52,173 nt of DNA, taken from Bacteroidota bacterium. GTDB lineage: Bacteria; Bacteroidota; Bacteroidia; Chitinophagales; LD1. Below, one piece after another: positions 1 through 52,173 of the stretch; the first letter of the stretch is position 1; every line of letters starts with the position of its first letter. Location of the stretch: the NCBI GenBank assembly GCA_947461105.1, contig CANHIG010000003.1:1-52173 (forward strand), written 5' to 3'. A program made the translations under genes and the position numbers. The notes beneath the pieces are model-generated. The model did not search any database, was not told the origin of the DNA, and worked only from the letters and a program-made list of their open reading frames with translations.

Positions 1-17
1 GATTTTACATCAGCCAT
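1..17 (-). CDS. Start of a minus-strand gene cut by the left edge
   Basis: Reading the minus strand, an ATG at 17-15 begins M-A-D-V-K and the frame is open to the edge. A good Bacteroidota-type promoter points into it from 89-119, which is the main reason to believe it. Only five full codons are visible, so no product can be named. Confidence 0.4.
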
Positions 18-88
18 TTTAATATGTATTTATTGGTTTTAAAAGATTTTTTAATCCGCCTTGGAAGCTCCTTTCGGAAAACGGAACG

Positions 89-119
89 CAAATGTAGTAT
101 TATTTTTCAACATTTCAAA
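89..119 (-). promoter_or_regulatory. Bacteroidota sigma-A type promoter for the left-edge gene
   Basis: On the minus strand TTTG (119-116) is followed after exactly 19 nt by TACATTTG (96-89). This matches the Bacteroidota -33/-7 consensus TTTG-N19/20-TAnnTTTG without mismatch. Transcription would start near 84, leaving a leader of about 65 nt before the ATG at 17. The match is direct; activity is inferred. Confidence 0.65.
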
Positions 120-237
120 TGTGGAATTGCTTTTTAAAGAAAAACAACCAGACGAATCAACTTAAATTAATACAACCTATTGATTATAAATAATTTATGT
201 CTTTTAAACCTCAGTTTCGATATGTTATAAAAACTAA

Positions 238-269
238 TTTGATTTTGCAGCAAAGCAATAATAGCTTTA
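238..269 (+). promoter_or_regulatory. Candidate promoter for the barrel gene at 302
   Basis: TTTG at 238-241 is followed after 20 nt by TAGCTTTA at 262-269, one mismatch from TAnnTTTG. The spacing and the distance to the ATG at 302 fit a Bacteroidota housekeeping promoter with a short leader. Confidence 0.45.
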
Positions 270-301
270 CCTTCACGTTTGAAAACCCAAAAGTAAGAAT
301 A

Positions 302-1105
302 ATGAAAAAATTAATATTTGCGTTGTTTATCACCGCTGCCCCTTTTGCAGGCAAAGCCCAAATAGGCAATTTCGAAGAAGTCGTTTATCTGAAAAACGGT
401 AGCATATACAGAGGAGTGATTGTGGAAGAAATTCCCGGCAAATCCATCAAACTTTTAACTCGTGACCAAAACATCATCGCTTTCCAACTGGATGAGGTAG
501 AAAAGCTTACTAAAGAAAGACCTACTCAAAATTATTTCAAGCAAAATCAGGGAGATGCCGCTCCGCTTCGTGAAAAAACTAAATTCAATACCAAGTATAA
601 ACCGGGTGGCGTGTATTTGCTGGTGGGTTTTAACGGAGGCGCGCACCAGATAGGCGGTGGTGTGGGAATTGAAATGGATTTGGGGTACAAGATTTTTCCG
701 AAGAAAAAGGAATGGAAAAAGAAAGTGATGTGGGGCGGTGATATATTCGGTTTTGCTACCGTACAAGGTTTCCCTTTTGTAGGAACTAACTTTCAGGCAG
801 GAATTAACGGAGGCGCATCTATGGCACTTCGATTTGGCAAAGCAAACTATTTCTATGTGACTCCATACACAGGGCTAAACGTTATTACTGCCTCTCATCG
901 CGATGAATATTATGATGATTACTCAGGAGGCTATGTAAGAAGACAAAGAAGAGATTTTGGAGCAGCCATCCCCATTGGTCTTAAACTGGAGCTTACTTTC
1001 AGAAAGTTCTATTTCGGAAACAACACCAGCCTGGGCGGTTCTATCACCACAAGTGGCGGTGGCGGCTACTTCAGAACAGGTCTTTACCTTGGGGTGAAGT
1101 TCTGA
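302..1105 (+). CDS. Secreted protein with N-terminal strand domain and outer-membrane barrel (function unknown)
   Basis: This 267-residue protein begins with a clear signal peptide (MKKLIFALFITAAPFAGKAQ). The open frame extends upstream to 197, but starting at 302 puts the signal at the N-terminus, so 302 is chosen. Residues about 22-70 hold a motif common in Bacteroidota envelope proteins (EVVYLKNGSIYRGVIVEEIP...DEVEKLTKE), a small beta domain. From about residue 100 the chain is rich in Gly and alternating aromatic strands (GVYLLVGFNGGAHQIGGG, FYVTPYTGLNVI) and ends in GLYLGVKF, as expected for a small outer-membrane beta-barrel. No enzymatic motif is visible. It stands alone behind its own candidate promoter. 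The family resemblance is from memory; the function is unknown. Confidence 0.75.
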   Translation: MKKLIFALFITAAPFAGKAQIGNFEEVVYLKNGSIYRGVIVEEIPGKSIKLLTRDQNIIAFQLDEVEKLTKERPTQNYFKQNQGDAAPLREKTKFNTKYKPGGVYLLVGFNGGAHQIGGGVGIEMDLGYKIFPKKKEWKKKVMWGGDIFGFATVQGFPFVGTNFQAGINGGASMALRFGKANYFYVTPYTGLNVITASHRDEYYDDYSGGYVRRQRRDFGAAIPIGLKLELTFRKFYFGNNTSLGGSITTSGGGGYFRTGLYLGVKF

Positions 1106-1275
1106 GCTGAAACCTTTAGTACAATATCTCAGAATTAGAGTTACACGAGCCATGAAGATTGAGTATGGAAAATATCAATTAGAAAATTTTTTATTTGCTT
1201 TTTTTTATATATTCGTATTAAGTCTGGTGCTTGAAATTCCAAAATCAATTCATTAACCAATAAAAACTAACAACT

Positions 1276-2376
1276 ATGGCTTCTACACCAAATCCATCGC
1301 TTTTAAAGTATGTTAACCCATACACCCCAATTGCTCCAAAGTATTCTGAGGGGCTTAATTCAATTGTTGCCACATTGGCACCTTTATATCCAAACCAAAC
1401 TATTGACGACCTTGTGAATGCAGTTTACACTTATGTTACCACTACATATTCTCAAACACCTAGCCCAATAGAGGAGCAAAATTTTAAGTCATTAATATAT
1501 TCGTTGATAAATGGATATTTAAATTATCAGCTTGCCTACTCCACAAAACAAATGGATTTTATACACAAACTAATTGGAGGTACTCTTGCCAACGGCAATC
1601 CAGAAAATATACTGTGGCACATTTTAGATGTAGAAGAACAAATTGCGCAAAGTAATTTAACTACAATAGAGCAATCACCATTATTATACGCTACAGCTGT
1701 TGGTAAAGCAGCTTACAATTATTGGTCAGCAGTTGTAACTAGTCCAGAATCATGGAATGACTTTATCACATCGTTTACTCCTTCAATTATAAAATTTCCA
1801 TACTGGGTTGCAAGCTCTATGCAGGGTGTTTTAATAGGTATTAACCTGTTAAACTCAGTTGATGACAACATTGAAAAAACCTTACAAACTGTATTTCAGT
1901 TGCAAGGTTTTGAAGCATTAGCCTCTTTATACGGGTCTTTAAGTATTGGTGCAGGAAAGGTGGTATTTAATTGGCAACAGAAAGAAATTTTTGCTCAAAA
2001 AATCAACACAGGTAATGGTCCTGTACCAAACGCAGTAGTTAATATTCGCTTTTTGTGGGGTACCTATCGCGGTCAAAATAGAGGTTGTGAGCCAAGTTGG
2101 GGATTATGCGGCATAGATATTGGTTTTTTACATCCTACAAATGATTCATCTAGTGGGTCTGCACAAATATTAGAAGGCAAATTACATATCCATATAAATG
2201 CTGGAGATGTTCCAGCAAAATATGCAGAACAGATTGCAAGTAAAGTAATACCTGTTGCAAATAATATTCAGCTATCACCAGAAATTTGCAAACAACTTGG
2301 TGTTTGTAGTTATACTATTAATGCCGGGAATTATAATTTCACTTCATGTTGTGACGGCTACAGCTTCATATTCTAA
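1276..2376 (+). CDS. Hypothetical protein with Cys-rich C-terminus, first gene of a two-gene unit
   Basis: I do not recognise this 366-residue protein. It has no signal peptide and starts with a Pro/Ser/Thr-rich stretch. Residues about 20-130 are predicted mostly helical, and residues about 145-230 are hydrophobic-amphipathic and Trp/Tyr-rich (YNYWSAVVTSPESWNDF, FPYWVASSMQGVLIGINLL). The last 100 residues change character: they are beta-rich with clustered cysteines in CEPSWGLCG, CKQLGVCSY and SCC, and the chain ends in CDGYSFIF. Five bases separate it from the membrane protein at 2382, so the two are probably co-transcribed. The ATG at 1276 follows a leader of about 170 bases in which I found no convincing promoter. 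The gene is intact and looks like a real coding sequence. Confidence 0.7.
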   Translation: MASTPNPSLLKYVNPYTPIAPKYSEGLNSIVATLAPLYPNQTIDDLVNAVYTYVTTTYSQTPSPIEEQNFKSLIYSLINGYLNYQLAYSTKQMDFIHKLIGGTLANGNPENILWHILDVEEQIAQSNLTTIEQSPLLYATAVGKAAYNYWSAVVTSPESWNDFITSFTPSIIKFPYWVASSMQGVLIGINLLNSVDDNIEKTLQTVFQLQGFEALASLYGSLSIGAGKVVFNWQQKEIFAQKINTGNGPVPNAVVNIRFLWGTYRGQNRGCEPSWGLCGIDIGFLHPTNDSSSGSAQILEGKLHIHINAGDVPAKYAEQIASKVIPVANNIQLSPEICKQLGVCSYTINAGNYNFTSCCDGYSFIF

Positions 2377-2381
2377 ATTAC

Positions 2382-2954
2382 TTGATTAGATTGAAGAGTT
2401 TGTTAAAAGGAATCCTTAGCATAGTAGCAGTAATTCTACTGCTACTATGTTTAGTTACTGTAATTTTTTATTACGTGACTGGTATAAGCTACTTTGCTAT
2501 AGCTAAAACTTATACAAAAAGTGAAATTGAAGAAATAGCCAAAACTTACAAAAGTTCAGAGGTGTTTTTGATTAGGCCGAAATATTTTATCCAGTACGGG
2601 AAAGGTCATTTTCCAAAGTACAAAATTTATAACCCTTCTGGATTACAGATAAATGTTTATGCTTGTTATGAATCGCTACCCACTTTACCAGTTTTTATCA
2701 AGAAAAAATCAAATGATATTCTAGTTAATCAGACTTTTGAAAACGAGTTATTAAAAAGTAGAAATTTAAATTCAGACAGTATCAACGCACAGAGTACTTT
2801 TACTCAAGGTAAATACAACATGATATTCTATTACAAAAATGCAATGGATAGAATACAAAAAAAACAATTACACAATGTTCTTATCGGTAACCTTGGAGAT
2901 TTCAAAGATAGTTTAAATGTGATTTTTATAAATGTTGACAGAGTTAACTTCTAA
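2382..2954 (+). CDS. Hypothetical membrane-anchored protein, partner of the preceding gene
   Basis: This is a 190-residue protein starting from TTG, five bases after the stop of the preceding gene; no ATG occurs in frame until far inside, so TTG at 2382 (or the TTG at 2391 or 2400) is the likely start. Residues about 10-40 form one long hydrophobic segment (LSIVAVILLLLCLVTVIFYYV), with basic residues before it, so the rest probably lies in the periplasm. The soluble part is Lys/Tyr/Asn-rich with no recognised motif. The tight spacing suggests the pair works together. An anchored accessory or an immunity-like protein would fit, but nothing in the sequence proves either. Confidence 0.65.
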   Translation: MIRLKSLLKGILSIVAVILLLLCLVTVIFYYVTGISYFAIAKTYTKSEIEEIAKTYKSSEVFLIRPKYFIQYGKGHFPKYKIYNPSGLQINVYACYESLPTLPVFIKKKSNDILVNQTFENELLKSRNLNSDSINAQSTFTQGKYNMIFYYKNAMDRIQKKQLHNVLIGNLGDFKDSLNVIFINVDRVNF

Positions 2955-2971
2955 ACTCATATTCCCAACTG

Positions 2972-3013
2972 TCTGTAGTCTGAAGCAAAGCCATTGCGCT
3001 GTGACTACAGACT
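2972..3013. terminator. Long hairpin after the hypothetical pair
   Basis: GTCTGTAGTC (2972-2981) and GACTACAGAC (3004-3013) are perfect inverted copies. Between them GCAA and TTGC can pair further, giving an extended hairpin just downstream of the stop at 2954. There is no clear T-run, so this could be a terminator, an RNA-stabilising element or a repeat unit. Confidence 0.5.
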
Positions 3014-3090
3014 CAAATCAACTAAATCATTAAACCTTCAAATGTCATTTTTTTCCGTAGTCGCCTGCCACTTTACAGATAGAGGCTAAA

Positions 3091-3789
3091 TCAGCATATC
3101 AGCAACAACCTTTTCTGTCCGGTTTTTTCTTTTGGTGCACGGTGCACACATGGAAGCACTTCGCTCTCAGGATGATCAACTGCTAATCGCCATAAGTTTC
3201 CAATGCCTAAGCTGACAGGTTGTGCAGTTGGTTTTGCATTATAGTGTAGGTCAAAGAAATGTTCACTCAAAAATGATTCAAAACCTTCATCCGCTCCGTG
3301 ATATAATTTTTTGAGCTCAGCCCGAATTTCGGGAACAAGCACTTTTTGTATGGCTTCTGAACTAGGCAATATTTCACTCGACTCGCCATAGTAAGTACAT
3401 AAAAAAGTATCGGTTGGTACAGGAGAGCGATCCACATGAAAAGAATACACATCGGTTGGGAAAAACGGGTGGGCATCATCCCGCTCATAACACCTGATTA
3501 CATTCAGGATTGGAGATGCGCCATGCGCTTTCAATAGCTTCAGGTCTTGCAAAATAATTTCTCGGGCAAGCTGTCCCTGCTCACTTAATAGAAGAGAGAG
3601 AAGCTCATCCTCATAAATTTCTGCTATATTTTCGTTTAGTGCTATCTTGTTTACAATTTCAGAAAAATCACCTGTGAGTGTTCGGGTCCAGCAAATTGCA
3701 TTCATTGCTCCGCGAAAAGGAGTGGTAACAAGGTCTTGAAAATTAGAAACACAGTGAATTTGATGTTCAGTTTGAGATAAATCTGTCAT
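3091..3789 (-). CDS. DUF1826-like protein, putative 2OG-Fe(II) oxygenase fold
   Basis: A 232-residue soluble protein. It resembles what I remember of the DUF1826 family (FRGAMNAICWTRTLTGDF near residues 25-42), but I cannot confirm this without a search. Visible residues fit a 2-oxoglutarate/Fe(II) oxygenase-like double-stranded beta-helix: H118-x-D120 in SFHVDRSP, a distal H216 in CVHRAP, and R227 eleven residues further (KRLLL), the usual spacing for the residue that binds the 2OG carboxylate. Its first five codons and leader lie in a 24-bp sequence that is repeated at 6260-6283, beyond the GH31 gene. No partner gene is evident. The fold assignment is inference from motif order and spacing. 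Confidence 0.6.
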   Translation of the reverse strand: MTDLSQTEHQIHCVSNFQDLVTTPFRGAMNAICWTRTLTGDFSEIVNKIALNENIAEIYEDELLSLLLSEQGQLAREIILQDLKLLKAHGASPILNVIRCYERDDAHPFFPTDVYSFHVDRSPVPTDTFLCTYYGESSEILPSSEAIQKVLVPEIRAELKKLYHGADEGFESFLSEHFFDLHYNAKPTAQPVSLGIGNLWRLAVDHPESEVLPCVHRAPKEKTGQKRLLLIC

Positions 3790-3799
3790 AACAATTATT
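3776..3799. repeat. 24-bp direct repeat, left copy
   Basis: This sequence is identical over 24 bases to 6260-6283. It covers the start codon, codons 2-5 and ten leader bases of the minus-strand gene ending at 3789. Together the two copies bracket the GH31 region. Confidence 0.85.
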
Positions 3800-3851
3800 G
3801 ATAACGCCCGACCGTGAAAATACTATTCAAACCGGAATAACTGCTATTTTA

Positions 3852-3861
3852 AAGAGCCTGA
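3852..3861. repeat. 10-bp inverted repeat, left end of the GH31 segment
   Basis: AAGAGCCTGA here is the exact reverse complement of TCAGGCTCTT at 6195-6204. The pair flanks the GH31 gene, inside the 24-bp direct repeats. A nine-base word, GTCGTTATT, also follows this copy (3862-3870) and precedes the right copy (6179-6187). Confidence 0.6.
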
Positions 3862-3903
3862 GTCGTTATTGTATGTCTTGAAATTAAAACTTAATATTAT
3901 AGT

Positions 3904-6177
3904 ATGAAACAACTTTTAGCTATTGCTCTTCTTTTATTTTTTCGCAGCATATCTGCACAAGAGTATAACCCTGTAGCCCATGAAAAAGCAATAGTTATAA
4001 GCGGTAAAGCCCGCTTTACTGTTTTAACTGATGGTTTGATACGAATGGAATATTAGCCCGATTCCGTTTTTTGTAATCAGGCATCGCTAACTTTCGTGAA
4101 TAGAAACACACGCGTGCCTTCGTTCCAAGTGAAACATGAAAACGGAAAACTTATCATCACTACTTCGCTACTTACCTTAACTTATACTGAAAACAGCAGT
4201 GGGTTTACTTCTAAAAATCTGCGTATTGATTATAAAGATGCTGCCCGCAATTTTAGTTGGAAGCCGGGAGTGAAAGACCACAAAAATCTGAAAGGCACTA
4301 CGCGCACGCTTGATGGAGTGAGTGGCACGTTTAGTTATCAAACCATGAAAAAGATAAAACTGGAAGATGGAATTATTTCGCGCAGCGGCTGGGCTTTAGT
4401 GGATGATTCTGAAAAACCATTGTTTGATAACAGCGAATGGCAATGGGTAGAAGCGCGTAAAAATACTGGGCAGGATTTTTATTTTTTCGGTTACGGAAAC
4501 AACTACAAAAAAGCATTGTTTGATTTTACGCAAGTAGCAGGTAAAATTTCGCTGCCACCTAAATACACCTTCGGTGTTTGGTATTCACGTTACTGGAATT
4601 ACACCGAAGCAGAAATGAAAGACATTGTAAATGGCTACGAGAAAAACGATTTGCCGCTCGATGTACTGGTAGTGGATATGGATTGGCACATCACCGAAAA
4701 ATCTAGCCCGGAAATTTTCAGCCATGCAAATCCAAAACCCAATGGCTGGACAGGTTTTACCTGGGAGAAGAAATATTTTCCCGATTACAAAGGGTTTTTG
4801 AAATGGACAGATGAGAACCACTTGCAAACATGTTTAAACCTTCATCCCGCTGAAGGCGTGCAGGCACATGAAGCTGCTTATGATACTTTTGCAAAAGCCA
4901 TGAATGCTGATACTTCAAAGCACGCTGCCATTCCTTTCGACATTACGAACAAAAAATTTGCAAATAATTATTTCGATGTGTTGCTGCATCCTTATGAAAA
5001 AGCGGGTGTAGATTTCTGGTGGCTGGACTGGCAGCAGTGGGGCGGCACCAACATCAAAGGTGTGAACCCTACTTTCTATTTAAACTATGTGCACTATAGC
5101 GATATGCAGCGGCAAGGCAAGCGTCCGCTTATTTTCCACAGATGGGGCGGCTTGGGTAATCATCGTTATCAAATTGGTTTCAGTGGCGATTACTTTATTA
5201 ATTGGAAAGGCCTCTCGTATCAACCGGAGTTTACTTCAACGGCTGCCAATGTTGGTTTTGGATTCTGGAGCCATGACATTGGAGCGCACATGGGCGCATC
5301 GAAAAAAAATAAGCAAGATGCCGAGCTGTATACGCGCTGGGTACAATGGGGCGCGTTCAGTCCCATCTTCCGCACACATGCCACTAACGATAAAGAAATT
5401 GAAAGACGCATGTGGCTGTATCCGAAAGAAAATTTGGATGCCATGCGAAACGCTTTACAGTTGCGCTACTCGCTTATTCCGTATATCTATACTTATTCGC
5501 GTATGGCGTATGACAGTGGCGTGTCGCTCATTCGCCCTATGTATTATGAATATCCTGACAATGAAAAAGCATACAACGTTCCGCATCAATATTATTTTGG
5601 CAGCAATATGATTGCCGCACCGGTTCACCAAAGCATGAATGGAAATACCACAGCAACACAAACTGTTTGGCTGCCTGAAGGCAACTGGTATGATTACACT
5701 ACACAAGAATTAATAAAAGGCGGAAGAAATTTCACCGCCACATATTCCTTGAATCAAATTCCGTTGTTTGTAAAAGAAGGAAGCATCATACCCTCGCAAA
5801 CAAAAAAGCACCGCATTACCGGCAGCGTTATAGATACACTTACGCTCACCGTTTATGCTGACACCTCTGCCGAATTTAACTTATATGAAGACGATGGAAC
5901 CACAGAAGGATACAAAAGCAATGAATTTTCCTTTACTGCTTTCAGGTATACCAAAAATTTGACAGGAGCTGCGTTTACTATTCAACCGGATGGCAAACAA
6001 TACAGCGGCATGATTACCGAAAGATGCTACGAAATAAATTTGCCGTATGGCACAAAACCAAATTCAGTTACCAGCAACGGAGCAAATACAAATTGGAATT
6101 ATGATGAAGTGACAAAGCAACTCAATGTTCATTTAGCTAAAGACAAAATGGAACAAATCACTGTTCAAATAAACTGA
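3904..6177 (+). pseudogene. GH31 alpha-glucosidase/alpha-xylosidase-type gene interrupted by an in-frame TAG
   Basis: The ATG at 3904 opens a signal peptide (MKQLLAIALLLFFRSISAQE) and a GH31 N-terminal sequence ending in TDGLIRMEY. TAG at 4054-4056 then stops it. The same frame continues without a shift (PDSVFCNQASLTFVNRN) to 6177, about 757 codons, the usual size for the family. GH31 enzymes are retaining exo-glycosidases for alpha-linked glucose or xylose. The catalytic domain looks intact: nucleophile Asp in WWLDWQQWGG (full-length residue 375, codon at 5026) and acid/base Asp in FWSHDIGAH (residue 458, codon at 5275). A DUF5110-like C-terminal beta domain contains NLYEDDG. A GTG at 4096 could start a 693-residue form, but that lacks the signal peptide and part of the N-terminal sandwich. 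The TAG may be a recent null mutation or a sequence error; no pyrrolysine genes are in the window. Confidence 0.8.
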
Positions 6178-6194
6178 TGTCGTTATTACGATTT

Positions 6195-6204
6195 TCAGGC
6201 TCTT
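6195..6204. repeat. 10-bp inverted repeat, right end of the GH31 segment
   Basis: TCAGGCTCTT is the reverse complement of 3852-3861 and lies 18 bases after the GH31 stop codon. It may be a terminal repeat of a moved segment or chance; ten bases alone is weak evidence. Confidence 0.55.
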
Positions 6205-6259
6205 AGTGTTTTGGATATTCCCTTTTTGCACGAGTGGAAAACACCTCACGCTATCGGAG

Positions 6260-6283
6260 GATAAATCTGTCATAACAATTATT
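6260..6283. repeat. 24-bp direct repeat, right copy
   Basis: This is an exact copy of 3776-3799. On the minus strand it again reads ATG followed by T-D-L-S, and the frame stays open for some codons towards the GH31 gene without resembling the rest of the 3091-3789 product. It looks like a duplicated 5' end of that gene. Just right of it, CATCACCAAAT occurs twice (6289-6299 and 6308-6318), an ordinary short spacer repeat. Confidence 0.85.
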
Positions 6284-6323
6284 TATTCCATCACCAAATT
6301 ATCAGCTCATCACCAAATCGTTC

Positions 6324-7715
6324 TCAGTATCCCAAAATCTTCAACATACTCTCTGCCGTTTGCTCTTCGGCAAAAACTTTGTACGTAAATTTCCCTTTTA
6401 CTTCATCTACCAAAATATGAGGTGGTGAGGGTAAGAGACAATGTTTGATACCGCCATATCCGCTGAGTGTGTCCTGATAAGCTCCAGTATGAAAAAATCC
6501 AATAATGAGGTTTTCCCCCTCCTTAATCTCAGGAAGGTAAACCTGATTGATATGCGCATCGGAATTATAGTAATCGCCCACATCGCAAGTGATACCGCCC
6601 AAATTTACTTGCTTATATTGTCTGTTCCACATATTCACCGGCAGCATGATAAAGCGCTGCGACAAGCCCCAAATGTCGGGCAAATTATTCATCAGCGAGC
6701 CATCAAGCATATACCAGGTTTCGCGGTCATTTTGCTGTTTTTTACCGAGTACGGAAAATATCACTGCCCCCGATTCACCCACTGTATAGCTGCCAAACTC
6801 AGTGTAAATATGCGGTTCTTCCACACCTTCTTCTCCGCACACGTTTTTAATCTGAGTTACAATTTCATTAATCATATACTCATAATCAAAATCAAAAGCC
6901 AATGATTGCTTAATCGGCATTCCTCCGCCAAGATTTATGGAATTCAAATCAGGACAAATCTTTTTGAGTTCAACATATATTTTCAATGCCTTGTGAAACT
7001 CTGTCCAGTAGTAGTTTACATCCTTGATTCCCGTATCTATAAAAAAGTGGAGCATTTTCAATTTATACTTCGGGTTGTCCATTATTTTTTGCTGATAATA
7101 AGACACCACATCATTTGCCCTAATGCCAAGACGCGAAGTGTAGAACTCATACTTTGGCTCCTCCTCTGCTGCTATGCGCATTCCTAATTGAAGCGGCTCA
7201 TCAAGCAGTTGATATTTATCCAACTCTGCAATGTTGTCTAATACCGTGATTACATTTTTGTAGCCTTGTTTGATGGCATTGATAATATTGTCCTGATAAA
7301 TCTGCGTTTTATAGCCATTGCAAATGATTTGAATGTCTTTATTCAGTTTTTTCTTTGTCTCCAGTTTTTTAATCAATTCAAAATCGAAGGCAGAAGACGT
7401 TTCTAAAAAGACTTTGCTCTTTAATGCCTCTTCAAGCACAAATGAAAAGTGAGAACTTTTAGTGCAATAGCAGTAATAATAATTTCCTTTATAATCCAAA
7501 TTGGCAATAGATGAATTAAACAGCCTGCGAGCCTTTTGGATTTGCTGACCAATTTTCGGAAGATAAGTAAGCCGGAGCGGAGTGCCATATTTCTTTACGA
7601 TATCCATCAATGGCAGATTATTAAACAAAAGCGAATCATCTTCCACTTTAAATTCCTTTTGAGGGAAATCGAAAGTCTGCTCAATAAGCTCTTTGTACTT
7701 GGGGTTGTTGTGCAT
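6324..7715 (-). CDS. speA: Arginine decarboxylase, Bacteroidota short form
   Basis: A 463-residue PLP enzyme of the fold-type III (alanine racemase-like) decarboxylase group. It converts arginine to agmatine and CO2, the first step of polyamine synthesis by the agmatine route. The PLP-binding lysine is K86 in YYYCYCTKSSHF. NLGGGMP (about residues 268-274) matches the Gly-rich phosphate-binding loop, and GFFHTGAYQ near the C-terminus belongs to the second-subunit active-site region. The protein is much shorter than the E. coli enzyme (about 650 residues) but typical of Bacteroidota homologues as I remember them. It is a single gene, divergent from argS with 73 bases between. No agmatinase or agmatine deiminase gene lies in the window. 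Diaminopimelate or another basic amino acid decarboxylase is a less likely alternative. Confidence 0.88.
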   Translation of the reverse strand: MHNNPKYKELIEQTFDFPQKEFKVEDDSLLFNNLPLMDIVKKYGTPLRLTYLPKIGQQIQKARRLFNSSIANLDYKGNYYYCYCTKSSHFSFVLEEALKSKVFLETSSAFDFELIKKLETKKKLNKDIQIICNGYKTQIYQDNIINAIKQGYKNVITVLDNIAELDKYQLLDEPLQLGMRIAAEEEPKYEFYTSRLGIRANDVVSYYQQKIMDNPKYKLKMLHFFIDTGIKDVNYYWTEFHKALKIYVELKKICPDLNSINLGGGMPIKQSLAFDFDYEYMINEIVTQIKNVCGEEGVEEPHIYTEFGSYTVGESGAVIFSVLGKKQQNDRETWYMLDGSLMNNLPDIWGLSQRFIMLPVNMWNRQYKQVNLGGITCDVGDYYNSDAHINQVYLPEIKEGENLIIGFFHTGAYQDTLSGYGGIKHCLLPSPPHILVDEVKGKFTYKVFAEEQTAESMLKILGY

Positions 7716-7788
7716 AGCGTAAAATTAATCCGACACAAATAACGGAAAAAGGCGACACATTTAGTCCAAAAAAATATAAGTTTGACCC

Positions 7789-9603
7789 ATGAGTATGATT
7801 AGCATTCAGGAACTATTGAAGCAGGAGGCGCAGAAAGCCTGCAAAAATCTTTTTGGTGAAGAAAGTTTAACGGCTGCTATTAATGTTGGTATTACCAACA
7901 AAGAATTTGAGGGAGACTATACGGTAGTTGTTTTTCCGCTGGTACGCTTTTCAAAACTATCGCCCGAAAAAACCGGTGAAGCTTTGGGCACCTATCTGAA
8001 AGAAAATACTGATTACATCAATGATTTCAATGTGGTAAAAGGATTTCTGAATCTCAGACTCACTGCTGCATTTTGGATAAAAAATCTGGAAGAGCGAAGT
8101 CAGAAAAAAGAATTGACAATATTCTCTGCAAAGAAAGAAAAAGTGTTGCTAGAATACTGCGGTCCAAATACTAACAAGCCTCTGCATATTGGTCACTTAA
8201 GAAATATGTTGTTGGGATTTTCGGTGAGTGAAATCCTGAAAGAAACCGGCTCTGATGTCACTAAAGTAAACATATACAACGACCGCGGAATTGCCATCTG
8301 CAAATCAATGGCGGCTTATATCGAGCGTGGCAATGGCGAAACTCCTGAAAGCAGCGGAATCAAAGGTGACCATTTTGTGGGCGATTATTATGTGATGTTC
8401 GGGAGAATTGTAGAAGAACAACTTCGTGCAAAATACAAGGTAAGCGGAGAAGAGAATGTGTTTAAAGCTATTGGAAAAGATCGTGAAATAGCAGAACAGG
8501 AAACTCCGATTTTCGAACTTGCGAAAAAACTTTTATTACAATGGGAAGCCAATGATGAATATGCTGTAAACCTATGGAAACGAATGAACGGCTGGGTTTA
8601 TGATGGTTTCAAAAAAACCTTTGATGTGCTCGGAGTGGATTTTGAAAAAGATTATTTCGAAAGCGAAACTTACAAGCTCGGTAAAGACATTATTGATGAA
8701 GGTGTTGCAAAGCAAGTGATATACAAACGAGTCGATGATGCAATGGCAATAGACTTGACTGCTGATGGCTTGGATGAAAAGGTATTACTGCGCAGTGACG
8801 GCACTTCTATTTATATAACTCAGGACTTGGGTACCGCAAAGCTTCGCCACGATGAATTTAAGATGGACAAGATGATTTATGTGGTGGCTAACGAGCAGGA
8901 CTATCACTTTAAAGTTTTGAAACTTGCCTTACAAAAACTCGGCAAGAAATGGGCTGATGGAATTTATCATTTGTCCTATGCATTAGTTGAATCACCAACA
9001 GGTCGGTTCAAATCTCGTGAAGGCAAAACAGCTGATGCTGATGATTTGATTGCAGAAGTTTTGCGCATTGCAGAAGAAAAAACAAAAGAGCACGGAAAGA
9101 TTGAAGACTTCACTGCTGAAGATGCACAGGCGCTTTATAAAACAATTGGATTAGGTGCATTGAAATTTTTTATTCTTCGTGTAAATCCGTTTAAGAAAAT
9201 AATTTTCAATCCTGAAGAATCAATAGACTTCCACGGACAAACAGGGCCCTTTATTCAATATACTCATGCAAGGATTAAATCTGTAATCAGAAAAGCAAAT
9301 ATTGCTTCGTTGACTTTGAATCAACAAACCGAGCTTAGTGAAACGGAACGCCAAATCATTCAGCAGTTGAGTGAATTTGAAAATATATTGATTGATGCTG
9401 CAGCTAAATATGATCCTTCTGAAGTAGCCAACTATTTGTACAATCTATCCAAGCTATACAATAAGTTCTACAATGAATCACCTATAATAGCTGCTAAATC
9501 AGAAGATGAAAAAACACTGAGAATTGCGCTATCATCAATCACTGCTCGCACCATTGCCAAAGGCATGAAATTATTGGGAATAGAGGTTCCTGAGAAGATG
9601 TAA
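7789..9603 (+). CDS. argS: Arginyl-tRNA synthetase
   Basis: A 604-residue class I synthetase that charges tRNA-Arg in the cytoplasm. Residues 1-110 form the N-terminal tRNA D-loop-binding domain. The HIGH signature is residues 133-136 (CGPNTNKPLHIGHLRN). The KMSKS position is replaced by the relaxed form usual in ArgRS (GRFKSREGKT). The C-terminal helical anticodon-binding domain (DALR type) starts near residue 490 with GPFIQYTHARIKSVIRKA. ATG at 7789 is preceded by TAAGTTTG (7777-7784), a match to the -7 promoter motif so close that the mRNA would have almost no leader; a second ATG lies at 7795. It is followed by a strong bidirectional terminator. Confidence 0.97.
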   Translation: MSMISIQELLKQEAQKACKNLFGEESLTAAINVGITNKEFEGDYTVVVFPLVRFSKLSPEKTGEALGTYLKENTDYINDFNVVKGFLNLRLTAAFWIKNLEERSQKKELTIFSAKKEKVLLEYCGPNTNKPLHIGHLRNMLLGFSVSEILKETGSDVTKVNIYNDRGIAICKSMAAYIERGNGETPESSGIKGDHFVGDYYVMFGRIVEEQLRAKYKVSGEENVFKAIGKDREIAEQETPIFELAKKLLLQWEANDEYAVNLWKRMNGWVYDGFKKTFDVLGVDFEKDYFESETYKLGKDIIDEGVAKQVIYKRVDDAMAIDLTADGLDEKVLLRSDGTSIYITQDLGTAKLRHDEFKMDKMIYVVANEQDYHFKVLKLALQKLGKKWADGIYHLSYALVESPTGRFKSREGKTADADDLIAEVLRIAEEKTKEHGKIEDFTAEDAQALYKTIGLGALKFFILRVNPFKKIIFNPEESIDFHGQTGPFIQYTHARIKSVIRKANIASLTLNQQTELSETERQIIQQLSEFENILIDAAAKYDPSEVANYLYNLSKLYNKFYNESPIIAAKSEDEKTLRIALSSITARTIAKGMKLLGIEVPEKM

Positions 9604-9651
9604 ATTTCTCTTGCTCCCGCTCCTTGCAAGGAGCGGGAGCAAGAGAAATTT
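9602..9651. terminator. Perfect 50-bp palindrome: bidirectional terminator of argS and hbd
   Basis: Bases 9602-9626 and 9627-9651 are exact reverse complements (centre TTGCAA), giving a 25-bp arm with a GC-rich core (GCTCCCGCTCC) and AAATTT ends. It sits between convergent argS and the dehydrogenase gene, overlaps both stop codons by two bases, and has A/T tracts on both sides. Termination in both directions is the natural reading. Confidence 0.92.
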
Positions 9652-10537
9652 ATTTTAAAAACCGCTCCGAAACCACCAAATCTTTTGAATCTTTACTATG
9701 TTTATAAAATCCTTCGCCAGATTTTACTCCGAGTCTTCCGGCTGTAACCATATTAACCAATAACGGACAAGGCGCATATTTAGGATTTCCAAAACCATCA
9801 TGCAATACGCGCATAATCGCAAGGCAAACATCTAATCCTATGAAATCTGCTAATTGTAAAGGCCCCATTGGATGCGCCATACCGAGTTTCATTACAGTAT
9901 CAATTTCATAAACTCCTGCCACTCCCTCATACAAAGAATAAACGGCTTCATTAATCATCGGCATCAGAATTCTGTTTGCCACAAAGCCCGGATAATCGTT
10001 AACCTCTACAGGAACTTTCCCAATTTGTTTAGACAACTCCATAATGGTATTGCAAACTTCATTTGAAGTAGCATAACCACGAATCACCTCTATCAGCTTC
10101 ATCACCGGAACAGGATTCATAAAGTGCATTCCGATTACTTTGTCGGCTCGTTTGGTAGCAGCTGCAATCTTAGTAATAGAAATAGAACTTGTATTAGATG
10201 ACAGAATAGTTTCCGGCTTACATATTCCATCTAACTGTTTGAAAAGGCTCAACTTAATTGTTTCGTTCTCCGTAGCAGCTTCTACAACCAAATCTGCTGC
10301 AGCAGCACTTTTAAGCTCCGTATTTTTAGAAAGTCTGGAAAGTGTTTCTGCCTTTTGTGTTTCGCTTAATGCACCTTTTGCCACTTGCCTGTCAAGATTC
10401 TTATCAATAGTCTGCAACGCCTTATCTAAAGCTGCTTCTGAAATATCTATAATCGTTGTATCATATCCATTCAGTGCAAAAACATGCGCAATGCCGTTTC
10501 CCATTGTCCCTGCTCCTATTACCGCTATTTTCTTCAT
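9650..10537 (-). CDS. 3-hydroxybutyryl-CoA dehydrogenase
   Basis: A 295-residue single-function dehydrogenase of the 3-hydroxyacyl-CoA family. It interconverts 3-hydroxybutyryl-CoA and acetoacetyl-CoA with NAD(P). The N-terminal Rossmann domain begins with GAGTMGNGIAHVF (residues 8-20) and has an acidic residue after beta-2 (TTIIDIS). The substrate region has SSNTSSISI and the catalytic His in HFMNPVPVMKLIEV. The C-terminal helical domain contains NRILMPMINEA and GPLQLADFIGLD. Length matches Hbd/PaaH/MmgB-type enzymes rather than the fused FadB. It is monocistronic, ends in the shared terminator with argS, and probably serves fatty-acid or amino-acid breakdown. The exact chain-length specificity cannot be read from sequence. 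Confidence 0.93.
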   Translation of the reverse strand: MKKIAVIGAGTMGNGIAHVFALNGYDTTIIDISEAALDKALQTIDKNLDRQVAKGALSETQKAETLSRLSKNTELKSAAAADLVVEAATENETIKLSLFKQLDGICKPETILSSNTSSISITKIAAATKRADKVIGMHFMNPVPVMKLIEVIRGYATSNEVCNTIMELSKQIGKVPVEVNDYPGFVANRILMPMINEAVYSLYEGVAGVYEIDTVMKLGMAHPMGPLQLADFIGLDVCLAIMRVLHDGFGNPKYAPCPLLVNMVTAGRLGVKSGEGFYKHSKDSKDLVVSERFLK

Positions 10538-10650
10538 GATTTGTATTTATGCTGCTAAGATGGTATTCATTTTTTACTTGGCAAACTTTTAAGAGAAGAT
10601 GTTCGTTTCTTCAGGTATTCTGGCGACTTTAAGTCTTCCGACCACTATTA

Positions 10651-10683
10651 ATAAAAAAGGCTGAATCGAAACGATTCAGCCTT
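10651..10683 (-). terminator. Rho-independent terminator of the dcw operon
   Basis: AAGGCTGAATCG (10657-10668) pairs with CGATTCAGCCTT (10672-10683) around a three-base loop. On the minus strand the stem is followed by TTTTTTAT. It lies 23 bases after the ftsZ stop codon and ends the cluster that starts at mraZ. Confidence 0.93.
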
Positions 10684-10706
10684 GCCTGTTTTAAAGGGAG
10701 AGTCTA

Positions 10707-12344
10707 TTAATCTACATTATCATCTAAAAAGGAATTATTTCTTCTAATAACCGGTCTGTCATTTTCGATATCATGAGACAAGGTGAATCGTGACACATTT
10801 TTCTCTTCTGAAGGTAGTGATGCATTGAGTTCGATATTCTTGCGCAAGTATGCAGGAGTATTTTCTAATTCCTCCATATTTTGTCTGCTCAAAGAACGGA
10901 TACTCAATTGATTCAAAATTCTCTTCCTATCCTGTAGTTCCTGAACTTGTTTTTCTTCCTGATACAATGAAGTAGGTTCATATTGCTTCACATTAGTTAC
11001 AACAAATTCTTCCTCAGAACTAACAGCAAGTGGAGTTTCTGTATTTTCTTCAACAGAAGTCAAATCTTCATTGAGCTCAGATTCCACCATTTCATCTTCA
11101 CTAAGATTGTTATTTATCTCAAACTCAACAGAAACAGTTTCATTGTTTGGAGCATTGAAGGTAAATAAGGTAAAAGAGTCTTCACTTTCAAGATTAGTTA
11201 CTACATCCTGAACCACTTCCTCCTCTTCCAAGAAATTTACCTTATTCTCAGCTTCCAATTTTTGCTCTACAACAGTTTCCTGAACCGGAGTATTTACAAA
11301 GGTTGCTTCTTCAGCGGGACTGTCAGTAAGCTCATGTACTTTTTTAGTTACTACTTTATTGAAAGCAGGTTTTCCTGTTGGTTCAAATCCAGTAGCTATA
11401 AGCGTTACAGAAATTTTGTTTTCAAGAGAAGCATCATCGCAAGTACCAAATATGATGTCAGTGTCTTTAGCTACATCCTGAATATACTCATTGATTTCAG
11501 TAATCTCATCAATAGTAATCTGATCGCTACCTGAACTGATATTCACCAATATTTTCTTCGCACCTCTGATGTCATTATCATTGAGCAATGGAGAGTTAAG
11601 CGCTCCTTGAATCGCTTTCATCGCTCTTCCTTCGCCTTCTGCAACAGCGGAACCCATGATAGCAGCACCTGAACAAGACATTACATATTTCACATCGGCA
11701 AAGTCAACATTGATATAACCAGGCACGGTGATAATTTCTGAAATACTTTTTGCCGCAGTAGTCAAAATATTATTCGCATAATTGAATGCTTCATTTTGCT
11801 TGGCGTTACCATGCATTTCACGAATCTTATCGTTTGAAATTACAAGTATAGTATCTACTTCCTTTTTCAATTTTTCGATTCCTTCCAAGGCCTGATTAAA
11901 CTTCCTCTTTCCCTCGAAAGAAAAAGGTGTAGTTACAATAGCCACTGTCAGGATTCCCATTTCACGAGCAATCTTTGCAATCACAGGTGCTCCACCGGTT
12001 CCTGTGCCACCTCCCATTCCGGCAGTGATGAATACCATCTTGGTATTTTTACTTAAGAGGGTTTTCAATTCTTCTATGGACTCTTCAGTTGCCTGCATTC
12101 CAATCTCAGGATTTGATCCTGCTCCTAATCCCTGAGTTAATTCAGGTCCAAGTTGAATTTTATTTGGAATCGGACTTACCTCCAATGCCTGAGCATCAGT
12201 ATTGCAAATTACAAAGTTTACACCTACGATACCCTGATGAAACATGTGATTGACAGCATTGCTGCCACCACCGCCTACTCCAAACACTTTAATGATAGAG
12301 GCTTGGTCTTTAGGTAAATCAAACTGTAATGATGTCATATACAT
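10707..12344 (-). CDS. ftsZ: Cell division GTPase FtsZ
   Basis: FtsZ polymerises with GTP into the Z-ring at midcell. In this 545-residue protein the GTPase domain fills residues about 15-325, with GVGGGGSNA (22-30) and the tubulin signature GGGTGTGG (111-118). After it comes an acidic linker of about 150 residues, long compared with E. coli FtsZ. The tail has two conserved-looking motifs: TPAYLRKNIEL ending near residue 506, and NSFLDDNVD at the very end, the latter typical of Bacteroidota FtsZ. ATG codons for residues 1 and 3 are both possible starts. It is the last gene of the dcw operon, 19 bases after ftsA, and is followed by a terminator. Confidence 0.98.
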   Translation of the reverse strand: MYMTSLQFDLPKDQASIIKVFGVGGGGSNAVNHMFHQGIVGVNFVICNTDAQALEVSPIPNKIQLGPELTQGLGAGSNPEIGMQATEESIEELKTLLSKNTKMVFITAGMGGGTGTGGAPVIAKIAREMGILTVAIVTTPFSFEGKRKFNQALEGIEKLKKEVDTILVISNDKIREMHGNAKQNEAFNYANNILTTAAKSISEIITVPGYINVDFADVKYVMSCSGAAIMGSAVAEGEGRAMKAIQGALNSPLLNDNDIRGAKKILVNISSGSDQITIDEITEINEYIQDVAKDTDIIFGTCDDASLENKISVTLIATGFEPTGKPAFNKVVTKKVHELTDSPAEEATFVNTPVQETVVEQKLEAENKVNFLEEEEVVQDVVTNLESEDSFTLFTFNAPNNETVSVEFEINNNLSEDEMVESELNEDLTSVEENTETPLAVSSEEEFVVTNVKQYEPTSLYQEEKQVQELQDRKRILNQLSIRSLSRQNMEELENTPAYLRKNIELNASLPSEEKNVSRFTLSHDIENDRPVIRRNNSFLDDNVD

Positions 12345-12363
12345 TTTATTATTGGTTATTAAT

Positions 12364-13803
12364 TTATTTAAAATCGTTGTCGCTGTTTACTCTTTCATCT
12401 CCAAACCACTCGTGGGTATTTTCGATTAATTTATCCCACCATTTTTTCTGACGCTGTTGAGCTGGTGCTTCTTGTCTCACTTCCTTTTTTTGCTCAATTG
12501 GAGTTTCTTCAACTTCTTCTTCAAAATCCAATTCAATTTCCAACTCTTCCTCTTCAATAACCGTTTGCGGAACAACAACTTGCTCAACTCCTTTTTCAAA
12601 AACCAATTCTTCTTCAACTATTTTCAATAGTCCTTCTTCGCGTAATTGGTCGTAACCTTTGATAATCAGCCCCACACCTGTCGCAAAAATCGGGTTCTTC
12701 AATTCCTCTTTTGTTTCTTTTACCAAATACTCTGTTGGATAACCGATTCTGGTTGAAAGTCCTGTGTGGTATTCTACAAACTGTTTAAGATGTTTCAGCT
12801 GAGAACCACCACCTGTAATCACTATACCTGCAATAAGTTTCTTTTGATAACCTGATGATTTGATTTCAAAATAAACATGCTGAAATATTTCTTCCAATCT
12901 GGCATTGATAATATTGGCAAGATTTCTCATAGAGATTTCTTTGCGCGGACGCCCGCCAATTCCGGGAATTGAAATAATTTCATCATCACTTGTTCCTTCC
13001 GGTAAAGCATGTCCAAATCTTACTTTGAGTTTTTCAGCCTGCTTTTTTAAAACCATACAGCCTGTTTTAATATCTTCAGTAATGATATTTCCTGCTAAAG
13101 GAATCACGGCAGTATGTCTGATTACATTATCCTGAAATATAGCGATATCAGTAGTTCCGCCACCAATATCTACTAAAGCTACTCCAGCCTCAGTTTCTTC
13201 CTCACTCAAAACAGATGCTGAAGAAGCTAGTGGCTCAAGTATCAAACCTTTCATCACAAGCCCTGCTCTTTCAACGCACTTTTTAATGTTTTGAGCAGCG
13301 GCCACTCTCCCAGTTATAATATGGAAATTTGCTGATAAGCGGCTACCACACATACCTACTGGAGTTCTTGGAACCGGATTGTTATCAATCATAAATTCCT
13401 GAGGAATCACATGAATAATTTTTTCACCCGGGTTCACAGCTATTCTGAACATGTCGTCAATCATAGACTTTACATGCGCCTCTGTAACTTCTGTATCAGG
13501 CTGACCCAATGAATGGATACCATTGTTTTGCATGCTGGAAATATGCTCTCCCGCAATACCAACAAAAACCTCACTGATTGTTACTCCAGATTGACGCTCT
13601 GCATCTGCAACAGCTGATTTAATTGCAGCGACTGTCATTTCAATATTCACTACTTCACCTCTTGCAACACCATTTGAGTCAGATTTTCCAATTCCCAAAA
13701 TGGAAATTTTACCGCGCTGATCCATCTGACCTACTATGGCAGCAATTTTCGTTGTACCGATGTCCAGCCCAACAACAACCTGATATTTTTTAATTTCGCT
13801 CAT
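12364..13803 (-). CDS. ftsA: Cell division protein FtsA
   Basis: FtsA is an actin-fold ATPase that ties FtsZ to the membrane and recruits later division proteins. This one has 479 residues. The phosphate-1 motif is GLDIGTTKIAAIVG (residues 13-26), the phosphate-2 motif LVDIGGGTTDIAIF and the adenosine motif IVITGGGSQLK. The SHS2/1C insertion sits between the first two. After the actin core comes an acidic Glu-rich linker of about 60 residues (EEELEIELDFEEEVEE) and a C-terminal amphipathic helix (KKWWDKLIENTHEWFG) that should be the membrane anchor. The neighbours ftsQ and ftsZ are 20 and 19 bases away, the usual order. Confidence 0.97.
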   Translation of the reverse strand: MSEIKKYQVVVGLDIGTTKIAAIVGQMDQRGKISILGIGKSDSNGVARGEVVNIEMTVAAIKSAVADAERQSGVTISEVFVGIAGEHISSMQNNGIHSLGQPDTEVTEAHVKSMIDDMFRIAVNPGEKIIHVIPQEFMIDNNPVPRTPVGMCGSRLSANFHIITGRVAAAQNIKKCVERAGLVMKGLILEPLASSASVLSEEETEAGVALVDIGGGTTDIAIFQDNVIRHTAVIPLAGNIITEDIKTGCMVLKKQAEKLKVRFGHALPEGTSDDEIISIPGIGGRPRKEISMRNLANIINARLEEIFQHVYFEIKSSGYQKKLIAGIVITGGGSQLKHLKQFVEYHTGLSTRIGYPTEYLVKETKEELKNPIFATGVGLIIKGYDQLREEGLLKIVEEELVFEKGVEQVVVPQTVIEEEELEIELDFEEEVEETPIEQKKEVRQEAPAQQRQKKWWDKLIENTHEWFGDERVNSDNDFK

Positions 13804-13823
13804 AGCTTTTATCTATTTTTTAA

Positions 13824-14615
13824 TTACTGTATTTCCGTTTTTTTCAGCGCTACAACCTGATTTGCTGACTCAATATTCAGCTGCCTATATTTGTTCCATC
13901 CCCTTTTCACCATTACTTTTTTATAAAACTCAGTCAAATTTTTGATCCTTACTTTCATAAACTCATTTGACTTCCCGAACCATACTGTGTGACTTCCGGT
14001 TTTAGGAATCAGCTCAAAATCTCCTGACTCATGCACGTATACATGATCTATAAAAGCACTCAAAAGAGTATCACTTGCTAAACAAAGAACTAAATCAAAC
14101 AACTGACTTTTTACAATACTGTCATCTGCTGCAACCCTGCCATTATCCAAATAACCGTATGCAAGGAATACATCGGTTGTAAATTTACCATGTAATGGCA
14201 TCTTATATCTGTCTTCACTCAAATAGTAACTAACATCGTTAGTGTTAATTACACGCAAAAATGGCGTACGCTGTTTTATGTCCACATGAAGAGATTGTTT
14301 CTGGTCATAGAACAATTCTGCATTTGCTATGTATGGGTTTCTTTCCAATACCTTCTCAAGAGTTCTGTAATCAATTGACTGTAATGGTTTGCCAACAATT
14401 TTGCCCCCTGATAAATGAAGCAGCTCCTCCATTACTTCTTTATCTTCAATTAATTGTTTATCATCTTCAAAATCTATATCAATCTGTACAGAAGAACATA
14501 CATAGGATTTTTCCTTATTCACAGTGGCTACAAGTGTAACAGCAAATGACACAACAACAGCAACAACAAATAAAATTTGCAGCACTCGTTTGAGTATGTG
14601 AAGAAAGCGTTTCAC
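13824..14615 (-). CDS. ftsQ: Cell division protein FtsQ/DivIB
   Basis: A 263-residue bitopic membrane protein with a short basic cytoplasmic end, one transmembrane helix at about 9-31 (ILFVVAVVVSFAVTLVATV), and a periplasmic part. The first periplasmic segment (about 40-115) has the position and pattern of the POTRA domain (LEKVLERNPYIANAELFYDQ), followed by the FtsQ beta domain (FELIPKTGSHTVWFGK...RIKNLTEFYKKV). FtsQ links cytoplasmic and periplasmic division proteins through FtsB/FtsL. Sequence conservation is low, as usual for the family, so the call rests on topology and position between murC and ftsA. Its ATG overlaps the murC stop by four bases, suggesting coupled translation. Confidence 0.9.
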   Translation of the reverse strand: MKRFLHILKRVLQILFVVAVVVSFAVTLVATVNKEKSYVCSSVQIDIDFEDDKQLIEDKEVMEELLHLSGGKIVGKPLQSIDYRTLEKVLERNPYIANAELFYDQKQSLHVDIKQRTPFLRVINTNDVSYYLSEDRYKMPLHGKFTTDVFLAYGYLDNGRVAADDSIVKSQLFDLVLCLASDTLLSAFIDHVYVHESGDFELIPKTGSHTVWFGKSNEFMKVRIKNLTEFYKKVMVKRGWNKYRQLNIESANQVVALKKTEIQ

Positions 14616-15988
14616 CCTTTTGATTTTAATAATTCAAAAATCGGTTTCACAATCCTGTCAATATCTCCTGCTCCTATTGTAAGAATAATGCCATCATTCT
14701 TTGTTTCGATATGTCTGAGAATTTCTTCTCTACTTAAAACTTTTTTGAAACTGCACTTCACCTTATCAAGAATTAATTGGCTTGAAACTCCCTCAATCGG
14801 CAACTCTCGAGCAGGATAGATTTCCATTAAAATCACTTCATCAGCATCTGAAAGTGATTTCGCAAATTCCTTATCCAAATCCCTTGTACGTGAAAAAAGA
14901 TGCGGCTGAAAAATGGCAGTGATTTTCTTGTCGGGATAAAGTCCTTTTACCGACTGAATTAATGCACGAATCTCCTCAGGATGATGAGCGTAATCGTCAA
15001 TATAAATAAATTGATCATTGCTGAAAACCTTTTCAAATCTGCGCTTAATGCCTTGGAAAGATTCAAGTGCTGCTTTAATCTTTCTCGTTTCAATTCCCAA
15101 CTCTTTGGCAACTGCGAACGCTGCGATAGCGTTTTCAATATTATGAAGCCCACCCATATTTAATCTGAAGCCGACATATTCCTTTCCGTAGTATGAAATA
15201 CTGAAAACATAACCACCATCCACTACCCAATATTTACTGCAATACACATCACTGCTGCTTGAAGAAAATGAGTAGAAAGCTTTGTCCAAAACAGGAAGGC
15301 GCGATTCGATAGACTGATTTTCTTTAATCACTAAAAAGCCTTCCTCGTTAATTTTGTTTATAAACTCAACAAAGGCATCATCAATTTTTTCCTTAGAGCC
15401 ATAAATGTCCAGATGATCTGTATCCACGGCCGTTACCACAGCAATTTTAGGAGCAAGCTCATGAAACGAACGATCAAACTCATCCGCTTCTATCACAACA
15501 CAATTATTTTTTGAAAGCAAAAAATTAGTATTATAATTCACCGTAATTCCACCAAGAAAAGCTGTACAACCAAAACCGGAATGAGTCAAGATGTGAGCAA
15601 TCATCGATGAAACAGTTGTTTTACCATGAGAACCGCCAACACAAATAGCATACTTCGATTTACTGATTAATCCCAAAACCTGAGCGCGTTTAAGAACCGG
15701 ATAATTATTTGCCAAATAAAAATTCAGCTCAGTGTGCTCTTTAGGAATTGCCGGAGTGAAGACAACAAAATCTGCATCTTTCATCAACAGATTTACATCA
15801 TCAGTAAAATGAATTTTTATTCCTTCCTGTGCCAATTGTTTTGTGAGTTCAGTTTCGGTTTTATCATAACCCGCTACCTCTTTTCCCATAGCCTTGAAAT
15901 AGCGCGCAAGAGCAGACATACCGATGCCACCTATACCGATAAAGTATACTCTTTTTATTGCATTAAAATCTAATTCCTTTGCCTTCAT
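14612..15988 (-). CDS. murC: UDP-N-acetylmuramate--L-alanine ligase
   Basis: MurC adds L-alanine to UDP-MurNAc using ATP, the first step of stem peptide assembly in the cytoplasm. The 458 residues cover the three Mur ligase domains. The N-terminal UDP-binding fold has GIGGIGMSALARY (residues 18-30). The central ATPase domain has the P-loop GGSHGKTTVSSMIAHIL (about 117-133) and EADEFDRSF. The C-terminal domain has YIDDYAHHPEEIRA, and FQPHLFSRT typical of MurC. Two bases separate it from murG, and it overlaps ftsQ by four. Confidence 0.97.
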   Translation of the reverse strand: MKAKELDFNAIKRVYFIGIGGIGMSALARYFKAMGKEVAGYDKTETELTKQLAQEGIKIHFTDDVNLLMKDADFVVFTPAIPKEHTELNFYLANNYPVLKRAQVLGLISKSKYAICVGGSHGKTTVSSMIAHILTHSGFGCTAFLGGITVNYNTNFLLSKNNCVVIEADEFDRSFHELAPKIAVVTAVDTDHLDIYGSKEKIDDAFVEFINKINEEGFLVIKENQSIESRLPVLDKAFYSFSSSSSDVYCSKYWVVDGGYVFSISYYGKEYVGFRLNMGGLHNIENAIAAFAVAKELGIETRKIKAALESFQGIKRRFEKVFSNDQFIYIDDYAHHPEEIRALIQSVKGLYPDKKITAIFQPHLFSRTRDLDKEFAKSLSDADEVILMEIYPARELPIEGVSSQLILDKVKCSFKKVLSREEILRHIETKNDGIILTIGAGDIDRIVKPIFELLKSKG

Positions 15989-15990
15989 TT

Positions 15991-17085
15991 CTATACAAGC
16001 TTTTCAATTTCATCAGCAATTCGCTCATCAGCATCAATAATTTCGAGTGCCTTTATGTTTTTTGATAAAGATTCCGATTGAGCAGAATGATTAAATAAGT
16101 CTTTAAGTGTAGTAAACAAAGTACTAACTGCATCTTTGTCATTTATATAAATAGCTGCCGCTGCTTTTTCAAGTGAAAGCACATTTCTTGTTTGCTGATC
16201 ATCTGTCACATTAGGAGAAGGAATAAAAATAACCGGCTTGCCAATCACCTGCAATTCGGCTATTGACAATGCTCCTGCGCGTGAGATTATCACATTAGCC
16301 GCAGTATAAGCATAATCCATTCTGTCAATAAACTTTACACACTTGACATTGAGATGAGCGGATGCGACATCTTTATATTGCTCAAAATAAAAACTACCTG
16401 TTTGCCATATCAACTGTATATTCATGGACAGAATCAAATCAAGATTTGCTTTCACGCTCTCGTTCAAAGTCTTTGCACCAAGGCTGCCACCGATAATCAA
16501 AACTGTTTTCCTATCGGCATTAAATCCGAAATAGTTCAACGAATCCTCCTTACTCACATCCAATTGCAATATCTCCTTCCTAATTGGATTTCCTGTTTTC
16601 ACCACATGCTTTCCTCTGTACACAGCAATCAACTCATCATAAGCAACACAAATTGTGTCGGCAAATTTTGAGAGTAATTTATTAGTAAGCCCTGCCACTG
16701 CATTCTGCTCCTGAATCACAGTGGGCACTCTGAGTAGTGAAGCAACAAACAAAAGCGGGCCGCTTGCGTAGCCTCCAACTCCCACTGCAACCTGCGGTTT
16801 GAATTTCAATACAATAAAAAATGCTTTCAGCAAAGAGTAAAACAACTTGAAAGGAAGCGAAAGATTTGTAACAAACTTTCCTCGCTGAAAGCCTGCAATT
16901 TTTAAGCCTGTAATTTTATATCCCGCAAGTGGAATTTTCTCCATTTCCATTTTTCCTTCAGCTCCAACAAATAAAATATCAATATTTGGATGTCGCCTTT
17001 TCAAGGCATTAGCTATAGCCAATGCAGGGAAAATATGACCTCCCGAGCCACCACCGCTAATGATTATTTTTTTCAATCCGCCCAT
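15991..17085 (-). CDS. murG: UDP-GlcNAc:undecaprenyl-PP-MurNAc-pentapeptide GlcNAc transferase
   Basis: MurG turns lipid I into lipid II on the inner face of the membrane. The 364-residue GT-B protein has the N-terminal Gly-rich loop GGSGGHIFPALAIA (residues 11-24) and a second one, GGSLGAKTLNES, in the middle. The UDP-GlcNAc-binding C-terminal domain has SRAGALSIAELQVIGKP and PSPNVTDDQQTRNV. A hydrophobic patch around residues 80-105 (KLFYSLLKAFFIVLKF) would seat it on the membrane. The start overlaps the ftsW stop by one base. Confidence 0.97.
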   Translation of the reverse strand: MGGLKKIIISGGGSGGHIFPALAIANALKRRHPNIDILFVGAEGKMEMEKIPLAGYKITGLKIAGFQRGKFVTNLSLPFKLFYSLLKAFFIVLKFKPQVAVGVGGYASGPLLFVASLLRVPTVIQEQNAVAGLTNKLLSKFADTICVAYDELIAVYRGKHVVKTGNPIRKEILQLDVSKEDSLNYFGFNADRKTVLIIGGSLGAKTLNESVKANLDLILSMNIQLIWQTGSFYFEQYKDVASAHLNVKCVKFIDRMDYAYTAANVIISRAGALSIAELQVIGKPVIFIPSPNVTDDQQTRNVLSLEKAAAAIYINDKDAVSTLFTTLKDLFNHSAQSESLSKNIKALEIIDADERIADEIEKLV

Positions 17086-18263
17086 TATATCGCTAAATTT
17101 TCTTCTCCTTTTTTCAATTCAATATTTCTACTCACACTCAGGATTATTCCAATCGCTATACTCGTAAACACAACTGAACTTCCACCCATACTCACCAGAG
17201 GAAGCGTAAGACCCGTAACTGGGAAAACACCTACTGCCACCGCCATATTAATCATAGCCTGAAGCAACAAACTCAACCCAAGTCCAACTGCGAGAAAAGC
17301 TCCAAATGCTTTCGGTGCCTGAAAAACAATTCTGATACATCGGTAAAAGAATATCAGATAAACCAGCATCACAACCACGCCACCAATCAATCCGTATTCT
17401 TCGATGATGATGGCATAAATAAAGTCCGAATATGCTTCAGGCAAAAAATGTTTCTGTGTGGAATTGCCTGGACCGTTAGGAAATATTCCGCCTTTTGCAA
17501 TGGCAATATTTGCCTGCAATGACTGATACGATTCGCCTCCTTCCAATCCCTTATGTAAAAAATGTGTTTCAATCCTGTTCTTCCATGTGTGCATCCTGCC
17601 CACAAGCATATCCTCGGGCAATAAGAGAAGTAATGAAAGAAAAATCCCCATTACCAATCCGCTTCCTCCCATAATCAAAGCGAGATGTTTATAGGAAACC
17701 CTGCCTATAAACAAAATGAACATTGATGTAAGAAAGAGAATAAGTGCGGTGGAGAGATTATCCTTTGCAATCAGTACAACAGGAATTATAATTGCTCCAA
17801 TCATCGGTAATACTGATTTTTTGAAGTCTTTGATTTGTCCCTGATTCTGTGTCAGCATTCGGGCAAGAAACATAATGAGTCCAAGTTTTGCCAAATCTGA
17901 AGTTTGGAATGTCCATCCAATTAACGGAAGCCTGATCCATCTGCTCGCACTGTTTATTGATGTTCCCCAAAACATAGTATATACAAGTAGCGGAATACTA
18001 ATAATCCAAAGAATTTGCGCGATACGCGAGTAATACTTGTAATTAATCAAATGTGCCAGATACATTAACCCAATTCCTCCAACTGCACTGAGCACCTGCT
18101 TAATCAAATAATAGGAAGTATCGCCATCGGTGTACTTATATGCAAGTGAGCCCGATGCACTATAAACAGCAAGCATCGAAAAAGTAAAGAGTATAAAAAC
18201 CACCATCCAAATGATTTTATCACCTTGGAAATTTTCGAAAAATTTTGAAATGCTGCTATTCAT
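17085..18263 (-). CDS. ftsW: Septal peptidoglycan polymerase FtsW (SEDS family)
   Basis: FtsW is the SEDS glycosyltransferase that polymerises lipid II at the septum with its partner FtsI. The 392 residues are almost wholly hydrophobic with about ten membrane segments. Family marks are WIRLPLIGWTFQTSDLAKL, the long periplasmic loop GNSTQKHFLPEAYSDFIYA followed by IIEEYGLIGG, and the C-terminal LPLVSMGGSSVV. FtsW is preferred to RodA because of its place between murD and murG in the division cluster. The matching transpeptidase ftsI lies upstream in the same operon. Confidence 0.96.
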   Translation of the reverse strand: MNSSISKFFENFQGDKIIWMVVFILFTFSMLAVYSASGSLAYKYTDGDTSYYLIKQVLSAVGGIGLMYLAHLINYKYYSRIAQILWIISIPLLVYTMFWGTSINSASRWIRLPLIGWTFQTSDLAKLGLIMFLARMLTQNQGQIKDFKKSVLPMIGAIIIPVVLIAKDNLSTALILFLTSMFILFIGRVSYKHLALIMGGSGLVMGIFLSLLLLLPEDMLVGRMHTWKNRIETHFLHKGLEGGESYQSLQANIAIAKGGIFPNGPGNSTQKHFLPEAYSDFIYAIIIEEYGLIGGVVVMLVYLIFFYRCIRIVFQAPKAFGAFLAVGLGLSLLLQAMINMAVAVGVFPVTGLTLPLVSMGGSSVVFTSIAIGIILSVSRNIELKKGEENLAI

Positions 18264-18281
18264 ATCTTATACCTCAAAGAA

Positions 18282-19619
18282 TTATAGTTGATATACGCAC
18301 TCTTTAAATTTATTTCCTCTGTCCTCATAATTTTCGAACAAATCAAATGATGCACATGCCGGAGAGAGTAATACAGCCTCTCCTGTTTTTGCCATTTGAT
18401 ATGCAGTGCGAACAGCATCTCGCATTGTGGTACAATTGATAATTACATCAACCGACTTACCAAATGCACTATGAAGTTTAGTATTATCAAGTCCTAAGCA
18501 AATCATTGCTTTTACTTTTGACTTAACCAATGGTTCAAGAACAGCATAATCATTGCCTTTATCAACGCCACCTGCAATCCAGATTATTTCTTTACTCATA
18601 CTCTCCAATGCATACCATGTAGAATTTACATTGGTAGCTTTAGAGTCGTTGATAAATTCTACACCTCTAACCTTAGATACAGTCTCTAATCTGTGCTCTA
18701 AGCTTTTGAAGCTTGCCAGACTCTGGCGAATTTGTTCTTTTCGGAGACCATAGACGCTGCCTACGATTCCTGCTGCCATTGAGTTGTAAACGTTGTGGCG
18801 GCCTTTGATTCCTAATTCTTGGATGGACATGTTTAATTGGGTTTTATTGATTAAAAATTGGATTTCATTGTTGTGTACATAGGCTCCTTCTTCCACAGGC
18901 TTGTCATAGCTGAATGGGATTTTTCGCGCTTTAGTAGGATAGTTGTCGAGATTAGCCATCGTAATCTTATCATCGAGACAATAGATAAATATGTCCTGCT
19001 CGTTTTGATTCTTAGCGATATTAAATTTGGACGCTACATAATTTTGCAACTCATAATTATATCTGTCTAAATGATCGGGAGTAATATTTGTCAATACAGC
19101 CACATTTGGTCTGAAATTTTCTATATCATCCAGCTGAAAACTCGAAATCTCAAGCACATAGTAATCATGATTTTCAGTAGCTACCTGATATGCAAAACTC
19201 TTTCCGATGTTTCCTCCCAGCCCCACATTCAAACCTCCGTCTTTCAGAATCTGATATGTAAGACTTGTAACCGTTGTCTTCCCATTACTTCCAGTAATGC
19301 CAATTATTTGAGCATTTGTGAACCATGAAGCGAATTCAATTTCACTTACAACCTTGATTCCTTTTGCGCGAATCTTTTTCACGATTTCTGCTTTGTCAGG
19401 AATTCCCGGACTTTTCATCACAAGGTCAGCATTCAGAATTTTTTCCTCGCTATGCTGCTTTTCTTCAAATTCAATTCCGCGAGTTGCCAAATCATTTTTA
19501 TATAAATCTTTGATAGCTCCACCATCGCTCACGAACACGTCATAGCCTTGCTTAGCTGCAAGTACTGCTGTACCCCAACCGCTTTCGCCCGCGCCTAATA
19601 TGACTATTCGCTGTTTCAC
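18282..19619 (-). CDS. murD: UDP-N-acetylmuramoylalanine--D-glutamate ligase
   Basis: MurD adds D-glutamate to UDP-MurNAc-L-Ala. It is 445 residues long with the N-terminal Rossmann-like domain (ILGAGESGWGTAVLA), the ATP-binding P-loop GITGSNGKTTVTSLTYQIL (about 111-129), NITPDHLDRY, and C-terminal FINDSKATNVNSTWYALES, a stretch typical of MurD. LSPACASFDLFENYEDRG near the end is another MurD signature. The gene lies two bases after mraY and 18 bases before ftsW. Confidence 0.97.
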   Translation of the reverse strand: MKQRIVILGAGESGWGTAVLAAKQGYDVFVSDGGAIKDLYKNDLATRGIEFEEKQHSEEKILNADLVMKSPGIPDKAEIVKKIRAKGIKVVSEIEFASWFTNAQIIGITGSNGKTTVTSLTYQILKDGGLNVGLGGNIGKSFAYQVATENHDYYVLEISSFQLDDIENFRPNVAVLTNITPDHLDRYNYELQNYVASKFNIAKNQNEQDIFIYCLDDKITMANLDNYPTKARKIPFSYDKPVEEGAYVHNNEIQFLINKTQLNMSIQELGIKGRHNVYNSMAAGIVGSVYGLRKEQIRQSLASFKSLEHRLETVSKVRGVEFINDSKATNVNSTWYALESMSKEIIWIAGGVDKGNDYAVLEPLVKSKVKAMICLGLDNTKLHSAFGKSVDVIINCTTMRDAVRTAYQMAKTGEAVLLSPACASFDLFENYEDRGNKFKECVYQL

Positions 19620-19621
19620 TA

Positions 19622-20875
19622 TTATCTTACTTTCAAGGTTACTATTGACAATATTGCAAGTAGAATTCCTATAATCCAGAAACGAGAAACAATCTTACTC
19701 TCGTGCATTCCCAATTTCTGATAATGATGATGCAATGGTGACATAAGGAATACTCTTCTTCCTTCACCATACTTTCTTTTTGTGTATTTGAAATATGCAA
19801 CCTGAATCATCACGCTCAGATTTTCAACCAGAAAAATTCCGCACATCAGCGGAATGAGCAATTCCTTCCGCACTGCAAAAGCAAGTGTAGCAATGATTCC
19901 ACCAAGAGCAAGAGAGCCGGTATCGCCCATAAAAACTTGCGCAGGGTAAGCATTATACCATAAAAATCCTACACATGCTCCAATGAAAGCTGCTATAAAA
20001 ATGGCGAGTTCACCTGAGTTAGGTATATACATGATATTCAGGTAATCGGCAAAAATGATGTTACCGGAAACATAAGCAAACACAAGGAGAGTAGCGCCTA
20101 TAATAGCTGAAGTTCCGGTTGCAAGTCCGTCAATTCCATCTGTAAGATTCGCTCCGTTGGAAACTGCTGTGATAATAAAAATCACAATCGGAATAAAAAT
20201 CAACCATGAATATTTTTTCCAGTCGCTGTTGAAATAACCCAGAAATTCTTCATAATCTACTTCATGATTTTTCAGGAAAGGAATTGTTGTAATCAGGTTT
20301 CTCTGCGAAACCATGTAATGCGTTTCGCCCTGATGATCTTTCACTGCTGAAACATCTTTAGGATTATATTTCGCAACAGTAGTAACAGGAATTTCTTCCT
20401 TCACATATACATACTGATTGAAATAAAGAGTTGCGCCTACAATGATTCCCAAACCGATTTGCCCTATTACTTTGAATGTCCCTGCAAGTCCTTTTTTATC
20501 CTTCTTGAATACTTTAATATAATCATCAACAAAGCCAATCAAACCAAGCCAAATAGTGGTGATAATCATCAGCACGATATACACATTATCAAGTCTCGCT
20601 AGCAACAAAGTAGGAATCAGAATAGCTCCGTGAATAATCAAACCTCCCATTGTTGGCGTTCCCTTCTTTTGATTTTCCCCAGCCAATCCAAGCTCGCGAA
20701 TATTTTCTCCGATTTGTTTACGCTGTAAAAAATCAATAATTTTCTTTCCGTAAATCATTGAGATAACCAACGAAAGAATAATTGCCAATGCAGCGCGGAA
20801 TGAGATATAAGTGAACAATCTCGCTCCACTGATGTGGTAATGTTCGTTGAGGTATGTAAAAAAGTAGTATAGCAT
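19622..20875 (-). CDS. mraY: Phospho-MurNAc-pentapeptide translocase
   Basis: MraY attaches phospho-MurNAc-pentapeptide to undecaprenyl phosphate, making lipid I. The protein has about ten membrane segments and the family motifs GTPTMGG (cytoplasmic loop 1), [35 protein letters not shown] and the histidine-rich loop [12 protein letters not shown]. At 417 residues it is longer than the roughly 360-residue E. coli enzyme. The extra length is mainly an insert at about 160-230 ([15 protein letters not shown] to WKKYSW), which seems usual for Bacteroidota MraY. Confidence 0.97.
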
Positions 20876-20879
20876 AATT

Positions 20880-22346
20880 TTATTTTTCTAATTCATAAAA
20901 TAATTCTGACAATACCGCCACATCATCATAATTGTGTTTCACTCCTGAAATCTCCTGATACTTTTCGTGTCCCTTTCCGGCAAGAAGAATGATATCATTA
21001 GGTCCCGCCAGTGATACTGCCATCTTTGTTGCCTCTCTCCTATCCGTATTAATTAAAACTATTTTCCTGTCAGTTATTTCAACACCCTGATACATTTCAT
21101 TAATTATCTCCGAGGGATTTTCACTTCTCGGATTATCTGAAGTGAGAATACATTTATCAGAAAATCGTGAAGCTACTTGCCCCATCAACGGGCGCTTTGT
21201 TTTATCTCTGTCGCCACCGCAACCAATGACTGTAATCAAAAGCTGATTATCTTGCTTTAACTCTCGAATCGTGTGAATCACATTTTTCAATGCATCAGGA
21301 GTATGCGCATAGTCAATGATACCAAGAATCTTTTCGTTCTTTGAAAGTATCTGCTGGAACCGTCCCGGTGGAGGCTGAAGACTGCTGATAATTTGCAACG
21401 CTTCCATTTTGTCAATGCCAAGTTGAACACAAGCAGCATAAACTGAAGTGATGTTATAAGCATTAAACTCTCCAATCAAACTCGTGTGTACTTCAATTCC
21501 GTCAAGCGAAATATGCAATCCAAAAACAGAGTTTTCAATAATCTTACATTTATAGTCACTATTAGATTTGAGACTATAACTGAATTTGCGTGCATTACAA
21601 TTTTGTAGCATAACCATTCCGTTTCTGTCATCGGCATTGGTAATGGCAAAAGCTGAACTTGAAAGATTATCAAAGAAAGCTTTCTTGGCCTTAAGATAAT
21701 TTTCAAAGGTCTTGTGATAGTCTAAATGATCATGAGTGATATTAGTAAAAATGGCACCTTCAAACTTTAAACCTGAAATACGCTTCTGGTCTACAGCATG
21801 TGAACTCACTTCCATAAAACAATACGCACAACCTGCATCAACCATTTTGCGCAGTAAAGTATTCAACTGAATCGGATCAGGAGTTGTGTGTGTTGCAGGA
21901 ATTACTTCTTCGTTGATTTTATTTTCAACAGTAGAAAGTAAACCAACATTAAAATCCAGTTTACTGAAAAATCTATAAAGCAATGTAGCTACTGATGTTT
22001 TGCCGTTCGTTCCGGTAACACCAACTAATTTTAAATCATGAGAAGGATTGCCGTAAAATGCTGCAGCCATTTTTCCTAACGCATCCGCACTATCTGTTAC
22101 CTGCACATAAACAATATTCTCCATCAACTGAGCCGGCAACTCCTGACAAACGACAACAACTGCTCCGGCAGCAATTACTGAATCAATAAACTGATGCGCA
22201 TCTACAGTTGTACCTTTAACTGCTACAAAGCAATCGCCAGATTTCACTTTTCTCGAATCAATCTGAATTGCATTTACAGCAATATCATTACTACCAAAAA
22301 GTTTTATTGGTGTAACATCGGATAATATTTGACTTAACTTAATCAC
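20880..22346 (-). CDS. murE: UDP-MurNAc-L-Ala-D-Glu--meso-diaminopimelate ligase
   Basis: MurE adds the third stem-peptide residue. It has 488 residues: an N-terminal UDP-binding domain, P-loop [18 protein letters not shown] (about 109-126), the carbamylated-lysine region with [18 protein letters not shown], and the C-terminal domain. The specificity loop reads DNPRSEN. DNPR is the known mark of meso-diaminopimelate-adding MurE, so this cell wall should be of the usual Gram-negative A1-gamma type. The start overlaps the ftsI stop by four bases. No murF follows, although murF lies here in E. coli. Confidence 0.97.
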
Positions 22347-24433
22347 GATACTAATTCGAGTTTTACTTGCTGACCTTTTCTGATTACTTCTCCCGGTTGA
22401 ATAGATTGATTACTAATTAATCCTTTTCCGGAAAAAGAAACTTTCAGACCTATTGATTCCAATATGAATAAAGCATCACGCTGCGACATACCTTTTAAGT
22501 CAGGCATAATATTGTCCTTTACATCGAATGCTTTATATCTGCCGTTGTTCAACTGCACCCAATCTGCATCGGGCAGCTGCGTTTTAAATCCCAGTACATT
22601 GTAAATTTTCTCAACATCATAAGATTTTAATTTTGCGATTACAGGCATGGAAGGAGCTGCACCAAAAGGGTCTTTCTTCAAATGTTCAAACTGCAAATCC
22701 GTAGCATAAATTTTATCTGCAACTTCTCTGAAAATGTCACCTGCGACTTTATTTCCATAATACCCTCCAACAGTTGGGGAGTTAATCACCACAATCATAC
22801 TGTACTGAGGATTTTCAGAAGGGAAATAGCCGCAAAAAGACGCTTGATAAATTGCTTCTGTATACCCCATATTATTCTGTGCAATTTTTGCTGTACCTGT
22901 TTTTCCTGCTATATCCAAGTAATCGGTCTTTAGGTTCATTGCTGTTCCATTATTCACCACACCTTCAAGAATTTGCTTCAGTTGCGAAACAGTTTGCTCG
23001 CTCATGATTTTCTTAGAAACGATTTTCAAAGTGTCAACTACTTCAGAGTAATGTGTTATTTTCTCAATGAGTGTCGGCTTCACTAAAACTCCGTTATTGG
23101 CAATCGCATTGTAAAACTGAAGTGTGTGAAGCGGAGTAATTCGCAACTCATAACCATGGGCAATAAAGGCGGATGACACACCGCTCCATTTTTCGGGAGC
23201 ACTAATTACAGGCTTAGCGACACCGGACAATTCAATATTTACTAGCTCAGTAAAACCAAAGTCCTTAAGATGATTATAAAATTTCTTTGCAGCATGTCCG
23301 TAGTTATTAAATGCAAGTTTTGCCACTCCCACGTTGGATGACACTTCGATAATTCTTTTCACATCAAGCACGGGAGTTGCCGGTGGTTCGTGATCTTTAA
23401 TTTCCTTATCGTAAAATTTTGCAGTGCCGTTGCCGCAGTTCACAGTAGTAGAAGAATTAACAAGTCCGTCTTCCATCATGGCTGCAATCACAGGAACTTT
23501 GAATGTTGAACCGGGTTCAGTTGCTTCACGTACAGCATAGTTCAGAAATTCAAAATAATTTGCTGTATCTCTTTTACCCATGTTTGCAATGGCCCTAACT
23601 TTGCCCGTCTTCACTTCCATCACTACTACACAGCCGTGATCTGCCTGGTGTTTTATTAACGCTCTTCGCAATGCATCCTGAGCCACATCCTGGATGGTAA
23701 TATCTATTGTAGTATAGATATCTTTACCCGGTTGTGGAGCAACTTCTTCTTTAGTATCAAGCGGTCTGATAACTCCTGCGCCCAATTTCTGTACCAATTT
23801 TCTACCGGATGTTCCCTTGAGTAATTCATCGTACTTCAACTCAATTCCCGAAGAATAAATACCATCAAAATTTTCATCAACACCTAAAGTTCTGAGTGCC
23901 ATAGAACCAAAAGGATGATCTCTCCGCTCCTTATTTTCCTCAATCAGCCCGCTTACATTTCTCTTTAAACGCAACCAGGGCCAGTGTTTCATTTTCAACA
24001 ACTGATCATAAGCTACATTGCGCTTGAGTGCATAGTATCGGTTTTTCTTCTTATAATTTCTCACAAACTCTTTCCTGTATGTATCTTGCGATTTTTCAGG
24101 AAACATCTGCGACATAAGCAGCGATACCGAATCAACATTATTATCGAAAATTTCTTTCTTCAATCCTTCTGCTGCAAAGTCTATATACAAATCAAACAAA
24201 GGCAAAGACGCTGCAAGTAATTTACCATCATGCGAGTAGATATTTCCTCTCTCTGCTTTAATCGTTGTAGGATATATAGTTAAGCTATCAGCAAGACTTA
24301 TGTAATACTTTCCTTTTGCCGACTGTGTGTAAAAAGCTTTACCAACAATACCGGCAGCCAAAAGACAAATCATCAGGAATCCTATATAGATTCTGATGAT
24401 TACCTCCTTCTTTACATTTGTCTTTTCTGCCAT
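22343..24433 (-). CDS. ftsI: Septal peptidoglycan transpeptidase FtsI/PBP3 with PASTA domain
   Basis: This class B penicillin-binding protein crosslinks septal peptidoglycan together with FtsW. It is 696 residues long: one transmembrane helix at about 12-34, a pedestal domain with AERGNIYSHDG (60-70), and the transpeptidase domain. Active-site motifs are S309-TFK312, S365-S-N367 and K511-T-G513. A single PASTA domain closes the chain (about 635-696, MPDLKGMSQRDALFILES). Proteobacterial FtsI lacks PASTA; here it gives the SpoVD/PBP2x-like layout that Bacteroidota share. It directly abuts ftsL upstream and overlaps murE downstream. Confidence 0.96.
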   Translation of the reverse strand: MAEKTNVKKEVIIRIYIGFLMICLLAAGIVGKAFYTQSAKGKYYISLADSLTIYPTTIKAERGNIYSHDGKLLAASLPLFDLYIDFAAEGLKKEIFDNNVDSVSLLMSQMFPEKSQDTYRKEFVRNYKKKNRYYALKRNVAYDQLLKMKHWPWLRLKRNVSGLIEENKERRDHPFGSMALRTLGVDENFDGIYSSGIELKYDELLKGTSGRKLVQKLGAGVIRPLDTKEEVAPQPGKDIYTTIDITIQDVAQDALRRALIKHQADHGCVVVMEVKTGKVRAIANMGKRDTANYFEFLNYAVREATEPGSTFKVPVIAAMMEDGLVNSSTTVNCGNGTAKFYDKEIKDHEPPATPVLDVKRIIEVSSNVGVAKLAFNNYGHAAKKFYNHLKDFGFTELVNIELSGVAKPVISAPEKWSGVSSAFIAHGYELRITPLHTLQFYNAIANNGVLVKPTLIEKITHYSEVVDTLKIVSKKIMSEQTVSQLKQILEGVVNNGTAMNLKTDYLDIAGKTGTAKIAQNNMGYTEAIYQASFCGYFPSENPQYSMIVVINSPTVGGYYGNKVAGDIFREVADKIYATDLQFEHLKKDPFGAAPSMPVIAKLKSYDVEKIYNVLGFKTQLPDADWVQLNNGRYKAFDVKDNIMPDLKGMSQRDALFILESIGLKVSFSGKGLISNQSIQPGEVIRKGQQVKLELVS

Positions 24434-24829
24434 TTAAAAAAACTTCTTTTTCTCTTTTTGTTTTTCAATCACCAATACTTCCGGTGCTTGTCTCAATTCA
24501 TTAAGCCCATTTATTTTCACACGATTTGCAATCTCTGACTGGCTACCTGCTTTCATCAGCTTTGATGAAACGACCATGTATTCCCATCTGTATTGCTTAA
24601 GTTCCTTCTCCGCTCTGCTGATTCTACGCACCATCTGATCTGCGTAGTGATTATTAGCGATGTGCAGAAACGCAAGCAGTAGCAAAAACAAGATGAAAGG
24701 CAAACTGGTCAGAATCTGCTTCATACTGTTTTCTCCCATCACATCAAACACAGACATGTACTGCGACAATGTCCGCCTTTGCTGCTTTGGCGCTTCCTTT
24801 TCAGTTGTTATGTTTTCTGTTTCTGACAT
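24434..24829 (-). CDS. ftsL: FtsL-like division protein
   Basis: A 131-residue bitopic protein. Residues about 1-38 are cytoplasmic, 39-58 form the membrane helix (ILTSLPFILFLLLLAFLHIA), and 60-95 look like a periplasmic coiled coil (MVRRISRAEKELKQYRWEY). The size, topology and slot between rsmH and ftsI are those of FtsL, which bridges FtsQ/FtsB to FtsW-FtsI. Primary sequence is poorly conserved in this family, so position carries much of the call. The C-terminus ends in a run of lysines followed by FF. It abuts both neighbours with no gap. Confidence 0.85.
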   Translation of the reverse strand: MSETENITTEKEAPKQQRRTLSQYMSVFDVMGENSMKQILTSLPFILFLLLLAFLHIANNHYADQMVRRISRAEKELKQYRWEYMVVSSKLMKAGSQSEIANRVKINGLNELRQAPEVLVIEKQKEKKKFF

Positions 24830-25726
24830 CTATTTTTTAATACCAATTCTCAGCTTCGCACTTCGTGACCTGCTGTTTACTTTTTGTTCCAACTCACTTG
24901 CTTCTATCGGTTTTTTATTGAAGAGTTTGAACGGCACTTCAAATCTTCCGAACTCATCTTTCACTGGCTCTTCGCTGAATACTCCATTTTTAAAGAACTG
25001 CTTCACTAATCTGTCTTCGATAGAATGAAAAGTGATCACGCAAATTCTTCCTCCTTCATTCAGCACTTCAGCACTTTGTTCCAGAAATGCTTTCAATACG
25101 CCCAGCTCATTATTCACTTCCATTCTGATTGCCTGAAACACCTGCGACAGATATTTCCAGCGCTCACCCATGATTAATCCGCTCTCCAGAAAGTTCACAA
25201 AGCCATCAGTCGTTGCGAACTGCTTTGTTTTTCTCGCCTCTGCAACTGCTTTTGACAGACGTTTTGAATTTGGCACTTCGCCAAACTCGCTGAACATCTT
25301 CACCAGACTCTCTTCGTCATAAGTATTCAGCACATCCGCAGCAGTCAGCTCACTTTTTCTGTTCATACGCATATCGAGCGGCCCTTCAGAACGATAGCTG
25401 AAGCCGCGCTCTGCTGTATCAAACTGATAAGAACTCACTCCTAGGTCTGCCATGATTCCATCCACTTTTGTGATTCCTTCAAGGCGCAAAAACTTTTTCA
25501 AGTCGGCAAAGTTTGCATGAACCATCGCGAGTCTGCTATCCTTAATCGTATTCCTGAAAGCATCTTCGTCCTGGTCGAATGCAATCAAACGACCTTCAGA
25601 ACCCAACTGCTCAAGAATAGCATGCGAGTGACCACCACCACCGAAGGTGACATCTACATAAATGCCGTCAGGTTTAATCGCCAAACCGTCCACGCATTCT
25701 TTCAAAAGAACGCTGAGATGATACAT
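24830..25726 (-). CDS. rsmH: 16S rRNA (cytosine-1402-N4)-methyltransferase
   Basis: RsmH (MraW) methylates N4 of C1402 in the ribosomal P-site using S-adenosylmethionine. The 298-residue protein begins with YHLSVLLKECVDGL and the SAM-binding motif DVTFGGGGHSHAILEQL (about 25-41). DLGVSSYQFDTAERGFSYR and GPLDMRM are family signatures, and RICVITFHSIEDRLVKQFFK lies in the C-terminal half. It stands between mraZ and ftsL, its conserved place in dcw clusters. Confidence 0.97.
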   Translation of the reverse strand: MYHLSVLLKECVDGLAIKPDGIYVDVTFGGGGHSHAILEQLGSEGRLIAFDQDEDAFRNTIKDSRLAMVHANFADLKKFLRLEGITKVDGIMADLGVSSYQFDTAERGFSYRSEGPLDMRMNRKSELTAADVLNTYDEESLVKMFSEFGEVPNSKRLSKAVAEARKTKQFATTDGFVNFLESGLIMGERWKYLSQVFQAIRMEVNNELGVLKAFLEQSAEVLNEGGRICVITFHSIEDRLVKQFFKNGVFSEEPVKDEFGRFEVPFKLFNKKPIEASELEQKVNSRSRSAKLRIGIKK

Positions 25727-25731
25727 TACTA

Positions 25732-26193
25732 TTATTTATTTTCTACCGAGTCAATATACTTGGCCACATCTTCCGCAATAGCACTGATATTGCTGATGTT
25801 ACCCTGTATGTATTGCTCGTATTTGTTTGCATCCCAGATTTGGATACGGTCGAACTGTCCTTTCAGGATCACTTCTTTAGCAGACGAGATATATCGCATC
25901 AGCGATTTTGAAATCAGAAAACGATCTGCGTTATCTAATTCCATCTCAGTAAGCCCAACCGTAATGGCATTTTTGAATGCCCGATGCGTAGGGTTGAAAT
26001 CAGAAAGCTTCGATAATTTTTGCTCTTGTTTATCCCAGGTCTGCATCGGATAAATCACTAAGCAGTCTTCAATGTCTTTGGCTATCATAAAACGTCCGGA
26101 ATCAGAAGCAGGAAACTGCTTCTTCATGACAGTCGGCATTTTGATTCTGCCTTTATCATCTACCGTACATTGTATTTCTCCTAAAAACCTCAT
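25732..26193 (-). CDS. mraZ: Transcriptional regulator MraZ
   Basis: MraZ is a DNA-binding protein built of two AbrB/SpoVT-like halves that assembles into rings and represses its own dcw operon. The 153 residues show both halves: GEIQCTVDDKGRIKMPTVMK (5-24) and MELDNADRFLISKSLMRYI, each with the conserved Asp-xxx-Arg core (DDKGR, DNADR). It is the first gene of the operon, five bases before rsmH. Two pairs of GTGG repeats with ten-base period upstream are its likely binding sites; one covers the -33 region of its own promoter. Confidence 0.97.
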   Translation of the reverse strand: MRFLGEIQCTVDDKGRIKMPTVMKKQFPASDSGRFMIAKDIEDCLVIYPMQTWDKQEQKLSKLSDFNPTHRAFKNAITVGLTEMELDNADRFLISKSLMRYISSAKEVILKGQFDRIQIWDANKYEQYIQGNISNISAIAEDVAKYIDSVENK

Positions 26194-26209
26194 AGTGATT
26201 TAACTGGTA

Positions 26210-26251
26210 CAAACTTAGGAATCATCAACGCATATTCCCACTTTCTACCAC
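26210..26251 (-). promoter_or_regulatory. mraZ promoter with overlapping MraZ box (site 1)
   Basis: On the minus strand TAAGTTTG (26217-26210) matches the -7 element, 17 bases before the mraZ ATG. Nineteen bases upstream, where TTTG would be, the sequence is TGGG. That TGGG is part of GTGGTA-N4-GTGGGA (26251-26236), two GTGG words ten bases apart, the arrangement of known MraZ boxes. MraZ bound here would cover the -33 region. The motif is direct observation; repression is inferred from known MraZ behaviour. Confidence 0.75.
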
Positions 26252-26322
26252 TAAAATAGTCAACAATTTGCAAACAAACCAAATATTAGCATTAAAATCT
26301 TTTAATATCAACGATTCTAGTT

Positions 26323-26338
26323 GTGGTAAATTGTGGGA
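26323..26338 (+). promoter_or_regulatory. Second MraZ box (site 2), opposite orientation
   Basis: GTGGTA-N4-GTGGGA occurs again on the plus strand, identical to site 1 in its twelve fixed bases and spacing, 71 bases away and inverted relative to it. Two matching pairs in one spacer argue against chance. It could allow looping between MraZ rings or control something on the plus strand. Confidence 0.65.
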
Positions 26339-26353
26339 TTTACAAATAATAGT

Positions 26354-26400
26354 TTATACACAAAGCCATTTTCAACAGGGTTTTCAACCTGTTATCCACA
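26354..26400 (+). other. DnaA-box cluster upstream of mraZ
   Basis: TTATACACA (26354-26362) and TTATCCACA (26392-26400) are both matches to the DnaA box TTATNCACA, in the same orientation and 38 bases apart. Between and overlapping them is the inverted pair AACAGG/CCTGTT (26374-26379, 26388-26393), and the region is AT-rich. It may be a DnaA-controlled regulatory site or part of a replication origin. Two boxes are too few to decide. Confidence 0.5.
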
Positions 26401-26510
26401 GATATTGCCCGCTTATGAACGGTTAAAAAACTGGACGTGGAAAAGAATCGCTTCGACAAGCTCAGTAAGTGGAGAATTCAAGTACGAGGAAATCCTTTAT
26501 CTTCCGCCCG

Positions 26511-27119
26511 ATGATTGTATCCAACCTCTATTATCTGCCGCAAATCAGCTGGTTTAAAGAAGTGATTCATGAACATGAAATCACACTGGAACAGCATGAC
26601 AACTGGCAGAAATCTTCTTTCAGAAATAAAACGGTAATTGCAGGAGCAAACGAATTGCAAACATTAAGCATTCCCATAATTGGCGGAAGAGAACAGAAAA
26701 CAACATACAAAGACATAAGAATTTGCTATACCGACCGGTGGCAGCAAGTTCACCTTACAGCAATAAAATCAGCCTACAGCAGCGCTCCGTTTTTTGAGCA
26801 TTACGTAGATTACTTCAGTCCGTTTTACGAAAAGAAAACGGAATTTCTTTTTGATTATAATTTCGAATTGTTGCAACTGTGTTTCAAACTGCTGAAAACT
26901 GAAAGGAAAATATTGCGAACAGATGATTATAAAAAAGAAATTCCTGATGCTTTAGACATCAGGAATTCATATAATACGAAGAAAGAAATTTTCAAACCGA
27001 GCAAATCTTACATTCAGGTTTTTAGTGAGCGGCAAGGCTTTCAGCCGAATGTTTCAGTAATTGATTTACTATTCAATGAAGGACCGGAAACTGTTAAGTA
27101 CATCATGGATTTAAAGTGA
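26511..27119 (+). CDS. WbqC-like family protein
   Basis: A 202-residue protein when started at ATG 26511. An upstream start at 26469 is open but adds a poor N-terminus, and WbqC proteins usually begin a few residues before the YLPPISWF-type motif, here NLYYLPQISWFKEVI. Other family features are NWQKSSFRNKTVIAGANE, LSIPIIGG, DRWQQVHLTAIKSAYSSAPFFEHYVDYF and the closing VSVIDLLFNEGPE. WbqC-like proteins are found in O-antigen or sugar-modification clusters, but their activity is not established. No sugar genes are adjacent here. Its last 17 bases overlap, in antisense, the end of the small lipoprotein gene at 27103. Confidence 0.82.
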   Translation: MIVSNLYYLPQISWFKEVIHEHEITLEQHDNWQKSSFRNKTVIAGANELQTLSIPIIGGREQKTTYKDIRICYTDRWQQVHLTAIKSAYSSAPFFEHYVDYFSPFYEKKTEFLFDYNFELLQLCFKLLKTERKILRTDDYKKEIPDALDIRNSYNTKKEIFKPSKSYIQVFSERQGFQPNVSVIDLLFNEGPETVKYIMDLK

Positions 27120-27507
27120 TATTAACTTCCTTATTTGTAACATTTCCATCATGGTCTTCAAACTGAATAACAGCTTTCACGGGTGTAGCTTGAGTAACAG
27201 TCACTTGCAATTTTTCATTATAATCGTATGATTTAATCGAATGAACGTAGAGTGTTTTTGCGACCAATAAATACCCATCAGAATTTCGCGTAATCGAGAT
27301 TCGTCCAGTATGTAAATCTTCATTATCACTGGCATTTCCTGAGAATAAAATTGAATCCGTTGTACTAAAAACCGCTCCTTCAGCTGGAGACACAACAGTA
27401 ACAACAGGAGCCACTTTGGAGCTATCGGAATCAGTTGGCTTTTTACATGCATTGATAACAAAAAACCCAGTAATTAATACAACAACAAAGAGGTTTCTAC
27501 TATTCAT
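27103..27507 (-). CDS. Small lipoprotein with Ig-like domain (possibly DUF4625-like)
   Basis: A 134-residue lipoprotein: the signal peptide ends in VINAC, with the lipidated Cys at 21, followed by a Ser/Asp-rich spacer. The rest (about 32-134) reads as one beta-sandwich (PVVTVVSPAEGAVFSTTDSI, FSGNASDNEDLHTGRISITR, VKAVIQFEDHDGNVTNKEVNI), like Bacteroidota Ig-like lipoproteins of the DUF4625 sort. That family name is a guess from pattern. It is the last gene of the MbnP/MbnH-like run, ten bases after the peroxidase gene. An attached surface or periplasmic accessory role is likely. Confidence 0.7.
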   Translation of the reverse strand: MNSRNLFVVVLITGFFVINACKKPTDSDSSKVAPVVTVVSPAEGAVFSTTDSILFSGNASDNEDLHTGRISITRNSDGYLLVAKTLYVHSIKSYDYNEKLQVTVTQATPVKAVIQFEDHDGNVTNKEVNITLNP

Positions 27508-27517
27508 AATTCAAATT

Positions 27518-28537
27518 TTAGAACTCAGCGAATAAAGGGTTTTTAATAAAGTCTTCATCAGAAAGTGTCTTTAAAAATAATATCAATTTCGATTTTTCAT
27601 CATTAGTAATTGTAATACCTGTATTTCCATTCTGCTGAAGAATCGTATCTAAAGTAGCCGATGGCTGAACACCAAGACGATAATGGTCTATCACTTCTTC
27701 CAACGAAAAGAATCTGCCATCGTGCATATAAGGAGCTGTATAGCCAACATTTCGCAGACTTGGCACTTTGAATTTGTATTCATCCGTAGCACTTAATGTT
27801 ATTACATATCTGCCCTTATCTGAATTTTGAGCCAATCCGTTATTCCTGAAATTTTGATCGGTAAACAAAACACCGGAATGACAAGAAGAACACTTCTGTT
27901 CAAAAATTTGTTTCCCTTCATTTTCATCGGCAGAAAAAGTTGCAGTACCGGCTATCACTTTATCATATTTTGAATTTGCAGAAACTAACATCACCATAAA
28001 CTGCGACATGGCTTGCATCATTTTTATCCCTGTAATGTCATCAGATCCAAAAGCATCCTTAAAAAGTTTTTTGTAATTGGAATCAGAACCGATTTTAGCC
28101 ACGACATTAGAAACCGTTTCATCCATTTCTACAGGGTTTTGAATTGGACTTATCGGAACTAAGTCAAGATTATGCACCCCACCATCCCAAAAGTAATTTT
28201 GCATCCATGCCATATTTTGAATTGCTGGCGCATTGCGTGTGCCCAACTTATCTTCAATTCCATGACTAACAACATGCCCGTGATGGGTAAATGCCGAAAA
28301 TGAAATATGGCAACTGCCGCAAGAGATAGTGCCATCCCGGGATAACCGCCCATCGTAAAAAAGTTTTTTACCTAACTCAAAACCTGCTTTTGTGACCGGA
28401 TTAGTTTGAGTTGGATAAGTTGGAGCAGGAAATCCCTGAGGGACTTCAAAGCCCTTAAATACCTCATTGCCGGGAGCCTCTTTGTTACAAGAAGCTACCA
28501 GCAATAAGGCAAATAAAAACAAGAAATACTTGTTCAT
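27518..28537 (-). CDS. Di-heme cytochrome c peroxidase of the MauG/MbnH group, lipoprotein
   Basis: A 339-residue lipoprotein if started at 28537; an upstream in-frame ATG at 28558 overlaps the preceding gene and would place residues before the signal. The signal MNKYFLFLFALLLVASC puts the lipidated Cys at 17. Two c-type heme sites are CGSCH (73-77) and CSSCH (216-220). FWDGG (W117) is the tryptophan between the hemes conserved in the superfamily, and APYMHDGRFFSLEEVIDHY is the usual C-terminal signature. Bacterial di-heme peroxidases reduce H2O2, but MauG and MbnH use the same core to oxidise a partner protein. The gene starts four bases after an MbnP-like gene, and this pairing favours an MbnH-like role. 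Confidence 0.88.
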   Translation of the reverse strand: MNKYFLFLFALLLVASCNKEAPGNEVFKGFEVPQGFPAPTYPTQTNPVTKAGFELGKKLFYDGRLSRDGTISCGSCHISFSAFTHHGHVVSHGIEDKLGTRNAPAIQNMAWMQNYFWDGGVHNLDLVPISPIQNPVEMDETVSNVVAKIGSDSNYKKLFKDAFGSDDITGIKMMQAMSQFMVMLVSANSKYDKVIAGTATFSADENEGKQIFEQKCSSCHSGVLFTDQNFRNNGLAQNSDKGRYVITLSATDEYKFKVPSLRNVGYTAPYMHDGRFFSLEEVIDHYRLGVQPSATLDTILQQNGNTGITITNDEKSKLILFLKTLSDEDFIKNPLFAEF

Positions 28538-28541
28538 AAAT

Positions 28542-29351
28542 TTAATCGTTGTGAACATGATTTACAGAAATCATGCTTGAATAGTTATTAGCAATATTTA
28601 CTGAATACGCATTGAACATCACCATTGGATTTGCAAAGAAATCAACATTTGTTATTCCGTTTAATACTTTCAGCGCATCTACATAAAGATGAGCCTCAGG
28701 ACCAGAAGTCTTAGCTTTACGTACTTCCGCATTTGTACCATTGAATGAAAGCGTAACATTTTTAATATTATTGATTGTAGGCGAGCTGTAACCTCCGTAT
28801 CCTCCGATGTGGTACATGAACATTTTCATAGTAGAAACGCTATCATACATTCCTTCCATTTTAAGGAAGATGTATCCTGAATTCCAAGACCAGTACATAT
28901 CCTGCCCTGCAGCAGTAGGATCTAATGCTCCGGTGCGCTCACTTACAGGAAGTGTGTTGCGATTGCTATCCACTCCGATAACAAAAGAAACTCCGCTATA
29001 ATTGCCCTCAGGAATATCACTTAATTCCACATCAGCCGTGGTTTCATCAGACTCCTCCACTAAGAAATAAGAATTATTTTGCGGTACTGTATATTTTGAA
29101 CCATCGCTATTAAGTAAAACTACATTGCTGATATAGTAGTTAAACTTAGAGATATTAAAGCTTTGCCCCAAAGCATTAGAGTATGTTCCAGTATTAAGAA
29201 CTAAATCATCAGCACCTGCTCTGTTGTCAAAGTGAAGCATCATTTTCCCTTTTTGTGATGGGTCATAATCCTTTTTAGTTTCCTTTTTGCAGGATTGTAG
29301 TGTTAAAGCTGATACAGCAAAAATTGCGAATACAAATTTTAAATTTTTCAT
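28542..29351 (-). CDS. MbnP-like (copper-associated) lipoprotein
   Basis: A 269-residue lipoprotein with signal ending in TLQSC (Cys 21). The chain carries the features I associate with the MbnP-like domain: LHFDNRAGADDLVLNTGTYSNALGQSFNISKFNYYIS-type opening (residues 39-75), IPEGNYSGVSFVIGVDSNRN (113-132) and MYWSWNSGYIFLKMEG (152-167) with W154 and W156. In the studied MbnP/MbnH pair, the di-heme enzyme oxidises a tryptophan of MbnP to kynurenine and MbnP binds copper. The MbnH-like gene follows directly. Whether the target tryptophan is W154 or W156 here cannot be said. Confidence 0.82.
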   Translation of the reverse strand: MKNLKFVFAIFAVSALTLQSCKKETKKDYDPSQKGKMMLHFDNRAGADDLVLNTGTYSNALGQSFNISKFNYYISNVVLLNSDGSKYTVPQNNSYFLVEESDETTADVELSDIPEGNYSGVSFVIGVDSNRNTLPVSERTGALDPTAAGQDMYWSWNSGYIFLKMEGMYDSVSTMKMFMYHIGGYGGYSSPTINNIKNVTLSFNGTNAEVRKAKTSGPEAHLYVDALKVLNGITNVDFFANPMVMFNAYSVNIANNYSSMISVNHVHND

Positions 29352-29369
29352 GTTTTATTGTCTTGTTTT

Positions 29370-30272
29370 TTAAAAGAAATAATTGAATTGAATTGATGAA
29401 AAGCTTGCCATATTCAAATGACTTTTGGCAAGTGATTGAAAAACAGGTTGACGAAACCGGATACCGATACCATACTTTTCTTTGATACGGACATCAAATG
29501 TAGCTTCTGCAGACAAAAGGTTGCCTCCGCTTAAAGAGATGGCAGCTTCACGGAATTTGTTTTTCTTAAAATAGTCATATATCAACGACACTGACGGAAT
29601 AAAACGATTGGTATTCACTTTCTTGTTATAGGCTGCTCTTAGCCACAATTGTGAGCGACCACCAATCTGTAAATTATCTTTGTTGGGTAAAGCATAACGA
29701 TAAAAAGCGCCTATTGATGCAGTAAATGCCTTTATACCAAACTGATATTCGATTTGTGGAATAAATTGCCAGGCCGCATTGCCAGGCTGTATTAAAGGAG
29801 AAAAGCCTGTGGTGTCAATACTTTTCTTGAATTCACCGGTTGGGAAGCAAGTATTGAATCCAAAATAAAACACATGAAAGGTGTTCTTATATTTAATCTT
29901 TGGGGTCATAGCAGAAACACCGATAATGATGTCTCCTAGTCCATTATAGGATAGATTTTCTGTGCCGGTTCGCTTGTTAAAAACAAAAGGCAACTCAGCT
30001 TGAACAGATACATATTTCTGCACATTCCATCTGCCTGAAAAAACAACAGATTGGAAAATATCTCTATAGTCAATCGTCATTTGCTCATTGATATATGAGG
30101 GCAAACGGAATTTATCACCTGTCACAGCATATCTAACCCCAAGTGATGATTTTAAGCCATTAATAAAATTGTCGGCACTCATCATGGAAGAACAACCAGA
30201 TGCAGAGCAACAACTCTGAGCTTCAGCTACTGACCAATCCAGTAAAGCCAAAGCAAAAAATACATTTTTCAC
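29370..30272 (-). CDS. Outer-membrane beta-barrel protein with Cys cluster
   Basis: A 300-residue exported protein. After a signal peptide cut near residue 19 come C21, C22 and C27 in SCCSASGCSSMM, a possible metal ligand set at the periplasmic N-terminus. The rest is amphipathic beta-strands with aromatic girdles (DYRDIFQSVVFSGRWNVQKY, FHVFYFGFNTCFPTGEF, QFIPQIEYQFGIKAF) and the chain ends in IQFNYFF, the C-terminal Phe typical of outer-membrane barrels. It resembles transporter-like barrels placed next to MbnP and di-heme peroxidase genes in other Bacteroidota. Spacing to MbnP is 18 bases. Confidence 0.78.
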   Translation of the reverse strand: MKNVFFALALLDWSVAEAQSCCSASGCSSMMSADNFINGLKSSLGVRYAVTGDKFRLPSYINEQMTIDYRDIFQSVVFSGRWNVQKYVSVQAELPFVFNKRTGTENLSYNGLGDIIIGVSAMTPKIKYKNTFHVFYFGFNTCFPTGEFKKSIDTTGFSPLIQPGNAAWQFIPQIEYQFGIKAFTASIGAFYRYALPNKDNLQIGGRSQLWLRAAYNKKVNTNRFIPSVSLIYDYFKKNKFREAAISLSGGNLLSAEATFDVRIKEKYGIGIRFRQPVFQSLAKSHLNMASFSSIQFNYFF

Positions 30273-30316
30273 TTTTGATTTTTAAATTATAAAACAAGTA
30301 TGGTCTTGAGTTATAA

Positions 30317-30697
30317 TTATGCGCAAGGCGGATGAGAAACTTCTGCTATGTACGAATGCAAATACATCGCATTTCGCTGCGAAGAAAAAGGAATTTGAAC
30401 TTCTGAAATTGAAACGTCCATTTTTAAATAGGCATTGTCATTCTGACACCATACAAAGTCTTCAAATATTGAAATTGATTCCCGCTGTGGCTCAGACTTA
30501 TTTTCAGAATTGACTTGCGCCAATTCCTTTTTCAAATAACACTTACCGTTACATTTTTTGGCTGGTGCATTTTTATTTACACAAAGTGTTTGTGCAATCG
30601 CTTTTTGATTGATAAAAAAGGCTGTAACCAGAAAAGCCTTGCCTATAGAGGCTATAAGCACAATTGTAACCACAAAGTATATTAACGCCTTTTTCAC
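30317..30697 (-). CDS. Small membrane protein with CxnCxxxC motif, head of the MbnP operon
   Basis: A 126-residue protein with an N-terminal hydrophobic helix (about 5-29) and then a conserved-looking cysteine segment, LCVNKNAPAKKCNGKCYLKKEL (C39, C49, C53). C84 and a terminal HPPCA add two more cysteines. I do not know a named family. A similar Cys/Lys segment appears, as I recall, in small proteins beside metal-related TonB systems in Bacteroidota. It lies 44 bases upstream of the barrel gene. A 14-bp dyad at 30731-30744 lies just upstream of its start. Metal binding or sensing is a reasonable but unproven guess. Confidence 0.65.
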   Translation of the reverse strand: MKKALIYFVVTIVLIASIGKAFLVTAFFINQKAIAQTLCVNKNAPAKKCNGKCYLKKELAQVNSENKSEPQRESISIFEDFVWCQNDNAYLKMDVSISEVQIPFSSQRNAMYLHSYIAEVSHPPCA

Positions 30698-30730
30698 GCC
30701 TCCAAGGTAAAGAATTTTTTATTCCTATTT

Positions 30731-30744
30731 ATGACTTGAGTCAT
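30731..30744. promoter_or_regulatory. 14-bp dyad upstream of the small Cys protein
   Basis: ATGACT-TG-AGTCAT is a perfect six-base inverted repeat in the 54-base gap between the DUF5689 gene and the small Cys protein gene, 34 bases from the latter's start. It has the size of a dimeric repressor or activator site. No canonical promoter is evident here except a weak TACCTTGG further in. Confidence 0.5.
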
Positions 30745-30751
30745 TTCGTGT

Positions 30752-32182
30752 TTAGAATATATCGTTTGTTGTTCTAATACTCATCTGAGGTGAAGTGTAA
30801 ACAGAAGCAACTCCGATTACTGTCTTTGCGCCACTAGGGTAATTTGTCGTACTGAATGTTGCTACGTTAGTTCCTGTTCTGCTATATAACGTGAAAGAGC
30901 CTGTGCCATCATTTAAAGTAACATTTCCGCCATAAACACCGCTATTTCCGCTTAACGTCACATTCAAAACCTTTACCAACATAGATTCGTATTTTTTCAG
31001 GTTGCTATTTAGCTGTTGAAATGTAAGCGTAGTGGTAGCAGCTGTGGTAACACCAACTTTAGTCACATTACTCAAAGAGAGATTATTAAGCTGAAGAAGA
31101 CCTTTAAATTCAGAAAGCTCGCCACCTGATGTGTTAATCTCTACAGAATCGCCTACCAAAAAAGAATGATTTGCAGAAAATCTAACAGTAATTCCAGCAG
31201 TGGCATCCTGAACTACCAAGTTTTTAGGGTCGAAATTATTTGCACTGTTATCAGAAATTACAACCGCATGTATTTTCCTGGCACATGGTGCAGGAACAGT
31301 AGCGCCTGAATAATAAGCACGCAAAGTGGCTAAATCTATATCTGCTGAAGAACCAACTTGTGTTCCATCACATCTCAAATTGCTTTTTTCATTTACATCG
31401 TTTGCATTTCTGATTAGTAATTGCTTTGTCCAAGTGCTTCCTGACCTATATACAGTGTATATGGAAGTAACATCACATTTGCCCGCAGGTGTAGGAGTGG
31501 AGGCAAACCTAGCATAGCCACTTGTTCTTACAGTAATAGTATTTGCCGAACAATCTTCTAATATTCTATTTAAAGAACCCTTGTTTATAGCATCAGCATA
31601 AGGCTGATAAATATCCTGACACTGAAACTCCAAGTCTTTTATTTTTATAAGCATGGATTGATATTTGGTATTATCCAAATCAGATATTTTTAACTCAACA
31701 GGAGTTACCGATATTCCCCATTTTCCTTTCAACAATTTATCCTGAGCAACAGTTGTATTAATATAACCCAAACTACCATCAGCATTGTCCACATAACCCC
31801 CAACCTGATATAAACCGGAATATTCCCCAACATATAAATCCTTGCATTTAACGAATACTCTTCTTCCAACAGGAAATTCATTATACAAAGAGGAATTATC
31901 CACTTTCAATTGGATACCTCCAGTAGAGTCCTGAATAGTTACTACTTTATATAAGTTACCATCTTTGTCATCAGCATTTACAATACCCGAAATAATCCAG
32001 TCGTTATCCACTTTCTTTGGCACTCCGGTTCCAAGCGTATAAATGGCTTTTAAATCTTTAATTGTAGTATTTGCTGACACGCCCTTAGGGTCTTCTCCGC
32101 CTGTTGGGGGCGCATCAAATTTTTCTTTAACACAGCCCGACAGGGCAAATGCAAGTAAAATAACGCCTGCGATATTTTTCAT
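30752..32182 (-). CDS. DUF5689-type OB-fold lipoprotein
   Basis: The open frame reaches 32359, inside the TonB receptor gene, but the lipoprotein signal MKNIAGVILLAFALSGC begins at 32182 (lipidated Cys 17), giving 476 residues. The protein holds DUF5689-like OB-fold segments: about residues 35-200 (NTTIKDLKAIYTLG, WIISGIVNADDKDGNLYKVVTIQD) and about 270-390 (DLATLRAYYSGATVPAPC, IHAVVISDNSANNFDPKNLVVQD). A third OB-like stretch closes the chain (MLVKVLNVTLSGNSGVYGGN). It ends without a T9SS sorting domain. Such proteins often neighbour TonB receptors and secreted nucleases, as here. Binding of nucleic acid or phosphate compounds is suspected for the fold, not shown. Confidence 0.8.
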   Translation of the reverse strand: MKNIAGVILLAFALSGCVKEKFDAPPTGGEDPKGVSANTTIKDLKAIYTLGTGVPKKVDNDWIISGIVNADDKDGNLYKVVTIQDSTGGIQLKVDNSSLYNEFPVGRRVFVKCKDLYVGEYSGLYQVGGYVDNADGSLGYINTTVAQDKLLKGKWGISVTPVELKISDLDNTKYQSMLIKIKDLEFQCQDIYQPYADAINKGSLNRILEDCSANTITVRTSGYARFASTPTPAGKCDVTSIYTVYRSGSTWTKQLLIRNANDVNEKSNLRCDGTQVGSSADIDLATLRAYYSGATVPAPCARKIHAVVISDNSANNFDPKNLVVQDATAGITVRFSANHSFLVGDSVEINTSGGELSEFKGLLQLNNLSLSNVTKVGVTTAATTTLTFQQLNSNLKKYESMLVKVLNVTLSGNSGVYGGNVTLNDGTGSFTLYSRTGTNVATFSTTNYPSGAKTVIGVASVYTSPQMSIRTTNDIF

Positions 32183-32231
32183 AATAATGATTTGTACTTG
32201 TTTGAAATATGGTGTTTTCATAATTGATTTC

Positions 32232-34784
32232 TTATTGCATTCTAAAGTTAATTGAAATAAAATATCCAATACCTCTGGCATATCTGTATCTGGTATCAAA
32301 TTTCTGCGGATTTTTATCAAAGTAGTCAAATCGGAGCTGCTCATTCGCGCTGATAACAAAGTTTGTGTTGTTAGTCACGTTTGAAATTGTTGCGTTAAAA
32401 ATCAGATAGAAGCGTTCTTTGGTTTTAAGCTTAAATGTTCGATTGATTAGCCAAGAGTATCCACCACGAATATCCATAGTAAATTGACCTTTCAATTTTT
32501 CCTGATCAATAATTCTATTCCATTGATCCGAACCGGCATCCAATCCACTAACAGCGTTAGAAGTTCTGCGAGCCGGATTAACCGCTACCCACATCCAATC
32601 AAAATAATTAAAGTTCACGCCTACATTCCAAAACTTAGGGGAGCGATATCGAAGACCCGCAGAAGCTGCAAGTTGCGGTGAACCTGCGATATTAAATCCT
32701 TGCCAATAAACAGTTTGCTGATTGTCCAAAACCTTTGAATCATTATTTCTTGTGATGTATGCTGTAGGACGTGTGGTATATGTGTATCGCCCGATACTTG
32801 CAACCGCATTGGCCCCAAAACCTTTATAAATCTCTGCATCCACTCCAAGCTCGCCACCAAAATAGCGCTTTCCAACTCCGCTCAAGGAATAGTTCACCAT
32901 TGTTCTGTAATCATCATTAAAGTACAAATAGTTCTGAATACCATCTTTAAATTCAGTGTAGAAGAAGTTTGCCTTAACTGATACCTTAGGTGCTTTAAAG
33001 ATATATCCACCCTCTATGCTCCATATCTTTTCACTTTTCAAGGTTGGAATAATTTCATTTCGCATTGTTGGTGCAAGGTATGTATCATGAAAGTTTGGAG
33101 CCTGTGTTTGATAAGTTGCGTTTGCATAAACATAATTTCGCCCGTTTATCTTAACTGAGCCTCCACCTTTCACCCCAAAATTGATGAAAATATTCTTTTT
33201 AGAATCGCCATAAGAACCGTTAGGGAAAAGACCATTTCTAATTAACCCCGTTCGCCAAAAATCGGTGTTGGATAATTGACCAGAAAGAAAAAAGTCAAAA
33301 CGATTGTATTTGAAAGCTAGCTGAGACCATGCCTGAGCTTTATGGACAGTCATGGTGTAATCATATCCATATTTATCGCCTACCATTATTATTCTGTTAG
33401 GTTGATTAAGATCAAATTGCGGAGCGTTATTATCATTTGGATAATCCCTTTCTGCAAACATATTCACGTTCACAAAAAAATCGCCTCCCAGCAAGTCTTT
33501 CAACTGCTTGTAATACCTGTTTCTCTCAAACTGATATGTAAGACCTCCGCTGTATGATATATGCTCATCCAGTGAATGATTGGCAATTGCACTAAATTGC
33601 GCAGAGTTCACCTCGGCAACTCTATCGCTTAACACATAGCGCGACCAAGCGCCATAAACAGCTTGCCCTGAGCCATTGGCATTAGGCACAGAATCATATC
33701 TATTAGCATTTATCTGATAAAATCTATCCCATTGAATCTGTAACAAATCTTTATCGCTCTCCAATATATTTCTTGCTTCTGCACTCGCAAAAGAATCAGT
33801 GATTAGACTTGGAATATTTTTGTAATAATCTGGCGCAGGATTAGTGGCATTATACCAGTCTATTCCAGAGTATCGCTGCTTACCAAACTGATACATGGCA
33901 GATAAAATAAGGTTTGTTTTTGAGCTAAACTTCCCTTCATAGATAAGCTGGAAAACAGGAATGAAATTATTGGTCTCATTAGCATTTCTAATTTGTCCAT
34001 TTTGATAACCCCATGAAGTATTGTAATATTTATTTCCTGAAATCTGTTGCATCTCTCTGGTTGAAACTGCCGCTCTGGTGTAGCGTGTGGGAGCACCAAA
34101 TGCGACTAATGAGAGGCTATGCTTTTCACTAATGAGCTTCTCCACTGAAAAGAAATAAGAATATCCATCATAGTAAGTACCAGGTTCATAGCCCTTCTCT
34201 GCCCATCGCCTTGCAAAAGCACCAGCCACAGCCCAATTTCCTTTCATAAATCCACTGACATAACTTGCTGCTATTCTGTTGCGGTAACGCTGATTGGTTA
34301 CAGCATAGGATGCATTCAACCCTTTAAATAAATGTCCCGCTCTGGAATCAAACATAATAGCTCCGCCAATATTACCATAACTAAATGTAGAATTTGCAAG
34401 TCCTATTGAGGATTGTCGGCTTCTAAACATATCGTTCAGTCCGCCCCATTCAGACCATGCTACATTTCCTGATTCCGGGTCATTCATAGAAAGCCCGTTA
34501 ATCAATACATTGGAATATTCACCTGCGTAACCCCTATATCTGTATCCACCTGATGAAAGCTGAAAAGATGCGGCTGATAAAAAAGCATCTCTTGACGATG
34601 ATAAAATGCTTGATACATTTTGGGAGACAGTATTATCCTCTAATTCAGACTCAGATAAATTAACTACAGGAATATTCTCCGGATTTTTCAGGCTGCTTAT
34701 TGCTGAAGTAGTATCCACCCCAAAATCCTGAGCAAAAAGATGAAATCCTATCGCAACAAAGAATAACGTAAATAATTTTTTCAT
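32232..34784 (-). CDS. TonB-dependent outer-membrane receptor
   Basis: An 850-residue receptor with signal peptide MKKLFTLFFVAIGFHLFAQ. There is no carboxypeptidase-like N-terminal extension. The plug begins near residue 40 (VNLSESELEDNTVSQNVSSI) and contains YRYRGYAGEYSNVLINGLSMND, the usual plug signature. The remainder is a 22-strand-type barrel rich in Tyr/Trp/Asn (RLEYs replaced by patterns such as YGNIGGAIMFDSRAG, FNYFDWMWVAVNPARRT). It ends in ISINFRMQ rather than a terminal Phe. The substrate is unknown. It is co-directional with the DUF5689 gene, 49 bases away, and divergent from the secreted nuclease gene at 35008. With the metal genes further down it could import a metal complex; with the nuclease, a nucleic-acid product. 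Confidence 0.9.
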   Translation of the reverse strand: MKKLFTLFFVAIGFHLFAQDFGVDTTSAISSLKNPENIPVVNLSESELEDNTVSQNVSSILSSSRDAFLSAASFQLSSGGYRYRGYAGEYSNVLINGLSMNDPESGNVAWSEWGGLNDMFRSRQSSIGLANSTFSYGNIGGAIMFDSRAGHLFKGLNASYAVTNQRYRNRIAASYVSGFMKGNWAVAGAFARRWAEKGYEPGTYYDGYSYFFSVEKLISEKHSLSLVAFGAPTRYTRAAVSTREMQQISGNKYYNTSWGYQNGQIRNANETNNFIPVFQLIYEGKFSSKTNLILSAMYQFGKQRYSGIDWYNATNPAPDYYKNIPSLITDSFASAEARNILESDKDLLQIQWDRFYQINANRYDSVPNANGSGQAVYGAWSRYVLSDRVAEVNSAQFSAIANHSLDEHISYSGGLTYQFERNRYYKQLKDLLGGDFFVNVNMFAERDYPNDNNAPQFDLNQPNRIIMVGDKYGYDYTMTVHKAQAWSQLAFKYNRFDFFLSGQLSNTDFWRTGLIRNGLFPNGSYGDSKKNIFINFGVKGGGSVKINGRNYVYANATYQTQAPNFHDTYLAPTMRNEIIPTLKSEKIWSIEGGYIFKAPKVSVKANFFYTEFKDGIQNYLYFNDDYRTMVNYSLSGVGKRYFGGELGVDAEIYKGFGANAVASIGRYTYTTRPTAYITRNNDSKVLDNQQTVYWQGFNIAGSPQLAASAGLRYRSPKFWNVGVNFNYFDWMWVAVNPARRTSNAVSGLDAGSDQWNRIIDQEKLKGQFTMDIRGGYSWLINRTFKLKTKERFYLIFNATISNVTNNTNFVISANEQLRFDYFDKNPQKFDTRYRYARGIGYFISINFRMQ

Positions 34785-34889
34785 TCGCTAAAAATATTTT
34801 ATTCCAAATAGTCAGAACAATAACATACCTAATTTTTCATCCCAATCTTAATAACAATTAAACCTTGATTCAACATTAATGACCTACGC

Positions 34890-34920
34890 CAAAAGTATAT
34901 AAATCTATCACTTTTTAAAA
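34890..34920 (-). promoter_or_regulatory. Candidate promoter for the TonB receptor operon
   Basis: On the minus strand TACTTTTG (34897-34890) matches TAnnTTTG exactly, and 19 bases upstream is TTTT (34920-34917), one mismatch from TTTG. The leader to the receptor ATG would be about 100 bases. The 223-base spacer 34785-35007 is otherwise AT-rich with no other clear element; for the plus-strand gene only a weak TAGCTTTA near its start is visible. Confidence 0.5.
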
Positions 34921-35007
34921 AGTTTGGCACATTAATTTAATGGATGAAATAATTATTAATATTCACATAAAATTGATTCATTAGCTTTATCAAAATTCAA
35001 TTCATAT

Positions 35008-36054
35008 ATGTTTAAAAAGGAAATCACTCTTTTAGTCTTCTTATTATCATTGTTAAATGCTTTTTCTCAGGAAAAAAAGGCTTATCAGGTTTCAGTCATT
35101 GGGTTTTACAATTTGGAAAACTTTTATGATACCATCAATCAAAAAAATGTAAATGATGATGAGTTTACTCCCGAAGGTCCAAGACATTACAACGCTTCGG
35201 TATACAAAGACAAAATTGAGCGCTTAACCGAAGTGTTATCCAAAGTCGGAACAGATATTAGCCCGGATGGATTAGCATTTTTCGGAGTGGCTGAAATTGA
35301 GAATGAATCCGTGCTATATGATTTGGTAAATCATTCTTCAATTAAAGGAAGAGGTTATAAAATTATCCATTATGATTCGCCTGACGACCGTGGTGTGGAT
35401 GTCGGACTGATATACAACCCGAAATATTTTAAGGTGCTAGGCAGTGAACCTCTTCGTGTTCCATTAGTAGATGAAAATGGGCTTCCCAGGAGAACTCGTG
35501 ATGTGTTGTGGGTTTCAGGAAGTTACCTTGGTGAGGAAATGCATGTTTTTGTAAATCACTGGCCATCGAGACGAGGAGGCGAGTTTGCCTCTGCTCCCGG
35601 AAGAGCTTTAGCTGCAAGCGTTTCAAAGAAAATAATTGATTCCTTAATGGTAATTAACCCAAATACGAAAGTGGTTTTAATGGGAGATTTGAATGATGAC
35701 CCTGTAAGTCCGAGTGTAGCTAAAGTATTAGGGGCGAAAGGAAAAGCTGAAAGCGTGAAAGAAGGAGAATTGTTTAATCCCTGGGTAGATTTTTTCAAGA
35801 AAGGAATCGGCACACTTGCTTATAATGATTCATGGAATCTATTTGACCAAATCATTATCAGTTACGGATTTTTACCTAAATATCAAGAGGGCGTTTTTTT
35901 TAAAGAGGCGCGTATTTTCAACCGAAATTTCATGGTACAGCAGACAGGTCGCTATAAAGGATACCCTCTAAGAACCTGGGATGGAATGATATACAACCAT
36001 GGCTACTCCGATCACTTCCCAACTTACCTTGTATTATTGAAAGAAGTAAAATAA
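35008..36054 (+). CDS. Secreted endonuclease/exonuclease/phosphatase family protein
   Basis: A 348-residue exported protein: signal MFKKEITLLVFLLSLLNAFSQ, then a full EEP (DNase I-like) fold. Metal and catalytic motifs are in order: YNLENFYD (34-41), GVAEIEN with E96, SPDDRGVDVGLIY (124-136), VNHWPSRRGG with H184, MGDLNDDP with D227 and N229, and YSDHFPTYL near the end with the general-base His. Members cut nucleic acids or hydrolyse phosphodiesters and phosphomonoesters; which one cannot be read here. Export suggests scavenging of DNA or organic phosphate. The CBM9-like gene follows after four bases. The receptor and DUF5689 genes on the other strand often keep company with such nucleases. 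Confidence 0.87.
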   Translation: MFKKEITLLVFLLSLLNAFSQEKKAYQVSVIGFYNLENFYDTINQKNVNDDEFTPEGPRHYNASVYKDKIERLTEVLSKVGTDISPDGLAFFGVAEIENESVLYDLVNHSSIKGRGYKIIHYDSPDDRGVDVGLIYNPKYFKVLGSEPLRVPLVDENGLPRRTRDVLWVSGSYLGEEMHVFVNHWPSRRGGEFASAPGRALAASVSKKIIDSLMVINPNTKVVLMGDLNDDPVSPSVAKVLGAKGKAESVKEGELFNPWVDFFKKGIGTLAYNDSWNLFDQIIISYGFLPKYQEGVFFKEARIFNRNFMVQQTGRYKGYPLRTWDGMIYNHGYSDHFPTYLVLLKEVK

Positions 36055-36058
36055 CCCC

Positions 36059-36913
36059 ATGCAATACAAGCTATTCATAATTACTGCTCTTATCCATGTA
36101 ACTGCTTATGGGCAAAATGAAGTGTCATATGCCAGATACGCAAAGGATTCTGTAGTTGTAAACGGTCATTCTGATGAATGGCAGAAACCCTTTAATTTTT
36201 ATGATAGTAATACCGGATTCTATTTCAGTATCTCAAATAATGCTCAATATCTTTTCCTATGCTTTGAGACATCCAATCCAATGAATCAGCTGAAAATAAT
36301 CAAAACCGGGCTGAGTGTTTCTCTATCTACAAAAGGCAAAAACAAAAAAAACACTATTATCAATTTCCCACTTCCGGATAAAAATCTAGCAGCGAACCAT
36401 CCAGCTGGCAATATGGACATGCTGACCTTGAGAACAGATTTCTTTTTGAACCAAACAGAGGCTCAAACACTAGGCTTTTCAAGTGTAAACGGAACTATTT
36501 TGCTTAATAATGATAAAATTTCGATTGGTGCAAATTGGGATAAAGAAAATAATATGGTTTTTGAGTATAAAATTAGTCTGAAAGAAATTTTTGGCAATGA
36601 TTTTGATTTTAAATCAAACAAAGAGCAAGTACAGTTGAAGGCAGAAATTAATGGATTGCCGAAAAAAAATATTGCAAACATGAACTCCAAAGCTATGAGC
36701 GGCAGAACTATAGTGAATAACGGACAACAAAATCTAAATGCAAATCAAGGCGTGATGGGAACCAATACTATGGGAAATCCTATGGCTCAGCAAATGCAAC
36801 CATTGGCAACTGATAATAGTGATAATGAGAACACTGATGCGGATGCAGAAAGAGGTTTCCTCTATGAAAAAGCAGAACTAAAACAGAAATTCTTATTAAA
36901 CACAGATTTCTAA
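36059..36913 (+). CDS. Exported CBM9/DOMON-like protein
   Basis: A 284-residue protein with signal MQYKLFIITALIHVTAYGQ. Residues about 25-190 form a beta-sandwich with the CBM9-like opening VVVNGHSDEWQKPFNFYDSNTGFYFSISN and FLCFETSNPMNQLKIIKTGLSVSLSTKGK. In related proteins this fold binds carbohydrate or heme, but I see no clear ligand residues. The last third is Asn/Met/Gln-rich and probably disordered (GVMGTNTMGNPMAQQMQP), ending with AELKQKFLLNTDF. It lies four bases after the nuclease gene and is surely co-transcribed. Its function is unknown. Confidence 0.7.
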   Translation: MQYKLFIITALIHVTAYGQNEVSYARYAKDSVVVNGHSDEWQKPFNFYDSNTGFYFSISNNAQYLFLCFETSNPMNQLKIIKTGLSVSLSTKGKNKKNTIINFPLPDKNLAANHPAGNMDMLTLRTDFFLNQTEAQTLGFSSVNGTILLNNDKISIGANWDKENNMVFEYKISLKEIFGNDFDFKSNKEQVQLKAEINGLPKKNIANMNSKAMSGRTIVNNGQQNLNANQGVMGTNTMGNPMAQQMQPLATDNSDNENTDADAERGFLYEKAELKQKFLLNTDF

Positions 36914-37078
36914 TCTTCTTGATATAGACTTTCCTAAGATGGGAAATCCCCCTTATTACTCTTGAAATACAAGACACAAATCCTTTTCTCAGCCTTATTT
37001 GACTGCATGCTGAAACAGAAGCCGACTTTACATCAAAAAGCATGGTGTTCAGAAAGATTAGTCAATAAATTTACTCAT

Positions 37079-37107
37079 AAAAAAGCCACGCTGCTCGCGT
37101 GGCTTTT
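37079..37107 (-). terminator. Rho-independent terminator of the T9SS operon
   Basis: AAAAGCCACG (37081-37090) pairs with CGTGGCTTTT (37098-37107), with one further C-G pair inside. On the minus strand the stem runs into TTTTTT. It lies five bases after the stop of the OmpA-PD40 gene. The rest of the spacer from 36914 holds no gene I can support. Confidence 0.9.
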
Positions 37108-37111
37108 AGAG

Positions 37112-39181
37112 TTATTTTTTATCGTATCCTGGACCTGTTTTCGTATCGTCCACAGGAGCGTTAGGATCGTATTCAATTTCCGGAGCCTCTTCAGGTTTAT
37201 CAGGCAAGATTTTAAACTCAACCCTTCTGTTTCTAGCTCTACCCTCTGGATCATCTTCTCCTTGAACATCATTAGGTGCAATTGGCGCAGTTTCACCAAA
37301 GCCTATTGCAATTACTCTCGCTTCTTCTATACCTTTTGAAACCAGATATGCCTTAGCTTCGTCAGCTCTTCTTTGAGATAGCTTTACGTTGTATTCATCG
37401 CTACCTTTGCTATCTGTGTGACCTTGTACTTCTACACTATAACCAGGATGCTGAACTAATATTGCAAACACTGAGTCCATTTTCAATTTGTAAAAATCTA
37501 TAACTAAAGACTTATCAAATGCAAAATATATGTTTTCAATTTTCACTTTGTTTTTGATGATTGGGTCAATTAAGAATACTTGATAAACAGTATCCTTAGT
37601 TTCATTTTCATCTACAGCAAAGTTCTCAACAGATGGCCAGTAACCTTCTTTAGTTCCATTCACTTTAAATTTATCACCACGCTTGATAACCAAACTAAAT
37701 GGCTTAGCTACATCTGTAACCTGATCTCCTACAAAATCAAAGTTTTTACCATCAACTTTATAAAAAGAGGAAGTAACACCCGCAATAGGTTTTTTATCAG
37801 GATCTGTTCTCAAGGCATAAATACCTTGAAGGATGATTTCCTCATTTATTGCAACATTCCAAATGTCATCGCAGCAAGTTTCACCTCTGATTGTTTTGGT
37901 TCCGGAACGGTTAGAAACCACATAGCCTCTCTTGCCTCTTTCATCCAAAACAAAATAGATATCATCCGCTGAAGAGTTCACAGGAGCACCAAGATTATAT
38001 GCAACACCCCAAGCATCAGGAGTTCCTTTCACTTTAAATACATCTAAGCCTCCAAGATTTGGACGACCATTAGTACTAAAATAAAGCGCTTTCTCTTTTC
38101 TATCATAATATGGAGAGTATTCATCCCCTGATGTGTTTACATCATTTCCGATATTCTTAATTGGACCAAAAGATTCTCCTTTTATCTCAGCATAGAATAT
38201 ATCTAATCCTCCTCTTCCACCTCTATCAGAGACGAAATACAAAGCTTCTTTTCCATCTTTTGTAATACCAAAGGCAGGCTGAGTTGTAGTTCCCTCAGGA
38301 TTGTTCAATGCTTTTAACTCTTCAGGTTCACCCCAGTCTTTTCCTACTCTTTTAGAACGGAAAAGCTTACACTTCATAGAAACAATTTCAGATTGATCAC
38401 ACTTTGTAAAATAAAGAACCTTTTCATCAGCATTCATAACCCCATTACCAACGTGAGTTTTTGAGTCATTTGGAGGATATGAAAGTCTGGTATCGCTTTT
38501 CCATGTTTTACCATCTTTAGTTGCAATATACATTTTAGCGAAATAGTCCTGATCACTCTTGGTGATGTTTATTGCAGTATCAGATTTAAGAGAAGAATAC
38601 AAAAGTCTGTTTCCACTTAAAGGTTTTGGAGCAAAATCAGTCAAAATGTTGTTTACAGAACCTTCTTCATGCTCCACTTTCATTTTGTATGGATTTGCCA
38701 ACCAGGCATTTGATGAATCACAACCAATAATCTCGGTTTTTGCCAAGCTTTTGTAGCTAATATCCTTTTTGTCGAGCTTAAGCTTCAAATAACCCTGAAA
38801 AGTCTTTTTTGCTTCCGCATACTTCCCATTCATTTTTTGCATTTGCCCCAGAAAAAAAGTACTGTTTGGCCACTTATCAGCTACTTTTTGAATTTCAAGT
38901 ACATAATATTTCTCTGCAGCCTGATAGTCGCGTAAACTTCTGTTCAGCTCCGCCAAAAGGTGAATTACTTTGACTTTGTCCGGCTTTGCTTTTACAACAT
39001 CTTCCAAGTACCCGACAGCATTAAAGTAACTTCCCTCTTTAACGAGGTCTTTTGCCAACTTAGTTTTTTTGCCGGTCTTTACATTTGGGTATTTCAGAAC
39101 CTTCTGTTTTACACCTTCTTCATCTTGAGCACTTACGGTTATCGTAACTAAAGACAAAAGTGCGATTAATACTTTTTTCAT
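37112..39181 (-). CDS. OmpA-family protein with TPR and PD40 propeller (PorE-like T9SS component)
   Basis: A 689-residue exported protein (signal MKKVLIALLSLVTITVSAQ). The order of domains is: TPR-like helices about 40-155, a TolB-like PD40 beta-propeller about 190-420 (repeats such as EALYFVSDRGGRGGLDIFYAE and KALYFSTNGRPNLGGLDVFKV), a carboxypeptidase-regulatory-like beta domain about 450-530, and a C-terminal OmpA domain about 545-660 (IYFAFDKSLVI, VQGHTDSKGSDEYNVKLSQRRA, RARNRRVEFKIL) that should bind peptidoglycan. This is the layout of PorE of the type IX system and of many SprB/PorP-linked homologues. Unlike PorE as I recall it, no lipobox is visible. It is third in the operon behind the PorP/SprF gene. 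Confidence 0.88.
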   Translation of the reverse strand: MKKVLIALLSLVTITVSAQDEEGVKQKVLKYPNVKTGKKTKLAKDLVKEGSYFNAVGYLEDVVKAKPDKVKVIHLLAELNRSLRDYQAAEKYYVLEIQKVADKWPNSTFFLGQMQKMNGKYAEAKKTFQGYLKLKLDKKDISYKSLAKTEIIGCDSSNAWLANPYKMKVEHEEGSVNNILTDFAPKPLSGNRLLYSSLKSDTAINITKSDQDYFAKMYIATKDGKTWKSDTRLSYPPNDSKTHVGNGVMNADEKVLYFTKCDQSEIVSMKCKLFRSKRVGKDWGEPEELKALNNPEGTTTQPAFGITKDGKEALYFVSDRGGRGGLDIFYAEIKGESFGPIKNIGNDVNTSGDEYSPYYDRKEKALYFSTNGRPNLGGLDVFKVKGTPDAWGVAYNLGAPVNSSADDIYFVLDERGKRGYVVSNRSGTKTIRGETCCDDIWNVAINEEIILQGIYALRTDPDKKPIAGVTSSFYKVDGKNFDFVGDQVTDVAKPFSLVIKRGDKFKVNGTKEGYWPSVENFAVDENETKDTVYQVFLIDPIIKNKVKIENIYFAFDKSLVIDFYKLKMDSVFAILVQHPGYSVEVQGHTDSKGSDEYNVKLSQRRADEAKAYLVSKGIEEARVIAIGFGETAPIAPNDVQGEDDPEGRARNRRVEFKILPDKPEEAPEIEYDPNAPVDDTKTGPGYDKK

Positions 39182-39218
39182 TTTTACAGGTTGGGGTAAT
39201 TAAGGTTTAAAATTGATT

Positions 39219-40304
39219 TTAGTAACGTGGGTTAAATAGATAATTATTTTCAGCAAGTTTTTTCAAACCTCCGATGTAAGTAAGACTTAACTCAAATGCG
39301 AGTGGCTGGGTTGATTGCGCAATCGCAGCTTTTGAGTCTTTTTGTAATTGAGTTAAACGAACATCAAATGCGGCTCCAAATCTGAATTTATTGTATTCAA
39401 ATCCTAGTTTAGGGATGATATCTCTACCTACCCTACCCCAGCAACCCAAAAATAGAATTGCAGTCTTATCGTCAGAATTCAATATTTTATATCCTAATGT
39501 AGCTCCTAAATCAATCTCAGTTGATTTTGCCATGTATTGGAAGTAAGCACCAGGAATAATTAAAAACTTCTTTTTGATTTCAAATTCAAACCCTGCGCTG
39601 GCAGAGTGCCTGAAATCTCTTTTTGCGGCAGTACCAGTATTTAAAACATGATCACTAGGTCTTGCAATGTTAAACATAGAATAGCCAGAATAGAAAGTTA
39701 ACCAGTCAATTGGCTTAGTATTGAAAAACGCACCAGCGCTAAAGTTAAATGCTACTGGCTTGGTAGATACTGATAAAACTTCTCCTGCCTTTGAAGGGTC
39801 ATAAGTTAAATCAGGATTAAATCCGTCATTGAAAGTGTAATTAAAATTTAGCTTTCTAAATTCTAACTGCGGTTGGAAACCAACAGAAAGCTGAGTGCTT
39901 TTCTTTTTTCCGAAACCCAAGGTATAGGCCAAGTCAAGAGCGATTTTTGTATTGTTTATGGTATTGGTTTTGCCATAATATGGATTGCTAGCATCTGCTA
40001 TTGAGCGGAAATTCTGCATATCGTTTATCACCAATAATCCCACTCCAAGAGCATTTCCTTTCATTTTGTCTTTCAAAAGTGAAAAATCCACAGAGCCTGC
40101 GACAGTAGAATATGGCTGAATGTCTTTAGGAGCAAACCATTGACCACGATAGATAACATTTGCTCGGTAAAGCCCATCAAACTTACCGGCCAATGCTGGG
40201 TTCAAAGTGAGTGGAGACGCATAATATTGTGAGAAATGTATGTCCTGAGCATAAGTACCTATGCAACATACAAACATCAAAAATGGAAATAAAACTTTTC
40301 TCAT
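39219..40304 (-). CDS. PorP/SprF family T9SS membrane protein
   Basis: A 361-residue outer-membrane barrel with signal MRKVLFPFLMFVCCIGTYAQ. The family signature IHFSQYYASPLTLNPALAGKFDGLYRANVIYRGQW follows directly (residues 22-56 in overlapping parts). Further strands include YSGYSMFNIARPSDH and KFLIIPGAYFQYM, ending FNPRY. SprF-type proteins are needed for export or attachment of the giant adhesin encoded beside them, and PorP is a T9SS core part. Position right after the large T9SS-sorted protein suggests a dedicated SprF role. Confidence 0.93.
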   Translation of the reverse strand: MRKVLFPFLMFVCCIGTYAQDIHFSQYYASPLTLNPALAGKFDGLYRANVIYRGQWFAPKDIQPYSTVAGSVDFSLLKDKMKGNALGVGLLVINDMQNFRSIADASNPYYGKTNTINNTKIALDLAYTLGFGKKKSTQLSVGFQPQLEFRKLNFNYTFNDGFNPDLTYDPSKAGEVLSVSTKPVAFNFSAGAFFNTKPIDWLTFYSGYSMFNIARPSDHVLNTGTAAKRDFRHSASAGFEFEIKKKFLIIPGAYFQYMAKSTEIDLGATLGYKILNSDDKTAILFLGCWGRVGRDIIPKLGFEYNKFRFGAAFDVRLTQLQKDSKAAIAQSTQPLAFELSLTYIGGLKKLAENNYLFNPRY

Positions 40305-40370
40305 GATTTATGGGTTGAATAAATTTATTGTTACAATAATCGGTCTTTTATTTTATTTTATGAAATATTT

Positions 40371-43300
40371 CTAGCGCAATAATGCAAAACTGCCAACAAG
40401 ATTATTAACAATTGCTCCATTTGGCTGATTTGCATCAGGACTTGATATTTGAATGTAATATGTATATGTATCAATAGCAGCAATTAATCCACCTACTTTT
40501 CCATCCCATCCCGGAGCGACAGCTCCGCTATAGACCAACTGTCCCCAACGATTATAAATTCGCATTGAAATTACTGAAGCAGACGAACCAGGAGGGAAAT
40601 ATGGGTAAAAATACTCATTAGAACCATCTGCATTGGGGGAGAATCCTGTAGGTACTGCAAATAGTCCGGGTGGATTTACCGTTAATGAAAACGAGTCCAA
40701 TGCTGTGCAGCCATTAATCGCATCAAACACATAAACAGTATACAAGGTTGTTTCCAGAGGAGAAGCATTTGGACTTGCCAAAATAGAATCAGTGATGTAG
40801 GCTGTAGGAATCCAGTTATAAGTTAAGGATGGAGTATAGTTACTGCCTGAAATGTTTGAGAACAACTGGGTGCTATCTCCCTTGTTAATTGTATTCTTAT
40901 CGGCTGATGATGAAGCTTTTACTTTAAGACAATAAATATTTACTTGTTGACTTGAAGAGGCAGTACAATCGTTACCATCAGTGATAGTAAGCGCATAGAT
41001 CCCAGAATTGCTCACACTCAAATCGGAGTTGGTAGTTGAATTAGACCATAAGTATTGAGTATTCCCTGTAAAATCGGTAATGACAGGATTTAGATTTATA
41101 GAAGTATCGCAAGCACAAACATCAAAATCAGAACCTAGTGAAACTAATGGAGGAGTATAAACAAACACTACTGCTGAATCTTTAATTAAACATCCAGCAG
41201 CATTCTTTGCAACTACACCAAACTTAGTTGTATTAGAGACCGTTGCAATAGGGTTAGGCAAAGTAGAATCATTCAATAAACTTGCGGGAGTCCATGCAAA
41301 ATCAACGCCCTGCCCCGACATAAACAATTGCGCCTGACTTCCCGGGCAAACTGTATCTGGATTTACATCGATGGAATACAAAAAAGTAGAGAGACTTACA
41401 CAGACCGTATCTCGAACTTTACATCCATTATTATATGTAACCTCAGCTGTGTAGCATGTATTCTGAGCTGGAGCTGCTACAGGATTGAAGATTGATGTGT
41501 CACTAAGTGAAATACCCGGTGACCAAGAGATGCCAGTGATAGAAACACCGCTTGTTTGAGGTGTGAAACGATATGCATCAGGTGTTGAAACAGTCCATGC
41601 CTGGGCATCTCTACCCGGCACAGGAATGCCAATTGTTCCTGAAGAATCTTCTATTCCTTGCGTATGTGTAGTATTATCCGTCAAAGATTGTGTGTGTATC
41701 TCTATTACGTTAGTCCCTTCGTATAAATGTGCCTCGGTGGTCACTAACCCATTTCCCGAGAGAAAGGCAATTGCAGTATACCGAACTACTAATACCCTAT
41801 TAGGAGATATGCCTGAAATAAAGTAGTCTATGGTACCTCCATCTGGCGGATATAAGTCGTCCCAGCATAGGGAAATTATTCCATTTGGAGCAGCAGAGTT
41901 TGGCAAAACTGACGGAGCAGTGTATGAGCCTGTTTGTCCGGATACAAGGGTAAGAAACCCATTTGCATGGATATAAAATTTAGAGAAAGTTTTGCAGAAG
42001 AAATCAAAGTTGAATCCGATGTTTTGAACAGAAGTTATTTGATCATCACTAAGACTAAATGAGGTAGTAGAGCCGGTTGGAAGTATTGGGGCAAAGGGAA
42101 TTGCAGCTAGACTGTAATTTTTTACACAAGCCGGAGGTGCAGGATTTGTTTGAGCAACATTGAGCATCGCGCCACCAGAGCAAATTGTAGTATCATTAGT
42201 AACTGTAATTGCTACACCCGGATTTACAAATAGTGAAATCAAAGTGTCCCCGGTGCATGTTCCATCATCCACTGTTAGACTATAAGTGATATTCTTATCC
42301 ACTACAGCTTTAGGATTTATGCAATTAGAACAACTTAATCCACTGTTGGGAGTCCATGAAATATTATAAGACGGTAGAGGTGGAGTGCAATTCCCAAAAA
42401 TAATATTGGGTCTGATATTATATGCAATTGGATTTGTCAAATTACAACCCGATGTAGCACTGCCGATTGCAGCAATAGTTGCTCCATTGAAAGCATTTGA
42501 GACAAAAACCTCATCATTGCCAACGGAAGTTGTATTGTCAAAACATACTTCAACAATCAAATTAGAAAATCCGTCCCAATCAAAAGGTTGATCAAATATA
42601 AGTTTATTCCATGCACCTGTTGTAGTTGTAATTGTTTTTGGAGTGAAAACATTATCAAGTCCCGGAACAAAACCTGAAGCCGAGAGTTGGCTCAATGAAG
42701 TACATCCCATGCTGACACTGAATCCTCTATACCCAAGAGTAGAAGCTTTTGCTGTAACAAAAAAAGAAATATCTCTGATTGTTCCGCTGGTCATTCCTAG
42801 ACCCTGAAGTTCAGAAGAGAGAATTAAATACTGAGCCCTCGCATCCTGAACTCCACCCCGAAAAGGAGTAACAGTTAAAGATGCTGTATTGGAGCTCCCC
42901 AAAGTATCTGAACGAAATACACTCCCTGATGGGCAAGATAGTGCAAGACCACCAGGACTTAAACCGCATGCGAGTGCACTGATATTTGTTCTAAGCAAAA
43001 CTGTGTCACCGGGACATACATAGTTTTTGTCAGGACTTATTGAAATTCGAGGCGCAACTCCACTAACCTGAATTGTTGTAGTATCAGTTATTACACATCC
43101 ATCTTTTGAAGTTGCACTGATTGAGTATTTTGTTGTAACATATGGTCTTACTGTGGCGGATGTATTCGAATCAGTAGCTAAAATATTAGAAACACTCGGT
43201 TGCCATAGGAATGTATATGGACCTAAACTATCCGGCCTTGCTAAAAAATCAATTTCAGAAGAAGAAAATTTACAAATAACCGGACGAGTAACTGACAAAA

Positions 43301-44747
43301 ACTTCGAGAAACCACTTACCCTATTAATTGTGATGGTATCAAGTTGCTTGCAACCTCCAATCAAATTTCCCTTAACAACATAGGTGGTGGTAACTAATGG
43401 TGCAAATGATACAATATTGCTGTCCGCTGTGGCAGAAACCATTCCAACCGGGGCTCCTCCACCCAAAGTTGTCCAAGAAAAGTGACTCCCTCCTGTAACT
43501 AAAACAGATACTGGACCTCCTTCGAGGCAAAATGCTCTGTCAGGGCCGGCATTTACACCTTTTAGAACAGTTATGTCATAAGTAAGTATTTGATTTCCGG
43601 GAATTGGACAAACATTGTCAGTGACAGTAATTGTAAAATACCTGAATCCTGAGTCGAGCACCCCGGGTGTCCAAGTAAAGGTGATTTTAACCGAATCGGA
43701 TCGTCCGTTAATAGGCGTTGAGCTGAGCGAAGAGCCGGGAATTGATGTGGCGTTGTTAGAAGAAAAAGAGATTGGCTGCCCTGTAGGATCAGATGCTATA
43801 ATCGTAAAAGTAACTGTACCACCGGGACAAACCCCAACTGAATTGTTATCAATCACCTCTCCACCCGTTGTGTTAGTATTATTCAAATTTCCCTGAACAA
43901 CAGGCGGTGCATTATTACAGTTGATGACTACTATTTGAATATCTCTCATAGTAGTGCCGATTAAAACTCCATTTCGATATTCATAAACTAAAACGGAAAC
44001 AACATAATTTCCAACCGTTGTAGGCGAGAAAGTCATCTGGCCTGACTGCGGATCAAAAATAAATCCTCCGTTTGAGGGCACTGGATTTACAGGAGTGAAC
44101 GGACTTATATAAGCTAATGAGGTTCCAGTAGCACCTAATGGAGCAACCAGCGAAAAAACCAGAGAGTCGCCATCAGGTTCTGATGTGCCATGACTATAGT
44201 TGTATGTTTGCCCTATACAATAATATGGAACAGGATACGATGTAAATCTGGGGCCACTATTACAAATATTATTGTTGGTATTAATAGTAGTCTCGACATA
44301 CAAATCATAAATCTGTGAACTACTGATGTTATTTGAGGTATTTCTAGAGCCTTCTCCATAACCAACTATATAAATGCAATTTGGCGATAGAGAAACTACT
44401 GCTGTGAATGTATATACCTGAACTCCGGGAAGTGCCCCCCCATTACAGGTGCTGGATACGGATCCACAAAGTTGAGACACCTCTACTCCATTTGGATAAT
44501 TGGGATCCTGTGTGAGTATTTGAGATACAGAGCCACCACAAGATGATGTAATAGTAGCTGATATAGAACTTGAAATACTTATTCCACTACAATCGCGATA
44601 AAACTGATAAATAATTCTGTACTGCCCATTGCCCAAACATTCATAAGAGATATCTGCACCCTGAGCATGGGAAGCAAATAAATCAAGACTGCTAAATAAA
44701 GAGATTAAGAAAAAAAAGATCGATAAAGTCTTATTCAATTTTGCCAT
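40371..44747 (-). CDS. Large T9SS type B-sorted surface protein (gliding motility-associated C-terminal domain)
   Basis: A 1458-residue exported protein: signal peptide about 1-26 (SIFFFLISLFSSLDLFASHA), then a long chain of Ig/PKD-like beta domains. Repeated phrases such as VCPGDTVLL, VCPGSQAQLF, ICSGGAML and WTPASLLNDSTLPNP mark the domain boundaries, with many ordered SxTT/CxxxDTxxI patterns. The last 95 residues are a type B (CHU_C-like) sorting domain: VPTGFSPNADGSNEYFYPYF, MRIYNRWGQLVYSG, APGWDGKVGG, TYTYYIQI and a final GSFALLR. Such proteins are exported by the type IX system and held at the cell surface, and some act as adhesins in gliding. No catalytic domain is evident. It is the first gene of the three-gene operon; in the spacer 44748-44987 only a partial promoter (TAAGTTTG at 44910-44903, no -33) was seen. 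Confidence 0.92.
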   Translation of the reverse strand: MAKLNKTLSIFFFLISLFSSLDLFASHAQGADISYECLGNGQYRIIYQFYRDCSGISISSSISATITSSCGGSVSQILTQDPNYPNGVEVSQLCGSVSSTCNGGALPGVQVYTFTAVVSLSPNCIYIVGYGEGSRNTSNNISSSQIYDLYVETTINTNNNICNSGPRFTSYPVPYYCIGQTYNYSHGTSEPDGDSLVFSLVAPLGATGTSLAYISPFTPVNPVPSNGGFIFDPQSGQMTFSPTTVGNYVVSVLVYEYRNGVLIGTTMRDIQIVVINCNNAPPVVQGNLNNTNTTGGEVIDNNSVGVCPGGTVTFTIIASDPTGQPISFSSNNATSIPGSSLSSTPINGRSDSVKITFTWTPGVLDSGFRYFTITVTDNVCPIPGNQILTYDITVLKGVNAGPDRAFCLEGGPVSVLVTGGSHFSWTTLGGGAPVGMVSATADSNIVSFAPLVTTTYVVKGNLIGGCKQLDTITINRVSGFSKFLSVTRPVICKFSSSEIDFLARPDSLGPYTFLWQPSVSNILATDSNTSATVRPYVTTKYSISATSKDGCVITDTTTIQVSGVAPRISISPDKNYVCPGDTVLLRTNISALACGLSPGGLALSCPSGSVFRSDTLGSSNTASLTVTPFRGGVQDARAQYLILSSELQGLGMTSGTIRDISFFVTAKASTLGYRGFSVSMGCTSLSQLSASGFVPGLDNVFTPKTITTTTGAWNKLIFDQPFDWDGFSNLIVEVCFDNTTSVGNDEVFVSNAFNGATIAAIGSATSGCNLTNPIAYNIRPNIIFGNCTPPLPSYNISWTPNSGLSCSNCINPKAVVDKNITYSLTVDDGTCTGDTLISLFVNPGVAITVTNDTTICSGGAMLNVAQTNPAPPACVKNYSLAAIPFAPILPTGSTTSFSLSDDQITSVQNIGFNFDFFCKTFSKFYIHANGFLTLVSGQTGSYTAPSVLPNSAAPNGIISLCWDDLYPPDGGTIDYFISGISPNRVLVVRYTAIAFLSGNGLVTTEAHLYEGTNVIEIHTQSLTDNTTHTQGIEDSSGTIGIPVPGRDAQAWTVSTPDAYRFTPQTSGVSITGISWSPGISLSDTSIFNPVAAPAQNTCYTAEVTYNNGCKVRDTVCVSLSTFLYSIDVNPDTVCPGSQAQLFMSGQGVDFAWTPASLLNDSTLPNPIATVSNTTKFGVVAKNAAGCLIKDSAVVFVYTPPLVSLGSDFDVCACDTSINLNPVITDFTGNTQYLWSNSTTNSDLSVSNSGIYALTITDGNDCTASSSQQVNIYCLKVKASSSADKNTINKGDSTQLFSNISGSNYTPSLTYNWIPTAYITDSILASPNASPLETTLYTVYVFDAINGCTALDSFSLTVNPPGLFAVPTGFSPNADGSNEYFYPYFPPGSSASVISMRIYNRWGQLVYSGAVAPGWDGKVGGLIAAIDTYTYYIQISSPDANQPNGAIVNNLVGSFALLR

Positions 44748-44987
44748 CAGTTTTGCTCACTTTTTTACAATTTTATTAAAATATTTTAAAACCTCATTAA
44801 GCTCTTATTGGGAAAATTTAAGGACATATTTCAATCCGCTTAAACTCCATTATTTTTTCAATATACAACAAAAATTTGTGCGAAAAAAAATACCCACAAA
44901 TGCAAACTTAAAAGTCAATTTAATTTGACAGGGCAGTAGCCTATAATAATATTTTAATTTACCTATGTTATCTTCTAAATTTACATC

Positions 44988-45619
44988 ATGAAAATCTCAA
45001 TTCTTTCGAGTTTCATCTTAATTGCTTCACTGGCTGAAGCACAAAACGGCTTTAATCCCATAAAAGATGAAGCTGATGCTCGAAAAAAATCGCTCAAATT
45101 CCTACTAGTATTAATTCTATTCAATCCACTTTTACGCAGGAAAAAACCTTGCAGCGCTCTCTTATAAACTGATTTCAAAAGACAACTTTTACTTTGAAAG
45201 GAAAACAAAGTAAGGCTTGAATACAGCAGCCCATTTTAGTATCTGATGGTAATGAATAGCAGCAAAGTCTTGATGCAGGACAACGGCAAAAGCACAAAAA
45301 TGGATTTAAAATCAAATAAAATCTTTCAGCAAATCAATCGAATAATGACCGATTATATTCATGAAGAAGAGGCAAAAGAATAAAGATTTATATGGCTTTC
45401 AGAATTTTTCTCCACCAACTTCGGATTAAATAAAATGGGACATGGCAAACTGTTTTTCACATCTCAGAAAAGACTGGAAGCTATCGCAACTAAATACAAT
45501 CTCATTCTTGAAGTAGCTTAAGCACCGAAATATTCTTCAAATACAATTTGGACTTTGAGAAAAAAGATTTGAGACAGCTGCGCTATTTGATTCTATATCG
45601 CTTCGCTGTTAGATTATAA
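44988..45619 (+). pseudogene. Decayed LolA-like outer-membrane lipoprotein carrier gene
   Basis: ATG at 44988 opens an intact signal peptide (MKISILSSFILIASLAEAQN) and GFNPIKDEADARKKS, then the frame is lost. LolA-like pieces follow in other frames: TSINSIQSTFTQEKTLQRSL, then ENKVRLEYSSPF, a stop, YLMVMNSSKVLMQDNGKSTK and MDLKSNKIFQQINRIM, and near the end QKRLEAI and YNLDFEKKDL up to a stop at 45617-45619. These match in order the start, FxQ-x-K, RWEYxxPF, YxxxxNGxxV, DxxSNKxFxxIN and IxLxFDKKD parts of Bacteroidota LolA-type chaperones, as I know them. At least three frameshifts and several stops make it nonfunctional. LolA carries lipoproteins across the periplasm, so an intact copy must exist elsewhere. 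Confidence 0.8.
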
Positions 45620-45675
45620 TTATAAGTTGATGAGCTGAGGTCCTGAGACCTTAATAATGTGGCAGCAATCTTTGG

Positions 45676-46034
45676 TTACAATAAAAGGAATCTACTTGAT
45701 AACTGCTCCATGACTATATATTCTATAAAAAACACCTCTGCTTCTTTCCTGAAATTCAGGTCTTTAATGTTGCTATCATCTATAACTAAGTAATAGCCAT
45801 TGTAAACATTACTTGAATCCTGAGTGAGAATAACTCCTCCGTTCAGTATGGTTTCTGTTTTTTGTATAACAATTGAATTTGGAGAATCAATAATCGAAGG
45901 TGTGATAGATCTGAAATCCATAGTACAAGCAACACCTTCACAGGATCCCAAGGACGGGTTTTGTTGCACTTGTGGCACAGCTAATCATAAATATAGCTAG
46001 TGCGCTTAAAACTATTGCTACTTTACTTTTTCAT
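45676..46034 (-). pseudogene. Frameshifted small lipoprotein gene
   Basis: On the minus strand ATG at 46034 gives MKK and a stop. Shifting frame gives KSKVAIVLSALAIFMISCATSA, a lipoprotein signal peptide with its Cys. A second shift leads into QVQQNPSLGSCEGVACTMDFRS and an open frame to 45676, which ends VMEQLSSRFLLL. The open part could start at 45978 (100 residues), but it would lose the signal. The simplest reading is a lipoprotein gene with two small frameshifts, decaying like its neighbour. No family is recognised. Confidence 0.65.
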
Positions 46035-46087
46035 AAAAAAATTCATCCAAAATACTGAATTACCAGAAACCAATAGTTAAGTATTGT

Positions 46088-46471
46088 TTATTCAAATAAA
46101 TCCTCCAAATCTCTCCTGTTTCTTTTGGTCGGTCTGCCTTGCTTACTTTGGCGTTTTCCGGTTTGCTCTATAAAGGCTTTTACAGGTAGTTTGGTCTTGT
46201 CTTTTTCCGGAGTTAAATCAGTGTAGTGCTTTATGGCTTCTTCATAAGCCACTCTATTGCATAACAAGGCTGTAACCTTCACTAGTATTTTATCTCCGTT
46301 TTCTCTTTTGATTTCGTATTGGTCGCCAATGGCAACTTGCTTCGATGGCTTCACTTCGCTGCCAGCCATGCGCACTTTTTTACCTTCAATGGCATTTGCT
46401 ACCTGAGTGCGCGTTTTAAACATACGAATAGCCCAAAGGTATTTGTCTATTCGCAGTTTTTCCTCAGCCAT
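46088..46471 (-). CDS. S4-domain RNA-binding protein (Hsp15/HslR-like)
   Basis: A 127-residue basic protein with an S4 domain at residues about 5-65 (LRIDKYLWAIRMFKTRTQVANAIEGKKVRM, then KPSKQVAIGDQYEIKR) and a Lys/Arg-rich tail (KRQSKQGRPTKRNRRDLEDL). This is the layout of heat-shock protein 15, which binds 50S subunits carrying stalled nascent chains. RqcP-type proteins share the domain but lack such a tail. It lies four bases after the pruA stop and may be co-transcribed with it. Confidence 0.87.
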   Translation of the reverse strand: MAEEKLRIDKYLWAIRMFKTRTQVANAIEGKKVRMAGSEVKPSKQVAIGDQYEIKRENGDKILVKVTALLCNRVAYEEAIKHYTDLTPEKDKTKLPVKAFIEQTGKRQSKQGRPTKRNRRDLEDLFE

Positions 46472-46474
46472 GAT

Positions 46475-48103
46475 TTATTTTTCTAAAAAAGGATAACGAT
46501 AATCTGTAGGCGAAACAAAAGTCTCTTTAATCGTTTGCGGAGAAACCCAGCGCATCAGATTAATCATAGACCCTGCCTTGTCATTGGTTCCTGAGCCGCG
46601 CGCACCGCCAAATGGTTGCTGACCAACCACAGCGCCAGTTGGTTTGTCATTGATATAGAAATTCCCTGCTGCATTGCGCAGCTTTTTTGTTGCCTGCTCA
46701 ATGGCATATCTATCCTGTGAAAGAATGGCTCCTGTAAGTGCATAATTTGAAGTGCTATCTACTAAATCCATAGTCTCTTCAAATTTGTTTTCTTCATACA
46801 CATATACTGTAAGCACCGGACCAAATAATTCTTCACACATCGTCACATATTTTGGGTCGCTTACTTTTATGATAGTTGGCTCAATGAAATAGCCTTTTGA
46901 TTTATCGTAATTCCCTCCTGCAATGATTTCACAGTCCTTGTCTTTTTTCGCATTATCAATGTATGAAGCTAACTTGTCAAAAGACTTTTCATCAATTACT
47001 GCATTAATGAAATTGCTCAAATCTTCTGTGCCTCCTATTTGCATTGTTTTCAAATCAGCTGCGATATCTTTTTTTACCGCATCCCAAATATTTGATGGGA
47101 TATAAGCCCGTGAAGCAGCAGAGCATTTCTGCCCTTGATATTCAAATGCGCCACGAGAAAGTGCCACAGAAACTGCTTTTGCATCTGCAGATTTATGCGC
47201 CACAACAAAATCCTTTCCGCCTGTTTCACCAACTATTCGCGGATAGGTTTTGTATTTATGAATGTTAGTACCGATTTGCTGCCAGATAGTTTGGAACACT
47301 TTTGTAGAACCTGTAAAATGCAATCCTGCAAAATCAGAATGATTAAAAACCACCTCTCCGGCTTCAGGTCCATGAGGATAAACTAAGTTTATGACTCCAT
47401 CAGGAACTCCCGCTTCGCGGAAAATTTTCATCAATACGTAAGCTGAATAAATCTGTGTATCTGCAGGTTTCCAAACTACTACGTTACCCATCATGGCGCA
47501 ACTTGTTGGCAGATTTCCTGCAATGGCCGTGAAATTGAAAGGGGTAAGCGCAAAAACAAAACCTTCTAAAGGTCGCCATTCTGTTCTGTTCCACATTCCG
47601 GGGTTTGACTCAGGCTGCATGGTATAGATTTGAGTCATAAACTGCACATTGAAGCGCAGAAAGTCTATGATTTCACAGGCAGAATCTATTTCTGCCTGAT
47701 ACACATTTTTGGATTGACCAAGCATTGTTGCTGCATTTAACTCAGCCCTGTATGGTCCTGAAATTAAATCTGCGGCTTTCAGAAAAATAGCCGCACGCTG
47801 CTCCCAAGCTAAATTTTGCCATTGTTTGCGGGATGCAAGTGCTACATCAATGGCATCACTGACTTGATGCTTGGTGCTTCGATAAAAATATCCTAAAAGA
47901 TGCTTGTGGTCATGTGGCGGATGTATGGAGATTTTCTCTCCTGCTCTGATTTCCTTACCTCCGATATACATCGGAATATCGCGAACTTCAGCACGAAGCT
48001 CAGCGAGTTTTGCAATAATTTCTTTACGCTCTATACTTCCTAAACCGTATTGTTTTACTGGCTCATTTTTCGCAACCGGCACATGAAAAAATCCATTACT
48101 CAT
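46475..48103 (-). CDS. pruA: L-glutamate gamma-semialdehyde dehydrogenase (1-pyrroline-5-carboxylate dehydrogenase)
   Basis: This aldehyde dehydrogenase oxidises glutamate semialdehyde to glutamate with NAD, the second step of proline breakdown. It has 542 residues. The catalytic general base is E293 in GETGGKDFVV and the nucleophile is C327 in YQGQKCSAASR. NAD-binding parts include ALTPFNFTAIAGNLPTS and VVWKPADTQIYSAY, and LHFTGSTKVF. FGPVLTVYVY and NFYINDKPTGAVVGQQPFGG are typical of the P5CDH subgroup. The length and the lack of a proline dehydrogenase domain show the single-function form. No putA/proline dehydrogenase gene is in view. Confidence 0.95.
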   Translation of the reverse strand: MSNGFFHVPVAKNEPVKQYGLGSIERKEIIAKLAELRAEVRDIPMYIGGKEIRAGEKISIHPPHDHKHLLGYFYRSTKHQVSDAIDVALASRKQWQNLAWEQRAAIFLKAADLISGPYRAELNAATMLGQSKNVYQAEIDSACEIIDFLRFNVQFMTQIYTMQPESNPGMWNRTEWRPLEGFVFALTPFNFTAIAGNLPTSCAMMGNVVVWKPADTQIYSAYVLMKIFREAGVPDGVINLVYPHGPEAGEVVFNHSDFAGLHFTGSTKVFQTIWQQIGTNIHKYKTYPRIVGETGGKDFVVAHKSADAKAVSVALSRGAFEYQGQKCSAASRAYIPSNIWDAVKKDIAADLKTMQIGGTEDLSNFINAVIDEKSFDKLASYIDNAKKDKDCEIIAGGNYDKSKGYFIEPTIIKVSDPKYVTMCEELFGPVLTVYVYEENKFEETMDLVDSTSNYALTGAILSQDRYAIEQATKKLRNAAGNFYINDKPTGAVVGQQPFGGARGSGTNDKAGSMINLMRWVSPQTIKETFVSPTDYRYPFLEK

Positions 48104-48126
48104 AACGAAATGTTTTTGACAATAAA

Positions 48127-49470
48127 TTATTTAAACAGCCAACGCATCAAGTCGTTTCCATTGGCATAAATCATCAGTCCGAAAATCAGAACCATACCCA
48201 CTACCTGCGCATGCTCCAGAAACTTATCACTTGGTTTGCGACCTGTAATCATTTCTACCAAAGTAAAAAGTGCGTGCCCGCCATCCAAAGCAGGAATTGG
48301 CAATAAGTTCATGAAAGCAAGAAGGATAGAAATGAATGCAGTGCTATTCCAGAAAGCCGTCCAGTCCCAGGTATCAGGGTATAATTTTGATATAGCCGCA
48401 AAGCCACCAAGTTGTTTGTAGCCCTTCAACTCAGGCGAGAAGATAATTCGAAACTGCTTCACATAATCACGCAGAATATGCCATGAATGCAATACTCCCG
48501 CAGGAAAACAAGTAAGTAAATTGTACTCTTTCTTTTCGATTTTGAAATAGTCAGTGATATTTCTGCCTACTACTTTCAGCAAAGCATCTTCTCCGATTTT
48601 TATTTTTTGGGAAACAGTTGAATCTCCCCTCTGAAGCGTGATTTCTATTTCCTTACCCTTGTTTCGTTGCAGAATGCTTCCAATTTCAGCAAAATACTGA
48701 ATCGGTACACTGCCCAGGGAAACTACCTTATCGCCCTTCTGTGCAAACCCATTGAGCGGAGATTCAGGAAAAATAGAATCCAGTTCACTAGGAAATGCAA
48801 GTTTTACGAAAGGTACTTTGCCTTCGCCATTGATAATTTGCTTGTAAACAGATTGCGGAATATTAATGTCAATCTTCTCCCCGTTTCTGTCAATATGAAG
48901 GACCTTTGCGTTATCTAATAGTAAATCTTTCACTACAGGTACCGTAGCATCTTCAAAAACTTTATCATCATAACCGATAAATTTGTCACCTGTTTTCAAA
49001 CCAATTGATTGAGCCAGAGAATCGCAAACAAAGCCGTATTGCGCATTTTTCATAGGAATACTTTCTTCCCCATTTTGCCATAGCAACATTGCATAAATGA
49101 AAAATGCTAAAAGAACATTTACAATAATTCCACCGAGCATAATGATGAGGCGCTGATAAGCAGGTTTTACACGAAATTCATCAGGCTGTGGAGGCCGTTT
49201 CAGCGCTTCTTCGTCCATGCTTTCATCCATCATTCCGGCAATTTTCACATAGCCGCCAAATGGAAACCAACCAAGTCCGTATTCTGTATCACCGATTTTC
49301 TTTTTAAATAAAGCAAAGTTGAGTAGACCCGGAAAAGGGAAAAGGAAATCAAAGAACAAATAGAACTTCTCTACACGTGTTTTGAAAAAACGAGCAGCCA
49401 GAAAGTGACCTAATTCATGGAGGGTTATGAGGATAGATAAACCAAGAAATAAATAAGTAATTCGAATCAT
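48127..49470 (-). CDS. rseP: Site-2 intramembrane metalloprotease RseP
   Basis: RseP cleaves transmembrane anchors such as anti-sigma factors within the inner membrane. The 447-residue protein has the zinc motif HELGH (residues 18-22) in the first membrane helix, the second-helix motif with the metal-binding Asp in PIPALDGGHALF, and about four membrane segments. Between them lies a PDZ-type region (about 200-290, PESPLNGFAQKGDKVVSLG). FGGYVKIAGMMDES follows the first loop, as usual. It starts 23 bases upstream of pruA on the same strand; no convincing promoter was found for it. Confidence 0.95.
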   Translation of the reverse strand: MIRITYLFLGLSILITLHELGHFLAARFFKTRVEKFYLFFDFLFPFPGLLNFALFKKKIGDTEYGLGWFPFGGYVKIAGMMDESMDEEALKRPPQPDEFRVKPAYQRLIIMLGGIIVNVLLAFFIYAMLLWQNGEESIPMKNAQYGFVCDSLAQSIGLKTGDKFIGYDDKVFEDATVPVVKDLLLDNAKVLHIDRNGEKIDINIPQSVYKQIINGEGKVPFVKLAFPSELDSIFPESPLNGFAQKGDKVVSLGSVPIQYFAEIGSILQRNKGKEIEITLQRGDSTVSQKIKIGEDALLKVVGRNITDYFKIEKKEYNLLTCFPAGVLHSWHILRDYVKQFRIIFSPELKGYKQLGGFAAISKLYPDTWDWTAFWNSTAFISILLAFMNLLPIPALDGGHALFTLVEMITGRKPSDKFLEHAQVVGMVLIFGLMIYANGNDLMRWLFK

Positions 49471-49645
49471 TATAGTTATTTTGAATAGCGATTTTTCACG
49501 GCTGATGCGCTAAGGTAAAAAGATTATTGATTTGGGTGATTTTTGGGAAGGGAGTTAAGGAATATTTGGTTTTGGAAAAGTAGTCATTTGTTGTGAATTT
49601 TCGATGTTCTTGGACGTTTCCACTGAAAGAAATGTAATTGCGAAA

Positions 49646-49677
49646 TTTGTTAAGAATAGGCAAAGTTAGTATATTTG
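49646..49677 (+). promoter_or_regulatory. Promoter of the fatty-acid desaturase gene
   Basis: TTTG (49646-49649) is followed after 20 bases by TATATTTG (49670-49677), a full match to the Bacteroidota consensus. The start site would be near 49684, leaving a leader of about 125 bases. The spacer 49471-49811 holds no gene I can support; the word GCGAAATTT occurs at both 49640-49648 and in the leader near 49727. Confidence 0.65.
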
Positions 49678-49811
49678 GGTAAGTGATTTTCATTGTCTGT
49701 GTTTTCGGGTGGGAAAACTCGACATCGCGAAATTTCAATATACAATTGAAAATAAAGTTAATAGTCGGTGAACAATAATATAAAATGCATATTTGTAGAT
49801 TAAGCCAAAGA

Positions 49812-50921
49812 ATGTATAAGCCAATTCGATTTATTCCACAAGAAAAAAGTGATTTTTACACTACAGTAAAAAAAAGGGTAGCAAGTTATTTTAGCGAAAA
49901 GAAGATTTCGCGTAATGCAAATGGCGCCATGGTGCTTAAAAGCATAGTCCTGATTGCTGCTTATGTTTTTTCTTTCATCATAATTCTATTCGCTGGTCTT
50001 CCATGGGGCGTGAATTTGCTTTTTTGGAGCATAATGGGCTTTTCGCTTGCAGGAATCGGGATGAGCGTAATGCATGACGCAAATCACGGAGCATATTCTA
50101 AAAGTGCTATTGTGAATTACATTATGGGACACACGTTAACAATGATTGGGGGCTCTGTTTTTAACTGGAAATTGCAGCATAATAATCTGCATCACATGTT
50201 CACCAATATTGTTCATGTAGATGATGATATTTCGGATAAACCCATGCTTCGTTTTTCACCCCACACTAAGGTTAATGCTACGCACAGATTTCAGCACTTA
50301 TATTGTATTTTTTTTTACGGAATTTCTACATTTTACTGGATACTCGCAAAAGATTTCATGCAGCTGTACCGTTACTCAAAATTCGGAGTCAATAAATCTA
50401 CACCCTCGCAAAACCGATGGGTAATTGCCCGCCTGCTTATTAGTAAAATTGCTTACTTCTTTGTGATGCTTGTGGTACCGACATTATTGTTGAAGATTCC
50501 TTTTTATGAGTTAATAGTCGGGTACTTGCTCATGCATTTTATTTCGGGTATCGTGCTCACCTTTGTTTTTCAGTTAGCACATACCGTTGAAGGAACCACA
50601 CATCCACTGCCCATCGAAAACGGTATAATCGAGAACGACTGGGCTATTCACCAGATGGAGACTACCATGAACTTTGCACCTGACAATAAAATTCTTTCGT
50701 GGTATGTTGGCGGACTGAACTATCAGGTTGAGCATCATCTTTTCCCGAAAGTCTGTCATGTGCATTACCCTCAGATAGCAACTATTGTGAAGCAAACAGC
50801 TTCTGAATTCGGCATTAAATATTTAGAGCACAAAAGCTTTAAAGATGCATTAAATGCTCACTTCCAAATGCTTGCAAGTTTGGGAAAGTTACCCACGGTT
50901 GATGAAGCAATTGCAGGGTAA
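49812..50921 (+). CDS. Membrane fatty-acid desaturase, front-end (linoleoyl-CoA desaturase-like) type
   Basis: A 369-residue membrane di-iron desaturase if started at 49812 (MYKPIRF); an in-frame ATG at 49785 would add nine poorly fitting residues. The three histidine boxes are HDANH (88-92), HNNLHH (123-128) and QVEHH (305-309). Gln in place of the first His of box three marks front-end (delta-5/delta-6) desaturases. There is no fused cytochrome b5 domain. Hydrophobic segments lie at about 40-85 and 165-255. It should introduce a double bond into membrane-bound acyl chains; the position cannot be read. It has its own promoter and long leader, in which cold or lipid control could act. Confidence 0.9.
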   Translation: MYKPIRFIPQEKSDFYTTVKKRVASYFSEKKISRNANGAMVLKSIVLIAAYVFSFIIILFAGLPWGVNLLFWSIMGFSLAGIGMSVMHDANHGAYSKSAIVNYIMGHTLTMIGGSVFNWKLQHNNLHHMFTNIVHVDDDISDKPMLRFSPHTKVNATHRFQHLYCIFFYGISTFYWILAKDFMQLYRYSKFGVNKSTPSQNRWVIARLLISKIAYFFVMLVVPTLLLKIPFYELIVGYLLMHFISGIVLTFVFQLAHTVEGTTHPLPIENGIIENDWAIHQMETTMNFAPDNKILSWYVGGLNYQVEHHLFPKVCHVHYPQIATIVKQTASEFGIKYLEHKSFKDALNAHFQMLASLGKLPTVDEAIAG

Positions 50922-50931
50922 ATTCATTACA

Positions 50932-52173
50932 TTAATCAACAATAAAAGCTTCTAACTTCTCCGCAATTTTCCTGTCATTTGATAAACGTGGCACTTTGTT
51001 TTGTCCGCCCAGCTTACCGATGAATTTCATGTATTCTATGAATGCTCCGCGCTTCAACTTTCTGAGTTCCAGTCTTTTGAGCATGCCGCCATCTCGCAAG
51101 TCAAAGTAATAAGAGTTTTTTTGCTGGAGATATTTATCTGTTCTTTCAATGAAAGCCTCTAAATCATTTGGTTCATTTTCAAACTCCACAAACCACTCAT
51201 GATAAGATTGCCCTTTTTCATCGCTCACAAAAGGGGCAACTGTAAACTCAGTCACAGAAACATTCATTTCTTTGGCGGTTTCCATCAGCGCATATTCCAC
51301 CTCTTCGCCAATCACATGCTCTCCAAATGCTGAAATGAAATGTTTGATTCTGCCGGTTACCACTATTCGATATGGGTCGGTGGAAATGAATTTAACAGTA
51401 TCGCCAATATTGTAGCCCCATAGTCCGGCATTGGTATTGAGAATGAGCGCATAGTTTACCCCAATTTCTACCTGAGCTAAATAAATGCGCTCAGGATTTT
51501 CATTGAATACTTCATCAGCTTTTATAAACTCATAAAATATGCCCCCATTGACATTCAGCAGTAAACCTTCTTTGTTTTGGTCCGAATAGTTGCAATCTTG
51601 ATACGCAATGAATCCTTCGGATGCCGGAAAGGTTTCTATGCCGTCTATCTTGCCACCAACTAGTGTTTCAATCTTGTTGCGATATGGCTCAAAGTTTACA
51701 CCGCCATAGGCAAAAACAGAAAAGTTTGAGAAGATTTGCTTGATGTTTTTCTTTCCGGTTTTCTCCAGCAGCTTTTCAAAATACATCACTACCCAAGGCG
51801 GAATACCGCTGATGAGCGAAAGATTTTCTTTGCTGGTTTCATCAACTATCGCTGCAACTTTTTGCTCCCAATCTTCGATACAATTGGTCTCATAACTCGG
51901 CATTCTGTTTTTATTCAGATAGGCAGGAACATGATGATAGACAATACCCGAAAGCCTCCCGCTGTCTATTACTCCATGCTTATCCAATTCGGGAGAACCT
52001 TGCAGGAAAATCATTTTGTAATCAAAGAAGTCCGATTTGCCTGTGTGATGAACGTATAGCAGCAATGAGTTTCGGGCAGCGTTGATTTGCTCTTTGATAG
52101 AAACTTCTGTAAGCGGAATATATTTAGTACCGGAAGTAGTGCCACTAGATTTGCAGAAATAAAGCGGTTTTCC
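50932..52173 (-). CDS. GH3 auxin-responsive promoter family protein (acyl-adenylating), N-terminus off the edge
   Basis: The frame is open to the right edge, so 413 C-terminal residues are visible and the start is missing. Near the edge it reads FCKSSGTTSGTKYIPLTE, the ATP/AMP-binding loop SSGTTxG of the GH3/ANL superfamily. Further motifs are YGGVNFEPYRNKIE, PASEGFIAYQ, LNTNAGLWGYNIGDTVKF (the YxxGD-type motif) and VVTGRIKHFISAFGEHV. Plant GH3 enzymes join amino acids to hormone acids; bacterial members are widespread in Bacteroidota and their substrates are unknown. It converges on the desaturase gene with ten bases between. Confidence 0.88.
   Translation of the reverse strand, partial: GKPLYFCKSSGTTSGTKYIPLTEVSIKEQINAARNSLLLYVHHTGKSDFFDYKMIFLQGSPELDKHGVIDSGRLSGIVYHHVPAYLNKNRMPSYETNCIEDWEQKVAAIVDETSKENLSLISGIPPWVVMYFEKLLEKTGKKNIKQIFSNFSVFAYGGVNFEPYRNKIETLVGGKIDGIETFPASEGFIAYQDCNYSDQNKEGLLLNVNGGIFYEFIKADEVFNENPERIYLAQVEIGVNYALILNTNAGLWGYNIGDTVKFISTDPYRIVVTGRIKHFISAFGEHVIGEEVEYALMETAKEMNVSVTEFTVAPFVSDEKGQSYHEWFVEFENEPNDLEAFIERTDKYLQQKNSYYFDLRDGGMLKRLELRKLKRGAFIEYMKFIGKLGGQNKVPRLSNDRKIAEKLEAFIVD

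Follow-up and report, generated by a model that had tools for sequence, protein, structure and literature searches.

The stretch of DNA analysed here (52,173 nucleotides; hereafter, the window) carries a five-gene minus-strand operon that, judged from its sequence, appears to encode a lipoprotein form of MbnP/MbnH chemistry, placed behind a predicted leader gene in Bacteroidota. In methanotrophs, MbnH is a MauG-like di-heme enzyme that oxidises a Trp of the copper-binding protein MbnP. The same chemistry is supported for Bacteroidota because retention of one residue, Trp154, tracks the presence of a di-heme partner across a large set of MbnPs, and the heme enzyme very probably remodels this one Trp of a predicted copper-holding lipoprotein.

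Results

The operon spans positions 27103-30697, and re-reading of the window bore out the arrangement described in the earlier note, five minus-strand genes separated by gaps of 44, 18, 4 and 10 bases. The 4-base gap requires the di-heme gene to start at an internal ATG at 28537; its longest ORF starts at 28558 and overlaps the MbnP gene by 17 bases. The sequence also shows C39/C49/C53 in gene 1, CCSASGC after the signal of the barrel protein, a lipoprotein cysteine in each product of genes 3, 4 and 5, two CXXCH motifs in the two-heme lipoprotein, and W154 and W156 in MbnP. The features are as follows.

30317..30697, minus: gene 1, 126 aa, predicted copper-sensing leader ORF with CruR/CutF-like anatomy
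30521..30586, minus: Cys motif of gene 1, LCVNKNAPAKKCNGKCYL (C39, C49, C53), from sequence and family alignment
30320..30334, minus: C-terminal HPPCA of gene 1, Pro-Pro near the stop
30273..30316, minus: 44-base gap between gene 1 and the barrel gene, not significantly structured in the window copy
29370..30272, minus: gene 2, 300 aa, outer-membrane barrel with 12 strands, COG4313 channel type
30192-30212, minus: CCSASGC of gene 2 (residues 21-27), directly after the signal sequence
28542..29351, minus: gene 3, 269 aa, MbnP-family lipoprotein with lipid Cys C21
28884-28892, minus: W154-S-W156 of gene 3, the WxW motif
28890..28892, minus: Trp154 codon, predicted site of Trp-to-kynurenine oxidation and copper ligation
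28809-28811, minus: H181 of gene 3, aligned with a His of solved MbnP
27518..28537, minus: gene 4, di-heme c-type MbnH/MauG-like lipoprotein
28307-28321, minus: CGSCH heme motif of gene 4 (residues 80-84, long-ORF numbering)
27878-27892, minus: CSSCH heme motif of gene 4 (residues 223-227, long-ORF numbering)
27680-27682, minus: axial Tyr of EEVIDHY in gene 4 (Tyr293, long-ORF numbering)
27103..27507, minus: gene 5, 134 aa, Ig-like lipoprotein (Big_7, weak DUF4625)

The HMM search proposed in the earlier note was run and returned MbnP at E 9e-54 and CCP_MauG at E 6e-53; in view of these scores and of the recurrent nearness of gene 1 to MbnP (below), the gene set is not a chance assembly. Gene 3 scored 182.7 bits against Pfam PF20243 (MbnP; cut-off 27), and its AF2 model (pLDDT 93) matched solved MbnP (7l6g) with Z 18.0 and rmsd 3.2 over 218 residues, the next match reaching Z 4.1; MopE and CorA were not among the best fold matches listed. 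The MbnP-like fold, whose absence from the 28542-29351 product had been named as grounds for rejecting the reading, is thus present, and the Trp and His of the solved protein align with W154 and H181. Against TIGR04052, which describes the methanotroph-type MbnP, gene 3 scored 56 bits, below the 140-bit equivalog cut-off; it has no counterpart of the four-Cys motif of methanotroph MbnP, its sole Cys being the lipid Cys. Among the ORFs screened, no natural fusion of MbnP to the enzyme was found.

The CCP_MauG domain of gene 4 scored 180 bits (cut-off 25.6). Its best solved relative was MbnH (6e1c), the next nearest structures being classical cytochrome c peroxidases (CCPs), and its best-scoring NCBIfam model was TIGR04039 (223.9 bits, below the 362.85-bit cut-off). 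Tyr293 aligned with the axial Tyr of 6e1c and with the axial Met of the low-spin heme in CCPs; a Tyr occupies this position in 167 of 174 MbnP-linked enzyme copies, and in the alignment Ile replaces the CCP distal His. Both marks of the classical H2O2-reducing CCPs, a grouping that the earlier note had said would count against its reading, are therefore absent from gene 4, and its predicted assignment as a MauG/MbnH-type di-heme enzyme holds.

The comparison set comprised 212 MbnPs, 183 with a di-heme partner and 29 without. Trp154 was kept in 180 of the former and 7 of the latter (Fisher p 7e-21), the exceptions thus being three enzyme-linked MbnPs without the Trp and seven that retain it with no enzyme nearby. 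Tree-based contrasts gave about four independent cases in the predicted direction and none against (median p 0.125-0.25, not significant alone). The second Trp of the WxW motif was laxer (83%), and H181 was found in 95% of MbnPs with the enzyme versus 35% of the Trp-less set. MbnP-enzyme adjacency was near universal, and the residue that most closely followed the enzyme was the first Trp of WxW, which is the residue oxidised in known MbnP. Fold, heme-ligand residues and Trp154-enzyme coupling thus agree with the lipoprotein version of this chemistry that the earlier note had predicted for Bacteroidota.

Gene 1 has a hydrophobic N-terminal segment, seen directly in the sequence, and a Pfam profile search returned no family above cut-off. 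In a 24-member alignment of its family, C39, N41, C49, G51, C53 and L55 are invariant, and the family keeps Cys-x9-Cys-x3-Cys together with a Pro-Pro that lies 2-4 residues ahead of the stop in most copies. Pro-Pro occurred near the stop in 191 of 193 members and inside the last 8 residues in 90%, versus 3% in the background. The spacing between Cys motif and Pro-Pro is about 67 residues (mostly 65-70); the stretch between them is unconserved in sequence (about 0.5 bit per position over most of its length), but its length is kept. The gene that follows was co-oriented in 179 of 179 cases, the gap 3' of gene 1 was 96 versus 7 nt in the family comparison, and downstream gaps in the family were more structured (z -2.2 versus -0.85); the window's own gap to the barrel gene had a structure z of -0.63, which is not significant, and no C>G excess. 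A co-oriented gene lay less than 100 bp upstream of 73 of 177 gene 1 copies, so that operon-head status is not clear for all. A palindrome just upstream of gene 1, ATGACTcaAGTCAT, was rejected as an operator, since its genomic frequency did not exceed that of the reversed control and it was not seen upstream of gene 1 in L068. Sigma-70-like promoters did not outnumber those in shuffled sequence; promoters of Bacteroidota are of a different kind.

At least one gene 1 homolog was present in 98 of 247 sampled Bacteroidota genomes. In a phylum sample, the gene 1 family lay within 4 kb of an MbnP in 36 of 65 MbnP-bearing genomes, with 40 such pairs observed versus 0.18 expected. The family also heads TonB, SCO1, PepSY and YtkA operons, including siderophore-type and PepSY_TM TonB operons, and TIGR01778-like TonB receptors, YtkA, SCO1 and YHS recur near gene 1 and MbnP. 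In other genomes, DUF2946-type (CruR-family) leaders take the place of gene 1 upstream of MbnP-CCP; the DUF2946 profile (PF11162) did not match the window's gene 1, and hhalign of the gene 1 profile with DUF2946 gave a probability of 1.1%, i.e., no homology. Gene 1 passes the filters for CutF-like leader ORFs (taken from PMC9973294), being under 150 aa (126) with PP in its last 15 residues and a co-oriented gene within 1 kb (the 44-base gap). The family thus looks, in anatomy and position, like a copper-sensing leader ORF of the CruR/CutF kind, and the earlier proposal of a metal-handling partner protein is not supported in the form given.

For gene 2, the barrel matched the COG4313 channel 4rl8 (Z 26.2 and rmsd 2.3 over 245 residues, 13% identity), and on this fold comparison the product is better named a putative COG4313-type channel whose N-terminal tail is rich in Cys. 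Gene 5 has conserved H66, H89 and H119. Co-occurrence of the genes, whose absence the earlier note had named as a ground for rejection, was found. All five in the window's arrangement were seen in only a handful of relatives, which belong to the same order; what is conserved more widely is a leader-MbnP-MbnH core, to which the barrel is often added.

Discussion

We consider it reasonably probable that this is an outer-envelope operon for copper acquisition or copper handling, comprising a leader, an MbnP modified by an MbnH-like enzyme, a channel and a three-His lipoprotein. By its anatomy and position, the nascent chain of gene 1 would carry Cys residues that sense copper at the membrane, and slowing of the ribosome at the terminal Pro-Pro would gate expression of the genes behind it. 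The lipid-anchored gene 4 enzyme would oxidise Trp154 of MbnP to kynurenine, which would form a Cu(I) site together with His181 and a probable third ligand in the region of Met245; the channel and the gene 5 lipoprotein probably both pass or bind copper. The balance tips slightly toward a broader proposal as well, that a second, sequence-unrelated class of copper-sensing leader is widespread in Bacteroidota and directly gates kynurenine-copper-site operons, such that copper status would set both lipoprotein and enzyme, and that MbnPs without the enzyme lose the Trp, usually with the His, to become a different binding protein.

The closest known system is MbnP/MbnH of Methylosinus trichosporium OB3b (7l6g, 6e1c; the TIGR04052/TIGR04039 "metallo-mystery pair"), which shares with the window's pair the MbnP fold, WxW with a downstream His, and a neighbouring gene for a MauG-like di-heme enzyme whose axial ligand is Tyr. 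Unlike it, the window's proteins are lipoproteins, have no four-Cys motif and fall below both TIGRFAM cut-offs, and the operon adds a leader ORF, a barrel and an Ig lipoprotein; no methanobactin genes were found in the window. In the methanotroph CorA/CorB and MopE/SACCP systems, a surface protein binds Cu(I) through kynurenine and two His and is co-transcribed with a di-heme CCP-like protein (PMC3912023), but the sequences differ from the window's pair. CruR of Bordetella pertussis (DUF2946) is a small exported leader with a Cys copper motif at fixed spacing from a Pro-Pro 3 residues from the C-terminus, and it heads operons with TonB receptors, PepSY_TM, SCO and MbnPH-like genes (PMC9426467); its motif is CXXC with a spacing of 45, as opposed to CxxxC and about 67 in gene 1, and profiles show no homology. 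CutF of Rhodobacter capsulatus and CutF-like proteins, many of them from Bacteroidota, have CxxxC, an N-terminal signal, a length below 150 aa, PP among the final 15 residues and, before the gene that follows, a gap that is short and structured (PMC9973294). Gene 1 resembles CutF in CxxxC, length and PP position; CutF, however, activates a multicopper oxidase. The channel 4rl8 shares the barrel fold of gene 2, which its Cys-rich tail sets apart.

An invariant Cys motif right behind a hydrophobic segment, among copper-type neighbour genes, would also suit a small membrane protein that persists as a copper chaperone or as a thiol partner and hands copper on to MbnP or the barrel, the Pro-Pro then being incidental. 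The poorly conserved yet length-fixed spacer, a Pro-Pro so near the stop and so far above background, the many unrelated cargo genes and the substitution by DUF2946-type leaders all count against this, since a working chaperone would need neither the spacing, the PP end nor varied cargo; we hold it doubtful and favour the leader reading. That gene 4 is an ordinary H2O2-reducing CCP protecting the envelope, with MbnP a bystander, seems quite improbable: membership of the CCP_MauG superfamily and the closeness of classical CCP structures after MbnH would allow it, but Tyr stands for the axial Met and Ile for the distal His, and neither the near-universal MbnP adjacency nor the close following of the enzyme by the first WxW Trp fits a bystander.

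The Trp-derived site might not be for storing or taking up copper but serve a different metal or have a redox function (iron, heme or radical chemistry). The copper role is itself a prediction, siderophore-type and PepSY_TM TonB operons are among those headed by gene 1, and CutF-like leaders for Ni/Co have been proposed. We nevertheless judge this unlikely and retain copper, in view of the recurrent SCO1, YtkA, YHS and TIGR01778-like receptors and of the characterised Kyn-site relatives: MopE and CorA bind copper, as does MbnP.

Protein-bound kynurenine as a copper ligand has so far been known from a few methanotroph proteins. With one predicted residue following the enzyme over more than 200 proteins, the chemistry becomes testable in cultivable bacteria (e.g., Pedobacter). 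Gene 1, earlier an unexplained Cys protein, gains a concrete and falsifiable role as a predicted copper-sensing leader, which, if true, would account for control by copper across many TonB, SCO1 and MbnP operons; a limited literature search found little on copper regulation in Bacteroidota. In one order of environmental Bacteroidota, MbnP-family members were present in 169 of 198 sampled genomes, usually with a MauG-like enzyme.

Results

The operon has the layout noted earlier, with five minus-strand genes running from 30697 to 27103 and separated by gaps of 44, 18, 4, and 10 bases:

Gene 1, 30317-30697, minus strand, 126 aa, with C39, C49, and C53
Gene 2, minus strand, barrel protein, 300 aa, with CCSASGC at residues 21-27
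Gene 3, minus strand, MbnP lipoprotein
Gene 4, minus strand, di-heme MbnH-like lipoprotein with heme motifs CGSCH and CSSCH
Gene 5, minus strand, Ig-like lipoprotein

In a profile scan of the window, the same-strand genes upstream encode a DUF5689 lipoprotein and a TonB-type receptor, and a WbqC-family gene lies downstream on the opposite strand. A perfect palindrome (ATGACTcaAGTCAT, window:30731-30744) lies ∼34 bases upstream of gene 1 and is not enriched genome-wide.

Gene 3 scored 183 bits against Pfam MbnP (cut-off 27) and only 56 bits against the methanotroph-type family TIGR04052 (cut-off 140). Because it lacks the four cysteines for which the latter is named, it is an MbnP-family member rather than a TIGR04052 equivalog. 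Its AlphaFold2 model, built from 69 relatives (pLDDT 93), had one clear structural match, Methylosinus trichosporium MbnP (7l6g; Z 18.0 over 218 residues), with the next-best match at Z 4.1; in a profile alignment with 7l6g, W154 aligned with the first Trp and H181 with the His of YHIGG. The first Trp of the M. trichosporium WxW motif is reportedly oxidised to kynurenine.

For gene 4, the nearest solved structure is MbnH (6e1c), and the best NCBIfam model is TIGR04039, scored below its cut-off. At the axial-Met column of classical CCPs gene 4 has Tyr, as do 6e1c and 167 of 174 MbnP-linked enzymes; MauG has Tyr at the corresponding heme. The CCP distal-His column holds Ile in gene 4, and the commonest residues there among the 174 do not include His.

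MbnP neighbourhoods were drawn from the window's family, order, and phylum, together with 80 loci found via gene 1 and therefore unselected for Trp; an enzyme was counted when a di-heme gene adjoined MbnP or lay ≤1.5 kb downstream. After removal of near copies, W154 was present in 180 of 183 MbnPs with the enzyme vs 7 of 29 without (Fisher p 7e-21), a statistic weakened by the relatedness of the MbnPs: on their tree Trp changed ∼9 times and the enzyme ∼10 times, giving ∼4 independent contrasts in the expected direction and none against, too few to reach 0.05. The Trp-less share is not a census, since a Trp-less profile was used to look for part of the sample. Only 83% of enzyme-linked MbnPs had the second Trp of WxW. 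H181 fell from 95% of these to 35% of the Trp-less set, which retains residues of the fold, G126 and Y160 among them.

Two loci (L312:3153-3929, L324:4668-5426) carry tandem MbnPs, the first lacking Trp154 and the second, adjoining the enzyme, having it. The window's own genome has two more MbnP-CCP pairs (contigs C103 and C158), one with WVW and the other with the first Trp only (MYWGA). Arrays of two or three tandem MbnPs followed by two di-heme enzymes (L378-L381, L384) sit behind a gene 1 relative and a barrel where the contig extends that far. In five enzyme-less cassettes (gene 1 relative, barrel, Ig, MbnP; L107, L120, L121, L122, L124) the Trp is lost and the next gene encodes a 126-127 aa lipoprotein with CAISGCH and a weak PSCyt1 match, as if a mini-cytochrome stood in place of the di-heme enzyme.

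Structural modelling of gene 2 gave a barrel with pLDDT 84, low in the tail, that resembles both the COG4313 channel 4rl8 (Z 26.2) and FapF (Z 24.3). Relatives of gene 2 retain a Cys-rich tail after the signal, typically as CDxCGC or CCC; two or more Cys fall within residues 11-45 in 79 of 82. In the Ig-like family, H66, H89, and H119 are retained in 83-87% of 30 members. The barrel-Ig pair follows a gene 1 relative without MbnP at 10 loci.

Of 247 phylum genomes, 98 carry relatives of gene 1 (the g1 family), which lie ≤4 kb from MbnP in 36 of 65 MbnP genomes (40 pairs vs 0.18 expected). They also head operons without MbnP, where 75 scanned neighbours included TonB receptor domains (25-26), YtkA (11), PepSY_TM (8), and SCO1/SenC (5). 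Three linked receptors were scored further; two were best with the copper receptor model TIGR01778, below cut-off, and the third with PqqU or siderophore models. Elsewhere g1 heads operons with Cys-His (heme-like) lipoproteins (L139, L140) or with ∼800 aa proteins and then Cys-His lipoproteins (L130, L135, L138).

Pro-Pro occurs in the last 18 residues of 191 of 193 g1 members, mostly 2-4 residues before the stop, and in the last 8 residues of 90% vs 3% of other small ORFs. The last Cys lies 67 residues (quartiles 66-69) before Pro-Pro, although most of the stretch between them is conserved at only ∼0.5 bit per position. In each of the 179 distinct copies the following gene is co-oriented. A median of 96 nt separates g1 from it, vs 7 nt for the gaps behind MbnP or CCP genes, and the g1 gaps are more strongly folded than intergenic gaps elsewhere (mean z −2.2 vs −0.85, p 2e-9). 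g1 genes also have C in excess of G in their 3′ part; the window's copy shows neither significant folding in its gap nor the 3′ C-over-G richness.

Discussion

The earlier proposal of lipoprotein MbnP/MbnH chemistry in Bacteroidota is supported by independent comparative evidence. Pairing of MbnP with MbnH extends far beyond methanobactin producers (PMC3621798), and CorA, co-transcribed with CorB, offers a parallel in its Kyn-His-His Cu(I) site (PMC3912023). Gene 1, previously taken for a metal-handling partner, is better described as a predicted leader ORF. The two halves of this reading each carry a known system over to a Bacteroidota variant of distinct sequence.

The g1 anatomy is that published for CruR (DUF2946), with its CXXC, RAPP three residues from the end, fixed spacing, and first position in operons with TBDT, PepSY_TM, SCO, and MbnPH-like genes (PMC9426467); it also matches CutF, with its CxxxC, proline-rich end, and structured gap (PMC9973294). 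The g1 slot directly before MbnP and CCP is taken in several genomes of Bacteroidota by a leader that is of DUF2946 type or ends in R(G/D)PP (L319/L394, L397, L300, L309, L316). Profile comparison found no homology between g1 and DUF2946, however, and we therefore propose by analogy that gene 1 works like CruR and CutF, not that it is a DUF2946 member. Many proteins of Bacteroidota are listed as CutF-like in the CutF study (PMC9973294), and the g1 family may be among them. A span of 65-70 residues is about the length a nascent chain would need to cross the ribosome tunnel and translocon, so that pausing of the ribosome at Pro-Pro would keep the Cys motif positioned at the periplasmic face.

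At one locus (L156), a perfect 10-bp hairpin and then a T run directly follow g1, an arrangement resembling an intrinsic attenuator more than a Rho site. At another (L305), a small, Cys-rich ORF ending in TPPKIG lies directly upstream of the MbnP at 3714-4670 and is a possible third leader type.
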